From Propionicicella superfundia DSM 22317 (GTDB lineage Bacteria; Actinomycetota; Actinomycetes; Propionibacteriales; Propionibacteriaceae): a stretch of DNA of 64,000 bases. This document shows, in pieces, positions 1-64,000 of the stretch. The stretch's first letter is position 1, and the number at the start of each line of letters is the position of its first letter. The notes beneath the pieces were generated by a model that was not told where the DNA came from, searched no databases, and saw only the letters and a program-made list of their open reading frames with translations. The position numbers and the translations under genes are program-made. Location: assembly GCF_000423465.1 (NCBI RefSeq), contig NZ_AUIA01000013.1:62001-126000 (forward strand), written 5' to 3'.

Positions 1-611
1 CGGACGCCCCCCGCGAGACCTCCGCCCGGGCGGTCGCGGCGTTGCACGACCAGGGCGTGCAGGTGGTGATGCTGACCGGGGACAATCAGGCGACCGCACA
101 GCGGATCGCCGCCCAGCTGGGGATCGACACGGTGATCGCGGACGTGCTGCCCGGCGACAAGGCCGCCCATGTGGCCGATCTACAACGCCAGGGGCGGGTG
201 GTGGCGATGGTCGGTGATGGTGTCAACGACGCCCCTGCTCTGGCCCAGGCTGACGTGGGGGTCGCGATCGGGGCGGGCACCGATGTGGCGATCGAGACGG
301 CCGACCTGGTCCTCATGCGGTCGGACCCCCTCGACGTGCCGACCGCCCTGACCATCGGCCGTGGCACGCTGCGGAAGATGCGGCAGAACCTGGGCTGGGC
401 GGTCGGTTACAACGTGGTCGCCCTGCCGATCGCGGCCGGCGTGTTTGCCGGCGTCGGGCTGACCCTACGGCCAGAGATCGCTGCGCTGTCGATGTCCGGT
501 TCCAGCCTGATCGTCGCTGTCAACGCCCTGCTGCTGAAGCGGTTGCGGCTTCCTGACGAGCACCACCGCCGACCAGGCACCCCGGCCGCGCAGGCTGCGT
601 CGGGATCTTGA
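1..611 (+). CDS. Heavy-metal (copper-type) P1B ATPase, C-terminal part only
   Basis: The reading frame is open from the left edge, so the start and most of the protein lie outside the window. What remains is the end of the P domain and the last two membrane segments of a heavy-metal exporting P-type ATPase: MLTGDN near the start, then [16 protein letters not shown] and GAGTDVAIETADLVLM. The hydrophobic tail carries YNVVALPIAAG and MSGSSLIVAVNALLLK, as in copper/silver P1B pumps. By family it would use ATP to export a soft metal ion across the cytoplasmic membrane. The TGA stop lies inside the first direct-repeat operator (606-623). It is a separate pump from the one at 715; CopA versus CopB type cannot be settled without the N-terminal half. 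Confidence 0.9.
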   Translation, partial: DAPRETSARAVAALHDQGVQVVMLTGDNQATAQRIAAQLGIDTVIADVLPGDKAAHVADLQRQGRVVAMVGDGVNDAPALAQADVGVAIGAGTDVAIETADLVLMRSDPLDVPTALTIGRGTLRKMRQNLGWAVGYNVVALPIAAGVFAGVGLTLRPEIAALSMSGSSLIVAVNALLLKRLRLPDEHHRRPGTPAAQAASGS

Positions 612-623
612 CGCGACCTTGAT
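606..623 (+). promoter_or_regulatory. Direct-repeat operator 1 (TCTTGAC-N4-CCTTGAT)
   Basis: Two 7-bp half-sites in direct orientation are spaced 11 bp start to start. That is one helical turn, the layout bound by OmpR/PhoP-type response regulators. The site overlaps the stop codon of the upstream ATPase and ends 91 bp before the ATG of the next. Seven further copies precede other units of this island. The regulator itself is inferred. Confidence 0.6.
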
Positions 624-675
624 CCGATCCTGCCGATCCGGACACGAGACCCACCTAACCTGACACCAGAAGCGG

Positions 676-690
676 TACCCCTGGGGGGTA
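676..690. promoter_or_regulatory. CsoR-like operator (TACCC-N5-GGGTA)
   Basis: A G/C-rich inverted repeat, TACCC-CTGGG-GGGTA, lies 24 bp upstream of the ATG at 715. Copper sensors of the CsoR family bind this kind of palindrome and release it when they take up Cu(I). A csoR gene closes the same operon at 3458-3802, so autoregulation is the natural reading. It is the only site of this type I found in the window. Confidence 0.7.
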
Positions 691-714
691 TCAGGACAGG
701 GTGAGGTGGTTGGG

Positions 715-3486
715 ATGAGTTGGCTCGTCATCGGCGGCGCGGTGGTCGTCACCGGGTTGTTGTGGTGGTTCTTCTTCGGTCCGAAGCGGGCCGGACAGGT
801 GAGCCTGGAGGACGGCGTCCAGGTGGTGCGGGTCACCGTGGACGGTGGCTACAGCCCGGACGTGATCGAGGGCGTCCGCCCGGGCGTACCGGTCAGGCTC
901 CTGTTCGACCGGCAGGAGAGCGGGGAGTGCACCTCGCGGGTGGTCATGCCCGACTTCAAGGTCAACGCAGCGCTGCCGGCGTTCCGGACCACGGCGGTCG
1001 AGTTCCTTCCCACCGAAACGGGGGAGTACCGCTTTGCGTGCGGGATGAACATGGTGTCCGGGGTGGTCCGGGTCAGCGGGAGCCCCCCGGCCGATACCCA
1101 AGGCGGCGGCACCGTAGTGGAGCAGGCCTCCCGGCCGGTGGACGGAACGACCGCGGCCGGCGGCACCGCCCCCGACGCGGAGGCGGAGGAGGCTGAGCGT
1201 GCCGCCGAGATCCGCGACTTGACCCGCCGCCTGCTGGTGGGTGCGGTGCTGTCGGCGCCGGTGCTGGTCGCGGTGATGGCGGTGGAGTTGTTCCAGGCGA
1301 TGTGGGTTCCCGAGTTCCTGATGAACCCGTGGCTACAGCTGGCGTTGATCGCTCCGGTGATGTTCTATACCGGCTGGCCGATCCACCGGACCGGCTGGAA
1401 GGCGCTGTCGCACCGGACCGCCGACATGAACTCGCTGATCACCTTGGGCACGTTTGCCGCCTTCGGCTACAGCCTGGTGGTCACGTTCCTGCCCTGGCTG
1501 CTGCCCGACGCGCTGCGGCATGTGTACTACGAGGCCGTCGGGGTGATCATCACCCTCATCCTGCTCGGGCGGCTGCTCGAGACGAAAGCGAAGGCCGGCA
1601 CCGGTGAGGCGATCCGTGCCCTGATCGGGCTGCAGCCCCGCACCGCGCGCGTCGAACGCGACGGTGCCGAACTCGAGGTCGGCGTTGACGAGGTGCGGGT
1701 CGGAGACATCGTGCTGATCCGTCCCGGGGAGAAGCTCCCGGTCGACGGCGAGGTGACCAGCGGCTCCTCCTCGATCGATGAGTCCATGGTGACCGGCGAG
1801 TCCATGCCGGTCACCAAGTCCGTCGGGGACACCGTGATCGGCGCCACCATCAACACCACCGGCGCCCTGCGCTACCGGGCCACCAAGGTCGGCGCCGACA
1901 CGATGCTGGCCCAGATCATCAGGCTGGTCCGCGAAGCCCAGGGCTCCAAGGCGCCCATCCAGCGGCTCGCCGACCAGGTGTCCAGCTACTTCGTGCCCGC
2001 GGTGATCGTGATCGCGGTGTGGACCTTCGTCGCCTGGGTGCTCGTCGGCCCGCCGCCGGTGTTCATCTTCGCGCTCGTCGCCGCCGTGTCGGTGCTGATC
2101 ATCGCCTGCCCCTGCGCCCTAGGGCTCGCCACTCCCATGTCGATCACCGTCGGCACCGGCAAAGGGGCCGCGCACGGCATCCTGATCCGCTCCGCCGAAG
2201 CGCTCGAGACCGCCCACAAGCTGCAGACGATCATCCTCGACAAGACCGGCACCCTGACCCGCGGCGTCCCGGCCCTCACCGACGTCATCCCCGTGACCGA
2301 CGGCGGTGAGGACCGCCTCCTGGCCGCTGTCGCCGGGGTCGAGCGCGCCTCCGAGCACCCGCTGGCGGCCGCGATCGTGGCCGGGGCGACCGAGCGCGGG
2401 CTCGCTGTGCCCGAGGTCGACGGGTTCGAGTCCGTCACCGGCCAAGGGGTGATGGCGCGGGTCGACGGGCGGCCCGTGCTGGTCGGCAACCGTCGGCTGC
2501 TGGACGCGTTCGGGGTGGACGCGGCCGTCCTGCTCGCCGCCCACGACCGGCTGGCCGCCGAAGGCAAGACCGCGATGCTGGTCGCGGTCGACGGACACCC
2601 CGCCGGCGTTGTTGCTGTAGCCGACACCCTCAAGGAAGGCGCCCCGGCGGCGGTCGCAGCCCTCCAGGCCCGCGGCATCGAGGTCGTGATGATGACCGGC
2701 GACAACCGGCACACCGCCGCCGCGATCGCCCGCCAGGTCGGCATCACCCGCGTCGTCGCCGAGGTCATGCCCGACCACAAGGCCGCCGAGGTCCGGCGCC
2801 TGCAAGCCGACGGCAAGGTGGTCGGCATGGTCGGCGACGGCATCAACGACGCCCCCGCCCTCGCCCAGGCCGACGTCGGGTCGGCGATCGGGACCGGCAC
2901 CGACGTCGCGATCGAGTCCTCCGACATCACCCTGGTCTCGGGGGCACTGGTGGGCATAGTGACCGCTGTCGACCTGTCCCGGGCCACCATGCGCAACATC
3001 AAACAGAACCTGGTGTTCGCGTTCCTGTACAACATCCTGGGCATCCCGATCGCCGCCGGCGTGCTCTATCCGGCGTTCGGGATCACCCTCAGCCCGATCA
3101 TCGCCGCAGCCGCGATGGCACTGTCGTCGCTGTCGGTGGTTGCCAACGCCAACCGGCTCCGCCGGTTCACCCCCCGTCCACTGGCTGCCACCACCCGAGT
3201 GGCGGACGTCGACCCGCTCGTCGAGGTGGGCGGCAGCGTCGAAGCCTCACACCACACCCAACGAAAGGAAACCACCATGTTCAGCCTGTTCGGCAAGAAG
3301 AAAGACACCACCACCGCCAAGGTCGTCGACCCCGTGTGCGGTATGAAGATCAACCCCGCTGACGCTGCCGCCACCCGCGACCACGACGGCACCACGATCC
3401 ACTTCTGCTCCACCCACTGCGCAGCGGCGTTCGACACCGACCCCCACCGCTACGCGCATGGACCCTCCGGCGCCGGCCACCACTGA
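715..3486 (+). CDS. copA: Copper-exporting P1B ATPase with N-terminal cupredoxin and C-terminal YHS domain
   Basis: This is a Cu(I) efflux pump of the cytoplasmic membrane. From the ATG at 715 (purine-rich GAGGTGG just upstream; an in-frame GTG at 706 is less likely) it starts with one membrane anchor (residues 2-21). A cupredoxin-like domain follows (about 35-122; possible ligands Cys72, Cys109 and Met111), in place of the usual HMA domains. Then comes a complete P1B ATPase: [33 protein letters not shown] and [17 protein letters not shown] 30-residue linker leads to a YHS domain (VDPVCGMKI, then HFCSTHC). The linker reads like a translated intergenic leader, with AAAGGA before an in-frame ATG at 3277, so the YHS part may also be made alone. 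CsoR follows, overlapping by 29 bp. Confidence 0.93.
3264..3279 (+). promoter_or_regulatory. Internal ribosome binding site and in-frame ATG for a free YHS protein
   Basis: AAAGGA (3264-3269) stands 7 nt before an ATG at 3277 that is in frame with the upstream ATPase. Starting here gives a 69-residue YHS protein beginning MFSLFGKKK. The preceding linker is rich in His, Thr and Gln and resembles untranslated leader. Internal initiation is inferred. Confidence 0.5.
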
Positions 3487-3802
3487 CCCGGGCGCTGCAA
3501 CACCCGCAGCCCAGCGGAGCGCGTCGGGCCCACGGACCCGACGTGCCCTGCTGGGCCGGCTGCGGCGCATCGAGGGACAGGTCCGCGGGATCGCCCGGAT
3601 GGTCGACGGCGACGCCGACTGCATCGAGATCCTCACCCAGGTGGCCGCAGTCACCCACGCCCTCGAAGCCGCAGCCCTGATGCTGGTCGACCAACACCTC
3701 CGCGACTGCCTGCAGCGGGGGGCAGCCACCACCCTGGCCGACGAGCAGACCGAACAGGTGGAGCAGGCCCTCCGGGCCGTCGAACGGCTGCTCCGCACTT
3801 GA
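3458..3802 (+). CDS. csoR: CsoR-family copper-sensing repressor
   Basis: A 114-residue all-helical metal-sensing repressor. After a disordered Pro/Ala-rich N-terminus it shows [20 protein letters not shown], the family signature, then the Cu(I) ligand set Cys55 (DADCIEIL), His80 and Cys84 (VDQHLRDC). That matches the Cys-His-Cys set of mycobacterial CsoR. By family it represses copper-efflux genes and lets go of DNA on binding Cu(I). The ATG overlaps the end of the ATPase-YHS gene with no clear Shine-Dalgarno, so translation is probably coupled. A matching palindrome at 676-690 suggests it controls its own operon. Confidence 0.93.
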
Positions 3803-3824
3803 AGCTGGTCCTGCGTGTGAAGAG

Positions 3825-3858
3825 GGGCGGGTGGGTCGCGAACGCGACCCCCCGCCCT
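3825..3858. terminator. Hairpin between the converging csoR and DUF305 genes
   Basis: GGGCGGG...GGTCGCG pairs with CGCGACC...CCGCCC around a 2-nt loop. The stem is strong and GC-rich, with no clear U-tract on either strand. Placed between two converging genes it may stop transcription from both sides. Confidence 0.6.
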
Positions 3859-3904
3859 TGCGCGTCACGCCTCCGTCGGGCCGCCCGCGGGGGCAGGGCC
3901 TCGA

Positions 3905-4506
3905 TCAGGCTGTGCCGACCGGTCGGCCGCCCGGCAGGTCGTACCATTCCTGCAGCCAGTCCTGCATCTGGGCGATCTCTGCCAGTTGGGCGTCTCGGAT
4001 GTCGGTGCACAGGGTCAGCAGTTCGTCGTGCTCGGCGTTCGCCAGGCACTTCTCGGCCTCCCGGATCGCACCCCGGTGGTGGCGGATCATCGACCGCAGG
4101 AACGCGACCTCGAACTCCTCGCCGTCCAGGGCGTGGAACCGGTGCATCGACTGCATCCCGGTCATGTCGGGCTCGTGGTTGATGCCGTACCAGTCCTGCA
4201 GCCACTGCTGCATGGTGGCGATCTCGGCCGACTGGGTGGCCACGATCGACTCACACGTCGCTGCGAGCTCGTCGTGGACCGCCTTCTCGACGCACATCTC
4301 GGCCATCATCACCGCCATGTGGTGGTGGTCGATCATCCCGGTCAGGAAGTCGACCTCGAACCGGGCCGCCTGATCGGACGACGCCGGTGCGCTCGCCTGT
4401 GCCGGTGGTGCGGCCGCCACCGCCACCCCGGTCAGGGCGCCGGTCGCCAGCAGGGCGCAGTCAAGCCGGACGCCACCCGTCGGGTCAGGTTCGTGTGTTC
4501 CATCAT
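3905..4506 (-). CDS. DUF305 copper-associated exported protein, frameshifted in its signal peptide
   Basis: The mature part is an intact DUF305 protein with two HHxxA-type helical repeats (DFLTGMIDHHHMAVMMAEMC and FLRSMIRHHRGAIREAEKC). Such secreted proteins are common in copper-resistance clusters and are thought to bind copper through His/Met/Cys. The start is broken. A strong AGGGAGG precedes an ATG at 4506 whose frame reads MMEHTNLTRRVASGLT, a good signal-peptide n-region, then runs to a stop. The hydrophobic core ALLATGALTGVAVAAA and everything after it are in another frame. One missing base around 4455-4465 would join them. The intact frame alone could start at an ATG at 4546, giving an odd hydrophilic N-terminus. 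Sequencing error or recent mutation are both possible. Confidence 0.8.
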
Positions 4507-4593
4507 GCCTCCCTTGGTTGTTCGCCTCAGGTGTGAGGATGGGCATCGACGCTACCCACCGGGGTTTCGCGGCGTCGAGCCCCGGATCGGGGT

Positions 4594-4611
4594 TCTTGGC
4601 CGAATCTTGAG
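4594..4611 (+). promoter_or_regulatory. Direct-repeat operator 2 (TCTTGGC-N4-TCTTGAG)
   Basis: Same 7+4+7 layout and orientation as the other island sites. It lies in the region between the divergent DUF305 gene (minus) and the lgt homologue (plus), 36 bp before a second copy. Confidence 0.5.
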
Positions 4612-4647
4612 GTTTTCGCCAGGCACCCCCGCCCAGTTTCATCGGCT

Positions 4648-4665
4648 TCTTGACGTGATCTTGGC
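4648..4665 (+). promoter_or_regulatory. Direct-repeat operator 3 (TCTTGAC-N4-TCTTGGC)
   Basis: It ends 87 bp before the GTG start of the lgt homologue, a distance close to that of operator 1. Both half-sites fit the consensus with one change. Confidence 0.6.
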
Positions 4666-4752
4666 TGCCGCTCAGGGGGCCCTTGACCCCGGCCCGCGAC
4701 AGTGGGAGCCGGCGTGCCACGCGGGTGCGTCGCTTGATGGAGGAGTCTCGCC

Positions 4753-5526
4753 GTGTGGCCGGTGTTGTTCTCAGTGTTCGGAATCCAGATCCAGTCGTAC
4801 GGGGTGAGCAAGGCGCTCGCGGCGCTGGTCGCCGCGTGGCTGCTCGGCCGGGCCTTCCGCCGGCTCGGCTTCCCGGTGGAGCAGGCGCACTCGCTGGTTC
4901 TGTGGGCGGCGGTGTGGGGGTTCGTGGCCGCCAAGGTGTACTTCCTGATCGACAACCGTGCCCAGTTCAGCTGGCACCTGCTCGGTAGCTCGGGGTTCGT
5001 CTGGTACGGCGGGCTGATCGGCGGCATCCTCACCGTCGTCGTCCTGACCCGCCGCTACCGGCTGCCTCTGGCCAGCGTGGCCGGCGCGACCGCGCTCCCG
5101 CTGTCGGTGGCGTACGGGATCGGCAGGATCGGCTGTTTCCTGGCGGGCGATGGCACCTACGGCACGCCGACCGACCTGCCCTGGGGGATGGCCTTCCCGG
5201 ACGGCGTGGTGCCGGTGACCGTCCCGGTTCACCCGGCCCAGTTGTACGAGGCTGCCGGCGCGTTCGCGATCGCCGCCGTGCTCTGGCTGTTGGCCCGCCG
5301 CTGGCTGCCGCTGTCGGTGTTCGGCGGCTACCTCGCCCTGAGCGGGGCCGCGCGACTGCTGGTCGAGATCGTCCGGGTCAACGACCGCGTCCTGCTCGGC
5401 CTTACCGAAGCGCAACTGTTCGGCGTGCTCAGCATCATCGCCGGCGTCATGCTGATCGCGGTCGACCGCCGGCAGCGGACCCCCGAGCCCGCCGCCGCAC
5501 TCCCGGTCGAGCCGGCGCGCGTGTGA
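4753..5526 (+). CDS. lgt: Prolipoprotein diacylglyceryl transferase homologue (accessory copy)
   Basis: A multi-pass membrane enzyme that, by family, moves a diacylglyceryl group from phosphatidylglycerol to the lipobox cysteine of prolipoproteins. The family pattern is visible: SSGFVWYGGLIGG, GRIGCFLAGDGTYG in place of the usual GRIGCFLNGCCYG, and HPAQLYEA. At 257 residues it is near the usual length but lacks the long acidic tail of housekeeping actinobacterial Lgt. GTG was chosen because GGAGGA stands 8 nt before it. It sits 28 bp before an lnt homologue, and a DUF305 lipoprotein lies nearby, so it may serve lipoproteins of this copper island. The changed GRIGC motif leaves some doubt about activity. 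Confidence 0.88.
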   Translation: MWPVLFSVFGIQIQSYGVSKALAALVAAWLLGRAFRRLGFPVEQAHSLVLWAAVWGFVAAKVYFLIDNRAQFSWHLLGSSGFVWYGGLIGGILTVVVLTRRYRLPLASVAGATALPLSVAYGIGRIGCFLAGDGTYGTPTDLPWGMAFPDGVVPVTVPVHPAQLYEAAGAFAIAAVLWLLARRWLPLSVFGGYLALSGAARLLVEIVRVNDRVLLGLTEAQLFGVLSIIAGVMLIAVDRRQRTPEPAAALPVEPARV

Positions 5527-5554
5527 TTCGCTCGGTGGACTGGCCTCGCCGGCG

Positions 5555-7129
5555 ATGACGACCCTGCGGACCGCACGGGACGCGGCGTGGGCCCGGCAGC
5601 GGTGGCCGCGTCACTGGGCGCCCTTGGTCGTGGGCGGGGCGGCGGGGTTGGTGACGGGCACGGGTGTCGCACCGCTGGGCTGGTGGCTCGCCCCAACCCT
5701 CGGCGTCATGGTGCTCACCGTCGCCGTGCACCGGAGCACGTCGCTCCGGGCTGCGGCTGCCGTGGGGCTGGCCTACGGCCTTGGCCTGTCCGGACCAACC
5801 CTGGGCTGGATGGCCGCCATCCACCCGGCCGCCCTGGTAGGGCTGCTGTTGCTCTCCTCCAGCTGGTCTGCGGTCACGGCCGTGCTGGTCCGCGCCGCCG
5901 GCCGGAGCCGCGGCTGGCCCGTACTGGCAGCCCTGGCCTGGTTGGGCGTGGAGTTCCTCGCCGCCCGCGTCCCGTTCGGCGGCTTCGGCTGGCTGCGGCT
6001 CGGCTACACCCAGATCGACTCGCCCCTGGCCGGGCTGTACCCCTTCATCGGGGTGGCCGGCGTCAGCTTCTCCGTGGTCCTCACGGGACAGCTGGGCGCC
6101 TGGATCCTGCTGGGGCCCTCCAGGCGGCGCCTGGCCTGGTCCGCGGCGTGGCTGGTCGTCGTCACCGGCGCCGCCACCGCCGGTACCGTGACCCCGACCC
6201 CGCCCCCTGACGGCGTCGTCACCGCGGGCTGGGTCCAGGGTGGCGCACCCGGCGGCGGCGTCTACGGCCTCGGCCCGCCTCGCACCATCACCACCAACCA
6301 AGCACGGGCCACCCGCGAACTGGCCGCCGCGATCGACGCCGGCCGCCTGCCGGCCCCCGACTTCGTCGTGTGGCCCGAGAACGCCACCGACCTCGACCCC
6401 GACACCGACCAGCGCACCGGCCAGCTCGTCGAGCAGTCCGTCGCGGCCGTGGGGCGTCCCGTGCTGGTCGGCGCCATCCTTGACGGTCCCGGACCCGGCC
6501 AGCGGCGAACCGCCGCCCAATGGCGCGAACCCGACGGCCGGATCGGGCCCACCTATCAGAAACGCTCGATCGTCCCGTTCGGCGAATGGATCCCGTTCCG
6601 AGACGTGCTGCTGCCGCTGATCCCTGCCCTGCGCTACGTCGGCGCCCAGTCCGTGGCCGGCACTGATCCGGGTCTTCTCGACGTACAGCTCCCCGACGGA
6701 CGCTCGATCAGCCTCGGCGTGCTGGCCTGCTTCGACGTCGCCTTCGACCCCGTCGTGCACGACCTCGCCACCGCGCAGGCCGTCATCGTGCAAAGCAACA
6801 ACGCCATGTACCAGGGGACCGCCCAGATCGAGCAACAGTTCGCCATCACCCGGGCCCGGGCAGCGGAACTGCGCCGCGACACCCTCGTCGTCACCACCAG
6901 CGGCATCACCGGACTCATCGATCCCACCGGTCGGGTCACCGTGAAGGTCACCGAACCGGGTCCCGCCGTTGGAGTGGTGCAACTCGGCCTGCGCACCGGG
7001 ACCACCACCGCCAGCTGGCTCGCCACCCCCCTGGAGGTCACCGCGACCGTGGCCGCCGCGCTCTGGATCACGGCGCTCACGCTGACGCCTTCGCCGCGCA
7101 GGCGCTTTCATCCCTTGGTCGGATCTTGA
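5555..7129 (+). CDS. lnt: Apolipoprotein N-acyltransferase homologue (accessory copy)
   Basis: About six N-terminal membrane segments (residues 20-205) precede a nitrilase-type domain outside the membrane. The catalytic triad is complete: Glu275 (VVWPEN), Lys336 (TYQKRS) and Cys392 (LACFDV), almost the spacing of the E. coli enzyme. Lnt adds the third acyl chain to the N-terminal cysteine of lipoproteins. The gene follows the lgt homologue by 28 bp, so the two are probably co-transcribed. Its TGA stop falls inside direct-repeat operator 4. An lgt-lnt pair inside a metal island suggests dedicated processing of island lipoproteins; this is inference. Confidence 0.9.
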   Translation: MTTLRTARDAAWARQRWPRHWAPLVVGGAAGLVTGTGVAPLGWWLAPTLGVMVLTVAVHRSTSLRAAAAVGLAYGLGLSGPTLGWMAAIHPAALVGLLLLSSSWSAVTAVLVRAAGRSRGWPVLAALAWLGVEFLAARVPFGGFGWLRLGYTQIDSPLAGLYPFIGVAGVSFSVVLTGQLGAWILLGPSRRRLAWSAAWLVVVTGAATAGTVTPTPPPDGVVTAGWVQGGAPGGGVYGLGPPRTITTNQARATRELAAAIDAGRLPAPDFVVWPENATDLDPDTDQRTGQLVEQSVAAVGRPVLVGAILDGPGPGQRRTAAQWREPDGRIGPTYQKRSIVPFGEWIPFRDVLLPLIPALRYVGAQSVAGTDPGLLDVQLPDGRSISLGVLACFDVAFDPVVHDLATAQAVIVQSNNAMYQGTAQIEQQFAITRARAAELRRDTLVVTTSGITGLIDPTGRVTVKVTEPGPAVGVVQLGLRTGTTTASWLATPLEVTATVAAALWITALTLTPSPRRRFHPLVGS

Positions 7130-7130
7130 C
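7113..7130 (+). promoter_or_regulatory. Direct-repeat operator 4 (CCTTGGT-N4-TCTTGAC)
   Basis: 11-bp period, overlapping the stop codon of the lnt homologue and ending 45 bp before the ATG at 7176. Confidence 0.55.
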
Positions 7131-7175
7131 CAGAGCCGGGCCGACACCACACCGACGTCACGCACCCTCGACGGT

Positions 7176-7637
7176 ATGGACACCAGCCTGACCGACCCCC
7201 CGGCATCTACTCTGGCCGCCGACAGCGTCACCGCGGCCACCCCGTGGCGGGCCCGCGCCGCCGGGGCGTGGGCGGCCACCCGAGCCACGTTCGGGGCCCT
7301 GCTCGGGCTCGCACCGCATGTCCTGCACCACGTCGGGTTCCTCGCCGGCGCCGCCCTCCTGACCGGCGTCGTGGGCAACACGGTGCTCTACGCAGCCGGG
7401 ATGCTGCTCAGCATCCCGATGCTCAACCGCCTCCGGAAACGGTTCGGCACCTGGAAGGCGCCAGCGCTGGGGGCGATCGCCTTCACCAGCCTGTTCACAC
7501 TGTCCGCGTTCGTGATCGGGCCCGCCCTCAACCCGACACCCGTCGCACCCCAGCCCGCGGCGACCACTGGCCCCACCGGCCAGCCGCTGGAGGAACACGA
7601 CGGGCACCACCCAGACACGAACCAGACCAGATCTTGA
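7176..7637 (+). CDS. Small membrane protein of the copper regulon, function unknown
   Basis: I do not recognise this 153-residue protein. After about 35 hydrophilic residues come two to three hydrophobic helices (about 40-75, 80-90 and 100-118) with HVLHHVGF at the first, a Pro/Thr-rich segment, and a polar tail EEHDGHHPD that could bind metal. It has its own direct-repeat operator 45 bp upstream, and its stop codon lies in the operator of the next unit, so it should be co-regulated with the copper genes. A role as a membrane metal-binding helper is possible, but nothing beyond context and the His residues supports it. Confidence 0.6.
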   Translation: MDTSLTDPPASTLAADSVTAATPWRARAAGAWAATRATFGALLGLAPHVLHHVGFLAGAALLTGVVGNTVLYAAGMLLSIPMLNRLRKRFGTWKAPALGAIAFTSLFTLSAFVIGPALNPTPVAPQPAATTGPTGQPLEEHDGHHPDTNQTRS

Positions 7638-7649
7638 CCCGGCCTTGAC
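7632..7649 (+). promoter_or_regulatory. Direct-repeat operator 5 (TCTTGAC-N4-CCTTGAC)
   Basis: The best match to the consensus. It contains the stop codon of the upstream gene and ends 74 bp before the ATG at 7724, which supports 7724 as the original start of the next gene. Confidence 0.65.
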
Positions 7650-7809
7650 CTCCGGCTCATGCGCTGGCTGCCACGCTGGACGATCGTGACCACACCTCGC
7701 CTCGTCCCTCCGGTGGCCACCCCATGAGCGGGGGTCACCATCACCACCACGGGCATGATGGGGTGGACGCCGACGTGCGCGTCTCCCGGACGGCCCGCTC
7801 GCGACACTA

Positions 7810-9000
7810 GTGCTGTTGGCCGTCGTGGCGGCGATCACCATGGCGGGCTTGGTGTGGTTGTGGCCCACGGAGCGGGTGTTGCCGGAGGGTTCGGTGCTGA
7901 CGACCGAGGGGATCGTGCCCGTGCGCGGGCAGATCACCGCGATCGAGCCGTGCCCGGCGGCCCCGGACGCCCCGCCGACCGGGCCGGACGCCGGCGTCCA
8001 ACACGCCTGCCTCGTCGCCCAGGTCGAACTCGACCGCCGGGCGGGCGAACTCGTGGACGTGGAGCTGGTGGGAGTGACCGCGTGGAGCGGCCTGCAGCCC
8101 GGCGACGGCGTCCACGTGGCCGAGGTCGGCGCCACCGAGGGGGTGCCCGGGGGATGGTCGTTGATCACGGTTGACCGGATCCCGGTCCTGGCGATCTTCA
8201 CGATCCTGTTCGTGGTGGCGGTGCTGGTCGTCGCCGGCCGGAAGGGCTTCTTCGGGCTGCTGGGGCTGGTGGTGTCCGGGGTGGTGCTGTTCGGGTTCAT
8301 GATCCCGGCCCTCACGTCGGGACAGCCGGCTGTGTGGGTGGCGATCGTGGGGTCGACCGCCATCATGTTCGTGGTGCTCTATCTGGCCCATGGGGTGTCG
8401 TGGCGGACCACGTCAGCGTTCGTCGGCACCTGGTTGAGCCTGTTGGTGACCACCGGCCTCGGCGCGCTGGGCGTCTCGATGGCCCGGCTGAGCGGCATCT
8501 CCAGTGAGGAGACCCTCGCGCTGACCAACCTGCTCGGTGACCTCGACTTCCCTGACATCCTTACCTGTAGTCTGGTGATCGCGGGCCTGGGCGTGCTGAA
8601 CGACGTGACGATCACGCAGGCGTCGTCGGTGTGGGAGGTCCGGGCCGCCGGGCCGCACCTGAGCCGGGGGCAGTTGTTCGCCTCGGGGATGCGGATCGGC
8701 CGCGACCACATCGCCTCCACGATCTACACCATCGTGTTCGCGTACGCCGGCGCTGCGCTGTCGCTGTTGCTGCTGTTGTCGTTGTACGAGCAGCCCCTGA
8801 ACCTGCTGCTGTCGACCGAGCAGTTCTCCGAGGAGATCATCCGCACCCTCGGCAGCGGCATCGGCCTCGTGCTGAGCGTTCCCCTCACCACCGGCGTGGC
8901 CGCCCTCACCGTCGCCGGCGCGGCTGGGGCGGCTCGCCGATCGGGTAGAGGAGCCGACGACCCCGAGCGGGCCGCCCCGGGCCCCCGGCGAGCGATCTAG
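7810..9000 (+). CDS. YibE/F-like multi-pass membrane protein with N-terminal frameshift
   Basis: A YibE/F-type integral membrane protein: one N-terminal helix, an extracytoplasmic segment of about 110 residues (residues 25-125), then seven or so helices with GLGVLNDVTITQASSVWE, typical of the family. Its biochemical role is not established. The readable frame opens with a GTG at 7810 inside the first helix. An upstream ATG at 7724 encodes a His-rich leader (MSGG then five His), as expected for the family, but stops at TAG 7808-7810. A single missing base near 7805-7808 (perhaps CC read as C) would fuse the two and give a normal N-terminus. It is probably part of the copper regulon through operator 5. 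Confidence 0.8.
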   Translation: MLLAVVAAITMAGLVWLWPTERVLPEGSVLTTEGIVPVRGQITAIEPCPAAPDAPPTGPDAGVQHACLVAQVELDRRAGELVDVELVGVTAWSGLQPGDGVHVAEVGATEGVPGGWSLITVDRIPVLAIFTILFVVAVLVVAGRKGFFGLLGLVVSGVVLFGFMIPALTSGQPAVWVAIVGSTAIMFVVLYLAHGVSWRTTSAFVGTWLSLLVTTGLGALGVSMARLSGISSEETLALTNLLGDLDFPDILTCSLVIAGLGVLNDVTITQASSVWEVRAAGPHLSRGQLFASGMRIGRDHIASTIYTIVFAYAGAALSLLLLLSLYEQPLNLLLSTEQFSEEIIRTLGSGIGLVLSVPLTTGVAALTVAGAAGAARRSGRGADDPERAAPGPRRAI

Positions 9001-9019
9001 GTCAAGGTATGGCCAAGCT

Positions 9020-9037
9020 TCGTTGCGCAGCCTTGAA
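9020..9037 (+). promoter_or_regulatory. Weak direct-repeat operator 6 (TCGTTGC-N4-CCTTGAA)
   Basis: The second half-site is good and the first poor, at the same 11-bp period. It ends 63 bp before the DUF305 lipoprotein ATG. It is included because of its position. Confidence 0.35.
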
Positions 9038-9100
9038 AGACGGCGGGTGCCCCGCTTCCCTCGGGGGTGCGGCCGATTGTCTGCGAGAAACAGGAGAACA

Positions 9101-9721
9101 ATGAGAGCAACACCGAAGTGGGTCACGATCGTGATGGGCGTCGTGGTAGCGGCAACCATGCTGGGGGCGTGCTCGGCCACGCCGGCGGCCACTCCCGGCC
9201 CAGCCTTGACGACGGCAGGGTCAGCGAACCCGGACAGTGCGGCCGTCCACAACGAGGCAGACACGGCGTTCGCGCAGATGATGATCGTGCACCACCAGGG
9301 TGCGATCGAGATGGCCGACCTCGCCGCCCAGCAGGCCCAGAGCGCGGACGTCAAGGCGCTGGCCGAACGCATCTCGGCCGCCCAGGGCCCCGAGATCGAG
9401 ACCATGAGCGGCTGGCTTGCCGCGTGGGGCGAGGATCCGATGCCGGCCGAGAGTGACATGCCCGGGATGGACCACTCGGGCATGGACATGGACGGGAGAA
9501 GCCAGGAAGAGGTGATGGCCGAGCTGCGAGGCTTATCGGGCGCCGACTTCGACAGGCAGTTTCTCACCTCGATGATCGCCCACCATCAAGGAGCGATCGA
9601 GATGGCCCAGACCCAACTCGCCGACGTCCGCGACCCGCAAGCCATCGAGCTGGCGCAGAAGATCATCGCCGACCAGGAAGCAGAGATCGAGGAGATGCAG
9701 GGATTGCTCGCATCAGCGTAG
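9101..9721 (+). CDS. DUF305 lipoprotein
   Basis: A 206-residue exported lipoprotein: basic start MRATPKW, hydrophobic core, and lipobox MLGAC, so Cys24 or so becomes the lipidated N-terminus. Two DUF305 repeats follow (AFAQMMIVHHQGAIEMADLA and FLTSMIAHHQGAIEMAQ), with a Met/Asp-rich connector (SDMPGMDHSGMDMDG) that looks suited to copper binding. Proteins of this family are found in periplasm-like or surface locations near copper exporters. AGGAGA stands about 4 nt before the ATG. A very strong hairpin follows the stop, so the gene is probably a single transcription unit. It is a natural substrate for the Lgt/Lnt pair at 4753-7129. Confidence 0.9.
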   Translation: MRATPKWVTIVMGVVVAATMLGACSATPAATPGPALTTAGSANPDSAAVHNEADTAFAQMMIVHHQGAIEMADLAAQQAQSADVKALAERISAAQGPEIETMSGWLAAWGEDPMPAESDMPGMDHSGMDMDGRSQEEVMAELRGLSGADFDRQFLTSMIAHHQGAIEMAQTQLADVRDPQAIELAQKIIADQEAEIEEMQGLLASA

Positions 9722-9733
9722 GAACCCGACCGT

Positions 9734-9768
9734 GGCGAGGGGCCGGCAGGTGCTGCCGGCCCCTCGCC
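9734..9768 (+). terminator. Terminator hairpin after the DUF305 lipoprotein gene
   Basis: A perfect 15-bp stem (GGCGAGGGGCCGGCA with its complement) closes on a 5-nt loop 12 bp after the stop codon. No U-tract is present, as is common for hairpins in high-GC actinobacteria. Confidence 0.75.
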
Positions 9769-9807
9769 CTCGGACGACCGCACATGCTGTTCTCAGGCCA
9801 GACGAGA

Positions 9808-9825
9808 TCTTGAGGCTGCCTTGAC
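9808..9825 (+). promoter_or_regulatory. Direct-repeat operator 7 (TCTTGAG-N4-CCTTGAC)
   Basis: It ends 26 bp before the ATG at 9852, closer than the other copies. It heads the glutaredoxin-like, CcdA, redoxin operon. Confidence 0.6.
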
Positions 9826-9851
9826 CGGTCCCCCCGGTGAGGGGAACCACC

Positions 9852-10175
9852 ATGGTCGTCGTGAACACGACGAACAACACTTGGGCCCGGGTCGGCCACC
9901 AGACCGCCCGGGCTGCGTCGCCCATGGTCACCCTGGTAACCGCCGAGGCCTGCCACCTCTGTGAGGACGCCCACACGGAACTCCTGAACCGCGCGACCCA
10001 AGGGCAGCTACTGCTCGACCAGGTGGACGCCGAATCACCGCAGGGCCAGAAGCTCCTCCATCAACACCGCCCGGCCATGTTCCCCCTCGTGCTGCTCGAC
10101 GGCGCGTTCCTCAGCGCCGGACGCCTCCCGCGCCGCAAGCTCGACCGCGCCCTCGCGGCACGGAAGGCCTCGTGA
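9852..10175 (+). CDS. Glutaredoxin/thioredoxin-fold small protein with CxxC
   Basis: A 107-residue protein whose core MVTLVTAEACHLCEDAH carries a Cys-His-Leu-Cys redox site at the start of a thioredoxin-like fold; the later HRPAMFPLVLLDG supplies the cis-proline region. It probably exchanges thiols and disulfides in the cytoplasm. The ATG at 9852 follows GAGGGGA by 6 nt; a second possible start is the Met of MVTLVTAEAC. The stop overlaps the start of the CcdA-like gene (TGATG), so translation is coupled. With CcdA and the membrane redoxin it could deliver electrons to outside copper-binding thiols; this is inferred from order. Confidence 0.8.
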   Translation: MVVVNTTNNTWARVGHQTARAASPMVTLVTAEACHLCEDAHTELLNRATQGQLLLDQVDAESPQGQKLLHQHRPAMFPLVLLDGAFLSAGRLPRRKLDRALAARKAS

Positions 10176-11152
10176 TGGGCTCGGAACTCCTGGCCACCGG
10201 CAGCATCCTGGCCGCCTTCTTCGCGGGCACGGTGGCACTGTTCGCACCCTGCTGCATCGTCTTCCTCGCCCCGTCGTACCTGGCTGCTGCGGTCAAGAAC
10301 AACCGGTGGCGCCTCCTCCCGCTGACCTTCGTCTTCGCGGCAGGCCTGGCGCTCGTCCTGGTCCCGATCACGCTCGGGGTGAGTCTGCTGGCCGGTGCGA
10401 TCGCCAAGTACCACGTGATCCTGTACTGGGCCGGTGGCCTGCTCATGATCGGCCTCGGCCTGCTGGCCCTCAGCGGCCGGATGTGGTCCATGCCGTCGAT
10501 GCTGCGCGCCCCCGACACCACCCGCGGCGACACGGCGACCTTCTTCAGCCTCGGCGTGTTCTCAGGGATCGCGTCCAGCTGCTGCGCCCCCGTCCTGGCA
10601 GGCGTGATGACCCTGTCCGCTCTCTCCGGCAACCCGCTCGGCGGCCTGGTCCTCGGGCTGGCGTTCGTGTTCGGCATGGTCATCCCGCTGCTCGTCATGG
10701 CACTCGTGTGGGACGCCGCCCGCCTCAACGAACGACGCTGGGGCCGGGCGAAGCCCATCAGGGTGACCGTCGCCGGCCGCAGCCTGCACACCAACAGCGT
10801 CAACCTGCTCGTCGCGGTCGCGTTCGTCATCATGGGCGTCTGGGTCATCACCCTCGCTGGCACGGCGACGATGACCGGGTCGGGCACCTGGGTGCAGCTC
10901 GCCGCCGGCGACTGGATCACCCAAGCCGCGCAGGCCGTCCTCGGCTGGCTTGCCCCGGTCCCTGAGCCCGTCCTCGGCCTCGCCTTGTTGGGGCTGGCCG
11001 GGGTGTTCGTGTGGACCACGCTCCGCGACCGCCGCCGCGACGCGCGCCAGGGAGCCGAAGAGCACGTCGACGCCGACCCCACCCTGCCGCACTGCCACAG
11101 CACGACCGACGCCGACCACCCGATCGCCGACCACGACACCGCAAGGAACTGA
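10175..11152 (+). CDS. ccdA: CcdA/DsbD-like transmembrane thiol-disulfide carrier
   Basis: A 325-residue integral membrane protein with about seven to eight helices. Paired cysteines lie in two helices (LFAPCCIVFLAPS and SSCCAPVLAG), as in CcdA/DsbD family proteins that move reducing power from cytoplasmic thioredoxin to the outside. The C-terminal tail is hydrophilic and His/Asp-rich (LPHCHSTTDADHP), a possible metal-binding feature not usual in the family. It lies between a CxxC protein and a membrane-tethered redoxin with overlaps of 1 nt and a gap of 5 nt, a complete electron path in one operon. CcdA is the best fit; the exact partner is unproven. Confidence 0.85.
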   Translation: MGSELLATGSILAAFFAGTVALFAPCCIVFLAPSYLAAAVKNNRWRLLPLTFVFAAGLALVLVPITLGVSLLAGAIAKYHVILYWAGGLLMIGLGLLALSGRMWSMPSMLRAPDTTRGDTATFFSLGVFSGIASSCCAPVLAGVMTLSALSGNPLGGLVLGLAFVFGMVIPLLVMALVWDAARLNERRWGRAKPIRVTVAGRSLHTNSVNLLVAVAFVIMGVWVITLAGTATMTGSGTWVQLAAGDWITQAAQAVLGWLAPVPEPVLGLALLGLAGVFVWTTLRDRRRDARQGAEEHVDADPTLPHCHSTTDADHPIADHDTARN

Positions 11153-11157
11153 CGACC

Positions 11158-11778
11158 ATGCCCACCAACCAGCGAACCACCACCAACCGCCGGCAACAGC
11201 TCCGAGACCAACGGGCACGCGAATCAGCCAAGGAGACCAAGCGTCGCCGCCTGTTCAGGGCGGCAACGGCCCTGCTGACCACGCTCATCGTCGCCCTCGT
11301 CGGGTTCGGCCTGTGGAGTGCCCGGCCGGTTGAGGGTGGCCCGTCCGGTCAGGCGCCCGCGTTCACCCTGCCGACGACCGCGGGCACCACCGTGTCCCTG
11401 TCGGACTACCGCGGCGGACCCGTGATCCTCTACTTCAGCGAGGGCGCCGGCTGCGGCTCCTGCACCCAGCAGATGGCCCTCATCGAGCAGGAGCCGGGCT
11501 TCGCCGCAGCCGGCATCACCGTGCTCCCCATCGTGATGAACACCGCCGCCCAGATCCAGCCCGACCTGGACCGCTTCGGCGTCACCACCCCCTACCTGCT
11601 GGACGACGGCACGGTCTCGAAGGCCTACGACACCCTCGACAAGGGCATGCACCCCGGCCTGCCCGGGCACGGCTTCGTCCTGATCGACGCCGACGGCAAC
11701 CAGGTCTGGGAGGGAAACTACCCCTCCATGTGGCTCGACCCCGTCGAGCTCCTGCACGAAGCCACCAGCCGCCTGTGA
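11158..11778 (+). CDS. Membrane-anchored peroxiredoxin/TlpA-like redoxin
   Basis: A 206-residue protein: a basic cytoplasmic segment rich in Arg/Lys (residues 1-38), one membrane anchor (about 39-58), then a thioredoxin-fold domain outside. The active site reads GAGCGSCTQQM, a CxxC, and the peroxiredoxin-type ILYFSEG and GFVLIDADGNQVW are visible. By family it reduces disulfides or peroxides outside the membrane, and the CcdA-like gene just upstream would feed it electrons. The ATG at 11158 follows AAGGA by 10 nt; longer frames upstream are overlap with ccdA. Keeping extracytoplasmic copper-binding cysteines reduced is a reasonable but unproven role. Confidence 0.85.
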   Translation: MPTNQRTTTNRRQQLRDQRARESAKETKRRRLFRAATALLTTLIVALVGFGLWSARPVEGGPSGQAPAFTLPTTAGTTVSLSDYRGGPVILYFSEGAGCGSCTQQMALIEQEPGFAAAGITVLPIVMNTAAQIQPDLDRFGVTTPYLLDDGTVSKAYDTLDKGMHPGLPGHGFVLIDADGNQVWEGNYPSMWLDPVELLHEATSRL

Positions 11779-11803
11779 ACGGGCGCGAACGCTGCGCCGC
11801 CGA

Positions 11804-11821
11804 CCTTGTAGCGATCTTGAC
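11804..11821 (+). promoter_or_regulatory. Direct-repeat operator 8 (CCTTGTA-N4-TCTTGAC)
   Basis: It ends 72 bp before the ATG of the SHOCT-domain gene. The 115-bp gap that holds it contains no other feature I can support. Confidence 0.55.
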
Positions 11822-11893
11822 CGACCGCAGACGGGCCGCACGCCGTTCACGCACCACCCTGGCCCTAAGGCCAGCTCAAGAAGGGAACCAATA

Positions 11894-12136
11894 ATGATGT
11901 GGGGAGACAACAGCGGCTGGGGGATGTGGTTGGGAATGGGGATCAGCACGCTCATCCTCGTCGTCCTGATCGCTCTGTTGGTGTGGTCCATCAGCAGGAT
12001 CGGCCGCGTCGAGGCGCCCAGGCCCCAGCGCGAGCGGCCGACCGCGTTGGAGCTGCTGGACGAACGCCTCGCTCGCGGGGAGATCGAACCCGACGACTAC
12101 CAGCAGCGCCGACGGATCCTCAACGACCAACGCTGA
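11894..12136 (+). CDS. SHOCT-domain small membrane protein
   Basis: 80 residues: a short N-terminal stretch with Trp/Gly/Met, one membrane helix (about 15-38), and a C-terminal SHOCT motif (ALELLDERLARGEIEPDDYQ). SHOCT is a short helical module found at the ends of many bacterial membrane proteins; it is thought to mediate interactions. GAAGGGA lies about 7 nt before the ATG. Such proteins recur in actinobacterial copper clusters, and this one has its own operator 8. No specific activity can be read from the sequence. Confidence 0.8.
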   Translation: MMWGDNSGWGMWLGMGISTLILVVLIALLVWSISRIGRVEAPRPQRERPTALELLDERLARGEIEPDDYQQRRRILNDQR

Positions 12137-12198
12137 ACCCTGCCGGGGGGGCGCCGACCCGCACCCCTGCATGCCACGAACTACCCAAGGAGCGCACC

Positions 12199-12531
12199 GT
12201 GACGAGGACTACGATCAGGAGAGTCAGCACCTTCGGGGTGAGCGGTCTGACCTGCCCGGACTGCCTCGTCCTGCTCATGGAGCGCGTCCGACAACAGCCC
12301 GGGGTTCGGGAGGTGACCGTCGACCTTGAGCCTGCGGGTGAATCGTCCCTGACGATCGCCCCCGCGGAGGCCGTGAGCGCCGAGGAAATCCGAGCCCTGG
12401 TCGACGAGATCGGCTTCGACTACATCGCCCGCCGCAGTCACCGCCGGCCCCTCCGGGGACAGGACGCTCGCTCGTGGTCTCCCCTGATCCACAGCAAGGC
12501 TGGCGGACCCGAGCTCACGCACCTGCCCTGA
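12199..12531 (+). CDS. Stand-alone HMA-type copper-binding protein
   Basis: 110 residues from a GTG with AAGGA 7 nt upstream. The first 75 residues form a heavy-metal-associated domain of the Atx1/CopZ type with the binding loop GLTCPDC (CxxC) and VREVTVDLEP as the second strand. Here Met of the usual MxCxxC is Leu. The tail is basic and unrelated. Since the copper ATPase of this island lacks HMA domains, this protein could be its cytosolic Cu(I) donor or a scavenger; MerP-like use for another soft metal cannot be excluded. Confidence 0.75.
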   Translation: MTRTTIRRVSTFGVSGLTCPDCLVLLMERVRQQPGVREVTVDLEPAGESSLTIAPAEAVSAEEIRALVDEIGFDYIARRSHRRPLRGQDARSWSPLIHSKAGGPELTHLP

Positions 12532-12556
12532 CGCCCGCCCTGGACGGAGCACCAGC

Positions 12557-12910
12557 ATGAGCGCCGACCACGTCCACGCGCCGCAGGGCACCCATCGCAG
12601 CAAGCTCACGATCGCGGTCGGGATCACTGCCGCCATCCTGGTCGCCGAGGTCATCGGCGCGTGGTGGACCAACAGCCTCGCGTTGTTGGTCGACGCCGGT
12701 TACATGCTCACGGCCGCGTCGGGGCTGCTGATGGCGCTCATCGCCACCAACCTCGCCCTGCGGCCACCCACCCCCGAACGCACCTGGGGCTGGCGGCGCG
12801 CCGAAGTCCTGGCCGCTGGCGCCCAGGCCGCGGTCCTGCTAGCGGTCGGGGTGTATGCGTTCGTCGAGGGTGTTCGGCGCCTGTACACACCGGCCTGTCG
12901 AAGGATCTGA
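12557..12910 (+). pseudogene. Cation diffusion facilitator (CzcD-like), truncated by recombination
   Basis: The first ~107 residues match the N-terminus of CDF-family divalent metal exporters: SKLTIAVGITAAILVAEVIG, then NSLALLVDAGYMLTAASGLL with the metal-binding Asp, and ERTWGWRRAEVLAA. The family is usually about 300 residues. Here the match stops after EGVRRLYTP, and the frame ends nine bases into what reads as an integrase C-terminus in another frame. The missing membrane segments and cytoplasmic domain make transport very unlikely. The break at about 12885-12895 marks the right border of the copper island and the left end of the first recombinase module. Confidence 0.88.
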
Positions 12911-13107
12911 CGCTGCACAGCCTCCGGCATTCCTACGTCACGCATTTGCTGGAGTTCGGCTATGCCGATCGATTCGTCCAGGAGCAGGTCGGGCACATGC
13001 ACGCCTCGACGACCTCGATCTACGCCTCCGTCAGTTCGGACTACAAGAACCGGGTGCTCGCGGAAGCACTGAAGGCCCTCATCGAAGGAGAAGCTGATGA
13101 CCGTTGA
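12890..13107 (+). pseudogene. Tyrosine recombinase, C-terminal catalytic fragment
   Basis: About 72 residues of an integrase catalytic domain read in the frame after the broken CDF gene. They contain the second-half active site: LHSLRHSYVTHLLEFG (HxLRH), VGHMHASTT (GH) and the Tyr nucleophile in TSIYASVS. The N-terminal DNA-binding part and first Arg box are missing, so it cannot act alone, although no start was kept. It ends inside the XRE gene (ATG at 13097), the same order as in the complete module at 24973-28164. It is the remains of module 1 after deletion or recombination into the CDF gene. Confidence 0.88.
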
Positions 13108-13432
13108 GCTCGACACCGGATGGAATCTCCGCAGAGTGATGGCTTCGCGCGGGATCTTCCAGACCTCCAAGCTGAAGCCACTGCTCGAGGAACGCGGGAT
13201 CGACCTGTCCAGGGAGCAGGTGTATCGGCTGGTGACGCAACCGCCTCAGCGGGTGCGTCTCGACGTGTTGGCGGCGTTGTGCGATGCGCTGGAGTGCTCA
13301 CTCGACGATCTCGTGACAATCGCTCGCCGAGAGGCATCGACCCCGGTGGCCGTGGGCGAGGAAGCGACGCGCGGGTCGATCGGTGATCTCCGTCCTGTCC
13401 GCGCAACCATCCGCCGTCCGCGTACGAAGTAG
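13097..13432 (+). CDS. Small XRE/Cro-type HTH protein of recombinase module 1
   Basis: 111 residues with AAGGAG 6 nt before the ATG. A Cro/CI-type helix-turn-helix fills residues 8-75, with WNLRRVMASRGI at the start, LSREQVYRLVT as recognition region, and LDVLAALCDALECSLDDLV as the last helices. The tail is basic. It resembles the HTH protein at 26748-27074 in layout and shared words (WNLR, RGI, the Leu-Cys-Leu-Asp-Cys region before DLV/DLM), and both sit between a tyrosine recombinase and a zinc-ribbon protein. It probably binds the ends or promoter of the element. Confidence 0.85.
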   Translation: MTVELDTGWNLRRVMASRGIFQTSKLKPLLEERGIDLSREQVYRLVTQPPQRVRLDVLAALCDALECSLDDLVTIARREASTPVAVGEEATRGSIGDLRPVRATIRRPRTK

Positions 13433-13437
13433 CCACG

Positions 13438-15399
13438 GTGGCCAAGCCTCCGCAGCAGCCGAGAGTCACGGAAGTTATCGACCTCGTGCGTCCCCTCGTT
13501 CCCGAGATCTTGCCCGAGCGTCTCGCTGAGATCGTGCATTCGGTTGCGCCAGTGCCCCTCACGCAGCGGCTTCTTGAGCTCGCGCTGATCAAGCAGCCTG
13601 GGGTCCTCGAGGTGCGGCATGCGAATGTGCCGGTGACCGTCCAGGATCTGGCCCGCGCGCTGGTAGAAGAAGGAGCAGACCGGGTAGTGCTGCCGACGTG
13701 CGAGTCCTGCGGCCGCTCGGTGAGAATGCCCCACAAGACGCCGAGCGGTGGTCGGCACTGCTCTCGTTGCGAGCGGAACGCCAGGTCCGTCTCCTGCGCT
13801 TCCTGTGGCCGGGTCCGACCCGTGCAGCGCACGATCGACGGACAGCGCTTCTGCCGCGAATGCTGGCGAGCCGACCCTCGATCGTTCGGTGACTGCTCGC
13901 GGTGCAGGCAGCACGCGACCATCATCGTCCGCCGCCCGGAACTCGTCTGCCTGGCCTGTTATACCGCACCGATCAAGACCTGCGGTCTCTGCGGAGAACC
14001 TGGCCGGGTCGCCTCCCACCTTGACGGGCGACGGGTATGCGCACGCTGCTATTACGCGATGCGTAGACCGCAGCCCTGTCCCGAGTGCGGGCGCAGGGTG
14101 TTCTTGACCGGTTTCATGAACGGTCAGAAGTTCTGCGCCGACTGCGCGGGCGCTCCGGTGACGATGGCCTGCCCTGGGTGTGGCTCGATCGAGGAGATCC
14201 GCAAGCATCATCTCTGCGTCGAGTGCCGCCGGCCCGTCGCGATCCAGCAGTTGCTCGCCGACGACGCGGGAGAGATCCGCGCGGACCTCCACCCCCTTGC
14301 GGACTATCTGCTCACGCACCACAGCAAAGCCGCATCGCTCGAACGCTGGATGCACAAGAGCAAGTGCGCGATGGTGCTCCGCGAGATCGCGGACGGAACC
14401 CTGCCACTCACCGCCGAGGCGATCATCACCCGAGCCCGGTCGGGACAGTCGGTAGCGTTCCTCCTCTCGCTTCTGGTCCGCTCAGGAGTGCTTCCGGAGA
14501 TCGATGTCGAAGGCACGCGCTTCGACCACTGGCTCGATGGATGGTTGGCGGGCATCGAACATGCCGAGGACCGGCTGGTCCTGCGCCGGTACTGCACCTG
14601 GGAGCTCCTCCGGTCCACCCGGGCTTTCCGAGCGGTACCCCGCAGTACATCGAGTCCAGCCGCTGGCTTCCAAAGGCAACGGGCCGCGCTGAAGTACTGC
14701 GCCGCGCTTCTTCGAGAGATTCGGTCACAGCAAGAGACGCTGGCAACCTATCCGCAGCGCCGGCTCGACGCATATCTGACTGATTCACCGAGCCAGCGTG
14801 ACGCGCTGGCACCATTCACTCGCTGGCTACGACGGCACCGGATGAGCACCCTCCGAGTCGAGTTCCGAGCCCATCGCCTCGAAGGGCGAAGCTACGCCTC
14901 CGACCACCGATGGCAGATGGCTCGCAAGTTCCTGTCGGATGCCGGCATGGACCCGAAGACCCGGGCAGCCGGGCTCCTCGTACTGCTCTACGGCATCCAG
15001 CTGACCCGCATCGTCACGATCACCCGGACACAGATCGATACGAGCTCGCGGCCCGTCACGCTGACCGTCGGGGCCGAGCCGATCGGGCTCCCCGAGATCC
15101 TTGGCGACGCCATCAGCGATCTCGCCGACGCCGCGAAGCACCATCCTGAAGGATGGCTGTTCCCCGGCCGGAACCCAGGCAATCACCTCGCCCCGGGCCC
15201 GCTGAGCCGTCGTCTTCGCGCCGAAGGCCTGCTCGCGGGAAGCGCACGCACCACAGCGCTCATCGAGCTCACCCGGCAAATGCATCCCCGGATCGTCTCG
15301 GATCTCCTCGGCATCACGACCTCGTCCGCCGCCGCATGGTCGCGTCTCGCCGGCGGTGACTGGTCCGACTATCCGGCACTCCGTTCCGACCACGCCTGA
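13438..15399 (+). CDS. Large zinc-ribbon protein with a degraded tyrosine-recombinase C-terminus (module 1)
   Basis: 653 residues in three parts. Residues 1-80 are helical. Residues 88-280 hold about a dozen CxxC pairs (CESCGRS, CASCGRV, CGLCGEP, CPECGRR, CPGCGS), so several tandem zinc ribbons. Residues ~450-640 have the outline of a phage integrase catalytic domain: LLYGIQLTRIVTI where active enzymes have GLRxxEL, WLFPGRNPGNHL, RTTALIELTRQ, and LLGITTSS. The first catalytic Arg is Gln, the GH is Gly-Ile and the Tyr position is Trp, so it should be unable to cut DNA. A GTG start lies 5 nt after the HTH gene. It likely binds DNA or partner recombinase as an architectural subunit; this is inferred. 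Confidence 0.75.
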   Translation: MAKPPQQPRVTEVIDLVRPLVPEILPERLAEIVHSVAPVPLTQRLLELALIKQPGVLEVRHANVPVTVQDLARALVEEGADRVVLPTCESCGRSVRMPHKTPSGGRHCSRCERNARSVSCASCGRVRPVQRTIDGQRFCRECWRADPRSFGDCSRCRQHATIIVRRPELVCLACYTAPIKTCGLCGEPGRVASHLDGRRVCARCYYAMRRPQPCPECGRRVFLTGFMNGQKFCADCAGAPVTMACPGCGSIEEIRKHHLCVECRRPVAIQQLLADDAGEIRADLHPLADYLLTHHSKAASLERWMHKSKCAMVLREIADGTLPLTAEAIITRARSGQSVAFLLSLLVRSGVLPEIDVEGTRFDHWLDGWLAGIEHAEDRLVLRRYCTWELLRSTRAFRAVPRSTSSPAAGFQRQRAALKYCAALLREIRSQQETLATYPQRRLDAYLTDSPSQRDALAPFTRWLRRHRMSTLRVEFRAHRLEGRSYASDHRWQMARKFLSDAGMDPKTRAAGLLVLLYGIQLTRIVTITRTQIDTSSRPVTLTVGAEPIGLPEILGDAISDLADAAKHHPEGWLFPGRNPGNHLAPGPLSRRLRAEGLLAGSARTTALIELTRQMHPRIVSDLLGITTSSAAAWSRLAGGDWSDYPALRSDHA

Positions 15400-15406
15400 A
15401 CGAGCA

Positions 15407-15718
15407 TCACACGTCAGCGCCCGGGCCGGAAATCGCTTCGCGCAACTGCTCGACGGTCGGCGACCCGGCGATCCCAGCTGGCGTGCGGAACATCCGGCAG
15501 GCGAGCCCGACGTGGGTACGCTCGTCGGCGAACGGGTCGATGCCGTCGACGAGCACGGTTGGGGAGCCGTGGAACCCGAGGCGCACGGCGTCCTCGGGGG
15601 TCTCGACCAGCTGACGTATGACCCTGACATCGGATCGGTCGTTGACTACTTCAGCGAGCCGCTGGTCGAGCACCTCCCAGTTGGGGCAGCCGTTGAAATA
15701 CTGCAGGATGATCTCCAT
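15407..15718 (-). CDS. Small thioredoxin-fold protein
   Basis: A 103-residue protein starting MEIILQYFNGCPNWEVLDQR: a thioredoxin-type first strand followed by a single Cys (CPNW) where CxxC would be. VRLGFHGSPTVLVDGIDPF provides the cis-proline segment. Similar small proteins accompany metal and mercury resistance genes. It is the last gene of the minus-strand cadmium operon, 10 bp after lspA, and converges on the zinc-ribbon gene with only 7 bp between stops. With one cysteine at the site it may act in glutathionylation-like or binding chemistry and not as a classical dithiol reductase. Confidence 0.75.
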   Translation of the reverse strand: MEIILQYFNGCPNWEVLDQRLAEVVNDRSDVRVIRQLVETPEDAVRLGFHGSPTVLVDGIDPFADERTHVGLACRMFRTPAGIAGSPTVEQLREAISGPGADV

Positions 15719-15728
15719 GATGGTCCTC

Positions 15729-16253
15729 TCAGTTCTCGTTGCCGCGGATCATCAGAAGCGCTCCGGCGATCGCGGCGGTGACGATCACGACGTCGGCGAC
15801 GTTCCCGATGAACCAGTTCCCGTAGGCGAGGAAGTCCACGACGTGCCCCTGGGCGAACCCTGGAGCACGGAAAAGCCTGTCGCCGGCGTGGGAGGCGGCG
15901 GCCCCGCCAAGCGCGCCGATCACGATCGCCCACCCGGGGTGTCGGACACGGAACGCGAACACGATCGCGGTGACGGTGGCCGCGACGGCCACCAGCGCGA
16001 ACACCCAGGTGGAACCCTCACCGAAGGAGAACGCCGCGCCGGGGTTGTAAGCGAGTTGCAGGCCCAGCAGGTCGCCGATCAGCGGGAGGCGCTCACTTAC
16101 TGTGAGCGTGGCCTCCGCCCATGCCTTCGTCCCCTGATCGATCAGGAGGACGAGCCCGCCGAGCGCGAGTGCCCCCGCCGTGAGCCGCCAACGCCCCCTC
16201 TGCTGCCACTCTCCCGACGTCAGCTCAGCATCGGCAGCCGCGTCCGGGGTCAT
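15729..16253 (-). CDS. lspA: Signal peptidase II (lipoprotein signal peptidase), accessory copy
   Basis: A 174-residue, four-helix membrane aspartic protease that removes signal peptides of diacylglyceryl-prolipoproteins. Family words include LLIDQGTKAWAEATL, LQLAYNPGAAFSFGEG, and the catalytic Asp pair in HAGDRLF and NWFIGNVADV. The Asn of the usual GNxxDR is replaced (GGAAASHAGDRL). It overlaps cadD by 4 nt (ATGA), so it belongs to the cadmium operon. LspA genes are known passengers of cadmium/lead clusters (pbrABC type). With Lgt and Lnt in the copper island, three lipoprotein-processing enzymes occur in one accessory region. Confidence 0.92.
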   Translation of the reverse strand: MTPDAAADAELTSGEWQQRGRWRLTAGALALGGLVLLIDQGTKAWAEATLTVSERLPLIGDLLGLQLAYNPGAAFSFGEGSTWVFALVAVAATVTAIVFAFRVRHPGWAIVIGALGGAAASHAGDRLFRAPGFAQGHVVDFLAYGNWFIGNVADVVIVTAAIAGALLMIRGNEN

Positions 16254-16858
16254 GCGAGGACCTCGACGAGGCGGACGATGACGCCGGAATCGATCAGGAT
16301 GAACAGGCCCAGGCCGATGAACACGACGGGTACGAGCCAGTGCTCGACGCGTTCAAGCGTTTCGGTGACGGCCTTGTGGGTTCCGATCAGGCGCCCAGCA
16401 GCGCACCAGACGGCGACGAGGACGAGGAACACCGCGATCATGACGACGACGTCGCCGGGCGAACTGGTGCGGAAGATCGGCGTGTAGAGGGAGATGTTGT
16501 CGGCCCCGTTGGCGATCGTGATCCCGGCGACGCCCCACAGCCCGACCGCGGTGATCTTCTCGTCGTCGTCATCGTCGTCACCGTTGCGTCGCAGGCCCCG
16601 CACGAGGGTCCAGATGCCGATGCCGAGCGGGATCAGGCCGAGGAAGCCCACCCATTCCTCGGGGACGATGGTCAGGCCGAGCGCGGCGATCACGCTGATC
16701 ACGACGAGGGTGATGAACCCGAGGTACTGGCCTGCGACGATCTGCCACGGTCGCGGCTTCCCTCGGCTAGAGGCCAGGAACAGCACGGTCAGCACGACGA
16801 TGTCATCGATGTTGGTCGCAGCAAACAAGCCGATCGCTGAGCCGATGGTCGCAAGCAT
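16250..16858 (-). CDS. cadD: CadD-family cadmium/heavy-metal transporter
   Basis: A 202-residue protein with about six membrane helices. It opens MLATIGSAIGLFAATNIDDI, where the Asn-Ile-Asp-Asp box is a family mark, and later has ITIANGADNISLYTPIF, a repeat of the same motif as in LysE-superfamily exporters. A cytoplasmic loop carries six consecutive Asp after NG, possibly metal-binding. CadD proteins confer cadmium resistance in Gram-positives. The ATG overlaps the stop of cadA by one base (TGATG), and lspA follows with a 4-nt overlap. Longer frames upstream are antisense-like overlap with cadA and were not used. Confidence 0.9.
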   Translation of the reverse strand: MLATIGSAIGLFAATNIDDIVVLTVLFLASSRGKPRPWQIVAGQYLGFITLVVISVIAALGLTIVPEEWVGFLGLIPLGIGIWTLVRGLRRNGDDDDDDEKITAVGLWGVAGITIANGADNISLYTPIFRTSSPGDVVVMIAVFLVLVAVWCAAGRLIGTHKAVTETLERVEHWLVPVVFIGLGLFILIDSGVIVRLVEVLA

Positions 16859-18774
16859 CAGCTCTCCAGCCGTGGGGTACGCGTGCGGGCGGCGCGGAGT
16901 CCGTTGAGGATCACGACGACCTCGGCGATCTCGTGGACCAGCACCACAGCGGCGAGTCCGAGGACGCCGAACAGCGCGAGCGGCAGCAGCGCGGTGATGA
17001 TCAGCAGCGACAGGACGATGTTCTGGTTGATGATGCGGCGTCCGCGGCGGGCGTGGTCGAACGCGCGCGGGATGAGGCGGAGGTCGTGGCCGGTGAACGC
17101 GACGTCGGCGGACTCGATCGCCGCGTCCGAGCCGGTCGCGCCCATCGCGATGCCGATGTCCGCGGCGGCCAGAGCGGGGGCGTCGTTGATGCCGTCGCCG
17201 ATCATTGCAACCGACCCCGCCTTTGACAGCTCCCCGATCGCGGTCGCTTTGTCTTCGGGACGCAGTTCCGCGCGCACGTCGCTGATACCGGCCTGCGCTG
17301 CCAGCGCCCGTGCCGTGCGGGCGTTGTCGCCGGTGAGCATCGTCACCCCGACGCCCTGCGCCGCGAGAGTCCGCACCACTTCGGGGACCTCGGGACGCAG
17401 CTCGTCGCGGACGCCGATCGCGGCGACAGGGGCCCCGTCGCGGTGCACGATCACAACGGTCATGCCCTGCTCCTCCAGGCCCGCGACCTGGTCGCCGAGC
17501 ACCCCGGCGTCGAGCCAGCGGGGGCTGCCGACGGTGATCCGAGTCCCGTCGATCTTGCCCTCGATGCCGTGCCCGGCCTGCTCGGTCACGCCCTCCGCAG
17601 CCTGGGCTCCGGGGGCTGCGGCGGTGATCGCCGCGGCCAGCGGGTGCGTGCTGTGCTGCTCCAGCGCGGCCGCCCAGGCCAGCGCCTGGGCGTCGGTCAC
17701 GCCGTCCGCGGCGAGGACCGCGGTGACGGCGGGCTCGTTGCGGGTGAGGGTGCCGGTCTTGTCGACGGCGACGTGGCGGACCGTGCCGAAGCGCTCGAAC
17801 ACCGCGCCGGACTTGATGATCACGCCGAACTTGCTCGCCGCGCCGATCGCCGCGACCACCGTCAGCGGCACCGAGATCGCCAGCGCGCACGGGGAGGCGG
17901 CGACGAGGACGACGAGGGCTCGGGTGATCCACAGCTCCGGGTCCCCGAACAGCGAGCCGACCAGGGCGACCAGGGCCGCGAGGACCAGCACGCCCGGGAC
18001 CAGCGGGCGCGCGATCCGGTCCGCGAGGCGCGCTCGCTCGCCCTTCTCCGCCTGCGCCTGCTCCACCAGCTCCACGATGGTCGTGAGCGAGTTGTCGGTG
18101 CCCGCCGCCGTCGTCTCGACCTCCAGCGCACCGGCGCTGTTGATCGCGCCGGCCGACACGGCGTCGCCGGGCTCGACCTCGACCGGGATCGACTCGCCCG
18201 TGATCGCCGAGGTGTCCAGGCTGGAGCGCCCCGCACGGACGACTCCGTCGGTCGCGATCCGCTCGCCGGGACGAACCACCATGACCTGCCCGACCGCGAG
18301 GTCCTTCGCCGCAATCTCCACCGAAGCGCCGTCGCGGCGCACGGTCGCGGTGTCGGGGACCAGCTTCAGCAGCGCTCGCAGCCCGCCGCGGGCGCGGTCC
18401 ATCGCCTTGTCCTCCAGCGCCTCTGCGATCGAGTAGAGGAACGCCAGCGCCGCAGCCTCTTCGACGTAGCCGAGGACGACTGCGCCGACCGCGCTGATCG
18501 TCATCAGCAGCCCGATGCCCAGCTTGCCCTTGAACAGCTTCCGGATCGCGCCCGGCGTGAACGTCGACGCGCCCAGCAGCAAGCCGACCCAGAACAGCAC
18601 CAGTGCCGGGATCTCCATGCCGGACCACTCAAGGATCAGACCAGCGAGGAACGCGACACCGGAGAAGACCGGCACCATGATCCCGCGGTCCCTCCACCAG
18701 GGCCGCTCCTTCTCCTCGCTCTCATCGACTGCCGTGGTCGTCGGCTCGTGCTCGCAGCCGCATGCCGCGCTCAC
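16858..18774 (-). CDS. cadA: P1B-type heavy-metal ATPase (Cd/Zn/Co class) with SPC motif
   Basis: 638 residues from a GTG at 18774 that overlaps the cmtR stop (GTGA). N-terminal SAACGCEHEP may bind metal; no HMA domain is present. Core motifs: TGES, the membrane metal site VAASPCALAISVP, DKTGTLT, STHPLAAAI, MLTGDNART and [16 protein letters not shown], then a last helix with VLVHEIAEVVVILNGLRA. SPC in place of CPC and a His-Glu in the last helix are features of the P1B-4 class (Co/Fe/Zn, some Cd), not of classical CadA/ZntA. Linkage to CmtR and CadD still suggests Cd. By family it exports the divalent ion using ATP. The longer frame from 18828 overlaps cmtR and is unlikely. Confidence 0.88.
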   Translation of the reverse strand: MSAACGCEHEPTTTAVDESEEKERPWWRDRGIMVPVFSGVAFLAGLILEWSGMEIPALVLFWVGLLLGASTFTPGAIRKLFKGKLGIGLLMTISAVGAVVLGYVEEAAALAFLYSIAEALEDKAMDRARGGLRALLKLVPDTATVRRDGASVEIAAKDLAVGQVMVVRPGERIATDGVVRAGRSSLDTSAITGESIPVEVEPGDAVSAGAINSAGALEVETTAAGTDNSLTTIVELVEQAQAEKGERARLADRIARPLVPGVLVLAALVALVGSLFGDPELWITRALVVLVAASPCALAISVPLTVVAAIGAASKFGVIIKSGAVFERFGTVRHVAVDKTGTLTRNEPAVTAVLAADGVTDAQALAWAAALEQHSTHPLAAAITAAAPGAQAAEGVTEQAGHGIEGKIDGTRITVGSPRWLDAGVLGDQVAGLEEQGMTVVIVHRDGAPVAAIGVRDELRPEVPEVVRTLAAQGVGVTMLTGDNARTARALAAQAGISDVRAELRPEDKATAIGELSKAGSVAMIGDGINDAPALAAADIGIAMGATGSDAAIESADVAFTGHDLRLIPRAFDHARRGRRIINQNIVLSLLIITALLPLALFGVLGLAAVVLVHEIAEVVVILNGLRAARTRTPRLES

Positions 18775-19130
18775 GCGTCTGCTCCCGCTCCGCAGCAACC
18801 CGGAACGGTGCACGACGAGTCCACGCACGGAGCGTGCTCGTCGACAGCCAGAGTCACATCCACCAGCGCGATGAGAGCGGCCGCGAGGTGCGGATCAGCG
18901 ATCTCATACCTAGTCTGGCGACCCTCCGGCTCAGCGACCACGATGCCGCAGTCGCGCAGGCAGGTGAGGTGGTTCGACACGTTCGAGCGAGCCAGCTCCA
19001 GCTCACGCGAGAGCACCGCCGGGTAGCTCGGTCCCTCGAGCAGGGTCATCAGGATCCGGGAACGCGTCGGATCCGCCATGGCCCGGCCGAGCCGGTTCAT
19101 GACGTCGAGTCGAGAAGCAATAGTCAGCAT
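18771..19130 (-). CDS. cmtR: CmtR-like ArsR-family Cd/Pb-sensing repressor
   Basis: A 119-residue winged-helix repressor. Starting at the ATG at 19130, the cysteines fall at 57 and 61 (SNHLTCLRDCGIV, in the recognition helix) and 102 (EHAPC). These are the numbers of the Cd/Pb ligands described for mycobacterial CmtR, which strongly supports both the start and the metal. Extra cysteines follow in the tail (SSC and PGCCG). It should repress this operon and release DNA on binding Cd or Pb. Upstream in-frame ATG at 19160 would add a hydrophobic Cys-rich extension; a TATAGT box 7 nt before the ATG at 19130 argues for a leaderless transcript starting there. Confidence 0.92.
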   Translation of the reverse strand: MLTIASRLDVMNRLGRAMADPTRSRILMTLLEGPSYPAVLSRELELARSNVSNHLTCLRDCGIVVAEPEGRQTRYEIADPHLAAALIALVDVTLAVDEHAPCVDSSCTVPGCCGAGADA

Positions 19131-19150
19131 GCACTGAACTATACAGCACA
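19131..19150 (-). promoter_or_regulatory. Leaderless promoter of the cmtR-cad operon
   Basis: On the minus strand TATAGT (19143-19138) is followed after 7 nt by the cmtR ATG, the spacing that makes the A of ATG the first transcribed base. CTGTATAGTTCAG around it is a partial dyad that may be the CmtR site. No convincing -35 is visible. Confidence 0.5.
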
Positions 19151-19221
19151 GGCTGATCAATCGCCGGATGCATCAGCCTCCGCCACAAGGCGAAACAGCA
19201 GTCGACATCTGATGAATACGC

Positions 19222-19252
19222 GACTCAGCAACAATCGGTGCTACCAGTACAA
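19222..19252 (+). repeat. 31-bp direct repeat, left copy
   Basis: The unit starts GACTCAGCAACAATCGG and ends CCAGTACAA. The identical unit is at 20666-20696. Without the IS the two would stand head to tail as a perfect tandem pair. Confidence 0.9.
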
Positions 19253-19261
19253 GACTCAGCA

Positions 19262-20665
19262 GTGGAGTCCATCAGAGTGGTGTACGGATTCGGCGGCGAG
19301 CGTGTCGTTGTGATGTAGGCGACGGCCACCGCGTGATCCTTCGAGTGATCTCTCACAACCGACTCGAAGAAGGACACAACGATGACCGTCACTCCAAGTA
19401 TCGATGGCGCGCGGCTGATCGAGGAACAGCTGGCCCAGGCCAGCCCTGATCTGTTGCGCGAGCTGCTGACCACCTTCATCAACACGCTGATGTCGGCGGA
19501 GGCCGACGCGGTGTGCGGCGCCGCCTACGGCACCAGCTCACCGGAGCGGTCGAACCGGCGCAACGGCTACCGGCACCGCGACTTCGACACCCGCACCGGC
19601 ACCCTGGAGCTCGAGATCCCGAAGCTCCGGACCGGCACCTACTTCCCTGAGTGGCTTCTCGAGCGCCGCAAACGGGCCGAACGAGCCCTCACCAGTGTGG
19701 TGGCGACCTGCTACTTGCTCGGCGTCAGCACCCGACGAATGGACAAGCTGGTCCAATCCCTCGGCATCACCACACTGTCGAAGTCGCAGGTCTCGGAGAT
19801 GGCCAAGGACCTCGACGGCCAGGTCGAGCAGTTCCGCACCCGCCGCCTCGACGACGCCGGCCCGTTCACGTTCGTGGCCGCCGACGCGCTGGTGTTGAAG
19901 GTCCGTGAGGGCGGCCGGGTCGTCGGCGTCCACGCCCTTGTCGCGACCGGTGTCGACGCCGACGGGCACCGCCAAGTGCTGGGGGTGCAGGTCACCACAG
20001 CCGAGGACGGCGCCGGCTGGCTCGCGTTCTTCCGGGACCTGGTCGCCCGCGGCCTGCACGGGGTCAGGCTGGTCACCTCCGACGCCCACGCCGGCCTCGT
20101 CGCCGCGATCACTGCGACCATGCCCGGCGCCGCCTGGCAACGCTGCCGAACCCACTACGCGGCGAACCTGATGTCGGCCACCCCCAAGAGCAGTTGGCCC
20201 TGGGTCAAAGCACTCCTGCATTCGGTGTACGACCAGCCCGACGCCGACGCGGTCAACGACCAGTTCGACCGGATCGTCGACGCGCTGGCCAACAAGCTGC
20301 CCGCTGCGGCCGAACACCTCGAGACCGCCCGAGCCGACATCCTCGCCTTCACCGCGTTCCCCAAAGAGGTGTGGCGACAGATCTGGTCAAACAACCCCAA
20401 CGAACGACTCAACCGCGAAATCCGGCGCCGCACCGACGTCGTCGGCATCTTCCCCGACCGGACCAGCATCATCCGCCTCGTCGGCGCCGTCCTGGCCGAA
20501 CAACACGACGAATGGGCCGAAGCCCGCCGCTACCTCGGACTCGATGTCCTAGCCAAATCACAGGCCACCACCACCGAGCAGGAGGTGACCGACCAGCCCA
20601 TCCTCCAGGCCCTCACGGCCTGAACCCCGAAGGATCAGCCGTACACCACTCCGAAGGACTTGACC
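19262..20665 (+). mobile_element. IS256-family insertion sequence (1404 bp)
   Basis: Imperfect terminal inverted repeats of 26-27 bp bound the element: 19262-19287 and 20639-20665 share GAGTGGTGTACGG at the inner ends and AGTCC near the outer ends. A 9-bp target duplication GACTCAGCA is present at 19253-19261 and 20666-20674. One transposase gene fills it. Ends, duplication and open reading frame all look intact, so it is probably recent and active or recently so. It landed within a 31-bp tandem repeat. Confidence 0.92.
19382..20623 (+). CDS. IS256/Mutator-family DDE transposase
   Basis: 413 residues, the usual length. It opens with ASPDLLRELLTTFINTLMSAEADAVCGA, then RNGYRHRDFDTRTGTLELEIPKLR, the zinc-knuckle-like DNA-binding part. 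The catalytic domain shows FVAADALVLKV (first Asp), GVRLVTSDAHAGLV (second Asp), CRTHYAANL (the C-x2-H signature) and the final Glu in the helix after SNNPNERLNREIRRRTDVVGIFP. All catalytic positions are present. The ATG is 94 bp inside the left end. The enzyme would excise and insert the element by a copy-out route typical of the family. Confidence 0.96.
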   Translation: MTVTPSIDGARLIEEQLAQASPDLLRELLTTFINTLMSAEADAVCGAAYGTSSPERSNRRNGYRHRDFDTRTGTLELEIPKLRTGTYFPEWLLERRKRAERALTSVVATCYLLGVSTRRMDKLVQSLGITTLSKSQVSEMAKDLDGQVEQFRTRRLDDAGPFTFVAADALVLKVREGGRVVGVHALVATGVDADGHRQVLGVQVTTAEDGAGWLAFFRDLVARGLHGVRLVTSDAHAGLVAAITATMPGAAWQRCRTHYAANLMSATPKSSWPWVKALLHSVYDQPDADAVNDQFDRIVDALANKLPAAAEHLETARADILAFTAFPKEVWRQIWSNNPNERLNREIRRRTDVVGIFPDRTSIIRLVGAVLAEQHDEWAEARRYLGLDVLAKSQATTTEQEVTDQPILQALTA

Positions 20666-20696
20666 GACTCAGCAACAATCGGTGCTACCAGTACAA
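20666..20696 (+). repeat. 31-bp direct repeat, right copy (includes the IS target duplication)
   Basis: Identical to 19222-19252. Its first 9 bases are also the right-hand target-site duplication of the IS. The original locus therefore held two abutting 31-bp copies; whether they are an attachment site, iterons or operator is unknown. Confidence 0.85.
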
Positions 20697-21111
20697 CTTG
20701 CGTGGGGCAACCTCTCATTGGAGGACCGATTGGACGGGACCGTGCTCATTTGGCATGTCGGTCCAGCAGGTCGCCGTTCCTTGGACGATGACCGCTACCG
20801 GCGTCGACCATCTCTACCGAGGCCTGCTCACGATCGACTGCTCCGTCGAAGCTGGCGTGGTGATGGGAATGAGGGATACCCCGCCCGACGGCGAGTGACC
20901 AGCAACGTTGGCCGGTCGCTCGTTACGGTCAAGAGTGGTAGCCATCCGTCAAGCCTCCCTCCCGGCAAGTCCGGGATATACCGCCGTCGACTTTGACGAC
21001 CGCTACTGGGCAGTTGAGTAACCACACGCCCGTCGGCAGAGTCGAGCACACCCGATGGGCGCCCAAGGGGATGAGGGCCGCTTGGCCGCTTGCTCGGACG
21101 TCCAACAGGGT
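20697..21111. other. Non-coding or degraded stretch after the IS
   Basis: About 400 bp between the right 31-bp repeat and the VirB4 remnant. Short open frames exist but carry no recognisable domain, ribosome binding site or codon pattern. It is probably scrap from earlier recombination. Confidence 0.5.
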
Positions 21112-22126
21112 GTACACGCGGTCGCTGCCGTTCGGAAGGCGCGTGTACGTGCCTGGCGACCCGAAGGGCGAACACACCGCCGTTGCGAACGCCGTCGGCG
21201 GGCGTGCCATCGTCCTCGGCCACGGCCTGAACACTCGCTTGAATCCACTCGACGAAGGCCACCGCCCGACAGGGCTCTCGGATGAGCAGTGGGCCTCGAC
21301 CGTCTCTGCGCGACGCCGTGACCTGATCGGCGCGCTCGCGGAGACGGTGCTCGCGCGCGGGTTGTCGCCGTTGGAGCACACCGCGATCGACATCGCCCTG
21401 ACCCAGACGGTGCGGGAGAACGACGTGCCGATCCTGCCGATGGTCGTCGATCGCGTCCTTGCCCCGAGCACGGACGCCGACGGCAGGCTGGCTGAGGACG
21501 GCCGACTCGTCGGCCACGCGCTCCGCCGTCTCGTCGCAGGTGACCTGGCCGGTCTGTTCGACGGGCCTTCGACGGTCGCGTTCGATCCGTCGTTGCCGAT
21601 GATCTCGCTCGACCTCTCGCGGGTCACCGAGAACTCGACCCTCATTTCGGTGTTGATGACGTGCTCGTCGGCGTGGATGGAGTCCGCGCTGCTCGACCCG
21701 AACGGCGGGCAGCGGTGGGTGATCTACGACGAGGCCTGGCGGCTCATGTCCCATCCCGCGTTGTTGCGGCGGATGGATGCGCACTGGCGACTCGCACGGC
21801 ACTACGGGATCGCGAACATGCTGATCTTCCACAAGCTCACCGACCTCGACAACGTGGGCGACCAAGGCTCCGCCATGCGCTCCCTGGCCAACTCACTGCT
21901 CGCGAATGCAGAGACCCGGATCGTGTATCGGCAGGAGTCCGACCAGCTCGGGCCGACCGCGACCGCCCTCGGCCTGACCGGTACCGAGCAGCAGCTCCTG
22001 CCGAACCTCGGCGTCGGCCAGGGCCTGTGGCGGATCAAGGCCAGGAGCTTCGTCTGCCAACACCAACTCCACCCCGACGAACTCGCCCTGTTCGACACCA
22101 GCAGCCGCGCCGCGGGAAACGTCTAG
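21112..22126 (+). pseudogene. VirB4/TraC-like conjugation ATPase, N-terminally truncated remnant
   Basis: The recognisable part begins around TRSLPFGRRVYVPGDPKGEH and continues through TRLNPLDEG to the Walker B WVIYDEAWRLM and a conserved end with SLLANAETRIVYRQESDQL. This is the C-terminal two-thirds of the ATP-binding protein of actinobacterial conjugative elements. The Walker A and the whole N-terminal half are missing. An ATG at 20993 opens a longer frame, but its first ~40 residues do not look like the family. Without Walker A it should not hydrolyse ATP. It is evidence for a once larger conjugative element here. Confidence 0.8.
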
Positions 22127-22267
22127 AAGTTCCGGCGATTTTCGACGGTTTTCGCACGAACTTCAATGCTCACCGTGTCTACAGGCTGTCTGGGGGTTGA
22201 TGTTCGAGGAACATCCGCGCTCACCAGGCGAGGGGTGGTGTGCTCAGCGCCGGTCGCGCGTTGATTG

Positions 22268-22636
22268 TCAGGAACTGGAAGCCGGGGACGCCGGCCTGCG
22301 GAGCTTCTTGCCTCGGTCCCACTGCGTCGCATCGAGCGGCGATCCGTCGGCGCTCCATCGTTCCCAGAGGCCGTGCTTCTGGTCTTCGAGGAAGCCGCCG
22401 CGTTGGAGCAGGCCGCCGTTGGCTCGATACCAGGTCCACGCTCCGTGCAAGGCTCCACGCCGGTACTCGCCCTCGGATCGGAGCGTCCCGTTCGCGAAGT
22501 AGTGCCGCCAGACACCGTGGCGCTCGTCTTCGACGTACTCGCCGGTGATTGTGCCTCCGTGCGGGTCCGCCTCAGACCACAGCCCGGTCTTGCGGCCCTG
22601 ATCGTCGTGCCCGTTGGGCGCGGACTCCACGCTCAT
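22268..22636 (-). CDS. YwqK-like MORN-type repeat protein
   Basis: 122 residues made of four to five repeats of the form G-xW-xxY/F-xNG-xLxxxGxY-xxG-xxHG (TGLWSEADPHGGTITGEY, GVWRHYFANGTLRSEGEY, GAWTWYRANGGLLQRGGF, GLWERWSADGSPL). These MORN-like beta-hairpin repeats occur in YwqK-family proteins, sometimes annotated as antitoxins, but there is no toxin partner here. It overlaps the VOC gene by 4 nt and is the last gene of a three-gene operon under an ArsR-type regulator. Role unknown; protein binding is likely. Confidence 0.75.
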   Translation of the reverse strand: MSVESAPNGHDDQGRKTGLWSEADPHGGTITGEYVEDERHGVWRHYFANGTLRSEGEYRRGALHGAWTWYRANGGLLQRGGFLEDQKHGLWERWSADGSPLDATQWDRGKKLRRPASPASSS

Positions 22637-23022
22637 GCGGGGCTCGTGAGCTGGATCAGATTGCCGCAGGTGTCATCCAGCACCACGGTGACCATTGGTC
22701 CCATCGTCACCGGCGCCTGTCTGAATGTCACTCCTCGCGCCACGAGATCGTCATAGACGGCGGCCACGTCGTCGACGGCAAAGGACGTCAGCGGGATGCC
22801 GTCCTCGACCAGTGCCTGCTTGAACGCTTTCGCGGCGGGATGGGCATCGGGCTCCAGCAGCAGCTCGACGCCGTCGGGCTCGTTCGCGCCGACGACGGTG
22901 AGCCACCGGTGCTCGCCCAGCGGGATGTCGGTCTTGGCGACGAAGCCGAGCATGTCGGTGTAAAATGTGAGCGCTTTGGCCTGCTCGTCGACCAGCACGC
23001 TCGTGACATTGATCCTGGGCAT
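22633..23022 (-). CDS. VOC-superfamily (glyoxalase/bleomycin-resistance fold) protein
   Basis: 129 residues with two beta-alpha-beta-beta-beta modules: INVTSVLVDEQAKALTFYTD then LGFVAKTD, GVELLLEPDAHPAAKAFKQ, and the second half VDDVAAVYDDLVARGVTFRQ with TVVLDDTCGNLIQLTSP. The DxxGNxxxL end carries the usual metal-site region. VOC proteins act as glyoxalases, dioxygenases or drug binders, and the substrate cannot be told from the sequence. Next to an ArsR-type repressor gene this pair is common and often annotated as a stress or xenobiotic detoxification unit. Confidence 0.85.
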   Translation of the reverse strand: MPRINVTSVLVDEQAKALTFYTDMLGFVAKTDIPLGEHRWLTVVGANEPDGVELLLEPDAHPAAKAFKQALVEDGIPLTSFAVDDVAAVYDDLVARGVTFRQAPVTMGPMVTVVLDDTCGNLIQLTSPA

Positions 23023-23029
23023 GATGTGC

Positions 23030-23311
23030 TTACTCCTTGAGTCGGTGTAGTGGCCAGCGGTCGACGATTGAACGCAGCGGCTCGGTGTTCAGGTGATGGA
23101 TCTTCGTCCGCCCTTCCCGGCGCGAGCGGACCAGACCAGCCTCTTCCAGGACGGCCAGGTGCTGGGAGATGGCCTGCCGCGTCGACGTGCTGCCGTGCCG
23201 CATCGCCAGACGCGAGCAGATCTCGAACAGCGACTGCCCATCACGCTCAGCGAGCTCGTCCAGGATCGTCCGCCGTGTCGGGTCTGCCAACGCCTTGAAG
23301 ACATCACCCAT
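23030..23311 (-). CDS. ArsR-family winged-helix repressor
   Basis: 93 residues opening MGDVFKALADPTRRTILDEL, the ArsR N-terminus, with the HTH STRQAISQHLAVLEEAGLV and the wing SRREGRTKIHHLN. No cysteine pair of the metal-sensing kind is at the recognition helix, so this belongs to the SdpR/non-metal type. A perfect 8-bp inverted repeat lies just upstream over its promoter, so autoregulation is likely. It heads the minus-strand operon ArsR-VOC-YwqK, with 7 bp to the VOC gene. Confidence 0.9.
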   Translation of the reverse strand: MGDVFKALADPTRRTILDELAERDGQSLFEICSRLAMRHGSTSTRQAISQHLAVLEEAGLVRSRREGRTKIHHLNTEPLRSIVDRWPLHRLKE

Positions 23312-23317
23312 CCCTCG

Positions 23318-23342
23318 ACTATAGGCAAGTGGCTACTTGCCT
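23318..23342 (-). promoter_or_regulatory. ArsR operator and leaderless promoter
   Basis: AGGCAAGT-GGCT-ACTTGCCT (23323-23342) is a perfect palindrome with 8-bp arms. On the minus strand TATAGT (23323-23318) follows directly and the ATG comes 6 nt later, so the transcript should be leaderless and repressor binding should block the promoter. Confidence 0.7.
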
Positions 23343-23527
23343 GTCTAGGTCGTTGCTGCACATCATCACTGGCGCGAGGTGCCAACCTCGAGGTCGGGAC
23401 CACGCGCACAGGGGAACATCGGGGCTGACTGGCCGAGGGCGACCTCAAGGGTGGCTGGTAGGGTTGGGGGTGGCGTGTCGGGAAGTCTGGTCGACGTTTC
23501 CTTGTCGACCGATCCCGGAGCATGCCA

Positions 23528-24877
23528 ATGACCTCGCCTTCCCCAGCCTCCCCGCCTGCGCGCAACCCACGGTTGTTCCCTGCCCGCGGCAGCTATGCCG
23601 AGGCGGTGCGGATCGGGCAGGTCCTGCGCAAGGAGACCGTCGGCGGGGCGCTGCTGGTGGTCATGGCCGTGATCGCCCTGGTGTGGGCGAACTCGCCGTG
23701 GGCAGAGGGCTACTTCGCGCTCCGGGACTTCCGCATCGGCTACGAACCCTGGCACCTGAACCTCACCCTCGGCGGGTGGGCAGCGGACGGGCTGCTGGCG
23801 ATCTTCTTCTTCCTGGTCGGCTTGGAGCTCAAGCGCGAGTTCGTCGCCGGGGACTTGCGCCGGTTCCGCACTGCGGTCATCCCGATCGCCGCCGCGGCCG
23901 GAGGGGTCGCCGTCCCTGCCCTGATCTACACGGTCCTCGCCTGGCAGGACCCGGGACTGCGGCACGGGTGGGCGATCCCCACCGCCACGGACATCGCGTT
24001 CGCCGTCGCGGTCCTCGCGCTCATCGGCTCCCACCTGCCGAGTCCGTTGCGGATCTTCCTGCTCACCCTCGCGGTGGTGGACGATCTGATCGCGATCGGG
24101 ATCATCGCGATCTTCTACACCGACACCATCAATCCGGTCCCTCTCGTCCTGGCGGTGGTGACGATCGCCGTCTACGGGGCGATCGCGCAGATGTCGCGTC
24201 GGTTCTTCGGTCTGCACCCGATGGCGGCGTGGCTGATCCTGCTGCCACTCGGGATGGTCGCGTGGGCGTTCATGCACGCCTCCGGCATCCACGCGACCAT
24301 CGCCGGGGTCGTGCTGGCCTTCACGATCCCCGTCCTGCACCGCGTTCGTGACCGGGCACCGGATGCCGGTCCGGGGTTGGCGGAGCAGTTCGAGTACCGC
24401 TTCCGGCCGCTGTCGGCCGGGTTCGCGGTGCCCGTGTTCGCGTTCTTCTCCGCCGGCGTCGCGATCGGCGGCATCGACGGGTTCGTCTCGGCGCTGACCG
24501 ATCCGCTCACGGTCGCGATCGTCGCCGCGCTGGTGCTCGGCAAACCAGTCGGAATCCTCGCCACGACCTGGCTGATGACCCGCGTCGCCCGCATCCGACT
24601 CGACCCCGCCCTGAGATGGGTGGATCTCGCCGGGGTCGGCCTGCTCGCCGGCATCGGGTTCACCGTCTCACTGCTCGTCGCCGAACTCTCCTTCACCCCG
24701 GGCAGCGTCGAGCACGACCACGCGAAGGTCGCGATCCTCACCGCATCGGTGCTGGCTGCGCTGCTCGCCGCGATCGTGCTGACGGCGAGGAACCGGCGCT
24801 ACCGGAAGATCAGCGAACGCGACGCGATCGACGCCGACGGCGACGGTGTCCCGGACGTCTACCAGACGGGAGCGTGA
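23528..24877 (+). CDS. nhaA: Na+/H+ antiporter NhaA
   Basis: 449 residues with about 12 membrane helices. The NhaA pattern is clear: [32 protein letters not shown] and the ion-binding pair in [14 protein letters not shown] (Asp-Asp near residue 183). It exchanges Na+ or Li+ for protons. The ATG at 23528 has GGAG 7 nt upstream; the ATG at 23522 would leave almost no spacing. The C-terminal tail ends [15 protein letters not shown], which has the Asp spacing of a calcium-binding loop and is unusual for NhaA. It sits between the ArsR operon (divergent) and recombinase module 2, so it is probably carried as cargo. Confidence 0.93.
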
Positions 24878-24972
24878 CCAGGGTCCTGTTCATCGTGGTG
24901 TACTCCCCGCGATGACAGTTCGCGGGCGTGCCGGTCGTGTTGTCGCACCTACTGGTTGTGGTGAGACATGGG

Positions 24973-26751
24973 TCAGGGCGTCAGCGGTCGCGGGTGCGGG
25001 GTGCCTGGCGACGTGAGGTCGGGGTGTTCGAGGGCGCCGAGGTAGCGGTTGGTGCCTTCGATGCTAAGGCCGAACAGGTCGCTGATCCGTCGCGCGTCGC
25101 CGCCGGTGGCGTGGACTTCGGCGAGGATGCGGTCTTCACGGATCTTCTGCGGGCGTATGCCGGCCTCCTGCCATGGATATGTCCGGTTTGCGGCCATCAG
25201 CCGGAGCGCGGAGCGCTGGTGGATGAGCAGGTGCGGGTTCTGCGAGTTCGGCCATTTCGTCTGGCGGTAGTCGAGCCATCGGGCCAGGCGCTCACGCACC
25301 GGCGCTGCCAGCGGGATGCTGCGTCCGTCGAGGGTGAGGCGGCCGTCGACGATGTCGGTGAGCAGAAGTTCGGAGACCTGTTTGGCGGTCAGCGCATAGA
25401 ACGCGACCAGGGCAACGGCCAGAGCCACGGCCGGATGGGGCGAGTTGAGCTTCTCGCGGATGAGCTCGGTGTTCAGGGGCAGCGGGATCGTGCCGTTGAG
25501 CTTGGTGCTCTTCAACCCGCGCGCCGGGTTGGCGAAGACGAGCTTGCGCGCCTTCAGGGTCTTGAACAGCGATCGCATGCCTCGTTCCACGAGCGCAAGC
25601 TGGACCGGGGTGCCGGGCAGGGCAGCGCGCACCTGCGCGGCGGTGATCTCGGCCAGCGACTGGTGCCCGGCTTCGGCCCAGGCCTTGACGGCGGGCGCGA
25701 TCGCGCGGATGTGGTTGCGGACGGTGAGAGGGTCACGGGAGCGCTGGCGGGGCGCGGTCGTGGCGCCGTCGAGCATGACACCCCTCCAGATGTCGAGTTG
25801 CTCGCGCATGACCGGCGGCAAGGCGTTGGTCTTGTTCGCGAAGTAGACCTCGATCGGCCGGGGCCGGTCCTCGATGAGCAGGTCCGCGGCGGCGAGCACG
25901 TCGATAGTCGAGACGATGTTGCCGGCATAGCGCGGGAGCTGGAGCACGTCGGAGGCGCGGATCTTCGCGGTCGGCGAGTCGCGGAGGGTCTGCAGAAGGC
26001 GCAGGGAGGGGATCACGTCGTTGCGCTGCCGAGTGCTCCAGCCGAACTTCTCGGCGTGCTCACCCACGATCGCGGCGCAGTAGCGGGTCAGCTCGCTGTT
26101 CTCGATGAACGCCTTCTGGCGCAGCATCTCGGGATCGGGCGGCACGTCGATGAGGACGGGCTGGACCCACTCGGTGAGGGTGAGTTTCTTCGGCGGCGGA
26201 CCGGGGCGACCCCACCCGCCGGGCGTCTTCCAGCCGTTGGCGGACTTGAGACGCGGCGTCCTCGGACGTTGGAAGACCATGTTGGCGAAGAAGAGCTGCT
26301 GCCCGTACTTGTTCGCGCCCGCGATGTCGAGGGAGCGTCCGGGTTCTTGCAGCATCCGCGCCTGCTCGAGGCAGAGCCGGCAGGCACCCTGCTCGGCGAT
26401 CCAGCTCTCGCGGCCGCAGTAGTCGCACACGCCCTTCGGGTAGTGGGTCTGCCACCAGCGGCACGACGAGCACATCCAGTTGCGTTGCGGATATACACCC
26501 CAGGCCAGGCATCCTTTGCAGGAGCCAAGCCGCTCGGGACTGCGCGGATGACACCGCTCGCACAGGCCCTGGCTGAAGTAGTTCTTCATCGACGCGCAGG
26601 CCGAGCACGGCGGCAGGGCGAACGGGCCTCCGGGCAGGCAGTCGTAGCAGAAGTCCACACGGGGCTTCGTCCAGGCGGCGCGGCCCACCTGGCAGCGGGA
26701 GCAGTTCGGCGGCACCCGCAGCGGCGCGTCCTTGCCCGCTGCGGGGCTCAC
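24973..26751 (-). CDS. Large zinc-ribbon protein with a degraded tyrosine-recombinase C-terminus (module 2)
   Basis: 592 residues. The first ~150 hold many CxxC pairs (CSRCQVG, CYDC, CSACAS, CERCHP, CKGCLA, CSSCRW, CDYCGRE, CRLC), so a row of zinc ribbons. The middle is helical. Residues ~410-570 follow the integrase fold: AFYALTAKQVSELLLTDI where active enzymes have GLRxxEL, and RRISDLFGLSIEGTNRYLG at the end. The first catalytic Arg is Gln, as in the module 1 protein, and LGH is FGL, although a Tyr remains. It overlaps the HTH gene by 4 nt (GTGA). It is probably a non-catalytic partner of the recombinase encoded two genes upstream. I know no assigned function. Confidence 0.75.
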   Translation of the reverse strand: MSPAAGKDAPLRVPPNCSRCQVGRAAWTKPRVDFCYDCLPGGPFALPPCSACASMKNYFSQGLCERCHPRSPERLGSCKGCLAWGVYPQRNWMCSSCRWWQTHYPKGVCDYCGRESWIAEQGACRLCLEQARMLQEPGRSLDIAGANKYGQQLFFANMVFQRPRTPRLKSANGWKTPGGWGRPGPPPKKLTLTEWVQPVLIDVPPDPEMLRQKAFIENSELTRYCAAIVGEHAEKFGWSTRQRNDVIPSLRLLQTLRDSPTAKIRASDVLQLPRYAGNIVSTIDVLAAADLLIEDRPRPIEVYFANKTNALPPVMREQLDIWRGVMLDGATTAPRQRSRDPLTVRNHIRAIAPAVKAWAEAGHQSLAEITAAQVRAALPGTPVQLALVERGMRSLFKTLKARKLVFANPARGLKSTKLNGTIPLPLNTELIREKLNSPHPAVALAVALVAFYALTAKQVSELLLTDIVDGRLTLDGRSIPLAAPVRERLARWLDYRQTKWPNSQNPHLLIHQRSALRLMAANRTYPWQEAGIRPQKIREDRILAEVHATGGDARRISDLFGLSIEGTNRYLGALEHPDLTSPGTPHPRPLTP

Positions 26752-27074
26752 AACGGGGGCTCGGACCTGGGGTTGCCGAACCGTGGCGCGACCCGGGGCG
26801 GGGCGTCGTTCTGGGCGTTGATGGTCTCGGCCTTCTGCGGCCTGCGCGCGGCGACTTTCTCCGGCTCGGGCACCATCAGATCAGACGGGGTGCAGTCCAG
26901 CACCGAGCAGATCACGTCGAGCTCGTCCAGTCGGATCGTCGGCGGGGTCCCGGCCCACCAGGACGACATCTTCCCGGCGCTGATCTCCAGTCCTTCTGCG
27001 GCGAGGCGGCGGCGCATCTCGGCGGACTTCCAGATGCCGCGCTCGGCGGCTCTCATCCTCAGATTCCACTGCAC
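26748..27074 (-). CDS. Small XRE/Cro-type HTH protein of recombinase module 2
   Basis: 108 residues, opening MQWNLRMRAAERGIWKSAEM, with a Cro/CI-type helix-turn-helix (ISAGKMSSWWAGTP as turn region) and the closing helices LDELDVICSVLDCTPSDLMV. The layout and key words match the HTH protein of module 1 (13097-13432). It starts 7 bp after the recombinase stop and its end overlaps the zinc-ribbon gene, so the three are made from one transcript. It is probably a directionality factor or regulator of the element. Confidence 0.85.
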   Translation of the reverse strand: MQWNLRMRAAERGIWKSAEMRRRLAAEGLEISAGKMSSWWAGTPPTIRLDELDVICSVLDCTPSDLMVPEPEKVAARRPQKAETINAQNDAPPRVAPRFGNPRSEPPL

Positions 27075-27081
27075 GGGCGGC

Positions 27082-28164
27082 TCACCTTTCTTCTGCGAAG
27101 CGGGCCTCGACCCGCTGGTTGGCGCCTCGCCAGGCCAGCTCGACGTGCTCGCTGCGCACGTGGATATAGCCCGACGTCGTGGACAGCCACTGATGACCCA
27201 GCAACTCCTGGATCGCTTTCAAGTCCATCCCCGACCCATACAGCGAGGAGGCGCAGTAATGCCGCAGCACGTGAGGCGTCAGCCGGCCCGACCACGCGGG
27301 CAGGAACCGATCGGTTTGGACCGTCAGACCCCGACGCAGCGAGAAGTCGCTCACTCGTCCGCAACGACGCAGGTCCTCGTCGAACCGCTCGGACGGCAGC
27401 AGCGGCGCGTCCGGGTTGTCCCAGTCGTCGCCGAACTGGTGACGCACCTCGGCCAGCCACCAGTCGATGAGCTGTTCGGCGCCGTTGATCGCCGGGACCA
27501 GGCGCGCCTTGAAGCCGCGCCCGCGCGAGCCCTTCCCGAACCGCACATGCAGCTTCCCGAACCCGCCCAGGTCGGGGCGCCAGTCGCGGATGTCGAGCAT
27601 CACCGTCTCGGTGATCCGCAGGCCGAGCCGGCGCCACAGCGCCGCGGCGAAGTAATCCCGTGCAGCAGGCAGATACTTCCGTGCCTCGGGGATCGAACCG
27701 CGCCACGAGGCGAACAGCCCATCGACCTCGGCATCGGACGGCGGCACCCGCACCTTGCCCAGCGACGCGCCGGACTGCCGGTTGAACTCATCGATGGGCT
27801 GCTCGACCACAACCCCGGTCATCCGGTGGATCTGGCCCTGATAGCGGGCGACGACGAACTCGTAGAACAGCGCCAGCGCTCCGGCCTTGCCCGCCCGCGT
27901 GCTCACCGCGTGACCCATCCGCCGCTGCTCGACCAGGAACCGGTCCGCGTCAGCGAACGACGCCTCCCACAACGGGCCGGTCAACGACCGCGCGAACTCG
28001 ATGATCGTCGGCCTGGTCGTGCGGATATACCCGTCGCTGAGCCCGGCGGCCGCCATCGCGATCGCGTACTCATCGACGATCTCCTGCTCGAAGTCCTCGA
28101 CATCCTGAGCAGTCCGCAGGACCTCGTCGTCGCCGGCGCCGCCGCGCAGCGCGACGAGCCTCAT
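27082..28164 (-). CDS. Tyrosine site-specific recombinase (module 2)
   Basis: 360 residues. An N-terminal SAM-like core-binding part (about 30-140: YAIAMAAAGLSDGYIRTTRP) is followed by the catalytic domain with all boxes: LWRRLGLRITETVMLDIRDW (Arg I), TPHVLRHYCASSLYGSG (HxLRH), LLGHQWLSTTSGYIHV (GH and Tyr). It should therefore be active in cutting and joining DNA through a covalent tyrosine link. First gene of the int-HTH-zinc-ribbon trio. The 160 bp upstream contain repeated ACCATnCGTCA words that may be its control or arm sites. Confidence 0.92.
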   Translation of the reverse strand: MRLVALRGGAGDDEVLRTAQDVEDFEQEIVDEYAIAMAAAGLSDGYIRTTRPTIIEFARSLTGPLWEASFADADRFLVEQRRMGHAVSTRAGKAGALALFYEFVVARYQGQIHRMTGVVVEQPIDEFNRQSGASLGKVRVPPSDAEVDGLFASWRGSIPEARKYLPAARDYFAAALWRRLGLRITETVMLDIRDWRPDLGGFGKLHVRFGKGSRGRGFKARLVPAINGAEQLIDWWLAEVRHQFGDDWDNPDAPLLPSERFDEDLRRCGRVSDFSLRRGLTVQTDRFLPAWSGRLTPHVLRHYCASSLYGSGMDLKAIQELLGHQWLSTTSGYIHVRSEHVELAWRGANQRVEARFAEER

Positions 28165-28188
28165 GGACTCTGCTGTTCACGCCGGTCG

Positions 28189-28239
28189 ACCATACGTCAA
28201 CCATACCGACGAACCGTCAGCCACAGTGACCATTCGTCA
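28189..28239. repeat. Cluster of ACCATnCGTCA words upstream of recombinase module 2
   Basis: ACCATACGTCA (28189-28199) and ACCATTCGTCA (28229-28239) are 40 bp apart, with partial copies ACCATACC (28200) and AACCGTCA (28212) between them. They lie 25-75 bp before the recombinase start and may be sites for the HTH protein or recombinase. Confidence 0.45.
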
Positions 28240-28319
28240 CCGCGAGTCGCACCCGCGACGAACCTGCAACCACAAGGGAACACGGCCCGATCGGGCCCGA
28301 AGCGGAGAGCGGAACTTCA

Positions 28320-28889
28320 ATGCATGGAGATTGGCCACCGATGAGCTTCACCGGCCCGCGCCGATCCACCCCAACCGACGAAGATGCGACCGCTCCCGTC
28401 GAGCTGCCGCACGTCCTCGTCACCGTCGCCGCCGACGGCACCCTCACCGCGACGGTCGATGGAGCACCATTCCCGTCACCGGACGGTACAGCGTGGACGC
28501 GGGCGACGTTCGGGCCGCTCATGGATGTCATCACCCAGGACCGCACGATCGCCGTCCGAGTCGAGGTGCGCGAGAACGACGGCAGTGTGTTCACCGACAT
28601 CCTCCGCACCCGCAAGCCCCGACGCGCAGCGGCCCCGTCCCAGAACCCTGTGCCGGAGACACGTCGGAGTCGCCACGCCCGACGACTGCCGCGCTTGGCC
28701 GAAGTCACCGCGGGCGGGTTCGTGCCCGGCGAGGATATCGCCGTCGCGACGATCGTCTCCCACACCGACGCCACCGGAACCGGCGAAGCCCGCGCGCTCA
28801 TCGACCTCGATGACCTACCCGACGGCACACACGAGGTGATCCTGTTCGGGCGCATCTCGGGCACGCTCACAGTGCGGCGGCTGACATGA
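28320..28889 (+). CDS. Conjugative-element protein of unknown function
   Basis: 189 residues from ATG 28320 (an ATG at 28341 is also possible). I do not recognise the family. It begins with a polar segment, has VELPHVLVTVAADGTLTATVDG, then a linker rich in Arg/Pro (KPRRAAAPSQNPVPETRRSR) and a second beta-rich part ending DLPDGTHEVILFGRISGTL. No signal peptide or membrane helix is seen. It overlaps the coupling-protein gene by 4 nt (ATGA), so it is translated with it and likely works in the same transfer apparatus. Confidence 0.6.
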   Translation: MHGDWPPMSFTGPRRSTPTDEDATAPVELPHVLVTVAADGTLTATVDGAPFPSPDGTAWTRATFGPLMDVITQDRTIAVRVEVRENDGSVFTDILRTRKPRRAAAPSQNPVPETRRSRHARRLPRLAEVTAGGFVPGEDIAVATIVSHTDATGTGEARALIDLDDLPDGTHEVILFGRISGTLTVRRLT

Positions 28890-30664
28890 ACCAGCGGCAA
28901 GCCGGGGGCATGGGCGACGAACTCACCAACGCCGCCCTCATAGGCCTGATCGGCATGTTCGGGATCGCTCTCGTCCTCCGCGCCGCCGGCAGCGTCGCCG
29001 CGTTCCTCACCGGCACACCCCAGCCCGAGGCCGGCGCAGCAGCAGGGCTCGCCGTGCTGTTCAACCCCGGCGACCCTGCGACCGCGCTCGGTGCCGACAG
29101 GCTCAACCCGGTCGTCTACTGGCTCGTCAGCACGGCACTGCTCGGCGGACTCGCCGCCGGGATCGCATGGGTCTGGATCGTGCTGCGCCGACACACGCGG
29201 AAGACAGAGACCGACCCGCACCGACTGGCCGGGATCGCGACCAGCCACGAGGTCAAGACCGCAGCATCCGCGAAGGCACTGCTTCACCGCGCGGCCACCC
29301 TGCGGCCCTCCTTGAAGTCGCCCGCACCACAGGATGTCGGCTACCTGCTCGGAGCCAGCCGTGGCACGAAGGTCTGGGCATCGGTCGAAGACTCGATCCT
29401 GCTGATCGGCCCACCCCGATCCGGGAAAGGTCTGCACGTCGTCATCAACGCGATCCTCGACGCACCCGGGGCGGTCGTCACCACCAGCACCAGGCCCGAC
29501 AACCTCACCGCGACGCTTCGCGCCCGACGCCGCAAGGGCGGCCCGGTCGCCGTGTTCGACCCCCAGCGCCTGGCCGAAGGCATCCCCGCCGGGCTGCGCT
29601 GGTCACCCATTCGCGGTTGCGACGATCCACTGACCGCGATGATCCGCGCCAACGGACTCGCCGCTGCTACGGGTCTCAGTGCTGGCGGGGTCGAGTCCGG
29701 CGGGTTCTGGGAAGGCAAGACCCGCACCGCGCTCCAGAGTCTGTTGCACGCTGCCGCGCTCGACGGTCGTCAACCGGCCGAGCTGTTCAGGTGGACCCTC
29801 GACCCCAGCGCTGCGTCGGAGGCCGTCGCCATCCTCAACTCACACCCGAACGCGGCGATGGGTTGGGACGACTCGCTGGCCGCGATGATCGACGCTGACC
29901 CCAAGACCCGGGACAGCATCTGGCAAGGCGTCTCCCTCGCGCTCGCAGCCCTCGCCGACCCGCGCGTGCTCGATGCTGTCACGCCAGGACCGCACGAACA
30001 CTTCGACCCCGAGACCTTCCTCACCGAACAAGGCACCCTTTACCTGCTCGCCACCGGTGCCGGAGCGGGAGCCTCCGCGTCGCTGGTCGCGGCGTTCGTC
30101 GAAGACCTCATCGAAACCGCCCGCCGACTCGCGGCACGCTCACCGGGAGCCCGGCTCGACCCGCCGCTGTTGCTCGCGCTCGACGAGATCGGAAACCTCG
30201 CGCCGCTGCCGTCACTGCCGACGCTCATGGCCGAAGGTGGCGGCACCGGGATCACGACCATGCCGGTCTTGCAGTCCCTCGCCCAGGCTCGCGACAGGTG
30301 GAGTGAGCATCAGGCCGGCGCGATCTGGGACGCCAGCATCGTCAAGATCATCCTCGGCGGCGCATCCAACAGCCGTGACCTCCAAGACCTCTCCACGCTC
30401 ATCGGAGAGCGCGACGAGTACACCGACAGCGTGACCCTCGGCGACCACGGCACCCGCTCGAATCAGCGCTCGATCCGCCGCGTCCCGATCCTGCCGCCAG
30501 ACCGCATCCGAACACTGCCGTTCGGCACCGGCATCACGATGCTGCGCTCTGCACCGCCCATCGTCACCGACCTACGCGCCTGGCCGACCCGCCCCGACGC
30601 AGCGCAGCTCCGCACTGACCGCGACGAACTCGAAGCGCTTCTGCGCCACCGCCCCGCCTCCTGA
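28886..30664 (+). CDS. VirD4/TraG-type coupling ATPase of a conjugative element
   Basis: 592 residues. Two N-terminal membrane helices (about 13-38 and 75-98) anchor it. A cytoplasmic ATPase follows: LIGPPRSGKGLHVVIN (Walker A, near residue 175), TTSTRPDNL, and PLLLALDEIGNLAPLPSLP (Walker B, near 430), then GITTMPVLQSLAQARDRWSEH, the TraM-recognition-like region. Coupling proteins bring the DNA-relaxase complex to the transfer channel. No relaxase is found in the window and the VirB4-like gene upstream is broken, so self-transfer from this piece alone is unlikely. Confidence 0.88.
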   Translation: MNQRQAGGMGDELTNAALIGLIGMFGIALVLRAAGSVAAFLTGTPQPEAGAAAGLAVLFNPGDPATALGADRLNPVVYWLVSTALLGGLAAGIAWVWIVLRRHTRKTETDPHRLAGIATSHEVKTAASAKALLHRAATLRPSLKSPAPQDVGYLLGASRGTKVWASVEDSILLIGPPRSGKGLHVVINAILDAPGAVVTTSTRPDNLTATLRARRRKGGPVAVFDPQRLAEGIPAGLRWSPIRGCDDPLTAMIRANGLAAATGLSAGGVESGGFWEGKTRTALQSLLHAAALDGRQPAELFRWTLDPSAASEAVAILNSHPNAAMGWDDSLAAMIDADPKTRDSIWQGVSLALAALADPRVLDAVTPGPHEHFDPETFLTEQGTLYLLATGAGAGASASLVAAFVEDLIETARRLAARSPGARLDPPLLLALDEIGNLAPLPSLPTLMAEGGGTGITTMPVLQSLAQARDRWSEHQAGAIWDASIVKIILGGASNSRDLQDLSTLIGERDEYTDSVTLGDHGTRSNQRSIRRVPILPPDRIRTLPFGTGITMLRSAPPIVTDLRAWPTRPDAAQLRTDRDELEALLRHRPAS

Positions 30665-30744
30665 CGACGCTTGGAAGCTCCAGTGCACCTGCCTGACAGA
30701 GCGACCCACACGCAGCTGGTCGCCCGAATCAGGAGGAGGCCATC

Positions 30745-31185
30745 ATGGCCATTCACACCCAGGAATCGCTGTCAGGCTTCATCGCTTCGGAGCCGTTGCT
30801 CACCGAGACGGCAAAGGGAGACGCCAGGTTCTTCGCCCGTATCGGCAAGGAGCACTTCCGCCGCGAGGACGACGGCTCGTTCACGCAGACCGAGACGACC
30901 TACCACCACCTGGTGATGTTCGGGCGTTCCGCTGAGCACGCGCACGCGAACTTCGACCAGGGCGACAACTTCGTCGCCGAGGGCTACACGCGACCGGTCA
31001 ACTACGAGCGCAACGGTCAGGCAATCGAGGGCGAAGAGTTCGTCGCCAAGAAGATCGGCCACGACGCCGCGCGAACCCGCTACCAGGTGGATCGCACGCC
31101 GCGCAATGGAGTCGGGCGGGACGCAGCAACGTACGAGCCGACGCAGCGAGCAGCGACCGCGGCGCACGCCCCGGTCAGCATGTGA
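30745..31185 (+). CDS. Single-stranded-DNA-binding-like protein of the element
   Basis: 146 residues with a strong AGGAGGAGG before the ATG. The body has OB-fold-like strands as in element-borne SSB proteins: GFIASEPLLTETAKGDARFF, HHLVMFGRSAEHAHANFDQG, NFVAEGYTR and EEFVAKKIGHDAARTRYQVD. It lacks the long acidic tail of cellular SSB. It probably coats single strands during transfer. It lies between the coupling protein and the DUF4913 gene, a common neighbourhood in actinobacterial conjugative elements. Confidence 0.75.
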   Translation: MAIHTQESLSGFIASEPLLTETAKGDARFFARIGKEHFRREDDGSFTQTETTYHHLVMFGRSAEHAHANFDQGDNFVAEGYTRPVNYERNGQAIEGEEFVAKKIGHDAARTRYQVDRTPRNGVGRDAATYEPTQRAATAAHAPVSM

Positions 31186-31204
31186 GCTCGGGAGCTACAG
31201 CACC

Positions 31205-31762
31205 ATGAACGATCAGCATGAGATGGATGAGCCGGACGTCTTCGACGGCCCGCCCCGCGTCACCAACTCGGACATGCCCGAACCGCCGCACCCCGTGAAC
31301 TGGAACCTGCTGACGGCACACGAGCTGGAGCAGGAATGGCTCGCGCTGAACCGATGGGTTGACTGGCTGCGCCGCACCTACGGCCTCACCGTCGCGGTAG
31401 TGCCACCGTTCTGGCACCACCACCCGGAGATGGTCTGGGAGCTATCGGCACTGCACCTGCACTGGCTCGCGGCCTACGACCCCGATCAGAACGCATCCGC
31501 GCCGCTCGGCTGGCACCGCGACTTCGCCGACGCGCGCGAACGCCTTCGCTACTGGGTCACCGCCTGCGGCACCCGTGGCGACCGCGACCGACCGACCCGG
31601 CAAGCTGCATGGCCCGGTGAAGACTCAGCGCCCACCATCCAGGACTTCACCTTCACCGACCGCGACACCGAGTTCGTCGAGTTCGTCATCGCCCAAGTCC
31701 GCAAGCGCCAGGAGGCCGAAGACGAGTTCTACGCCAACCTGGCCGACGATGAAGCTCCGTAG
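31205..31762 (+). CDS. DUF4913-domain protein
   Basis: 185 residues from an ATG at 31205. The central part NWNLLTAHELEQEWLALNRW, then VDWLRRTYGL, VVPPFWHHHPEMVWELSALH and LHWLAAYDPDQNA is the DUF4913 pattern found next to transfer genes of actinobacterial elements. The C-terminus is charged and helical. No catalytic motif is visible; function unknown. Upstream frames that extend to 31106 overlap the SSB-like gene and were not used. Confidence 0.82.
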   Translation: MNDQHEMDEPDVFDGPPRVTNSDMPEPPHPVNWNLLTAHELEQEWLALNRWVDWLRRTYGLTVAVVPPFWHHHPEMVWELSALHLHWLAAYDPDQNASAPLGWHRDFADARERLRYWVTACGTRGDRDRPTRQAAWPGEDSAPTIQDFTFTDRDTEFVEFVIAQVRKRQEAEDEFYANLADDEAP

Positions 31763-31766
31763 AGCG

Positions 31767-31994
31767 ATGAGCCGCTATGCCAAGAAGACCGACCGTCGCC
31801 CGTACGAGGAGCGGTCGTTTTCCGTCCGGGCCGTCCACCGCGAGCGCGCCGACCTGCACAAGCTCGCCGAGGTTCTCATCCGGCTGACGTTGCAGGAGAC
31901 CGGCGAGAGCCGCGCGGCCCGTGAAGCCGTGCGGGTGCCCGACACCTACCAGGCGGCTCCCGATGGCCTGGCCGCCTCTGAAGCCGCCCGGTAG
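31767..31994 (+). CDS. Small basic protein of the conjugative element
   Basis: 75 residues from ATG 31767 (an ATG at 31749 overlapping the previous stop is the alternative). Text such as KKTDRRPYEERSFSVRAVHR and DLHKLAEVLIRLTLQET recurs in actinobacterial integrative elements directly before their recombinase. No domain is known to me. It starts 5 nt after the DUF4913 stop, so it is probably co-translated. Its TAG stop overlaps a TAGAAT box that may serve the structured RNA that follows. Confidence 0.6.
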   Translation: MSRYAKKTDRRPYEERSFSVRAVHRERADLHKLAEVLIRLTLQETGESRAAREAVRVPDTYQAAPDGLAASEAAR

Positions 31995-31997
31995 AAT
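31992..31997 (+). promoter_or_regulatory. Possible -10 box TAGAAT
   Basis: TAGAAT stands just before the run of hairpins at 32024-32165 and could start that RNA around 32004. No good -35 is seen, as often in actinobacteria. Confidence 0.35.
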
Positions 31998-32023
31998 GAA
32001 ACCTGCAAGCCTCGCGATGCGGG

Positions 32024-32165
32024 GTGTTGTGGCCTAAACCCCGCCGTTCGGCGGGCAACACGCACCGAGACCATCGGGTCTCGCCCTACAGCCTTCACCG
32101 GCTGCTCTCACGATCAACACCCCTCCCACCAACAGTGGGAGCGCGAGGGTCGAACCGCGTGAGAG
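32024..32165 (+). ncRNA. Structured RNA or long leader upstream of the serine recombinase
   Basis: Three stems in 142 nt, all perfectly paired. Stem 1: GTGTTG (32024) with CAACAC (32056), enclosing CCCGCC-gttc-GGCGGG (32040-32055). Stem 2: CGAGACC-atcg-GGTCTCG (32066-32083). Stem 3: CTCTCACG (32105-32112) with CGTGAGAG (32158-32165), enclosing CTCCCAC-caaca-GTGGGAG (32123-32141). The last strand holds the only purine-rich candidate ribosome binding site, 10 nt before the recombinase ATG, so folding could mask translation. No known RNA family comes to mind. It could be a cis-acting leader, a small RNA or DNA structure used in transfer. Confidence 0.5.
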
Positions 32166-32175
32166 TGAGCCCCCG

Positions 32176-33891
32176 ATGACCACCATTGCCGACGATCCGG
32201 CAGCCAGCCTCATCGACCCGCCCAAGACTGCGGCTGCCGCCGTGTCCTACCTGCGAGTCTCGACCCGCGAGCAGGCAGAGAAGGGCGGCACCGACGAAGG
32301 CTTCTCGATCCCGGCCCAGCGCGAAGCGACCAGGCGCAAGGCCGAACAGCTCGGCGCCGGCATCGTCGAGGAGTTCGTGGACGCGGGAGCCTCAGCCAAG
32401 TCGTCCGACCGGCCCGAGCTGATGCGGATGATCCAGTACGTCAAGGCCAATAAGGTCGCGTACTGCATCGTTCACAAGGTCGACCGGCTCGCCCGCAACC
32501 GCGCCGACGATGTGAGCATCCACCTCGCACTCCAACAGTGCGGGGTGATGCTCGTGTCCGCGTCGGAGAACATCGACGAGACTCCTTCGGGGATGCTGCT
32601 GCACGGAATCATGTCCACCATCGCCGAGTTCTACTCCCGCAACCTCGCCACCGAGGTCGCCAAGGGCATGACGCAGAAGGCCATCGGTGGCGGCACGAAC
32701 GGGCGCGCACCCATCGGGTATCTGAACGTCCGCAAGCGCGACGAGCTCGGGCGCGAAGTCCGCACCATCGAGCTCGATCCTGAGCGCGCACCGATGATCG
32801 AATGGGCGTTCAAGGCCTACGCCTCGGGCAACTGGAGCGTCAGCCAACTCCACGACGAACTCACCTCGCGGGGGCTGCGCAGTCTGCCCACGCCGAAGAG
32901 GCCGGCGAAGCCGCTTGCCGTGTCCACCATCCACCGCCTCCTGACCAACCCGTACTACAAGGGCGATGTCGTCTACCGAGGCACCCGCTACAAGGGCAAC
33001 CACCCGGCGCTCGTGCCCGCCGAGGTCTGGTACCAGGTCCAGTCCGTGCTCACCGCGCACCAGTGCGCCGTCGAGGCAACCCAAGTCCACGGCCACTACC
33101 TCAAAGGCACCATCCACTGCGGCCAGTGCGGCTCCCGACTCATCGTCTCCAACGCGAAGAACCGCCACGGCAACGTCTACTGCTACTTCGTGTGCTCCGG
33201 CCGGCACTCCAAGCGCACCGACTGCACACGCCAGGCGATGCTCATCGAAGACGTCGAGAAACTCGTCGAGGACTACTACACCCGCGTCCAGATCACGCCC
33301 GCCCAGCAGGACGCGCTCGCGGGGATGCTCCACCACGAGTTCGACCGGCTCATGGCCGCCGAAACCGAGGAACTGGAACGCCTCACCACCAACCGCGACC
33401 GGCTCGAAAGCGAGCAGGACCGCCTCATGCAGGCGCACTACGCCGACGCGATTCCGCTCTCAGTGCTCAAGCGCGAACAGGACCGCATCGTCGCCGAACT
33501 CGACCAAGTGACCCGCCGCATCGACGCCCACTACGGCGACTACGCCGACGCCCGCTCCCACCTCGACGACGCGCTCGGTCTGCTCGCCAACTGCGCCGAC
33601 ATCTACACCCGGTGCGACGACACCAACCGGCGGCTGTGCAATCAGGCGTTCTTCACCAAGGTCTTCATCGACGAAGACAACGAGCTGCGCGTCGAGCACA
33701 ACCGACCCTTCGAGATGCTCCTCGATCCACAGGTCAACGCCAACGCGCTGACCTGGGCCGCAGACGCACACAAGGCCCGAACCTCAACCAACGTTTCCGT
33801 TGGCAAGGGTTCGAGCCTTGTGCGTGCGGTGGAGCATAGGGGATTCGAACCCCTGACCTACGGCTTGCAAAGCCGCCGCTCTACCAACTGA
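32176..33891 (+). CDS. Large serine recombinase whose 3' end runs into tRNA-Ala
   Basis: 571 residues. The resolvase domain has SYLRVSTREQ (nucleophile Ser29), then KVDRLARNRADD and EFYSRNLATEVAKGM. A recombinase domain follows (RAPIGYLNVRKR, LLTNPYYKGDVVYRG), then a zinc ribbon (HCGQCGSRLIVSN, later CSGRHSKRTDC) and a coiled coil (about 385-465). It catalyses integration or excision with a Ser-DNA link. The last residues HRGFEPLTYGLQSRRSTN are the reverse complement of tRNA-Ala read as protein, and the TGA lies within that tRNA. The C-terminus is thus supplied by the chromosomal target and would differ in the free element. Confidence 0.9.
   Translation: MTTIADDPAASLIDPPKTAAAAVSYLRVSTREQAEKGGTDEGFSIPAQREATRRKAEQLGAGIVEEFVDAGASAKSSDRPELMRMIQYVKANKVAYCIVHKVDRLARNRADDVSIHLALQQCGVMLVSASENIDETPSGMLLHGIMSTIAEFYSRNLATEVAKGMTQKAIGGGTNGRAPIGYLNVRKRDELGREVRTIELDPERAPMIEWAFKAYASGNWSVSQLHDELTSRGLRSLPTPKRPAKPLAVSTIHRLLTNPYYKGDVVYRGTRYKGNHPALVPAEVWYQVQSVLTAHQCAVEATQVHGHYLKGTIHCGQCGSRLIVSNAKNRHGNVYCYFVCSGRHSKRTDCTRQAMLIEDVEKLVEDYYTRVQITPAQQDALAGMLHHEFDRLMAAETEELERLTTNRDRLESEQDRLMQAHYADAIPLSVLKREQDRIVAELDQVTRRIDAHYGDYADARSHLDDALGLLANCADIYTRCDDTNRRLCNQAFFTKVFIDEDNELRVEHNRPFEMLLDPQVNANALTWAADAHKARTSTNVSVGKGSSLVRAVEHRGFEPLTYGLQSRRSTN
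33769..33822. repeat. Large nested palindrome next to tRNA-Ala
   Basis: Outer arms of 16 bp (33769-33784 and 33807-33822, two mismatches, CACAAGGC at the tips) enclose a perfect CCAACG-tttc-CGTTGG hairpin. It lies 8 bp from the tRNA 3' end, inside the recombinase frame. It may be the tRNA or recombinase terminator, or recombinase-binding arms of the attachment site. Confidence 0.65.
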
Positions 33892-33902
33892 GCTAATGCC
33901 CC
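33830..33902 (-). tRNA. tRNA-Ala (anticodon TGC)
   Basis: On the minus strand a full cloverleaf is seen: acceptor GGGGCAT with ATGCTCC, D-loop AGCTCAGTTGGTAGAGC, anticodon arm CGGCTTTGCAAGCCG with loop TTTGCAA (anticodon TGC), and T arm AGGGGTTCGAATCCCCT. Discriminator base is A; CCA is not encoded. Its 3' end faces the mobile segment, the usual orientation for tRNA integration sites. To its right the genes are of chromosomal character. Confidence 0.97.
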
Positions 33903-34103
33903 GGGCCGCTCGCGGGGAGCGACGGACGTCCGCCATCGTAGCGAACGACCGAGACGGCCGACCACCTGCCGCCGATTGCTCTGTTTCTGGCGCGACACGC
34001 CGCGGGGCCCGGCAGCTCGGGAGCGTCCGGTGCGCAGACGCGGCGGGCAGGAGGTCTCGCGTCCGGGTCGCCCCATTTCGGCGAGCCACCTACGCTGGGA
34101 CGC

Positions 34104-34523
34104 ATGTGGTCCAAGCGGCAGGAGGTCGACTACACCCTGCGGCGGCGAGAGTTGCTCGCCGCGCTACGCCGACGCGTCCGCACCGTGTCGAGGGAAGACC
34201 TCTGCGACGCCGACCCGATCCTCGTCCGCTCCGCCGTCCACCATGGCGAGGAGACCGACGAGGCGTGCCCGATCTGCCGGTCCGACCGGCTCGTCACGCT
34301 CCGCTACGTGTTCGGCTCCCAACTCGGGCAGTATTCGGGACGCATCAAGTCCACGGCCGAACTGGACGAGATGCAGACCGAGTTCGGCGAGTTCCGGGTG
34401 TGCGTCGTCGAAGTCTGCCCGGACTGCAGGTGGAACCACATGAACAGCAGCTATGTGCTCGGGGACGGCGTGACACGCCGGCCCCCGCGGCGCCAGAAGA
34501 CGGTAGAGGACATCTATGGCTGA
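34104..34523 (+). CDS. DUF5318 family protein
   Basis: 139 residues. VDYTLRRRELLAALRRR opens it; two CxxC pairs, ACPICRSD and VCPDCRWNH, suggest a small zinc-binding fold, and it ends RRQKTVEDIYG. This actinobacterial family is regularly encoded just before a class A penicillin-binding protein, as here, where the two genes overlap by 8 nt. Its function is not established; a role tied to cell-wall synthesis is suggested by this fixed neighbour. It is the first chromosomal gene after the tRNA, with 200 bp of unremarkable DNA between. Confidence 0.88.
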   Translation: MWSKRQEVDYTLRRRELLAALRRRVRTVSREDLCDADPILVRSAVHHGEETDEACPICRSDRLVTLRYVFGSQLGQYSGRIKSTAELDEMQTEFGEFRVCVVEVCPDCRWNHMNSSYVLGDGVTRRPPRRQKTVEDIYG

Positions 34524-36717
34524 CTCCACCCGCTCCAACGGGGGAAAGGCATCCAAGCCCACATCCGCGAAGACGAAACGCACCCGGGGGCAGAAGGTGC
34601 GCCGCTTCTTCAAATGGGCAACCATCGGCATCCTCTCCCTGGTGCTGATCGCGGCGGGCGGCATCGGCGTCCTGTACGCGACGACGGACATCCCCGATCC
34701 GAACGGCGACTTCCAGACCAACACGACGACGCTGTACTACAACGACGGGACGACCGTGCTCGGCACCCTGTCGATCCAGAACAGGCAGTCCATCAGCTAC
34801 GACGAGATGCCGCAGAGCATCAAGGACGCCGTCGTGTCGGCCGAGAACCGCTCCTTCTGGACCGACCCCGGCATCTCGGTGAGCGGCATCCTCCGCGCCG
34901 CCTGGGGCCTCGTCAGCAACCAGGAGATCACCGGCGGCGGGTCCACGATCACCCAGCAGTACATCAAGATCCTCTACCTGACCAGCGAGCAGACGTTCAG
35001 CCGCAAGCTGAAGGAGATCGTCCTCGCCGTCAAGCTCAACAACGAGCGGTCGAAGGAACAGATCCTCGAGGGGTACCTCAACACCATCTACTTCGGTCGC
35101 GGCGCGTACGGCGTCGAGGCGGCGGCCCACGCGTGGTTCAACACGAGCGCGTCCGAGCTCACCGTGCAACAGTCCGCGGTCCTCGCGGCCGTCCTCAACG
35201 CGCCCGCCTACTTCGACCCCGACGGCGGCGACAAGAACCTCCAGCGCCTCACGGAGCGCTACCACTACGTCCTCGACGGCATGGTCGAACAGGGCACCAT
35301 CACCGCGGCGGAACGGGAGAAGTACGACGACCTGCCCACCTTCCCCGACATCCCCGCATCGTCGACCTACGGCGGCGCGAAGGGCTTCCTCATCAAGATG
35401 GTCGAGTCCGAGCTGAGCGCGGCCGGGATGTCCGACGCCCAGGTGTACGGCGGCGGCCTGAAGATCACCACCACCTTCGACAAGACCGCGCAGGACGCCG
35501 CGGTGAAGGTCGCCGAGTCCACGGTCAAGACCGCCGCCGAGGCGGCCGGCCAGAACTCCTCCGGGCTGCACGCCGCCATCGCCTCCGTCGACACCTCCAA
35601 CGGCGAGGTCATCGCGCTGTACGGCGGCTCCGACTACGTGTCGAACTCCCGCAACTGGGCGACGACAGCCCGGCCCACAGCGTCCACCTTCAAGGCCTTC
35701 GCGACGATCGCCGCCCTCCGCGGCGGTTTCACCCTCAACTCGACGTTCCGCGGCTCCACCTTCACCCCGCGGGGCGACAGCACCTCGGTCAAGAACGCGA
35801 GCAGCATCAACTACGGGACAGTCACCCTCCGCCAGGCCGTCACCGACTCGATCAACACGGCCTTCGTCGACATGACCCAGCAGTTGGACGACGGCCCCGC
35901 CCAGGTCGTCAAGGCCGCGAACGACGCGGGCGTCCCCACCGGCGACGGCTGGGACCTCAACAACCGCATCGCGCTCGGCACCGCCGAGGCGAGCCCGCTC
36001 AACATGGCCAACGCGTTCGCGACGCTCGCCGACGACGGCACCTACCACGCGGCCCACGTCGTACGCGAGGTGAAGGACGCCGGCGACAAGGTCGTCTACA
36101 AGCCCGAGGTCGCGACGAAGAGCGACATCTCCGCCGACGACGCCCGCACCGTCACACAGGCCATGGAGACCGTGGTCGAGGAAGGGTCCGGCAACACCGT
36201 CGACACGTCCGGCCACACCGCCGCCGGAAAGACGGGCACGGGCGCCGTCGAGGACAAGACCGTGTCGAGCTGGCTCGTCGCGTACACCAAGCAGATCTCG
36301 ACGGCCGTCATGTTCGTCGCCGGGGACGACGGCAACGGCAACCTGGACGACTACGCCGCGCCCGGCGACGCCTGGTTCTACAGCTCCGGCTACCCGGCCG
36401 ACGCGTGGTCGGAGTACATGGCCGTCGCGATGAAGGACCTGCCCGACGAGGAGTTCGAGGCGCCGTCGTCCTCGACGAGGACGTCCACGCGCACCGCCGA
36501 GCCCGCGCAGACACGCGCCTCAACCCCGAGCGCCGCTCCGACGCAGACGCGCACCCAGACCCCCACGTCCACGCCGACCCCCGAGCCGACGCAGAGCTCC
36601 ACGACCGCCGAACCCGAGCCTCAGCCGACGCGCACACCCACACAGGTCGAGCCGTCCACCGAACCCACACAGGCGCAGCCAAGCCCATCGACACGTCCCA
36701 CAGCGAGCCATAGCTAA
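34516..36717 (+). CDS. Class A penicillin-binding protein (glycosyltransferase and transpeptidase)
   Basis: 733 residues; makes and cross-links peptidoglycan outside the membrane. Basic cytoplasmic start, one membrane helix (about 35-57), a GT51 domain with VVSAENRSFWTDPGISVSG (catalytic Glu) and GGSTITQQYIK, then a transpeptidase domain with the nucleophile in TASTFKAF (SxxK), SINTAF (SxN) and GKTGTG (KTG). The C-terminus is a long Thr/Pro/Ser tail (about 655-733) of TPT/TQT type words, probably wall-spanning. Complete and of the expected length for PonA-type enzymes. Confidence 0.95.
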   Translation: MADSTRSNGGKASKPTSAKTKRTRGQKVRRFFKWATIGILSLVLIAAGGIGVLYATTDIPDPNGDFQTNTTTLYYNDGTTVLGTLSIQNRQSISYDEMPQSIKDAVVSAENRSFWTDPGISVSGILRAAWGLVSNQEITGGGSTITQQYIKILYLTSEQTFSRKLKEIVLAVKLNNERSKEQILEGYLNTIYFGRGAYGVEAAAHAWFNTSASELTVQQSAVLAAVLNAPAYFDPDGGDKNLQRLTERYHYVLDGMVEQGTITAAEREKYDDLPTFPDIPASSTYGGAKGFLIKMVESELSAAGMSDAQVYGGGLKITTTFDKTAQDAAVKVAESTVKTAAEAAGQNSSGLHAAIASVDTSNGEVIALYGGSDYVSNSRNWATTARPTASTFKAFATIAALRGGFTLNSTFRGSTFTPRGDSTSVKNASSINYGTVTLRQAVTDSINTAFVDMTQQLDDGPAQVVKAANDAGVPTGDGWDLNNRIALGTAEASPLNMANAFATLADDGTYHAAHVVREVKDAGDKVVYKPEVATKSDISADDARTVTQAMETVVEEGSGNTVDTSGHTAAGKTGTGAVEDKTVSSWLVAYTKQISTAVMFVAGDDGNGNLDDYAAPGDAWFYSSGYPADAWSEYMAVAMKDLPDEEFEAPSSSTRTSTRTAEPAQTRASTPSAAPTQTRTQTPTSTPTPEPTQSSTTAEPEPQPTRTPTQVEPSTEPTQAQPSPSTRPTASHS

Positions 36718-36719
36718 CA

Positions 36720-38315
36720 TTGCCTTCCGTGGAGGCTGACACGCGGAGCCCGTTGTGGCGCTGGATCGGTGGGCCGATCGGGCGTCACGCCGCCACGGGA
36801 GGCGCGTGGCGCACCCCGGCGCCGTGGGCGCTGCTCCTGGCGACCGTCGCATGGATCCTGACGATGTGGCGCAACGCCGCCTGCATCCAGACCTCGACCG
36901 ACTCGTACCCCGAGACCTTCAAGCTGATGTGCTACACGGACATCCCCGTGCTGTACCTCAACCGGGGCCTGTCCACGGGTTCGGTCCCGCTGGTCGACAT
37001 CCCGATGGAGTACCCGGTCCTCACGGCCTGGATCATGGAGTTCGCCCGGCGGGCCGTGAACCTGCTGGGCGGGTACTCGGGGCCCGACGCGACCGCTCTC
37101 CAGCAGGTCCAGGGCGCCGAGCTGTTCTACGCCGTCACCGCCATCGTCATGTTCATCTGCTTCCTGGCCCTGGTGATCGTCCACCTCCGGCTGCACCGCC
37201 CGTGGGACGCCCTCCTCATCGCCGGATCACCCCTCATCGTCGCGGGGGGCCTCATCAACTGGGACATGCTGGTCGTGTTCCTCGCCTCGGCGTCCCTGCT
37301 GGCGTGGAGCCGAAGACGGACGTTCGTCGCCGGGCTGCTGCTCGGGCTCGCCGTCGCCGCGAAGCTGTACCCCGTCTTCTGGCTCCTGCCCCTGTTCGCG
37401 CTGTGCCTGCGATCGGGCCAGCTCCGCCGCTTCACGACGTTCGCGTGGGGCACGATCGCGGCGTGGTTCGCGGTGAACGCCCCCATGTACGTGATCTCGC
37501 CGACGAACTGGCTGAACTTCTGGACGTTCAACGCCGACCGCGGGCCCGACCTCGGATCGCTGTGGTACGTGCTGGACCTGGCGGGCTTCGAGGTGGACGG
37601 CCTGAGCAGGATCGTGACGGTCCTCCTCGGCATCTGCGGCATCCTCCTCGCCGGCCTGATCCTCCTGGCCCCCCGCCGACCCCGGCTGGCCCAGTCGCTG
37701 TTCCTCATCACGGTCGCGTTCCTCGTCCTCAACAAGGTGTACTCGCCGCAGTACATGCTGTGGCTGCTCCCCCTGCTCGTCCTCGCCCGGCCGAAAGCGC
37801 GCGAACTGGTGATCTTCACCGTCGCCGAACTGGCGTACTGGGCGGCGGTGTGGGGACACCTCGCGCAGACCATCGGCCCGGCCGACGGCACGTCCGACAA
37901 GCTGTACTGGCTGGCGGTCCTCCTCAGGATCGGCGTCCAGGTGTGGCTCGCGGGCATGGTCGTGCGAGACATCCTGCATCCCGAGCTCGACCCGATCCGC
38001 AACGCCTGGTCGGTCGACGACCCCGACGGCGGCATCTTCGACCATGCGGCCGACGACGGCTGGGTGCTCGCGCTGCGCCGCCGCCTCGGCATGCGCTCGT
38101 GGTCCGCGCCGGACGGCGACCCGGCGATCCTCCGGGCCGAGCCGGACGTCCGCGAGCCGGTCCCCGTCGGCATCCGCGCGGTCACCGCCGAGCCGGACGA
38201 CGTGGATCCCGGGGCACACCCGGGCGGTGCGGAACCGGGCCGGGAGGACCGGGACGCAGACGCGGCCGACGTCCCCGAGGCCGACCCGGAGGCCGACTCC
38301 GGGGACGGGCGGTGA
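36720..38315 (+). CDS. GT87-type (DUF2029) polyprenol-phosphate-mannose-dependent glycosyltransferase
   Basis: About ten membrane helices over residues 35-430, with DIPMEYPVLTAWIMEFARR and an INWDMLVVFLA/AKLYPVFWLLPL pair, as in DUF2029 proteins of the mannosyltransferase class (GT-C fold). The C-terminal ~100 residues are acidic and low-complexity (DPEADSGDGR), probably cytoplasmic. Such enzymes add sugars from polyprenol carriers to glycolipids or wall glycans in actinobacteria. Start: TTG at 36720 or GTG at 36729; neither has a clear Shine-Dalgarno. The stop overlaps the next gene by 4 nt (GTGA). Confidence 0.85.
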   Translation: MPSVEADTRSPLWRWIGGPIGRHAATGGAWRTPAPWALLLATVAWILTMWRNAACIQTSTDSYPETFKLMCYTDIPVLYLNRGLSTGSVPLVDIPMEYPVLTAWIMEFARRAVNLLGGYSGPDATALQQVQGAELFYAVTAIVMFICFLALVIVHLRLHRPWDALLIAGSPLIVAGGLINWDMLVVFLASASLLAWSRRRTFVAGLLLGLAVAAKLYPVFWLLPLFALCLRSGQLRRFTTFAWGTIAAWFAVNAPMYVISPTNWLNFWTFNADRGPDLGSLWYVLDLAGFEVDGLSRIVTVLLGICGILLAGLILLAPRRPRLAQSLFLITVAFLVLNKVYSPQYMLWLLPLLVLARPKARELVIFTVAELAYWAAVWGHLAQTIGPADGTSDKLYWLAVLLRIGVQVWLAGMVVRDILHPELDPIRNAWSVDDPDGGIFDHAADDGWVLALRRRLGMRSWSAPDGDPAILRAEPDVREPVPVGIRAVTAEPDDVDPGAHPGGAEPGREDRDADAADVPEADPEADSGDGR

Positions 38316-39430
38316 GCCCCGCGCGGGTGCGCGCGGCGTTCTCCCGACCGGACGTCCAGCTCGTCGCCCAGGCCTGGGCGGGCAGCCGCCTCCTCATCGC
38401 GCTCGCCGCCGCGTACGTGCTCGCGACCCGCCCCGACCTCACGCTGCGCGGCATCCTGCAGACCTGGGACGTCGTGCACTTCATCCGCATCGCCGAGGAC
38501 GGCTACGTCGCCGCGAACTCGCAGGCGTTCTTCCCGGGGCTGCCGCTGCTGCTGCGGGCCGGGTCTGCCGTCGGCATCGACCCCGTCGTGGGCGGCGTCC
38601 TGCTGTCGCTGATCGGATCGGTCCTCGCGACCTGGGCCCTGTACCGGCTGGGCGGACCGGGCGCGGCGATCGCCTGGCTGCTCGCCCCGACGGCCGTGTT
38701 CACCGTCGTCGGGTACACCGAGAGCCTGTTCTGCGCCGCCGCCTTCTGGGCGTGGGAGTTCGCCCGGCGACGCAACTACCTGTGGATGGCGGTGCTCGCC
38801 GGAGCCGCCGCGGCGATCCGGGTCTCGGGCCTGTTCCTGGCCGGGGCGCTGGGCATCCTCATCCTCACCCAGGCCGGGGACGCCCTGCGGCGGCGGATCG
38901 CGCGGCTGGCGTGGCTGCTGGTGCCGTTCGGGGTGATCCTCGCGTACATGGTGTACCTGAAGGCGTCCACCGGAGACTGGATGGCCTGGTACCACGCCCA
39001 GTCCACCGGCTGGGCACGATCCCTCACCAACCCGGTCCAGGCCGTGATCAACACGTTCGGCGCGGCCGCGCCCGGCGCGTACCCCGACCACCCCGAGTGG
39101 AAGTGGATCTTCCGGTTCGAACTCGTCTCCGTCGTGGTCGGCGTCGTGACGACCGTCCTGTGCCTGCGGCGCCGTCGCTGGGCCGAGGCGGGCTATGTGG
39201 GCGTGCAGATCCTCGCGTTCTCGCTGTCGTACTGGTTCCAGTCGGTGTGCCGCGCCGTCCTGCTGTGGTTCCCGACGTGGATCCTCGTCGGCGAGTGGGC
39301 GGAGCGGAGGCCCGAGACTCCCGGCGGGAGGGCTGCGCGGACGGCCGGCCTGACCGTGGCGGTCGTCGCGGCCTGCGCGGCCCTGGCCAGTTGGGCCTGG
39401 CTCTACTTCAACGGCCTGTGGGCAAGCTGA
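38312..39430 (+). CDS. PIG-V-like membrane mannosyltransferase
   Basis: 372 residues from a GTG in the GTGA overlap. Eight to ten helices; LQTWDVVHFIRIAEDGYV near the start has the Asp used by GT-C enzymes; QAFFPGLPLLLR, APTAVFTVVGYTESLFCAAA and YHAQSTGWARS are typical of bacterial relatives of GPI mannosyltransferase 2. It probably works with the preceding GT87 protein on the outer face of the membrane to mannosylate lipids or proteins. The 190 bp after it hold no recognisable feature. Confidence 0.82.
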   Translation: MSPARVRAAFSRPDVQLVAQAWAGSRLLIALAAAYVLATRPDLTLRGILQTWDVVHFIRIAEDGYVAANSQAFFPGLPLLLRAGSAVGIDPVVGGVLLSLIGSVLATWALYRLGGPGAAIAWLLAPTAVFTVVGYTESLFCAAAFWAWEFARRRNYLWMAVLAGAAAAIRVSGLFLAGALGILILTQAGDALRRRIARLAWLLVPFGVILAYMVYLKASTGDWMAWYHAQSTGWARSLTNPVQAVINTFGAAAPGAYPDHPEWKWIFRFELVSVVVGVVTTVLCLRRRRWAEAGYVGVQILAFSLSYWFQSVCRAVLLWFPTWILVGEWAERRPETPGGRAARTAGLTVAVVAACAALASWAWLYFNGLWAS

Positions 39431-39621
39431 CGATCGGTCGCTGCGGCTTTCCGTACCGAATGCTGCCGGTCGGGCCGGTCCCGTCGCCCGGATGCGGACT
39501 TTTGTACCTTCTCGGGCCGCCGGACGCTCTCATCGGGTACAGAACTCCGCGATCGGGGCCCGCGCTGCCGTCGAGCGCCCTCGTAAGGAACACAATTCCG
39601 CAGTCCCGAGACGGATCCGGG

Positions 39622-41340
39622 TCAGGGACGGACCTTCTTGTGGCGCGGCTTCTTGCGCGGGCGGTCGTCCGCCCGGCCCTGGGTCTGGACCGGCGCGAGA
39701 TCGATGAGCTTGCCCGAGATGCGGGTGGAGCGCAACGCGTCCCGCACGGCCTGCGGCAGCACGGCCGGAAGCTCCACCAGCGAGTGGTCGGCGCGGATGT
39801 CGATGCGGCCGAAGTCCTCCCGGCGCAGCCCGCCCTCGTTCGCGAGCGCACCGACGATCTGCCGCGGCAGCACCCGGTGCCGTTTCCCGACCGCGATCCG
39901 GTACATCGCCAGCGCCACGTCCGACCGGGGCCGCGGCGACCGCTCCCGGCGCGCTCCCGCGGGGCGATCCGGGACGGCCCGCATCTCGTCCTCGGGCCCG
40001 AGCAGCATCGGCTCGTCCCCCTGCAGGTTGATCGCGAGCGCCGCCGCCACGTCCACCTCGGGCACGTCGTACTCGGCGACGTAGTGCGCGACGATCTCCC
40101 GGAACGTGTCGAGCCGGTCGGAGCCGAGTGCCTCGCTGATGGCGTCGTCGAAGCGGCTGAGCCGGGTCGCGTTGACATCGTCGACCGTGGGCATCGCCAT
40201 GGGGGTGAGACGCTGACCGGTCGCCTTCTCGATCGCCGCCAGCAGGCCGCGCTCGCGAGGGGTCACGAACGAGATCGCGTCGCCGCTGCGCCCGGCGCGG
40301 CCCGTCCGTCCGATGCGGTGGACGTACGACTCGGTGTCGGTGGGAATGTCGTAGTTGATGACATGGCTGATCCGGTCGACGTCCAGGCCGCGGGCCGCCA
40401 CGTCGGTCGCGACGAGGATGTCGAGCTTGCCCGACTTGAGCTGCCCGATGGTCCGCTCGCGCTGGTTCTGTGCGATGTCGCCGTTGATGGCGGTCGCCGA
40501 GAATCCCCGGGCGCGCAGCTTCTCGGCGAGGGTCTCCGTCTCGTTCTTGGTGCGGACGAACACGATCATGCCCTCGAAATCCTCGACCTCGAGGATCCGG
40601 GTGAGCGCATCGATCTTCTGCGGGTACGCCACGACGACGTACCGGTGACGGACGTTGGGTGCGGTCTTCGTCCGGCCCTGGAGCACGACCTCGACGGGGT
40701 CGGCGAGGTACTTCTTCGACAACCGCCGGATCGGCCCGGGCAGGGTCGCCGAGAAGAGGGCGACCTGCTTGTCGTCGGGCGTCTCGGCGAGAATCGTCTC
40801 GACGTCCTCCGCGAATCCCATGCTCAGCATCTCGTCGGCCTCGTCGAGGACGAGGAAACGCACCTGCGAGAGGTCGAGAGTCCCCTTCTCGAGGTGGTCC
40901 ATGATCCGGCCCGGTGTGCCGACGACGATGTGCACGCCCCGGGCCAGGGCGCTGAGCTGCACGCCGTACCCCTGGCCGCCGTACACCGGCAGGATGCGGA
41001 CGCCGTGCATCCGTCCGGCGTAGGTCTGGAACGCCTCGCACACCTGCAGCGCGAGTTCCCGGGTCGGGGCGAGGACGAGCGCCTGCGGCGCCTTCTGCTT
41101 GAGGGTGAGCCGGTTCAGGATCGGCAGCGCGAACGCGGCCGTCTTGCCCGTGCCGGTCTGCGCGAGACCCACCACATGCCGCCCGGCGAGCAGCGCCGGG
41201 ATGGTCGCGGCCTGGATCGGGGTCGGGTGCTCGTACCCCACGTCCCGCAGCGCGCGCAGCACGTGCTGGTCGAGGTTGAGGTCGGCGAAGGTCATCTCGT
41301 CGGAGGTGGACTGCTCGGGACGGTTGTCGTCGTTCACCAC
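39622..41340 (-). CDS. deaD: DEAD-box RNA helicase with DbpA-type RNA-binding domain
   Basis: 572 residues from GTG 41340 (a later ATG at 41295, MTFADLNLD, is possible). Motifs in order: PTPIQAATIPALL (Q), AQTGTGKT (I), PTRELALQ (Ia), TPGRI (Ib), VLDEADEML (II), FSATLP (III), MIVFVRTK (IV), VATDVAARGLD (V), YVHRIGRTGRAGR (VI). A C-terminal DbpA-like domain (about 475-550: MYRIAVGKRHRVLPRQIVGA) and a Lys/Arg tail bind RNA. It unwinds RNA in ribosome assembly, mRNA decay or cold adaptation, like DeaD/CshA proteins. Confidence 0.94.
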   Translation of the reverse strand: MVNDDNRPEQSTSDEMTFADLNLDQHVLRALRDVGYEHPTPIQAATIPALLAGRHVVGLAQTGTGKTAAFALPILNRLTLKQKAPQALVLAPTRELALQVCEAFQTYAGRMHGVRILPVYGGQGYGVQLSALARGVHIVVGTPGRIMDHLEKGTLDLSQVRFLVLDEADEMLSMGFAEDVETILAETPDDKQVALFSATLPGPIRRLSKKYLADPVEVVLQGRTKTAPNVRHRYVVVAYPQKIDALTRILEVEDFEGMIVFVRTKNETETLAEKLRARGFSATAINGDIAQNQRERTIGQLKSGKLDILVATDVAARGLDVDRISHVINYDIPTDTESYVHRIGRTGRAGRSGDAISFVTPRERGLLAAIEKATGQRLTPMAMPTVDDVNATRLSRFDDAISEALGSDRLDTFREIVAHYVAEYDVPEVDVAAALAINLQGDEPMLLGPEDEMRAVPDRPAGARRERSPRPRSDVALAMYRIAVGKRHRVLPRQIVGALANEGGLRREDFGRIDIRADHSLVELPAVLPQAVRDALRSTRISGKLIDLAPVQTQGRADDRPRKKPRHKKVRP

Positions 41341-41411
41341 ACGACCGTAGCGGTTCTCCGGCACGAGGCCGTTCCACGCCGCCGCGGCGGAAGGCACCGA
41401 CCGCTCCGGAT

Positions 41412-42752
41412 CTATGTCCACAGACCCCCCGGAGCGAACACCTCCGCCACGAGGTCGTCGAACCAACCCGTCTCCCGCGCGACGTCCAACACGCTGTAGC
41501 GCGCCCGGTAGTACATGGCCCGTGGGAACGTGTCCCGGACGTCAGCGGCCGTCAAACCGATGTCCTCAGGCACGGCAGGGGCACCCGCCGCCCGCAGCAT
41601 CCGCTGCAGGTCCGCCGCCGGCAGCACCTGCGCAGCGAGCCTCGGCCGCAGCTCGTCCCACCGGTCCATCAGCCCCCGCAGCCGGGCGCGGAGCCCGTCG
41701 GCGTCCACATACTTGGCCTTCGTCTCGTTCACGGCGTTGTCCGCGAGGGCGCCGGTGAACCGGCTGCGGATGTCCGCCTCCACATCGTCCCAGGGACGCC
41801 ACCGCGCAGCGGCCGCGTCGACGTCCAGTCCCTTCAGGTCGCGGGCGAGGAAGCGCTCGTAGAACTGACACATCGCCAACGTCCCGATAGCCACCTTGAA
41901 CCCGTGCGACAGCGGCGGGTCCTCCTCGGCGCCCAGATGCGCGAGCTCCCACAGATGGCTGAAGTAGTGCTCGGCGCCCGAGGCCGGCCGCGTCCCCCGG
42001 TACACCTGCATGGCGAGCCCCGACAGGACGAGGCCCGACACCAGCCCCTCGTAGGCGGACGCGTCGCCCGCGGCGAGCGACGCGGGTCGCGACAGCGCCT
42101 CCGAGACCCCGCCCTGAACGAGGTCCCAGGCCAGCGGCTCGATCGGGTCGATGCCCACCGCATCCGACAGGATCCAGTCGGCGCCGCCCGGGATCTTCGC
42201 TGCCAGGTCACCGTATCCCGACGCCACCATCGACGGGGGCGCGGCAGCCGCCACGTCCAGGTCGAACAGGACGACGCGCGGCGCCGGACAGGGCATCGTG
42301 AGCTTCACCCCGCCCCGGTTCATGGGTGCGCCGAACCCCGTGTACCCGTCCATCGACGCAGCCGTGCCGACCACGGCGTACAGCCGGCTCAGCTCCCCCG
42401 ACGCCAGCTTGACCAGGTCGTTGATCGTCCCTGCGCCGACGGCGACGCCCAGCGCGTCCGATTCGCGCAGCCGCTCCCGGATGATCACGCAGTTCTCGTA
42501 CGACGCGTACAGCGCCGGCTGCCCCGGGAAGACGAGAGGCTCTGCCAGGTTCACCCCCGCAGCGGCGAGGCGGTCGAACACGGCGTGTCCGGCGGCCGCC
42601 CACGTCCGCTCGTCGGCGACGACGAGGGCGGTCCGGTCGCGCAGCAGGGCGTCCCGCAGCAGGACGCCACTGCGCTCCAGCACGCCGCGTCCCACCTCGA
42701 CCACCTTGGTGTCGCCGGCCCGCCGCAGCCCCTCGGCCATCACGGCATTCAT
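41412..42752 (-). CDS. Glycerol-1-phosphate-dehydrogenase-like iron-type alcohol dehydrogenase (EgsA/AraM family)
   Basis: 446 residues. NAD(P)-binding words GVAVGAGTINDLVK and GTAASMDGYTGFGAPM; metal-site histidines in SGAEHYFSHLWE and LSHGFKVAIG. The family includes archaeal and bacterial sn-glycerol-1-phosphate dehydrogenases and AraM, which interconvert dihydroxyacetone phosphate and G1P. Here it is the last gene of a glucitol-type PTS operon, overlapping the HPr gene by 4 nt, the place where sorbitol-6-phosphate dehydrogenase normally stands. It may therefore oxidise the phosphorylated polyol brought in by this PTS. Substrate not decidable from sequence. Confidence 0.85.
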   Translation of the reverse strand: MNAVMAEGLRRAGDTKVVEVGRGVLERSGVLLRDALLRDRTALVVADERTWAAAGHAVFDRLAAAGVNLAEPLVFPGQPALYASYENCVIIRERLRESDALGVAVGAGTINDLVKLASGELSRLYAVVGTAASMDGYTGFGAPMNRGGVKLTMPCPAPRVVLFDLDVAAAAPPSMVASGYGDLAAKIPGGADWILSDAVGIDPIEPLAWDLVQGGVSEALSRPASLAAGDASAYEGLVSGLVLSGLAMQVYRGTRPASGAEHYFSHLWELAHLGAEEDPPLSHGFKVAIGTLAMCQFYERFLARDLKGLDVDAAAARWRPWDDVEADIRSRFTGALADNAVNETKAKYVDADGLRARLRGLMDRWDELRPRLAAQVLPAADLQRMLRAAGAPAVPEDIGLTAADVRDTFPRAMYYRARYSVLDVARETGWFDDLVAEVFAPGGLWT

Positions 42753-43075
42753 CGGTTCTCCTTCGTCTCACTGGTTGTGTCGGTCCCCGGTGGGGGGCTT
42801 TCGTCGACCGCGGATTGCGCATGTGGTCGGGTCAGCAGGTCGGCGACCGCGGACAGGGCCTCGTACTCGTCGGCCCCGTCCGCCCACACCGATACGGTTG
42901 CGCCCGGCGGGACACCCAGGGCGAGCACCCCGACAGGACTGGTCGCACTGGCCGTGCGGCCGTCGTGGCGGAGGAAGACGCTGCTGGCGAACTCCCCTGC
43001 CACGGCGACCACGGCTTGCGCGATCAGCGCGTGCAGTCCCGCCGGGTCGCCGAGACGGACGTCCCGGCGGATCAT
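42749..43075 (-). CDS. HPr-like phosphocarrier domain protein of the glucitol-type PTS operon
   Basis: 108 residues; residues 1-85 follow HPr: DPAGLHALIAQAVVAVAGEF with the phosphorylatable His of GLHA, then SPVGVLALGVPPGATVSVWA and AVADLLT. The Arg-Pro after the His of normal HPr (HARP) is replaced by Leu-Ile, which could slow or change phosphotransfer. A polar Ser/Thr/Glu tail follows. Overlaps of 4 nt with the IIA gene before and the dehydrogenase after place it firmly in the operon, so it may be a private phosphocarrier of this transporter. Confidence 0.82.
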   Translation of the reverse strand: MIRRDVRLGDPAGLHALIAQAVVAVAGEFASSVFLRHDGRTASATSPVGVLALGVPPGATVSVWADGADEYEALSAVADLLTRPHAQSAVDESPPPGTDTTSETKENR

Positions 43076-43434
43076 GGCCCCTCGATCGCGATCGTGGTGC
43101 CGACGCCGATCACCGGCGACTCCCCGGCGATGTGGATCGCCCCGGCCAGCTTCGGGGTGGGGGAGCCGTCGACGTTCACCGTCACGTGCCCCAGTGCGTC
43201 CAGGTTCCGCTGAGCCACGTCGCCGACCGCGGTGATCGGGTACTCCGTCCCGTCGATCACGAGCCGCTGGCCCGGGACGATCGGCGCCGACGTCCGCGCC
43301 TGCGCCACGATGTAGCAGAACTCCCGGAGAGCGGCAGGTGCGTCGTCGCCGAAGGTGACGAACAGTCCTTGGGCAGTGAACTCGGTCGCCTGCGGTCCGA
43401 CGGCGGTCACGGTCGTGCGGTAGATCTCGGTCAT
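43072..43434 (-). CDS. srlB: PTS glucitol/sorbitol-type IIA component
   Basis: 120 residues: MTEIYRTTVTAVGPQATEFT, GLFVTFGDDAPAALREFCYI and the phosphorylation-site region NLDALGHVTVNVDGSP, where the His is the likely phospho-acceptor of the gut family IIA. It passes phosphate from HPr to IIB. It begins 29 bp after the IIB/C gene and overlaps the HPr gene. Length equals the E. coli counterpart. Confidence 0.92.
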   Translation of the reverse strand: MTEIYRTTVTAVGPQATEFTAQGLFVTFGDDAPAALREFCYIVAQARTSAPIVPGQRLVIDGTEYPITAVGDVAQRNLDALGHVTVNVDGSPTPKLAGAIHIAGESPVIGVGTTIAIEGP

Positions 43435-43463
43435 GAGCGTTGTCCTCAGTTCGTGTGGCGGTG

Positions 43464-44510
43464 TCAGTAGAGGCCGATGCTGGCGAGCCAGGCCACGGCG
43501 ACACGTGGGACGCCGTTGAGGAAGCGGGAGTACAACACGGACGGCACCCCGACCTCAACGGTCTCGGGCTCCGCCTCCGCCAGCCCGAGGCCGACCGGGA
43601 TGAAGTCGCAGGCGTTCTGCGTGTTGATCGCGAACAGAGCCGGCAGGGCAAGGCTCGGCGGCACGTTGCCCTTGCCGATCTCGACGCCGATCAGGGTGCC
43701 GATGATCTGCCCGATCACCGCTCCGGGGCCGAGCAGCGGCGAGAGGAACGGCAGCGAGCAGATGAATCCGAGCACGAGCAGGCCCCAGCCCGAACCCGCC
43801 AGCGGCGTCAGCATCGAAGAGAACCAGTTGCCGAAGCCGGAGGCGTTGATGATGCCGATCAGCATGGCGACGAACGCCATGAACGGGATGACCGTGTTGA
43901 GCATTGTCTGGACGCCGTCCCGGCCGGCCTGGAAGAAGATGGACACGACGCGTCCCGCGCCGAGACCGATCCGCTCCAGGATCGACTTCTTCTCCTTCGC
44001 GGCGATGGTCTGGGAGATCTTCTTGTCGGTCGACCAGTCGCCCTGAACGGTGAACGCAGGGCCCTTCTCGCCGCCGGGCGTCCCCGCGGCGGAGGCCTCA
44101 GCGCCCGCAGCGGCGGCACCGACCTCGACCGCGTCGTCGGCCGCCCTGACCTGTCCGGGACCGACAGCCGACACGTAGATGCCCTCGTGGATGAACTGGG
44201 CGAGCGGGCCGGTCTTTCCGGTCGGCATCACGTTGACCGTGGGGATGCCCTTCTTCGGGTAGATGCCGCATCGCAGCGTTCCGCCGCAGTCGATGACGGC
44301 CGCGAAGATCTCCTCGTCCGGGACGGACGTCGCGAAGCCGTTCACCGGCTCGGCGCCCGACAGTTCGGCGATCCTGTCGACGACCTCGGGCTTCATGCCG
44401 CCGCCGACGATGTACACGAGCTTGTTGCGCTCAGGGGTCGGGGTCAACGTCAACGGCCCGCCGAACCCTCCGCTCCCGCGCTCGATCACGATGGTCCTGT
44501 ACTCACTCAT
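43464..44510 (-). CDS. srlE: PTS glucitol/sorbitol-type IIB/C component
   Basis: 348 residues. N-terminal IIB domain with [20 protein letters not shown] and the phospho-Cys in [18 protein letters not shown]; a flexible Ala/Glu linker (about 130-170); C-terminal membrane part (about 195-345) with [20 protein letters not shown] and [19 protein letters not shown], as in SrlE. It transports and phosphorylates the polyol together with the IIC protein just upstream (5 nt apart). Confidence 0.93.
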
Positions 44511-44514
44511 CGGT

Positions 44515-45066
44515 TCACACCTCCACCTTCGTCGCCGTGCTGAGCGTCACACCCTGCTGCTTGCTGACCCACCTCGTTGTGAGGTCGGTGACCCACCCTC
44601 CGAGGAAGTTCATGACGAGGCCCACGAGGAGATAGCGGATCGCGAGCGGCCCTGTGCTGAGGCCGAGTTGCTCCACGCCGTGGGCAATGCCGAGCCAGAT
44701 GAACAGCTCGGCCGGGTTGATGTGCGGGAAGACGCCGTTGCTGGTGTGGCAGAACTGCGCGGCGCTGGCGAAGTAGCTGGGCTTGTACCGCTCGGGCATG
44801 AACCGGCCGAGCGAATGCACCATCGGGTTCGCGAGCATGAACGAGCCGAGGAACGGCAGCAGCAGGTACCTCGAGACCGGGTTGTTGCCCGCCTTGGCGG
44901 CGAGCGTGTTGATCCTGTCCTCGCCGATCAGTTGGATCAGCGAGTTCATAGCGATGATCAGCATCAGGACAAGGGGCACGATGCCCGTCATCCAGCTGAG
45001 GAACGTCTCCGCGCCGGCCTTGAACAGTCCGATGAACCATTCGGCGACGCCGACAACGTTATTCAT
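44515..45066 (-). CDS. srlA: PTS glucitol/sorbitol-type IIC component
   Basis: 183 residues, four or so helices. [20 protein letters not shown] and [20 protein letters not shown] are family words. The ATG at 45066 has AAGGAG 5 nt before it; a GTG two codons earlier overlaps that site and is less likely. A 186-bp gap to gutM holds dyad-like GC-rich sequence and could contain a promoter, but I cannot point to one. It forms the channel with the membrane part of SrlE. Confidence 0.92.
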
Positions 45067-45252
45067 GGTCACTCCTTTCGAGCGGTCGTGGGAGCAGAAA
45101 CGAGCAGGGCCGGCCAGGGCAGGTGGTGCAGTGACGCCCTGGTGGGCACGTGGAAGGGGCTCACCCGCGGGTGAGGGCCGGAATCGGTCCGGCGAGTCGC
45201 GGGACGCGCGACGCGATACACGCTGAACCCGGTGACGGGGGTGGGGCGACGG

Positions 45253-45720
45253 TCAGCCCCCGGCGGCCTGCGCCCTGGAGGAGCGTCGGACGACGACGCG
45301 GAGCCGGTCGGCGATCTGCGTCAGCGGGCCGGGAGGTTCGGGAGGCCTGCCGCCGGTGAGAACGATGCGGTAGTTGTCGCGGGCGTTGGCGACGGCCTGC
45401 CGCACGCTCCGGGGAAACCGCCTGTCGGTCTCGGGCGCCACCGAGATGAGGTCGGCGCCGTCGAAGGCGCCCCACCGGCGAAACCGCGCGAAGACCGTCA
45501 CCCCGTTGAGGCGATGCCCCTCGGCGATCCCGCCGGCGTCGTCCAACAGGAACATCACGATCGCGCCCGCGGTGAGCAGGCCCTTCTTCTTGCCGATCGC
45601 GACCTTGCCGCGGCGGTGCAACGCGGTGAAGGTACGCGTGAAGTCCTTCGCCTGCTTCAACGCGAGCACCGTCTGCGTCGCGTAGATGACCGCGAAGCCG
45701 ATGAGAAAGATCCAGAACAT
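45253..45720 (-). CDS. gutM: GutM-family glucitol-operon activator
   Basis: 155 residues. A membrane helix at the start (MFWIFLIGFAVIYATQTVLA), then LKQAKDFTRTFTALHRRGKV, IGKKKGLLTAGAIVMFLLDD and GRRWG-like text, as in GutM. In enteric bacteria GutM activates the glucitol operon; the mechanism is not settled and the hydrophobic N-terminus suggests a membrane link. It starts 9 bp after the PRD regulator. Confidence 0.85.
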   Translation of the reverse strand: MFWIFLIGFAVIYATQTVLALKQAKDFTRTFTALHRRGKVAIGKKKGLLTAGAIVMFLLDDAGGIAEGHRLNGVTVFARFRRWGAFDGADLISVAPETDRRFPRSVRQAVANARDNYRIVLTGGRPPEPPGPLTQIADRLRVVVRRSSRAQAAGG

Positions 45721-45729
45721 GGTGACTCC

Positions 45730-47625
45730 TTAGAGGACGTGGTCCTCGGCAGCGCTCTCCATCAGGTAGAAGAACTGCTCGTAGGTCGAGAGACGGGAGA
45801 CCTTGCTCAGCAGGAGCCGGTTGGACCCGAGCCGGATGAGGTCGTCGTATGCACGGATGAGGATGGTGTCGTCGTAGAGCGCCTTTTCGGGCGCGGCCAT
45901 GAGGAAGATCGCGCGAAGCCCCTCCTCCGCGTCCCCGCGTGGGATCAGGCCGAGCGCGCACACGAGGTGCTCCCCGTGCGGCGCAACGGCGTGCGGGAAC
46001 GCGAGGACCTCGTCGAGGAGCATGGTGGCCCGCTTCTCGCGCTCGGCGACGGCCGAGCGGAATGCCTCGTCCATCAGGCCACGTTCGACCAGATGGTCGA
46101 TGAGGAGCCTCGTCCCGTCGAGGTAGGCGCAGTCTCGCGGAAGCGGTACGAACCGGTCGGCGTCGAGGAGCGTCACCAGAATCGACCCGGCGTGACGCGG
46201 CAGGGCGAGCTGCCTGTACCCGGGGAAGCGCATCGCCGCCAGCCGGCGGGCCAACTCCGAGCTGTCGAACACCTCGGAGAGCTGCAGCACCGGGGCGGGC
46301 ACGTCGACCGTTGTCCCGGGTGTGGCGACGACGAGGTCCGCGTCGTGCACCCGCTCGTCCGTGTCCGTCGAGAACATCTGGAACGTCGTCCCGGGCGGGA
46401 GGACCTTGGCCATCCTCGTCTGGATGAGGCGAGCGACACCCGGCCCTCGTGGCGTCACGATCGCGACCCGGAACGGGGGCTGCGGCCGCGCGGCGTGATC
46501 CTCCAGGTACACCTGGAAATATGTCGCGGTGAGGGCCACCTCGGTGTCGTCCATGGCCAGGCCGGTGCGCTCGGCGATGACGCCCCGGGCGATCGTCGCC
46601 ATGTGGTGCGCCAGCGGGTACTGGGCCCGGATCTGCTCGACCTGGATCGGCTCGGTGACGTGCTGCGAATAGCGCATCCGATTGATCATGAAGGCGAGGT
46701 GGTGACTGAACTCGGCGAGGAGCCCGCCGGCGTCGACCTCGACGTCCATCGTGTCGCGGATCTGGCGGCAGATGTCCTCGACGAGGTCGGGGACGGCCTC
46801 GGGCGACCCCTCCCTGTCCTCGGCGACGGTGGGTGTCCGGCGTCCTGCGGCCGGGATGGCGAGGAACAGCACCTCGGCCGGCGGCAGCGTCTCGGCGATC
46901 AGCGGTTCGAGCCGTGCGGCCACCCGTCGGGCCAGGTCGTGGGCGCGCGTGTTCGCGAGGCTCTGGTACTCGACGGGCAGTGTGACGAGCGGATGCCCGC
47001 CGAGATACCGGTCCAGGATCACGGTCGCCCATCGGTGCACGGTCGCGGCGACGTCCTGCGGCAACCCGCCCTCGGCGACCGCCGATGTCAGTGCCGCGGT
47101 GAGCTCGGGGCCGAGAGGGTAGTCGGCATAGGCCGCGTCCCAGGCGTAGCGGAGCACGGCGAGGCGGATCCCGAGTTCGGGCCCGTCCAACCGGAGACCG
47201 ACGTGAGTGCGTCCCTCGATGCGCACGTCGAGCCCCGACAGTCCCTCGCGGAGCCGGGCCAGGTCCGCGACGACCGTCGTCCGGCCCACGAACATCTCCG
47301 CGACGAGTTCCTCGATGCGCACCGGCCGCTCGCTGCGCATGAGTCGCGCCAGGATGAACGCCGTCCGCCGCTGGGGGTCGCCGAGACCGGCGTCGATCCC
47401 CACGATCCGCTCGCGTGCCGCGCGCAGCCCGTCCGTGTCGACGACGAGGAGCCTGTAGCGTCCGCGGTGCAGCCTGACCGAGCCGGCGGCACCGAGCGCG
47501 ACGTTGAGCTGGGCGACCTCCGCCGCGACGGTCTTCTCGCTCACGCCGAAGCGGTCGGCGAGCGTGGCGGGGGACACGGACAGGGACGTCTCGAGCTGGT
47601 TCAGGATGGCGGCCTGCCGGTTCAT
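45730..47625 (-). CDS. PRD-containing MtlR/BglG-type transcriptional activator of the PTS operon
   Basis: 631 residues. Two N-terminal helix-turn-helix parts (TLADRFGVSEKTVAAEVAQL and RIEELVAEMFVGRTTVVADL), two PRD domains (about 185-400; conserved His in EFSHHLAFMINRM and YPLAHHMATIA), a IIB-like domain (about 405-480) and a IIA-Ntr/mannitol-type domain at the end (VLAFPHAVAPHGEHL with the phospho-His). PTS-controlled phosphorylation of the PRDs should switch it on only when the sugar is in use. It heads the operon to gutM, srlA, srlE, srlB, HPr and the dehydrogenase. Confidence 0.9.
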   Translation of the reverse strand: MNRQAAILNQLETSLSVSPATLADRFGVSEKTVAAEVAQLNVALGAAGSVRLHRGRYRLLVVDTDGLRAARERIVGIDAGLGDPQRRTAFILARLMRSERPVRIEELVAEMFVGRTTVVADLARLREGLSGLDVRIEGRTHVGLRLDGPELGIRLAVLRYAWDAAYADYPLGPELTAALTSAVAEGGLPQDVAATVHRWATVILDRYLGGHPLVTLPVEYQSLANTRAHDLARRVAARLEPLIAETLPPAEVLFLAIPAAGRRTPTVAEDREGSPEAVPDLVEDICRQIRDTMDVEVDAGGLLAEFSHHLAFMINRMRYSQHVTEPIQVEQIRAQYPLAHHMATIARGVIAERTGLAMDDTEVALTATYFQVYLEDHAARPQPPFRVAIVTPRGPGVARLIQTRMAKVLPPGTTFQMFSTDTDERVHDADLVVATPGTTVDVPAPVLQLSEVFDSSELARRLAAMRFPGYRQLALPRHAGSILVTLLDADRFVPLPRDCAYLDGTRLLIDHLVERGLMDEAFRSAVAEREKRATMLLDEVLAFPHAVAPHGEHLVCALGLIPRGDAEEGLRAIFLMAAPEKALYDDTILIRAYDDLIRLGSNRLLLSKVSRLSTYEQFFYLMESAAEDHVL

Positions 47626-47827
47626 CGTCCCTCCTCCGTTGGTGGCAACCTCTCAGGTTGCTCGGGACGTTACCGGTCGCAGGGGCGAGCGGGAATGCGG
47701 GAATGGTCCGCCCCTCCGGCGTTCTGCGCCGCCACGGTGGCCGAATCCGGGCCGGAGCGTGTTCAGGACGGGGTCGGACAGGTGCCGGAGGTGGCGCGCC
47801 GCCGCGGCGGACGGAGGAACGATCCCG

Positions 47828-47916
47828 CCGAACGCTCCCAAACCCCCGGAAAGCCGCCGTTTTCCGGCAGCTTCGGAGCGTTCGCGGGCGGGACCCGGGG
47901 GTTTGGGAGCGTTCGG
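47828..47916. repeat. Perfect 22-bp inverted repeat (hairpin) between the asparaginase and PTS-regulator genes
   Basis: Arms 47828-47849 and 47895-47916 are exact reverse complements (CCGAACGCTCCCAAACCCCC and its partner), with a 45-nt loop that itself can fold (GCCG-ccgtttt-CCGGC). It lies 20 bp after the asparaginase stop, so it is probably that operon's terminator. The arm length and odd A3C5 core are unusual. Confidence 0.75.
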
Positions 47917-47935
47917 GGCCGTGTCGGCGGGACGC

Positions 47936-48925
47936 TCAGTCGTCGAACGCCGCGAACAGGCCGGGGACGTCCGCCGCGGGACGCCCCGCCGCGGTCGCGG
48001 CCCACAGCAGCGTCCGCGCCTTCCGCGGATCCAGGGCTCCGGCCAGGATCGCGCCCTTGCGGCCGAGGTCGATCTCGGAGCCCTCGTACCCGTACGTCTC
48101 CCGCAACGTCCCCCCGCTGCCCGTGCGCGACGCGACGACGATCGGGACGTCGGCGGCCGCCTCCGCGACCACCCGCGCAACCCGCGCCGGCAGATGCCCG
48201 ACGCCGAACGCGCCGAGGACGACGCCATCCGCACCCGCGTCGAGCACCGCCCGCAGCGTCGTGCCGTCGTCCCCGACGAACGTCTCCAGCAACGGCACGT
48301 AGGGATCCGACAGCGGCGCCGCGATGCGCACCGCAGGGCGCGGCATCGGGCGGGCGCGCAGACGTCCCTCGATCACGAAGCCGACCGGGCCGAAACCCGG
48401 CGACTGGAACGTGCTGACGGCCCAGGAATGCGTCTTCCGGACGACCCTGGCCGCGTGCGCGGTCTGGTCGAGCACCACGAGCACGCCCTGGTCGCGCAGC
48501 GCACCGGACGACGCGACGACGGCCGCGGTGAGAAGGTTCGCCGGGCCGTCGGCCGACACCTGCCGCGGCGCCCGCATGGCCCCGGTCACGATGAACGGGT
48601 GCGGCAGCTCCCAGTACAGGTCGAGCAGGAACGAGGACTCCTCGATGGTGTCGGTGCCCTGCGCCAGCATCACACCGGACGCACCCTGGTCCACCTGCTC
48701 CCGACCCCATTCGGCGACATCCCAGAAGCGGGTGATCGGGAACGACGGGCTGGGGATCGAGGCCAGCGTGTCGACGCGGATCTCGCAGACCTCGCTCAGC
48801 CCGGGCACCGACGCGGCAAGGTCGGCCGCCGTCAGCGTCGGCTGGACCCCGCCGGAATCGCCCGGCGTCATCGTGATCGTCCCGCCGACACTCGCGAGCG
48901 CGACGATGGGCAGTCCCTCGGGCAT
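47936..48925 (-). CDS. L-asparaginase (type II-like)
   Basis: 329 residues. Both catalytic Thr boxes are present: ALASVGGTITMTPG and MLAQGTDTIEESSFLL, plus FIVTGAMR and DGVVLGAFGVGHLP. It hydrolyses asparagine to aspartate and ammonia. No signal peptide is seen, so it is probably cytoplasmic although the sequence family is the tetrameric AnsB-like one. It follows the M20 peptidase by 9 bp; together they may release and use amino acids from Asn-containing peptides. Confidence 0.92.
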   Translation of the reverse strand: MPEGLPIVALASVGGTITMTPGDSGGVQPTLTAADLAASVPGLSEVCEIRVDTLASIPSPSFPITRFWDVAEWGREQVDQGASGVMLAQGTDTIEESSFLLDLYWELPHPFIVTGAMRAPRQVSADGPANLLTAAVVASSGALRDQGVLVVLDQTAHAARVVRKTHSWAVSTFQSPGFGPVGFVIEGRLRARPMPRPAVRIAAPLSDPYVPLLETFVGDDGTTLRAVLDAGADGVVLGAFGVGHLPARVARVVAEAAADVPIVVASRTGSGGTLRETYGYEGSEIDLGRKGAILAGALDPRKARTLLWAATAAGRPAADVPGLFAAFDD

Positions 48926-48934
48926 GAACCCTCC

Positions 48935-50281
48935 TCAGCAGGTGGCGATGACGCGCCGCAGGACGCGCGCGCCGAACCGGACGGCGTCCACCGGCACACG
49001 CTCGTCGACGCCGTGGAACAGCGGAGCGAAGTCGAGATCGGCGGGCAGCCGCAGCGGGGCGAACCCGTAGCCGGCGATGCCGAGCGGGCGCAGCTCCTTG
49101 TTGTCGGTGCCGGCCGACAGGCAGTACGGCACGACCTGCGCACCCGGGTCCTCGGCGTCGATCGCGGCCGCGAGGACGTCGATGAGCGGACCCTCGGCCG
49201 GAACGTCCAGCGGCAGGTTCATCCGGTCGACGACGAGCTCGACATGCTCCCCGCACAGCGCGCGCAGCGTGTCGAGGACGACGTCCTCCGACCCGGGCAG
49301 GAACCGGCAGTCGATGGACGCCTCGGCCGAACCCGGCACGACGTTGGACTTGCGGCCCGCCAGCAGGGTCGTCACGTTCGCGGAGTTGGCGAGCGTGCCG
49401 GCGACGAACTGCCGGGCACCGCCCAACTGCGGCAGGAACGCGGCCGGGTCGTCGGGGTCCCAGCCGATCCCCGTGACCTCGGAGACGTGATCGAGCAGCG
49501 TGATCACGGGCGGGATCAGCTCCGTGCCCCAGTCGTGCGCGTCGATCCGGCAGATCGCCTGCGCGAGACGCACGATCGCGTTCTCGTCGTTGGGCACCGA
49601 CCCGTGCCCGGCGCGGCCCCGCGCGCGGATCCGCATCCACGCGTACCCCTTCTCGGCGGTCTGCAGCAGGTACGTCCGGCGTGCGGGCCCGCCGCCGGCC
49701 GGAGTGAGCGTGATCGAGTACCCGCCGACCTCGCTGATCGCCTCGCTGCACCCGGCGAACACCTCCGGGTGGTTCTTCACCAGCCACTCGGCGCCGTAGG
49801 CCCCGCCCGCCTCCTCGTCGGCGAAGAACCCGAACACGATGTCGCGCGGCGGGACGGCGCCCGTGCGCGCCAGCGAACGCAGGTTGGCGAGCAGCATCGC
49901 CACCATGTCCTTCATGTCGACGGCACCGCGCCCGTGGATCATGCCGTCGCGGATCTCCCCGGAGAACGGGGGCACGGACCAGTCGTCGGCATCGGCCGGG
50001 ACGACGTCCAGGTGGCCGTGCAGGACGAGTCCGGGACGATCGCGGTCGGCCCCCGGGACGCGCACGACGACGCTGGCCCGGCGAGGCGCCGACTCGACGT
50101 ACTGCGGTTCGAGCCCGACCTCGCGCAGGACCTCCATCACGTACTCGGCGGCCTCCTGTTCGCACGGCCCGGTACCGTCGCCGTAGTTCGTCGAATCGAT
50201 CCGGATCAGCTCACAGGTGATGCGGACGGCCTCGTCCTGGATGAGGTCGAGTTCGGCGGAGTCGATGGTCTGCTCGGTCAC
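48935..50281 (-). CDS. M20/M25/M40-family zinc peptidase (dipeptidase or deacylase)
   Basis: 448 residues with the di-zinc ligand boxes: LVLHGHLDVVPAD (His, Asp), IHGRGAVDMKDMVAM (Asp), GFFADEEAGGAYGA (Glu-Glu), RAGHGSVPNDENA in the dimerisation lid, and a final PLFHGVDERVP (His). It cleaves amide bonds of small peptides or N-acyl amino acids; the exact substrate is unknown. First gene of a two-gene operon with asparaginase on the minus strand. Confidence 0.92.
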   Translation of the reverse strand: MTEQTIDSAELDLIQDEAVRITCELIRIDSTNYGDGTGPCEQEAAEYVMEVLREVGLEPQYVESAPRRASVVVRVPGADRDRPGLVLHGHLDVVPADADDWSVPPFSGEIRDGMIHGRGAVDMKDMVAMLLANLRSLARTGAVPPRDIVFGFFADEEAGGAYGAEWLVKNHPEVFAGCSEAISEVGGYSITLTPAGGGPARRTYLLQTAEKGYAWMRIRARGRAGHGSVPNDENAIVRLAQAICRIDAHDWGTELIPPVITLLDHVSEVTGIGWDPDDPAAFLPQLGGARQFVAGTLANSANVTTLLAGRKSNVVPGSAEASIDCRFLPGSEDVVLDTLRALCGEHVELVVDRMNLPLDVPAEGPLIDVLAAAIDAEDPGAQVVPYCLSAGTDNKELRPLGIAGYGFAPLRLPADLDFAPLFHGVDERVPVDAVRFGARVLRRVIATC

Positions 50282-50384
50282 GATGCTCCTGGGTCGTGGG
50301 TGCTGCCGCTCCGGTCACTCTACGACCCGGCCGCTCGGGGGGCCCTGCCGCGCCCGCCTCCGCTCGTCGGTTGGCCGTCCGTTC

Positions 50385-50774
50385 TCAGCGCCGGTCGGGC
50401 CGCTCGGCGTGGAACGCGCGACACCACCGCCCCAACGACGGTGCTGTGACGAGGAGGAACACGGCGAAGACCGTCTGGTTCACGACGCCGTACAGCGGAT
50501 TGCCGCCGATGGTGGCGAAGACGATCCAGTTCACGGCGATGTCGGCGAGGATCACGACCACGGCCAGGACGACCCCCGCCACGCGCCGGAACGCGAGGAG
50601 TCCCACGACCAGCAGGTCGAGGACGGTGAGCGAGATCCAGAACACCCGGAGCCCGGCCGGGAAACCCGCATAGACCTCGGTGCCGGCGGCGGCGAGGTCG
50701 AGGACGTGGCTCACGGTCCCGACCAGGAAGCCCGCGATCCACAGGAGGTGGATCACCCGAAGCGCACGCGGCAT
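50385..50774 (-). CDS. Four-helix membrane protein, unknown function
   Basis: 129 residues from ATG 50774: MPRALRVIHLLWIAGFLVGT, then helices around residues 38-55, 60-80 and 85-105 with NWIVFATIGGNPLYGVVNQT, and a basic tail. I do not recognise the family. The longer frame upstream is overlap with the divergent permease promoter. It stands alone on the minus strand between the peptidase and the permease genes. Confidence 0.65.
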   Translation of the reverse strand: MPRALRVIHLLWIAGFLVGTVSHVLDLAAAGTEVYAGFPAGLRVFWISLTVLDLLVVGLLAFRRVAGVVLAVVVILADIAVNWIVFATIGGNPLYGVVNQTVFAVFLLVTAPSLGRWCRAFHAERPDRR

Positions 50775-50834
50775 GGGTCTCACGCTAGTGCCCGACACCC
50801 GCCCGGCCAGGACTTTTGCCGGGCGAGGCATGCC

Positions 50835-50848
50835 TAGACTGGCCCGCG
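50835..50848 (+). promoter_or_regulatory. Possible leaderless promoter of the permease operon
   Basis: TAGACT (50835-50840) is followed after 8 nt by the permease ATG, the distance expected for a leaderless transcript. If the pair is zinc-controlled as in relatives, a Zur site might overlap, but no clear one is visible. Confidence 0.4.
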
Positions 50849-51901
50849 ATGGCTCAACGCTCGGCTGTGTCGGCCGTGTCTCACGACCACCACGAACACG
50901 ACCATGCGGCGCCACCCCCACACGGGGCCCGTGGCGTCGCCCTGCGGGGTGCCATCGGTCTGGCGGCCGTCGCCGCCCTCCTCGCCCTGCGGCTCGTGGC
51001 CGACCCCGACTGGACGTCGTGGCTCCCCGCCGCCGGGCGTGATCTCGTCACGCTGTCGCTCAGTGTCCTGCTCGAATCGCTGCCCTTCGTCTTCCTCGGC
51101 ATCGCGATCTCGATCCTCGTGCAGATCTGGCTCCCCGACCGGGCCTGGAGGCTGCTGCCGCGGCAGCCGACGCTGCGGCGCGCGGCGCTGTCGGTGCTGG
51201 GTGTCCTGTTCCCCGTGTGCCAGTGCGGCAACGTTCCGCTGGCACGCGGGCTGATGCTGCGCGGACTCGGCGTCGGCGAGACGCTGACCTTCCTCGTGGC
51301 GGCGCCCATCCTGAACCCCGTCACCATCATCACGACCTACCAGGCGTTCGGCTTCGACCGCGGAATCCTGGTCTCGCGGATCGTCGGGGCGTTCGTCATC
51401 GCCAACCTCGTCGGCTGGGTGTTCTCGCGGCACCCGGCTCCGTCGACCCTGCTCACGCCGAGCTTCGAGGCGGCGTGCGCGGCCGACGAGCACACGGGCG
51501 GACGCTGGCGACGCAGCGCGGAGTCCTTCGCCACCGAGACGACGGCGATGCTTCCCGCCCTCGTCGCCGGGTCCTTCCTGGCCGGTGCGATCCAGGTGGG
51601 CGTGCCGCGGGACGTCCTGCTCGGGCTCGGCGGTCATCCCGTGCTGTCGGTGGCCGTTCTCATGCTGCTGGCCTTCGTCGTCTCCCTGTGCTCGAACGTC
51701 GACGCCTTCTTCATCCTCGCGTTCGCCTCGACGTTCGCGACCGGTGGCATCGTGGCCTTCCTCGTCTTCGGGGCGATGGTCGACATCAAGATGCTCGCCC
51801 TGCTGCGCACCACGTACACGACGCGGGCCCTCATCCTGCTCACCGCCGTCGTGGGACTCTGTTCCCTCGTGCTGGGATTGGGGTTGAACCTTGTCCTCTG
51901 A
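50849..51901 (+). CDS. UPF0718/DUF318 permease
   Basis: 350 residues: a His/Asp-rich N-terminus (SHDHHEHDH), then about eight helices with SLSVLLESLPFVFLGIAISI, VLFPVCQCGNVPLARGLMLR, APILNPVTIITTYQAFG and a second repeat LCSNVDAFFILAFASTF. These are marks of the UPF0718 permeases. With a TIGR03943 partner (next gene, overlap 11 nt) this resembles Bacillus YcgR/YcgQ, which respond to zinc limitation. The His-rich start supports a metal link; the transported substrate is unproven. Confidence 0.85.
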   Translation: MAQRSAVSAVSHDHHEHDHAAPPPHGARGVALRGAIGLAAVAALLALRLVADPDWTSWLPAAGRDLVTLSLSVLLESLPFVFLGIAISILVQIWLPDRAWRLLPRQPTLRRAALSVLGVLFPVCQCGNVPLARGLMLRGLGVGETLTFLVAAPILNPVTIITTYQAFGFDRGILVSRIVGAFVIANLVGWVFSRHPAPSTLLTPSFEAACAADEHTGGRWRRSAESFATETTAMLPALVAGSFLAGAIQVGVPRDVLLGLGGHPVLSVAVLMLLAFVVSLCSNVDAFFILAFASTFATGGIVAFLVFGAMVDIKMLALLRTTYTTRALILLTAVVGLCSLVLGLGLNLVL

Positions 51902-52631
51902 CTCGCACCATGACCATGGCCACCGGGCCGGCCCCGGCCGGCACGTCCCACCCTGGGGACTGCTGCTGACCCTCATCGGCTCGGTGTCGATCCTGTGGCT
52001 CGGCACCACCGGACAGTTGGGCCTGTACATCCACCCGCGCTACTTCGTGTTCACCGAGGTCACGGCCGCCCTGGCGGCGCTGGCCGCCGTCGCCGCCTTC
52101 GCCGTCCGGGCCGCCTCGACGGCCGGAGGACGCGGCTGGACGGCCGGGGCGACGGCCGTCGTCCTCGTGCTCACGCTGCTCGTGATCCCGCCCGCCACGC
52201 TGTCGAACGCCACCGTGCAGCAGCGTTCGGTGAACGCCTCCGTCGACACGGGCGACACCACGAAGCTCGTCGGCACCGACCCGTCCAACTTCACGGTCCG
52301 CGACTGGGCCGGGATCATCGCCGATCCCGGCAGCGCCGCCACCTACGCGGGCCAGAAGGTCACCCTCGTCGGCTTCGTCAGCCCGACGGCGAGCGGTGCG
52401 GCCGACACGTTCTTCCTCACCCGTTTCGTCATCACCTGCTGCGCCGCGGACGCCGTCCCGGTGGGGGTCCCGGTCACCGCGTCCCGGTGGGCCGACACGT
52501 ACAGCGCCGACCAGTGGGTGAAGGTGACCGGCAGCTTCGTCCCCGCCGGCGACTCCGGGGACGCGGCGCTCGTCCTCAAACCCCAGACCATCGCGGTCGT
52601 CCCCCAGCCGGCGCAGCCCTATGAAGGGTGA
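51891..52631 (+). CDS. TIGR03943-family membrane protein (YcgQ-like)
   Basis: 246 residues from a TTG overlapping the permease stop. His-rich start (SSDSHHDHGH), two to three helices, then an outside domain with AGQKVTLVGFVSP, FFLTRFVITCCAADAVPVGV and WVKVTGSF, the TIGR03943 pattern (the CC pair is conserved). Partner of the permease before it; the pair is found across Firmicutes and actinobacteria, often under Zur. Its stop overlaps the next gene. Confidence 0.85.
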   Translation: MSSDSHHDHGHRAGPGRHVPPWGLLLTLIGSVSILWLGTTGQLGLYIHPRYFVFTEVTAALAALAAVAAFAVRAASTAGGRGWTAGATAVVLVLTLLVIPPATLSNATVQQRSVNASVDTGDTTKLVGTDPSNFTVRDWAGIIADPGSAATYAGQKVTLVGFVSPTASGAADTFFLTRFVITCCAADAVPVGVPVTASRWADTYSADQWVKVTGSFVPAGDSGDAALVLKPQTIAVVPQPAQPYEG

Positions 52632-54141
52632 CACGCACCGTCCCCGCCGCCGGCCGGGGACGAACCCCACCACCCCCGAGGAGCAGCCCGTCGGCACGCG
52701 CCGCTTCTGGCTCCTCGCGACGACACTGAGCGTCGCACTCGCGCTGATCGCCGCGGTGCTCGCGTTCGTCGCGGTCGTCCGCGGGCCGGATCTCGTGTCC
52801 GCGTCGATCTCCCCGACGCGGAGCGTCACGGTGGCGGGTGAGCGGCTTCGGCTGCGGTCGCGGCAGCCGCTGGCCGAGGTGTCCGCGGACCAGGTCCGCA
52901 TCGAGCCGGCCGTGCCCTGCACCGTGACCACCAAGGACTCGACGCTCACGATCCGCTTCACCGCGCCGCTGTCCTACGACACCCGCTACACGGTGACCGT
53001 CTCCGATGCCCGCAGCAGGGACACGGGAACCACCCTCGACTGGACCTACGCCTTCTCCACCCCGTCGGCGTCGCTGTACACGCTTCTCGCCCACCGGGGC
53101 GACACGGCCGCCGCGACCGCGGACGCCGTCCTGCGGGCGAGTTCCGAGGACACGGACACGTCCGCCCCGGCCGACACGGCGCTCGCCGCCGAACGGCTGT
53201 CCCAGTTCACCGTCGCGGGAGGCCGGATCGTCGCCGTCAGCCAACCCGAGGCAGAGGCGCCGCGCCTCGTGACCGTCCCCGCGACGGCCACGTCACCGAC
53301 GTCCGGCGACGGCACGACGAGCCCCGGGACGACCTCCGCGACAGCCGATGCGGCGGCCGTCCAGACACCCGCGGCGTCGACGATCGACCAGCTTCGCGCG
53401 TCGCCGGACGGCGCGCGCTTCGGGTACGTCGTCAGCGGCCGGGACACGACCGCCGGGACGACGTACGTCGACGCCCTCTTCGTCCAGGACGCCGGCGACC
53501 TCGCCGCGGCCCCGTTGGAGATCGCCGACTCCGGCACCCCCTTCTCGGTGCAGGACTGGCGATTCGTGCCGGGCGTCGCGGCCGTCGTCGTGCTGACCAC
53601 CGAGGGCCGCGCGTATCTGGTGTACCTCGATGCCGACACGGCCCCCGTGACCCTGGGCAGCTTCGCCCAGCTCATCGACTTCCTGCCGGGGACGACCACC
53701 CTCGCGGTCATGAGCAACGCCTCCGAGGTCCTCATCGACCTGACGACGGGCACGACGTCCCCGGTCGCGGCCACCGTCGGCGAGACCGAGACGGCGATTC
53801 CCGGCAGGCGCACCGAGCTCAGCGCCGACGGCTACCTCATGGAGCTCAACCAGATCGAGTACGGCGGCGGCACCACCCGCATCACCACCCGGCTCGTCCA
53901 CGTGTCCGCCGGTCGGACCACGGCGATCGCCGAGGTCGGCCCGGACGAGGGCGAGGTGCAGGGAAGCGGTGTGTCCCCGAACGGCCAGTACGCCTGGATG
54001 ACCGTGCTCGACCCGGACGCGCCGGTGGAGGACTTCTCGTCGGGCGCGTCCGACCACGCGACGACCACCGTCTACGACCTGGCGACGGGCCGGCAGGTGG
54101 CCCAGGTCCGCGGATCCGGCCCGTCGTGGGGCATCGCCTGA
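52621..54141 (+). CDS. Membrane-anchored beta-propeller protein with an Ig-like domain
   Basis: 506 residues. Basic start, one membrane helix (about 30-52), a bacterial Ig-like domain (about 60-140: SISPTRSVTVAGERLRLRS, YDTRYTVTVSDA), then a Thr/Ser-rich linker and repeated four-strand blades (IDQLRASPDGARFGYVVSGR, FSVQDWRFVPGVAAVVVLTT, ELSADGYLMELNQIEYG, VSPNGQYAWMTVL) of WD40/TolB-like kind. Probably an extracytoplasmic binding protein. It overlaps the TIGR03943 gene by 11 nt, so it may belong to the same metal-related operon. Ligand unknown. Confidence 0.7.
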   Translation: MKGDTHRPRRRPGTNPTTPEEQPVGTRRFWLLATTLSVALALIAAVLAFVAVVRGPDLVSASISPTRSVTVAGERLRLRSRQPLAEVSADQVRIEPAVPCTVTTKDSTLTIRFTAPLSYDTRYTVTVSDARSRDTGTTLDWTYAFSTPSASLYTLLAHRGDTAAATADAVLRASSEDTDTSAPADTALAAERLSQFTVAGGRIVAVSQPEAEAPRLVTVPATATSPTSGDGTTSPGTTSATADAAAVQTPAASTIDQLRASPDGARFGYVVSGRDTTAGTTYVDALFVQDAGDLAAAPLEIADSGTPFSVQDWRFVPGVAAVVVLTTEGRAYLVYLDADTAPVTLGSFAQLIDFLPGTTTLAVMSNASEVLIDLTTGTTSPVAATVGETETAIPGRRTELSADGYLMELNQIEYGGGTTRITTRLVHVSAGRTTAIAEVGPDEGEVQGSGVSPNGQYAWMTVLDPDAPVEDFSSGASDHATTTVYDLATGRQVAQVRGSGPSWGIA

Positions 54142-54292
54142 GCGCACATCGGCGACCGCCCCATGAGACGCCTGTCCTACATTCTGGCGACAGGGGATCT
54201 GCGTATTCCCCCGACCATCGGCCCCCGACCGGCGAACAATGCGAAATGGTGCCCGCCCCGTTCTCGCGGGTTCTGCCGATCGGAGTTTCAGC

Positions 54293-56992
54293 GTGCGTCG
54301 TGGCCTCGCAACCGTCCTCTTCTCCTGTGTCGTGGTGACATCGGCGCTTGCCGCTCCACCCGCGCACGCCGACGACACGATCGTGGACGCTGCCGACTGC
54401 ACCGCGGTGACGACGCACCTCGCGACGAGCACCGAGCAGACCGTGCGCCTGACGGGCGACATCGGCTCCGCCGACGCCCCGTGCCCGAACGCGATCGTGT
54501 CGGGGACGAAGACGCTGGACCTGAACGGCCACTCGCTGTTCGCCGGAGGAGGCGGGAGCTACCGAGCGGGGATCGGCGTATCCGCCGGCAACAGCCTCAC
54601 CGTCGTCGGGGACGCCGCCTCGCTGCTGAGCGCCACCGGAGGCCTGTACGCCGCGGGCATCGGCGGGTACGACAACAGCGAGGGCACGGGCGGCGGGGGA
54701 TCCGTCACCATCCGGGGAGGCACCGTGGTCGCCACGGGCGGGGAGTCCGGCGCCGGCATCGGCTCGGGCTTCCTGACCGGGGGCGGCGGCTCGCCCGCCG
54801 TCCTGATCACCGGCGGCTCGGTCACCGCGACCGGAGGCCTGTCGGGCGCCGGCATCGGTGGCGGAAGCGGAATGCTCAACGCGGGCGGCGGCGGCACGGT
54901 GACCGTCTCCGGCGGCACCGTGACCGCCGTCGGCGGGGGGCCCAAGAGCGGCAGCACCGGCGCCGCCGGGATCGGAGCCGGACGCGCGCTCTCCGCGCCC
55001 CGGGGAGCCGGTGCCACGCTCGTCGTGAGCGGCGGAACCGTTTCGGCGACGGGCGGATCGGGTGCACCAGGGATTGCCCCCGGCCTGACGGAACTGACCC
55101 AGGCCGGCTCGGTGAGCGTCCTCGGCGGTACGCTCAGCGTCCGTCCCGGCTCCGGAGGACCGAGCGCCATCGGCTGGGCCACGGCGAAATCCTGGCCCGA
55201 CACGGGCGTCTCCGGCGCAGGAGTCCTGTCCATCCCCACCGGGGCGAAGCTCGACATCCCTGCCGGGAAGAGCCTGACACTCGCCGGCGGCCTCGTGACG
55301 AACAGCGGCTCGATCAGCGTCGAAGGAGCCGTCGCCGGTCAAGGGACCGTGACCAACGACGGGACGATCGCCACGTCCGGTGCCGGGACGGTCTCCGACG
55401 ACGGCACGGGCGACGGCGTGCACGGCCTGCGCGTCGAGCACAACAACTACCTCGTCGCCTCCGCCGACCCCGTGGTCGCGCTGCGCGTCTACGCGCCGAC
55501 CCTCGCCGCCGGCGGCGCGAGCCTTCCTGCCCTGGCCGACAGCGACGACCGCGCCCGCCGCTGGTACACCGCGAGCGGCGTCCCGATGACGAACGCCACC
55601 GCCCTGAGCGGCATCGCCGGGGCCGGTCCCGCGACCATCGCGATCCACCCCGACTACACCGCATCCGCGACGGCGCCCGTCCTCACCGCTTCCGGCGGCA
55701 CGACCTCGATCGGCCTGTCATGGACCGCGGCCGGCACCGCGCAGGGAACGCTCACCGGCTACCGCGTCCAGTACCGGCCGGTGAGCGAGGATGCCTGGAC
55801 CGTCCGCGACCTCGGCGTCACGACGACCGGAATGCTCTCGGGCCTGTCGCCCGGCACATATCAGGTTCGTGTCGGCGGGCTGATCGACGCCGCCGCCGGC
55901 GCCTGGTCGGCGATCGTCACCGCCTCCGTCACAGGCACGGGAACGGCGGACTGGACGGGGCCGAACGGAATCCTCGCCCCGGACGCCGTCCTTCAGCGAG
56001 GCGATGCGCTCCGCTTCACCGCCGGCGGGCTGCCTCCGGACACCGTGATCGCACTGACCTTCGACGACGCGGTGATCGCATCCGGCTCGACCGACGCGCA
56101 GGGCATGCTCACGGCGGACACCTCGGTACCCGCGGGCGCGGACGTGGGCACACACACCCTGGGTGCCACGATGACGGACCCCACCGGGACGCCGACGCGG
56201 CTCGAGCTCGCGATCACGGTCGTCGACATCCCCGCCCCCACGCTCACCGTCCGCGGAGGGATGCGCTCCGTCGCACTGGAGTGGACACCGGTCGCATCGT
56301 CTCCGGACGCCCTCACCGGGTACGCCGTGCAGTACCGGGAGAGCAGCGCGACGCAGTGGGAGACGGTGTCCACGACGGACTCCGCCACCGAGATCGACGG
56401 CCTTTCCCCGGGCAGCTACAGGTTCCGCGTGGCGGGACTGGTCGAGGACGCCGTCGGTGGGTGGTCGGAGGTCGCCGAGGCGACCGTCACCGGGACCGGG
56501 GCCCTCGCCTGGAGAGGACCCACAGGGACCCTGCTGCCCGGGGCGACCCTCCACCCCGGCGAGGACCTCGCCCTCGCCGGTCTCGGCCTACCGCCCGGGA
56601 CGACGGTGACGCTGTCGATCCACTCCGATCCCGTCGTCCTCGCGACCGCGACCGTCGACGCCGCCGGACGGTTCGACCTCACCGGACGCGTGCCGGCCAC
56701 GACCACGACCGGAACGCACACCCTCGTCGCGGTGCTCACGGACCCCGCCGGAGGGGTCGTCGTCACACAGATGCCGATCGCGGTCGCACCGGTCCGTCCC
56801 GCGGGAACGCCCACCGCGGCGCCCGAAGGGACACCGGCCGGTCGCGCCGCAGCGGATTCCGGCCCTGCCTCCGCCGCGACGCTCGCCGACACCGGGATCG
56901 CACCGGCGACGAGCGTCCTCGCCCTGCTCGGGCTGCTGACGGCCCTCGCCGGCGCGAGCCGGCTGACGCGTGGACGCCCGCGGCGCCCCTGA
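54293..56992 (+). CDS. Large surface protein with beta-helix repeats, two FnIII domains and LAxTG wall anchor
   Basis: 899 residues from GTG 54293 (CGGAG 7 nt upstream). Signal peptide ending APPAHA. Residues ~80-330 repeat GGTVTATGG-xSGAGIGxG-like turns, as in right-handed beta-helix adhesins. Two fibronectin type III domains follow (SLSWTAAGTAQGTLTGYRVQ and ALEWTPVASSPDALTGYAVQ), then Ig-like segments. The end is LADTG near residue 863, a hydrophobic helix and GRPRRP: a sorting signal of the LAxTG type used by class E sortases. It is probably displayed on the wall for adhesion or polymer binding. Confidence 0.85.
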   Translation: MRRGLATVLFSCVVVTSALAAPPAHADDTIVDAADCTAVTTHLATSTEQTVRLTGDIGSADAPCPNAIVSGTKTLDLNGHSLFAGGGGSYRAGIGVSAGNSLTVVGDAASLLSATGGLYAAGIGGYDNSEGTGGGGSVTIRGGTVVATGGESGAGIGSGFLTGGGGSPAVLITGGSVTATGGLSGAGIGGGSGMLNAGGGGTVTVSGGTVTAVGGGPKSGSTGAAGIGAGRALSAPRGAGATLVVSGGTVSATGGSGAPGIAPGLTELTQAGSVSVLGGTLSVRPGSGGPSAIGWATAKSWPDTGVSGAGVLSIPTGAKLDIPAGKSLTLAGGLVTNSGSISVEGAVAGQGTVTNDGTIATSGAGTVSDDGTGDGVHGLRVEHNNYLVASADPVVALRVYAPTLAAGGASLPALADSDDRARRWYTASGVPMTNATALSGIAGAGPATIAIHPDYTASATAPVLTASGGTTSIGLSWTAAGTAQGTLTGYRVQYRPVSEDAWTVRDLGVTTTGMLSGLSPGTYQVRVGGLIDAAAGAWSAIVTASVTGTGTADWTGPNGILAPDAVLQRGDALRFTAGGLPPDTVIALTFDDAVIASGSTDAQGMLTADTSVPAGADVGTHTLGATMTDPTGTPTRLELAITVVDIPAPTLTVRGGMRSVALEWTPVASSPDALTGYAVQYRESSATQWETVSTTDSATEIDGLSPGSYRFRVAGLVEDAVGGWSEVAEATVTGTGALAWRGPTGTLLPGATLHPGEDLALAGLGLPPGTTVTLSIHSDPVVLATATVDAAGRFDLTGRVPATTTTGTHTLVAVLTDPAGGVVVTQMPIAVAPVRPAGTPTAAPEGTPAGRAAADSGPASAATLADTGIAPATSVLALLGLLTALAGASRLTRGRPRRP

Positions 56993-57001
56993 CGCGACCG
57001 C

Positions 57002-57502
57002 TCAGGCCAGCGCGGCGAGCGCCGCGTCGTAGTCGGGCTCGTTCGCGATCTCGGTGACCTGCTCGGTGTAGCGGACCGTCCCGTCGGTGTCGAGGACGAC
57101 GACGGCCCGGGAGAGCAGGCCGCGGTTCTTGCCGTCGGCGAGCGTCACCCCGTAGTCGTCCCCGAAAGAGCTGCGGAACGCGGAGGCGGTGATGACATCG
57201 TCCAGCCCCTCGGCACCGCAGAAGCGCGCCTGGGCGTAGGGCAGGTCGTTGGAGACGCAGACGACGACGGCATTGTCGAGCGAGGACGCCTTCGCGTTGA
57301 AGGTGCGGACGCTCAGCGCGCACGTGCCGGTGTCGATGCTCGGGAAGATGTTGAGGACGACCTGCCGGCCCGCGAAGCCGGCGAGGGACACGTCGTCCTT
57401 CATCGCCGCGCCGGTGAGGGTGAAGTCGGGGGCGGCGGTTCCGACGGCGGGAAGCTCTCCGACGGTGTGCACCGTTTCCCCACGGTGAGTGATTTCGGCC
57501 AT
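57002..57502 (-). CDS. tpx: Thiol peroxidase
   Basis: 166 residues from ATG 57502. ITHRGETVHTVGELPAVGT opens it, VVLNIFPSIDTGTCALSVRT carries the peroxidatic Cys and AQARFCGAEG the resolving Cys, the atypical two-Cys arrangement of Tpx. It reduces alkyl and hydrogen peroxide using thioredoxin. The longer frame to 57574 has no support. It converges with the surface-protein gene (9 bp between stops). Confidence 0.95.
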   Translation of the reverse strand: MAEITHRGETVHTVGELPAVGTAAPDFTLTGAAMKDDVSLAGFAGRQVVLNIFPSIDTGTCALSVRTFNAKASSLDNAVVVCVSNDLPYAQARFCGAEGLDDVITASAFRSSFGDDYGVTLADGKNRGLLSRAVVVLDTDGTVRYTEQVTEIANEPDYDAALAALA

Positions 57503-57569
57503 GCCCCGATCCTTGCGCACACCGCGGCCGCAGTGAAGGGACGCTCGGTCAGTGGGCCGCCGCGGACAG

Positions 57570-57605
57570 GACACGACCCCCGGCGCGATCGCCGGGGGCC
57601 GTGTC
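57570..57605. terminator. Hairpin after dhaL
   Basis: GACACG-a-CCCCCGGCG, loop CGAT, CGCCGGGGG-c-CGTGTC: a 15-bp stem with one mismatch, 20 bp beyond the dhaL stop on the minus strand. Strong enough to end the dhaKL transcript. Confidence 0.75.
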
Positions 57606-57624
57606 GAGCTGTCGGGGCGGTGCC

Positions 57625-58254
57625 CTACCCGAGGGTCTTCAGGTAGGCCAGCGCCGTGTCCAACAGAATGGTCGTCGACACCGCGCCGGGGTCGGGGTGT
57701 CCCTTCGCACGCTCGCCGAGAGCCTTCGCCTTGCCGAACGTGGCGATCATGTCGACGGTGTCGTCCTTGCCCTTGTGGGCGCCCTCCGCCGCGGCCTCGG
57801 CCACGGCCAGCAGCCCCTTCGGCACCGCCTCCTCGGCCGCCTCGGCCGCCGGCACGACGGCATCCACCATCGTCTTGTCCCCAGGTTTGGCCTTGCCGCG
57901 CGCCTGGATCTGCGCCGCCGCGGCGGCGAGCCAGGTCGCGTAGCCCGCGGCGTCCAGGGTGTCACCGGTGAAGGTCCGGGCAGGCGCCTTCAGGAACATG
58001 CCGAAGATCACCCCCGAGGCTCCACCGCTGGTGGCCATGATTGCCGACCCGCCCGCTTTGAACAGGTCCCCGACGGTCGCAGGCTCGGCCCCTTCGATGG
58101 CCTCCTTGGCCGCCTTGAACCCTCGGGACATGCCGACGCCGTGGTCGCCGTCCCCGATCGCCTGGTCGGCTTTCGTGAGGATGTCGACGTTGGCGATGAT
58201 GGCGTCGCACATCGCCGCCAGCATCCCTCGGGTCTGCTCGATCGTAAGCTCCAT
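57625..58254 (-). CDS. dhaL: Dihydroxyacetone kinase subunit DhaL
   Basis: 209 residues, all-helical nucleotide-binding subunit. DQAIGDGDHGVGMSRGFKAA supplies the Mg-binding Asp set, GGASGVIFGMFL, and PGDKTMVDAVVPAAEAAEEA are conserved. In PTS-dependent kinases DhaL holds ADP and is rephosphorylated by DhaM; no dhaM is in the window. ATG 58254 follows the dhaK stop by 2 nt, so the two are translated together. Confidence 0.93.
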   Translation of the reverse strand: MELTIEQTRGMLAAMCDAIIANVDILTKADQAIGDGDHGVGMSRGFKAAKEAIEGAEPATVGDLFKAGGSAIMATSGGASGVIFGMFLKAPARTFTGDTLDAAGYATWLAAAAAQIQARGKAKPGDKTMVDAVVPAAEAAEEAVPKGLLAVAEAAAEGAHKGKDDTVDMIATFGKAKALGERAKGHPDPGAVSTTILLDTALAYLKTLG

Positions 58255-58256
58255 AG

Positions 58257-59252
58257 TCACCCCTGACTGAACGTGATGCTCTCGCACGGCGCGTTGAGCA
58301 GATGCTCGAGCTGATCGTCGAGCTTCAACAGCGAGATGGAGAATCCCGCCATCTCCTGGCTGCAGAAGTACGCGCCGATGTCGCAGCGCGCGATCTCGAT
58401 CCCCAGGTCTCCCAGCAACTGGTACGCCTTGCGCGTCACGATCATGAGCTCCATCTGGGTCGTGGCGCCCAGGTTGTTGACGAGCATCGCGACGCGGTCG
58501 CCCTTCTTGTAGGGCAGGTCCGCCACGAGATGGTCGATCATCTTCGTGGTGAGGACGTCGGCCGGCATCAGCTTCGACCGCTCCACGCCGACCTCGCCGT
58601 GCGCGCCGAGACCGATCTCGATCTCGTCGTCGCCCAGCGTGAAGGTGGGCTCACCGGTCTCGGGCAGCGAGCCCGCGGAGACCGCGACGCCGAGCGTCCG
58701 CAGATTGGCCTGGCACTTCTTCACAGCCGCCTCGGCCTCTTCGAGGGACGCCGCCTCGGCACAGGCCGCGCCGGCGATCTTCACCTGATAGAAACCGCCG
58801 CCGATGCCGCGCCGGGTCTCCAGATCGGGGGTCGCGCAGTCGTCGGCCACCAGGACCGTGCGCACCTCGACGCCCGTGTCGTCGGTGGCGTCTTCGGCCC
58901 CGAGGTCGAAGTTGAGCACGTCACCGGCGTAGTTGCCGTAGACCAGCAGGACGCCCTTGCCCTTGTCGGCCAGCTCGACCGCGGCCGTCACGAACTGCGG
59001 CGCCGGCGCCGCGAAGATGTTGCCCGCGACCGATGCGTCGGCGAGGCCCTTGCCGACGTAGGAGGTGTAGACGGGCTCGTGTCCCGATCCGCCGCCGATG
59101 ACGAGGCCGACCTTGCCGGGCTCGATGTCGGTCCGTGCGAGAACGCGATCGCTGACCCGCGCCAGCTTGCCCATGGAGGCCGCGACGTACCCGTCGAGGA
59201 CCTCGCTCACGATGTTCTCGGTATCGTTGATGATCTTCTTGACCTTGGCCAC
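58257..59252 (-). CDS. dhaK: Dihydroxyacetone kinase subunit DhaK
   Basis: 331 residues. VGLVIGGGSGHEPVYTSYVG, ASVAGNIFAAPAP, VLLVYGNYAGDVLNFD and the substrate-binding His in EIGLGAHGEVGVER are all present; this His forms a covalent hemiaminal with dihydroxyacetone. It hands phosphate from DhaL to the ketone. AGGAGG-type sequence precedes the ATG. Relatives can act on erythrulose, so substrate is not fixed by sequence alone. Confidence 0.94.
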   Translation of the reverse strand: MAKVKKIINDTENIVSEVLDGYVAASMGKLARVSDRVLARTDIEPGKVGLVIGGGSGHEPVYTSYVGKGLADASVAGNIFAAPAPQFVTAAVELADKGKGVLLVYGNYAGDVLNFDLGAEDATDDTGVEVRTVLVADDCATPDLETRRGIGGGFYQVKIAGAACAEAASLEEAEAAVKKCQANLRTLGVAVSAGSLPETGEPTFTLGDDEIEIGLGAHGEVGVERSKLMPADVLTTKMIDHLVADLPYKKGDRVAMLVNNLGATTQMELMIVTRKAYQLLGDLGIEIARCDIGAYFCSQEMAGFSISLLKLDDQLEHLLNAPCESITFSQG

Positions 59253-59460
59253 TTTGCCTCCTCCGATTCAGCCGACGTCCTTGTCGGCACGCCACTCAGC
59301 CTATCTTCCAGTCACCCGTCCGATCGAGGGACGTCTGCGCACGCTCCGCACACATGAGCGAAGTGCCGACCGGCGCGGTCGCGGTCCGCGGTCGCCGATC
59401 CGCCTCGTCCGCGCGGCGCGACCCGGGGGCCGCCGGTCCCGTGCGCCGGGCCGGGATCTG

Positions 59461-59589
59461 TCAGGCGCTCGGGGCCGCGGTCGCCTCCGCCCACAGCTCG
59501 GCCTCCGCCCGTGCACGGTCGTTCTGCACCTTGAGGATGACGACAACCACCACGGTCAGAGCGCCCACCAGGACCAGGAGCTTCTTCAT
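59461..59589 (-). CDS. DLW-39 family small membrane protein (42 residues)
   Basis: A gene too short for most gene finders: MKKLLVLVGALTVVVVILKV forms one membrane helix, then QNDRARAEAELWAEATAAPSA. The Leu-Trp-Ala-Glu-Ala-Thr end after a short N-terminal helix is the mark of the actinobacterial DLW-39 family. Function unknown. It stands alone between dhaK and a large unrecognised gene, both on the same strand. Confidence 0.75.
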   Translation of the reverse strand: MKKLLVLVGALTVVVVVILKVQNDRARAEAELWAEATAAPSA

Positions 59590-59656
59590 GGGGTCGAGCG
59601 TAGCCTGCGCCGCTGAGCGACACCGGTGGGCACCGCGAGTCCGGTCGGCCCGGCCG

Positions 59657-61318
59657 TCAGGTCCACACGCGGGACGCCCGATCCCAGTCCAGGTGAAGAG
59701 TGCGGCCGCCGCACTCGACGTCCAGGCGACCGGCGGCCGCGAAGGGGCGGACCCAGGGATTGCGGTGCCGGCCTGCCGGATGCACCACCAGCCCGTGCGG
59801 CTCCGTCAGCGACCCCTCCGGGTTGAGCGAGTAGTGGCCCAGGTCGGCGAGGCGGAGGTGGAGGGCGTCGCGGTCGACGGACAGGCTCGAGGCCTTCAGC
59901 ATCCGGACGAAGTCGGTCAGCGAACTCGACTGGCTGCGGTCGCCCATCACGACCGCCCATCCGGTCACCGGCCCCCGCTGGGCCACCTCGTCGCGGGCCG
60001 ACAGCTCCAGCGGCGCCGCCGACAGCAACCCGAGGAAGGTGCCGCGCACCTGCGCCGCCATCCAGGTCCGCCCCAGTCTGGCCTCGTCGCAGCGGCTGAA
60101 CGGCACGATCACCTTCGAGCCCTCCCCGACATCGCGATGGCGCGTGTCGTACATCGCCAGCAGCACGTGTTCGTGCTGCCCCACCGAGGGCAGCAGCCCG
60201 CTGCCACGCGGCGCATCGGGTCGGCTCGGGTGGACGGACGTGATGTGGATGCCGCCCGGGAGCACCGCCTGCCAGGGGCGGGCGTCCCCGATCTGCCCCA
60301 CGCGATAGGACTGCACGCTCGACAGTTGGTAGTGCCGCGTCCGGAAGCTCGTGAACCGCGCCCGGGGGAACTGCGCGTCTCCGGTCGCCGGCAGCAGCCG
60401 GGTCAGGGGCGACGCGAACCGCTTCACCGGTGCCAGCGCCCGGTTGCCGGTCAGCGCCCACTTCCGGTAGCCGTGCGCCGACCACTTCACCGTCTCGGGA
60501 CACGTGTACGCGCCGATCTGCCATGCCAGCAGGCACGCCTGATCGACCTGGCCGCAGGTCTCGCGCTCGATGTCGGACGGGTTGAGGCCGAACGTGCTCC
60601 ACGACGTGGACGCCTGATCGTCGTAGGCGATCCGCTGCAGCACCGGCGGCAGGTCGTAGCCGCCTCCTGCGACGACGCGCGCGACCAGGGGGTCGGCGGC
60701 GTCGCGGACCGGCGTGTCCCGCAGCCAGGAGAGGATCGACCGCATCCCCGGATCGGGCGTGACCCGGGCCGCCGCCGGAGCGAAGTCCCCCTCGAAGCCG
60801 TACAGCGCGACATCCAGCAGGACGACGTCCAGCACCATCTTGGCGCGTTGCACGAGATCCTCGTCGGGGGCGCGATCGACGAGGACGACGAGGGTCGCGA
60901 GCACCTCGACGAGCGTCTGCGCCGTCAGCCACTCGCTCATGCCGAACCGGTAGCACCGGGAGAGCCAGGTGAGGATCCTGTGCTCGGCCTTGCGGGCGAG
61001 CTCGGCGCCGCGCACGCCGGAACTCACGAACTGCTCGGCGGGGAAGAACCGGCCCGCGAGGTAGGCGCAGGCGCTGTAGGACAGGGTGTGGCTCTCGGCC
61101 CAGTAGCGCACCGAGTCCGGGCCGGGCTCGTCCACCCAGTATTTGAAGCCGAGGATCGTCCGGCGTACCAGGCCGGCGTCCTCCAACGTCTCGTACCCCG
61201 CCGGGTCTCGCCACATGTCGTCCAGCAGGGTCAGCAGTCTCGCGTCCGAGCCGGCTCGCCGGGCCGCGACAAAGGCGAGTGTTCCCGGCAGCCTCACGGG
61301 TTCGGTGGGGGCAGCCAT
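59657..61318 (-). CDS. Large protein of unknown function, possibly an alpha/alpha-toroid fold
   Basis: 553 residues. I cannot name the family. The first half is helical with TILGFKYWVDEPGPDSVRYW, then AESHTLSYSACAYLAGRFFP and RCYRFGMSEWLTAQTLVEVL, the look of (alpha/alpha)6-toroid proteins such as polysaccharide lyases or hydrolases. The second half is beta-rich (SVQSYRVGQIGDARPWQAVL, GHYSLNPEGSL). No signal peptide. TACTTT about 10 nt before the ATG suggests a leaderless transcript. Carbohydrate processing is only a guess from fold impression. Confidence 0.55.
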   Translation of the reverse strand: MAAPTEPVRLPGTLAFVAARRAGSDARLLTLLDDMWRDPAGYETLEDAGLVRRTILGFKYWVDEPGPDSVRYWAESHTLSYSACAYLAGRFFPAEQFVSSGVRGAELARKAEHRILTWLSRCYRFGMSEWLTAQTLVEVLATLVVLVDRAPDEDLVQRAKMVLDVVLLDVALYGFEGDFAPAAARVTPDPGMRSILSWLRDTPVRDAADPLVARVVAGGGYDLPPVLQRIAYDDQASTSWSTFGLNPSDIERETCGQVDQACLLAWQIGAYTCPETVKWSAHGYRKWALTGNRALAPVKRFASPLTRLLPATGDAQFPRARFTSFRTRHYQLSSVQSYRVGQIGDARPWQAVLPGGIHITSVHPSRPDAPRGSGLLPSVGQHEHVLLAMYDTRHRDVGEGSKVIVPFSRCDEARLGRTWMAAQVRGTFLGLLSAAPLELSARDEVAQRGPVTGWAVVMGDRSQSSSLTDFVRMLKASSLSVDRDALHLRLADLGHYSLNPEGSLTEPHGLVVHPAGRHRNPWVRPFAAAGRLDVECGGRTLHLDWDRASRVWT

Positions 61319-61628
61319 CTTGGCACAAAAGTAGCCGCCCGGCCCACAGGGTCACAACCCATGCCAGCGGGCCGACCGCCGGAATCTCGAATCGGCAAAG
61401 GGCGATCGCCACCCGCCGAGGTCCGTGGGTCTCCCCGCGGTCACCCCGTCCGGGCGGTCCGAACGGTCCGGGGCAGCGGCCTCCCAGCCCACATATGAGC
61501 CGGCTCGATCGGGCCGTCTCGCTCCGGGGACGGCCGAACCTATACTCCGCGATATGGCGGCAGGGCGGTCGTTTCCGCTTGTCCGCAAAGGAATTGCTCA
61601 GCTTTTCCCCACAGTCAAAGGAGATCCC
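61319..61628 (+). promoter_or_regulatory. Divergent intergenic region with FGGY-kinase promoter
   Basis: 310 bp between divergent genes. TATACT at 61541-61546 is a good -10 box for the kinase gene, leaving an untranslated leader of about 75 nt that ends in AAAGGAGA before GTG 61629. I see no clear operator or riboswitch. Confidence 0.5.
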
Positions 61629-63146
61629 GTGGCCAAGGTCGTCATCGGTGTCGATGGTGGTACCACCGCAGTGAAGGCCGTCGCCTTCGACCTGTCCGGC
61701 AACATCGTCGCCTCGCACAAGGAAGGCGTCCCCGTCGAGTACGGCAAGGGGGGCGAGGCCGAACAGGACATGACTCTCATCTGGGAGGGCGTCGCCGCCT
61801 GCCTCAAGGGCGTCGCCGATGCGCTCCCCGCCGGGACGCAGGTCGTGTCCATCGGGCTCACGGGCCAGGGCGACGGCTGCTGGCTCGTCGGCACCGACGG
61901 CCGGCCCGTCCGCAAGGCCGCCATCTGGCTGGACGGGCGTGCGCCCGAACGCGTCGCGCAGTGGCTCGAGGACGGCAAGGCCGACGCCGTCCTGGAGGTC
62001 ACCGGGACGACGACCTTCCCCGGCCTCGCGCCGGTGCTGCTCGCCGAGTTCGCCGAGACCGAGCCCGAGTCCCTGGCGAACGCCGGCTGGCTCGCGTACT
62101 GCAAGGACTGGCTGCGCTACAACCTGACCGGCGTCATCGCCACCGACTACACCGAGGCGTCCCGCAACTTCCTGGACGTCCGCACGGTCGGCGGGTACTC
62201 GGCCGAGCTCGCCGAGAAGCTGGGGCTGAGCGACGCGTTCCGCCTCGTGCCCGAGATCCGTCCGGCACACGGCGACGGCGGCACCCTGACCGCCGCCGCG
62301 GCGGCGAAGACCGGGCTTCCCGAGGGGACGCCGGTCGGCATCGGCCAGATCGACGTGGCCGTGACCGGCGCCGGCCTGGGCGCCGTCGAGGACGGTCAGG
62401 GCTGGCTGATCCTGGGCACGACGGGCTTCGTCGGCGCGCTTCTCGGCTCGGTCGCCGAACGGCGCACCGATGTGTCGATGGTGCTCGCGACGGGCCAGGG
62501 CACACAGGTGCTGGAGTTCCTGCCGCCCATGACGGGCACGCCGAACCTCGACTGGATCCGCGACACGCTCGGCCTGTCCGACAAGGAATGGGACGAGATC
62601 GAGAAGCAGGCGCGTACGGTCCCGGCGGGTTCGGGCGGCGTGATCTACCTGCCCTATGCGTCCCCGGGCGGGGAGCGCGCGCCGTTCCTCGACACCAACG
62701 CGTCGGCCTCCTGGCTGGGCATGTCCATCACGACGAGCCCGGCGGAGATCCTGCGCTCGGTGTACGAGGGCGTCGCGTTCAGCCTGGTCGAGTGCGTTCG
62801 GACGCTGGAGCTCACCGGCGACCTCATCGTGTCCGGCGGCGGCTTCCGCTCCGACCTGGTGTGCCAGATCCTCGCCGACGCCACCGGGCAGACCGTGGTC
62901 CGGCAGGACGCTCCCGAGGCCGGCGCCCGCGGGGCAGCGGTCTACGCCCTGGTCACGGCCGGCGAGGCAGCGGATCTGACCTCGGCGGCCGGCATGCTCG
63001 CCTCCGATCTCACCTCGTTCGCACCCGACCCCGAGAACCTGGCGATCTACCAGAAGACCTTCGACGTGTACGTGGCGTCGCGCGAAGCCGTCCGGCCGGT
63101 GTGGCCCGCGATGCGGGCGCTGCGCTCGGCCTCGCAGGGCGAGTGA
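61629..63146 (+). CDS. FGGY-family sugar/polyol kinase
   Basis: 505 residues from GTG 61629 (AAAGGAG upstream). Actin-like ATPase fold: VVIGVDGGTTAVKAVAFDLS (phosphate 1), VSIGLTGQGDGCWLVGTDG, AAIWLDGRAPE, CKDWLRYNLTG, IGQIDVAVTGAGLGAVEDG and LIVSGGGFRSDLVCQILADA (adenosine). The TGQGDG text is closer to erythritol/xylulose-type kinases than to glycerol kinase. It phosphorylates a small sugar or polyol with ATP. The D-2-hydroxyacid dehydrogenase gene follows 14 bp later. Confidence 0.92.
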   Translation: MAKVVIGVDGGTTAVKAVAFDLSGNIVASHKEGVPVEYGKGGEAEQDMTLIWEGVAACLKGVADALPAGTQVVSIGLTGQGDGCWLVGTDGRPVRKAAIWLDGRAPERVAQWLEDGKADAVLEVTGTTTFPGLAPVLLAEFAETEPESLANAGWLAYCKDWLRYNLTGVIATDYTEASRNFLDVRTVGGYSAELAEKLGLSDAFRLVPEIRPAHGDGGTLTAAAAAKTGLPEGTPVGIGQIDVAVTGAGLGAVEDGQGWLILGTTGFVGALLGSVAERRTDVSMVLATGQGTQVLEFLPPMTGTPNLDWIRDTLGLSDKEWDEIEKQARTVPAGSGGVIYLPYASPGGERAPFLDTNASASWLGMSITTSPAEILRSVYEGVAFSLVECVRTLELTGDLIVSGGGFRSDLVCQILADATGQTVVRQDAPEAGARGAAVYALVTAGEAADLTSAAGMLASDLTSFAPDPENLAIYQKTFDVYVASREAVRPVWPAMRALRSASQGE

Positions 63147-63160
63147 GCGAAGGGACGACA

Positions 63161-64000
63161 GTGGTCAAGGTTCTGCTCGCCGGCGACGGGTTCGTCACGT
63201 CCGCCATCCTCCGTGCCGCCCTCGCGCGTCACGTCCCCGACGCCGAGACGGCGGAGCTGACGGGCCCCTGGCCCGACACCCCCCTCACCGACGTCGAGGA
63301 CGTGCGGGAGGCGGCCGGCGACCGTGACGAGCTCATCGCGGCGTTGCAGGGCGTGACCGTCGCGTTCTCGCACACCCATGGATTCACCCGGACGGTGATC
63401 GAGAACGCGCCGGACCTGCGCATGATCGTGATCTGCCGCGGCGGCCCGGTGAACGTGTCGATCCCGGCGGCGACCGAGCACGGCGTGCTCGTCACCCGCA
63501 CGCCCGGACGCAACGCGACGGCGACCACCGAGCACACGATCGCGATGATCCTGGCGGCCGTGCGGCAGGTCTCGCAGCGCGATGCGGAGCTCAAGGCCGG
63601 GATCTGGCGCGGCGACCTGTACCGCTACGACCTCGTCGGGCCGGAGGTGCGCGGCAAGACCGTCGGCCTCGTCGGCTACGGCGCGGTCGGGTCGCGGGTC
63701 GCAGCGATCCTGCAGGCGATGGGGGCCACGGTCGCGGTCTACGACCCGTTCCTCTCCCCCGGCCAGGTGGCCGAGGGCGTCGAGCTCGTCGGGTCGCTGG
63801 ACGACCTGCTGGGGCGGGCGGCGATCCTGTCCATCCATGCGCGCGAGACTCCCGACAACTACCACATGATCGGCGCCGCCCAGATCGCCCGGATGCCCGA
63901 GGGGTCGATCCTGGTCAACTGCGCGCGTGGCGGACTGCTCGACTACGACGCCCTGTGCGACGCACTCGACTCGGAGCACCTGTACGCGGCGGCGTGCGAC
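63161..64000 (+). CDS. D-isomer-specific 2-hydroxyacid dehydrogenase, cut by the window edge
   Basis: Reading frame from GTG 63161 (AAGGGAC upstream), open to the right edge; 280 residues seen. NAD-binding GLVGYGAVGSRVAAIL, then the catalytic Arg in LVNCARGGLLDYDAL and the substrate loop RGGPVNV after ICR. The family (phosphoglycerate dehydrogenase-like) reduces or oxidises 2-hydroxy acids. The Glu and His of the catalytic set lie beyond the edge. Next to an FGGY kinase it probably works in the same sugar-acid or polyol route. Confidence 0.9.
   Translation, partial: MVKVLLAGDGFVTSAILRAALARHVPDAETAELTGPWPDTPLTDVEDVREAAGDRDELIAALQGVTVAFSHTHGFTRTVIENAPDLRMIVICRGGPVNVSIPAATEHGVLVTRTPGRNATATTEHTIAMILAAVRQVSQRDAELKAGIWRGDLYRYDLVGPEVRGKTVGLVGYGAVGSRVAAILQAMGATVAVYDPFLSPGQVAEGVELVGSLDDLLGRAAILSIHARETPDNYHMIGAAQIARMPEGSILVNCARGGLLDYDALCDALDSEHLYAAACD

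Follow-up and report, generated by a model that had tools for sequence, protein, structure and literature searches.

The window, a 64,000-nucleotide stretch of the Propionicicella superfundia DSM 22317 genome, carries a seven-gene glucitol-type phosphotransferase system (PTS) operon, as an initial annotation of this DNA had proposed and as its open reading frames (ORFs) and their Pfam and NCBIfam matches bear out. All seven genes lie on the minus strand and run from 47625 to 41412 in the order gutR-gutM-srlA-srlE-srlB-HPr-DH, where DH is our label for the AraM-like (Fe-ADH_2) dehydrogenase gene and its product. The operon starts with a gutR-like regulator of 631 amino acids (45730..47625), in which the Pfam domains HTH_11 (44.7 bits; cut-off 25) and PRD (38 bits; cut-off 23) are recognised, together with a weak PTS_EIIA_2 domain whose 24.9 bits fall just under the Pfam cut-off of 27. 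It is followed by gutM (45253..45720; 155 aa), the product of which scores 90 bits against Pfam GutM (cut-off 25) and 50.1 against NCBIfam PRK10234, under the cut-off of 148. The EIIC gene of the glucitol PTS, srlA/gutC (44515..45066), starts at the ATG at 45066, which follows AAAGGAGTGACC, while the ORF list places its start at a GTG at 45072, and its product reaches 312 bits in the NCBIfam equivalog PTSGlctlSorbSrlA (cut-off 150).

The EIIBC gene srlE/gutB (43464..44510) likewise passes its equivalog, PTSGlctlSorbSrlE, at 510.4 against 400. The EIIA gene srlB/gutA (43072..43434) matches Pfam PTSIIA_gutA (115.6 vs 25), its product remaining under two NCBIfam cut-offs (TIGR00849, 114.9 vs 189.55; PRK10377, 103.3 vs 165). 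The PRD regulator, GutM and PTS genes stand in the gutFRMCBA-type order. The operon ends with a 108-residue HPr (42749..43075; Pfam PTS-HPr, 68.5 vs 23) and, as anticipated, an EgsA/AraM-like enzyme, namely DH (41412..42752; 446 aa), a member of the metal- and NAD(P)-dependent Fe-ADH_2 family (Pfam, 93.9 vs 28). The tight overlaps ascribed to the whole unit are confined to these last three genes, since srlB/HPr and HPr/DH each share a 4-nt ATGA overlap; elsewhere the genes are separated by gaps of 9 nt (gutR/gutM), 186 nt (gutM to the srlA ATG), 4 nt (srlA/srlE) and 29 nt (srlE/srlB). A consensus scan of the 186-nt gap detected no sigma-70-type promoter and no terminator.

The operon does possess its own HPr, though one with a non-canonical active site. 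The canonical HPr site reads His15-Ala16-Arg17-Pro18; here it is GLHALIA, in which His15 is kept and Arg17 and Pro18 are not, in a numbering that we take to be that of the E. coli and B. subtilis HPr. Three other HPrs of this genome retain both Arg and Pro (GLHARPA twice, GLHVRPA once). Among the HPrs of comparable (type-A) loci, comprising that of the window and 20 sisters, His15 is present in 21/21, Arg17 in 11/21 and Pro18 in 0/21. We would guess that this HPr probably acts either as a diverged phosphocarrier reserved for the operon or as a signal to the PRD regulator.

The GutF and SrlD sorbitol-6-phosphate dehydrogenases are short-chain dehydrogenases (SDRs), unrelated to the AraM-like DH. 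The ORF list and Pfam agree with the earlier observation that the operon lacks this usual enzyme. Across the whole genome (98% complete), the best SDR reaches 135.7 bits against an SrlD cut-off of 307, no GutF-type SDR occurs at E<=1e-40, and an E. coli SrlD query returned SDR matches only, at identities of at most 34%. E. coli SrlD itself scores 502 against the SrlD profile; its cut-off was passed by no SDR in any of the 30 genomes scored, and one of 14 control genomes does pass.

The initial annotation had suggested a survey of the pairing of DH with a glucitol PTS. This pairing recurs: among 147 genomes of the family Propionibacteriaceae we located 28 close (type-A) glucitol-PTS loci, the window's own included, and DH adjoins the PTS in 23 of them, which argues that the arrangement is not due to chance. 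These locus counts rest on tblastn places, while the ORF lists of the survey follow a simple rule of G+C by codon position, with labels assigned by strand and overlap rather than by frame. A GutF-type SDR is found in four of the five remaining genomes and in none of the 23 with DH, so that no genome has both. Two of these four sister proteins were scored against PRK06171 (sorbitol-6-phosphate dehydrogenase) and pass its cut-off of 304 (384.5 and 358.8). The gene lies directly upstream of gutR in three of the sister Propionibacteriaceae operons and at a contig edge in the fourth genome. Furthermore, an outgroup locus keeps the order gutF-R-M-C-B-A, with a GutF of 379.4 bits.

On the operon tree the split between GutF and DH is a single change, and the mutual exclusion thus represents one event, not many; we therefore set aside a hand-calculated Fisher probability for it (C(5,4)/C(28,4)=2.4e-4). 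The tree suggests that GutF was probably replaced by DH once, in the ancestor of the DH-bearing operons. The two partners are not inseparable, however, since in two genomes (G075 and G117) DH is read in two pieces, each in its own frame, and in A. timonense an intact DH adjoins a decayed PTS. Genome G094 lacks both DH and GutF despite having the PTS; an SrlD-like SDR is located elsewhere in that genome.

The structural model of DH (pLDDT 92.2) finds its best PDB match in B. subtilis AraM (9h4x; TM 0.75/0.84), which is also the nearest solved structure, at 25% identity. Fold and metal-ligand motifs place DH in the Fe-ADH/glycerol dehydrogenase-like superfamily: H262, H266 and H283 are invariant across 61 aligned rows, D182 is present in 13 of the 14 rows listed, and all four are presumably metal ligands, as in the family at large. 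Since AraM is a Ni-dependent sn-glycerol-1-phosphate dehydrogenase (G1PDH), DH might be a true G1PDH of lipid or G1P metabolism, with the PTS as a bystander. The neighbourhoods of DH orthologs offer this reading some further room, as 14 of 46 related DH loci examined (three of these 14 being under 6 kb) have none of the partners searched for, namely PTS, FGGY kinase and HAD. Nevertheless, we consider it quite improbable: DH scores 111.3 bits against the NCBIfam G1PDH equivalog, whose cut-off is 413 (the score of B. subtilis AraM itself lies outside this comparison), its start overlaps the HPr stop, and its linkage to the PTS is the rule among the type-A loci.

In a tree of 61 DH-family rows, all 22 Gut-linked rows fall within one 37-row clade (support 100/100). 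The DH query found five paralogs in this genome, a count that leaves out four more distant Fe-ADH_2 places, and an FGGY kinase adjoins each of the five, as expected for phospho-polyol dehydrogenases. In a reading of the translations, none of their neighbours was recognised as a lipid gene, which again speaks against a G1PDH. Judging from these neighbourhoods, this branch of the AraM family would comprise phospho-polyol dehydrogenases whose substrates come from a PTS or from FGGY kinases.

This leads to the question of which polyol is concerned. The initial annotation had raised a different polyol as one of two possibilities, and the PTS may carry a pentitol, galactitol or tetritol, the phosphate of which DH would oxidise. 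Gut-type PTSs are used with other oxidoreductases: in 17 type-B Gut loci of the same family DH is found in 0/17, and 16 of them carry a ~433-aa oxidoreductase resembling homoserine dehydrogenase/DRL. Moreover, DH paralogs have pentose genes, AraB and AraD among them, as neighbours, one paralog lying in a DH-AraB-AraD arrangement, and the Acidipropionibacterium strains tested ferment erythritol, adonitol and both arabitols (PMC6920887). Against this stand the GutF-type sorbitol-6-phosphate dehydrogenases that take the place of DH in four sister genomes, and the type-A SrlA and SrlE scores far above the sorbitol equivalog cut-offs. The SrlA cut-off is not specific, given that the type-B SrlA tested passes it as well (211.6 vs 150), and equivalog scores alone are therefore weak evidence.

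Sorbitol phenotypes provide a further line of evidence against another polyol. A. acidipropionici ferments sorbitol (PMC6920887); its genome has the PTS-HPr-DH operon, with no GutF and no SDR2 (a second, SrlD-like SDR discussed below), and at 122 bits its best SDR falls short of the SrlD cut-off of 307. Two further species, A. thoenii and A. virtanenii, are also sorbitol-positive (PMC6920887) and have the operon, but they are among five genomes with SDR2 beside it, which leaves A. acidipropionici as the one of the three in which DH can be viewed in isolation. It could be that A. acidipropionici processes unphosphorylated sorbitol by an unrelated route. A. jensenii is sorbitol-negative (PMC6920887), as are 21/21 strains of P. 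freudenreichii according to the available part of PMC4437456, and no EII-GUT was found in P. freudenreichii genome G066 in the search of the 147 family genomes. All 21 strains use erythritol and adonitol, so this species does so without the PTS; the same part of that paper states that neither pathway could be reconstructed. Sorbitol use thus appears to track the operon among the few species compared. Taken together with the equivalog matches of SrlA and SrlE, the gutRMCBA order, GutF in four sisters and the operon in three sorbitol-fermenting Acidipropionibacterium species, this makes sorbitol likelier than another polyol, which we regard as unlikely.

We therefore favour, with reasonable though not full confidence, a reading in which sorbitol is the polyol and DH, as a non-homologous substitute for GutF, converts sorbitol-6-phosphate to fructose-6-phosphate by oxidation. 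That DH is missing from all 17 type-B loci counts in favour of this reading as well; the 14 DH loci with no recognised partner and the five genomes with SDR2 beside the operon count against it. On this view, a Propionibacteriaceae genome carries an operon of the Firmicute gutFRMCBA type for the use of sorbitol (D-glucitol). By homology, the PTS would bring in sorbitol as sorbitol-6-phosphate, and the PRD regulator and GutM would turn the operon on as their L. casei and P. parvulus counterparts do. The genomic context suggests that DH would then oxidise C2 with NAD(P)+, taking over the task of GutF/SrlD. The putative new activity that had been suggested for the AraM family is well supported by genomic context. 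Alternatively, DH might oxidise the carbon adjoining the phosphate, yielding L-sorbose-1-phosphate. This has a family precedent, as the carbon oxidised in G1P sits next to CH2-O-P. We give it hardly any credence, since none of the seven genes encodes an aldolase or reductase that would take L-sorbose-1-phosphate further, which would make this product a dead end, and the DH-AraB-AraD paralog locus suits 2-keto products with a remote phosphate.

SDR2 (39% identity to E. coli SrlD) is found in 13 of the 28 genomes. In the five in which it lies beside the Gut locus, DH is there too, and DH may serve another role in these. In three of the eight genomes with SDR2 away from the Gut locus (G051, G006 and G108), its open frame spans 682-709 aa, which suggests a fusion. 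A rhamnulokinase-like gene was read from the translations near SDR2 at one locus (L204). Our first impression of SDR2 as a second sorbitol enzyme was given up, its role being ambiguous in view of the possible fusions and this neighbour.

More broadly, and with rather more doubt than conviction, we propose that the G1PDH annotation of bacterial AraM is largely wrong, at least in Actinomycetota, and that the family consists of phospho-alditol 2-dehydrogenases with a polyol-phosphorylating partner: the Gut PTS for sorbitol and, for pentitols and tetritols, an FGGY-type kinase (AraB-, XylB- or other). If so, the family would supply the adonitol and erythritol steps that are missing in dairy propionibacteria, offer candidate enzymes for polyol use in these bacteria, and give a new account of why araM sits in the B. 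subtilis arabinose operon. Bacterial AraM has been taken, as G1PDH, to be a marker of the archaeal/bacterial 'lipid divide' (PMC5059525 and PMC4244643, in the parts available). Should one branch of the family be catabolic and serve another purpose, presence of the gene would be no proof of G1P-lipid capacity. The operon itself would be a well-known one with one enzyme exchanged for a non-homologous one, A. acidipropionici being a dairy species that has it. Our literature search, with most subscription journals outside its reach, returned nothing on a G1PDH paired with a glucitol or polyol PTS, nor on such operons.

Among known systems, the closest is the gutFRMCBA sorbitol operon of Lacticaseibacillus casei and Pediococcus parvulus with its PRD activator, as far as the available part of PMC5723342 describes it. 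The regulator type, GutM and the EIIC-EIIBC-EIIA order are the same, whereas the window operon lacks gutF and has HPr and the AraM-like DH added at its 3' end. The annotated E. coli srlAEBD-gutM-srlR-gutQ operon shares GutM and the PTS proteins (identity of 54% for A, 57% for E and 38% for B), but its SDR, SrlD, and its DNA-binding repressor, SrlR, are both absent from the window operon. B. subtilis AraM (EgsA; 9h4x) has the same fold as DH and, in common with it, the motifs around D182, H262/H266 and H283; its gene too belongs to a sugar operon, araABDLMNPQ-abfA, in the portion available of PMC3207120. DH differs in residing in a PTS operon and in falling far under the G1PDH equivalog cut-off. 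Finally, the 'araBML' island of P. freudenreichii, annotated as accessory L-arabinose genes in the available part of PMC4437456 and probably identical with cluster L064 of genome G066, resembles the paralog neighbourhoods: unlike the window operon it has no PTS, and in it FGGY kinases and an AraL-like HAD phosphatase accompany a DH paralog.

The positions proposed in the initial annotation for all seven genes of the glucitol operon were borne out, all on the minus strand. Domain searches back the names of all seven: gutR (47625-45730), gutM (45720-45253), srlA (45066-44515), srlE (44510-43464), srlB (43434-43072), the HPr gene (43075-42749) and DH (42752-41412), which encodes a Fe-ADH_2 protein of 446 aa. 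The gaps from gutR to srlB measure 9, 186, 4 and 29 nt, and the last two junctions are 4-nt overlaps. The best solved relative of DH by sequence is 9h4x, a sn-glycerol-1-phosphate dehydrogenase (G1PDH), and the AlphaFold model of DH (mean pLDDT 92.2) again has this entry, the Ni-dependent AraM of B. subtilis, as its closest match (TM 0.75/0.84, 25% identity); DH scores 111 bits versus a cut-off of 413 for the NCBI G1PDH equivalog. The data below establish the operon and how it recurs, the alternation of GutF with DH, the lack of SrlD and GutF, and the pairing of the DH family with kinases or a PTS. We infer that sorbitol is the substrate of this system, and the predicted activity of DH is the oxidation of sorbitol-6-phosphate to fructose-6-phosphate. 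A literature search, incomplete in coverage, found nothing linking G1PDH-type enzymes to a glucitol or polyol PTS. Elsewhere in the window, ARAGORN called a tRNA-Asp at 1221-1311, without Rfam support at gathering score.

Glucitol PTS subunits (EII-GUT) are present in 39 of 147 Propionibacteriaceae genomes, at 45 places; the genome of the window is 3.62 Mb in size and 98% complete. These loci were sorted by SrlA identity into type A (n = 28: the window and 27 loci at 64-84% to it) and type B (n = 17, at 38-45% to the SrlA of the window or of E. coli, whichever scored better). DH adjoins the PTS in 23 of the 28 type-A loci versus 0 of the 17 type-B loci, the type-A exceptions being genomes G085, G050, G080, G096 and G094. 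An oxidoreductase of ~433 aa, resembling homoserine dehydrogenase/DRL, is found in 16 of the 17 type-B loci; it turned up at none of the 27 type-A loci other than that of the window. The Gut operon of A. timonense (L058/L238) has decayed with DH intact, and DH reads as two pieces in C. modestum (L153/L266) and in G075 (L149).

Type B (L160-L176 in the family, L177-L196 elsewhere) is another class of glucitol-type PTS locus, occurring in Propionibacteriaceae and other Actinomycetota; those loci that were read carry a SorC-like regulator, EIIs and GutM. The ~433-aa oxidoreductase recurs in 17 of the 20 loci outside the family, and translations of genes near several type-B loci read as IspD-like, AcoAB/E2-like or TIM-like. 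Type-B loci could serve catabolism of a methylerythritol-type polyol.

Among 21 HPr proteins of type-A loci, His15 is kept in all, Arg17 in 11 and Pro18 in none (E. coli/B. subtilis numbering), the site in the window being GLHALIA; the other three HPrs of this genome retain Arg and Pro (GLHARPA, GLHARPA, GLHVRPA). Of two EI-type places in the genome, one adjoins one of these three and the other shares an open frame with another. The HPr of the operon may, as a guess, be dedicated to the glucitol PTS or to the PRD regulator. At L147 and L254 the HPr gene lies downstream of DH rather than between srlB and DH, and that of L147 reads GLHARPA and is followed by an EI-like gene.

The SDR that classically oxidises sorbitol-6-phosphate, SrlD, is missing: none of the 30 genomes searched holds an SDR above the cut-off of model NF009050 (307; E. 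coli SrlD itself scores 502), and 1 of 14 control genomes does. The best SDRs of the window's genome and of A. acidipropionici (G026) reach 135.7 and 122 bits, scores in the range seen for SDRs unrelated to SrlD. The 28 type-A genomes include 13 with an SrlD-like SDR of 196-228 bits; its gene lies elsewhere in the genome in G094, which has neither DH nor GutF, and next to the Gut locus in five genomes (G046, G003, G076, G041 and G020). DH is present in all five, and their possession of both enzymes at the Gut locus is a real complication. At one locus, L143, the gene next to this SDR resembles fructose-6-phosphate aldolase (120.7 bits versus a cut-off of 246).

In the accessible part of PMC6920887, API fermentation scores A. 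acidipropionici DSM 4900T, A. virtanenii, A. thoenii and A. microaerophilum as sorbitol-positive and three A. jensenii strains as negative; in that of PMC4437456, 21 of 21 P. freudenreichii strains are negative. Genomes of A. acidipropionici (CGMCC1.2230T, 3,651,382 bp), A. virtanenii (JS278, 3,432,872 bp) and A. thoenii carry the operon with DH, and in the 147-genome survey EII-GUT was not found in P. freudenreichii DSM 20271 (2,649,166 bp). The SrlD-like SDR is present in A. thoenii and A. virtanenii as well. For A. acidipropionici, by contrast, the families searched (GutF, SrlD and SrlD-like SDR) leave DH as the sole candidate for sorbitol-6-phosphate oxidation.

In a 61-row tree of DH proteins, from which broken or identical copies were omitted, all 22 true Gut-linked rows (two mislabelled rows being excluded) fall inside one 37-row clade (support 100/100, branch 0.68), whose specific residues include G139, P143, A185, G215, T254, Y263 and W321 (37 rows versus 21). 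A genome scan gave 495 DH relatives, with 80 loci kept and 46 examined (L211-L256, all at least 62% identical, many duplicating genomes of the survey; L265 and L266 are equally close but outside this count). Gut PTS genes occur in 20 of the 46 (one, L249, with EIIA alone), an FGGY kinase in nine, and an AraL-like HAD phosphatase as sole partner in three; 14 have none of these partners. The DH-FGGY pairing extends to Peptidiphaga, Actinobaculum and Ancrocorticia. Two Rubrobacter plasmids hold DH with DhaK-type kinase, HAD, RpiB, FGGY and GlpD genes, and, by annotation, two of three Rhizobiaceae stretches hold DH-HAD-GlpD alongside FGGY and ABC genes; in the remaining one DH is near an FGGY kinase. 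In P. freudenreichii DSM 20271, locus L064 comprises, in a row, RpiB, a membrane protein, HAD, FGGY, a DH paralog, a ribulokinase-like FGGY and transketolase; it is probably the 'araBML' island of PMC4437456, whose accessible text reports that the species uses adonitol and erythritol and that pathways for both could not be found.

Five more relatives of DH, at 45-49% and about 30% identity, are encoded in the window's genome, every one adjoining an FGGY kinase: DH-AraB-AraD without AraA (L039, C11:44000-62000), HAD-FGGY-DH-transketolase (L040), DH-FGGY with a RuBisCO-like protein and a class II aldolase-like gene (L041, C2:486000-504000), DH-FGGY with a DeoC-like gene (L042) and GlpD-like-DH-FGGY (L043). 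The ribulokinase name was scored (702.7 versus a cut-off of 428), and the other neighbours were named by reading translations. With 21 FGGY places, about 2.6% of the genome lies within 2.2 kb of one, and the chance of five out of five would be ~1e-8 for independent paralogs, which these are not fully. One such place is in the window itself (61641-62366, plus strand; C6:123641-124366), far from the operon. AraA_N gave 0 matches in this genome (five of 14 control rings were positive), and the AraB-AraD pair therefore lacks its usual isomerase; a DH that made L-ribulose-5-phosphate from a phospho-pentitol would fill this gap. DH, AraB and AraD also occur together at L280, L281 and L289 (Roseiflexaceae, Ktedonobacteraceae and Herpetosiphonaceae).

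Within type A, GutF and DH alternate. A search with one GutF-type SDR (L150:3748-4548, E<=1e-40) across the 28 genomes found such SDRs in four (G085, G050, G080 and G096) and in none of the 23 DH genomes. The gene is directly upstream of gutR in the first three, and in G096 it lies on a different contig from the PTS, at the contig edge. Scoring with PRK06171, 'sorbitol-6-phosphate dehydrogenase' (cut-off 304), covered G085 (384.5) and G050 (358.8) only; the SDRs of G080 and G096 share 79% and 69% identity with the query. In an operon tree built from five joined proteins a single change divides the GutF set from the DH set, and L187, an outgroup locus of a different family, shows the order gutF-R-M-C-B-A (GutF 379.4 bits). 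GutF is therefore probably the older state and was replaced once, and the mutual exclusion should be weighed as one event rather than as many independent ones. The gene order of L187 is the one known from L. casei and P. parvulus, as described in the accessible part of PMC5723342.
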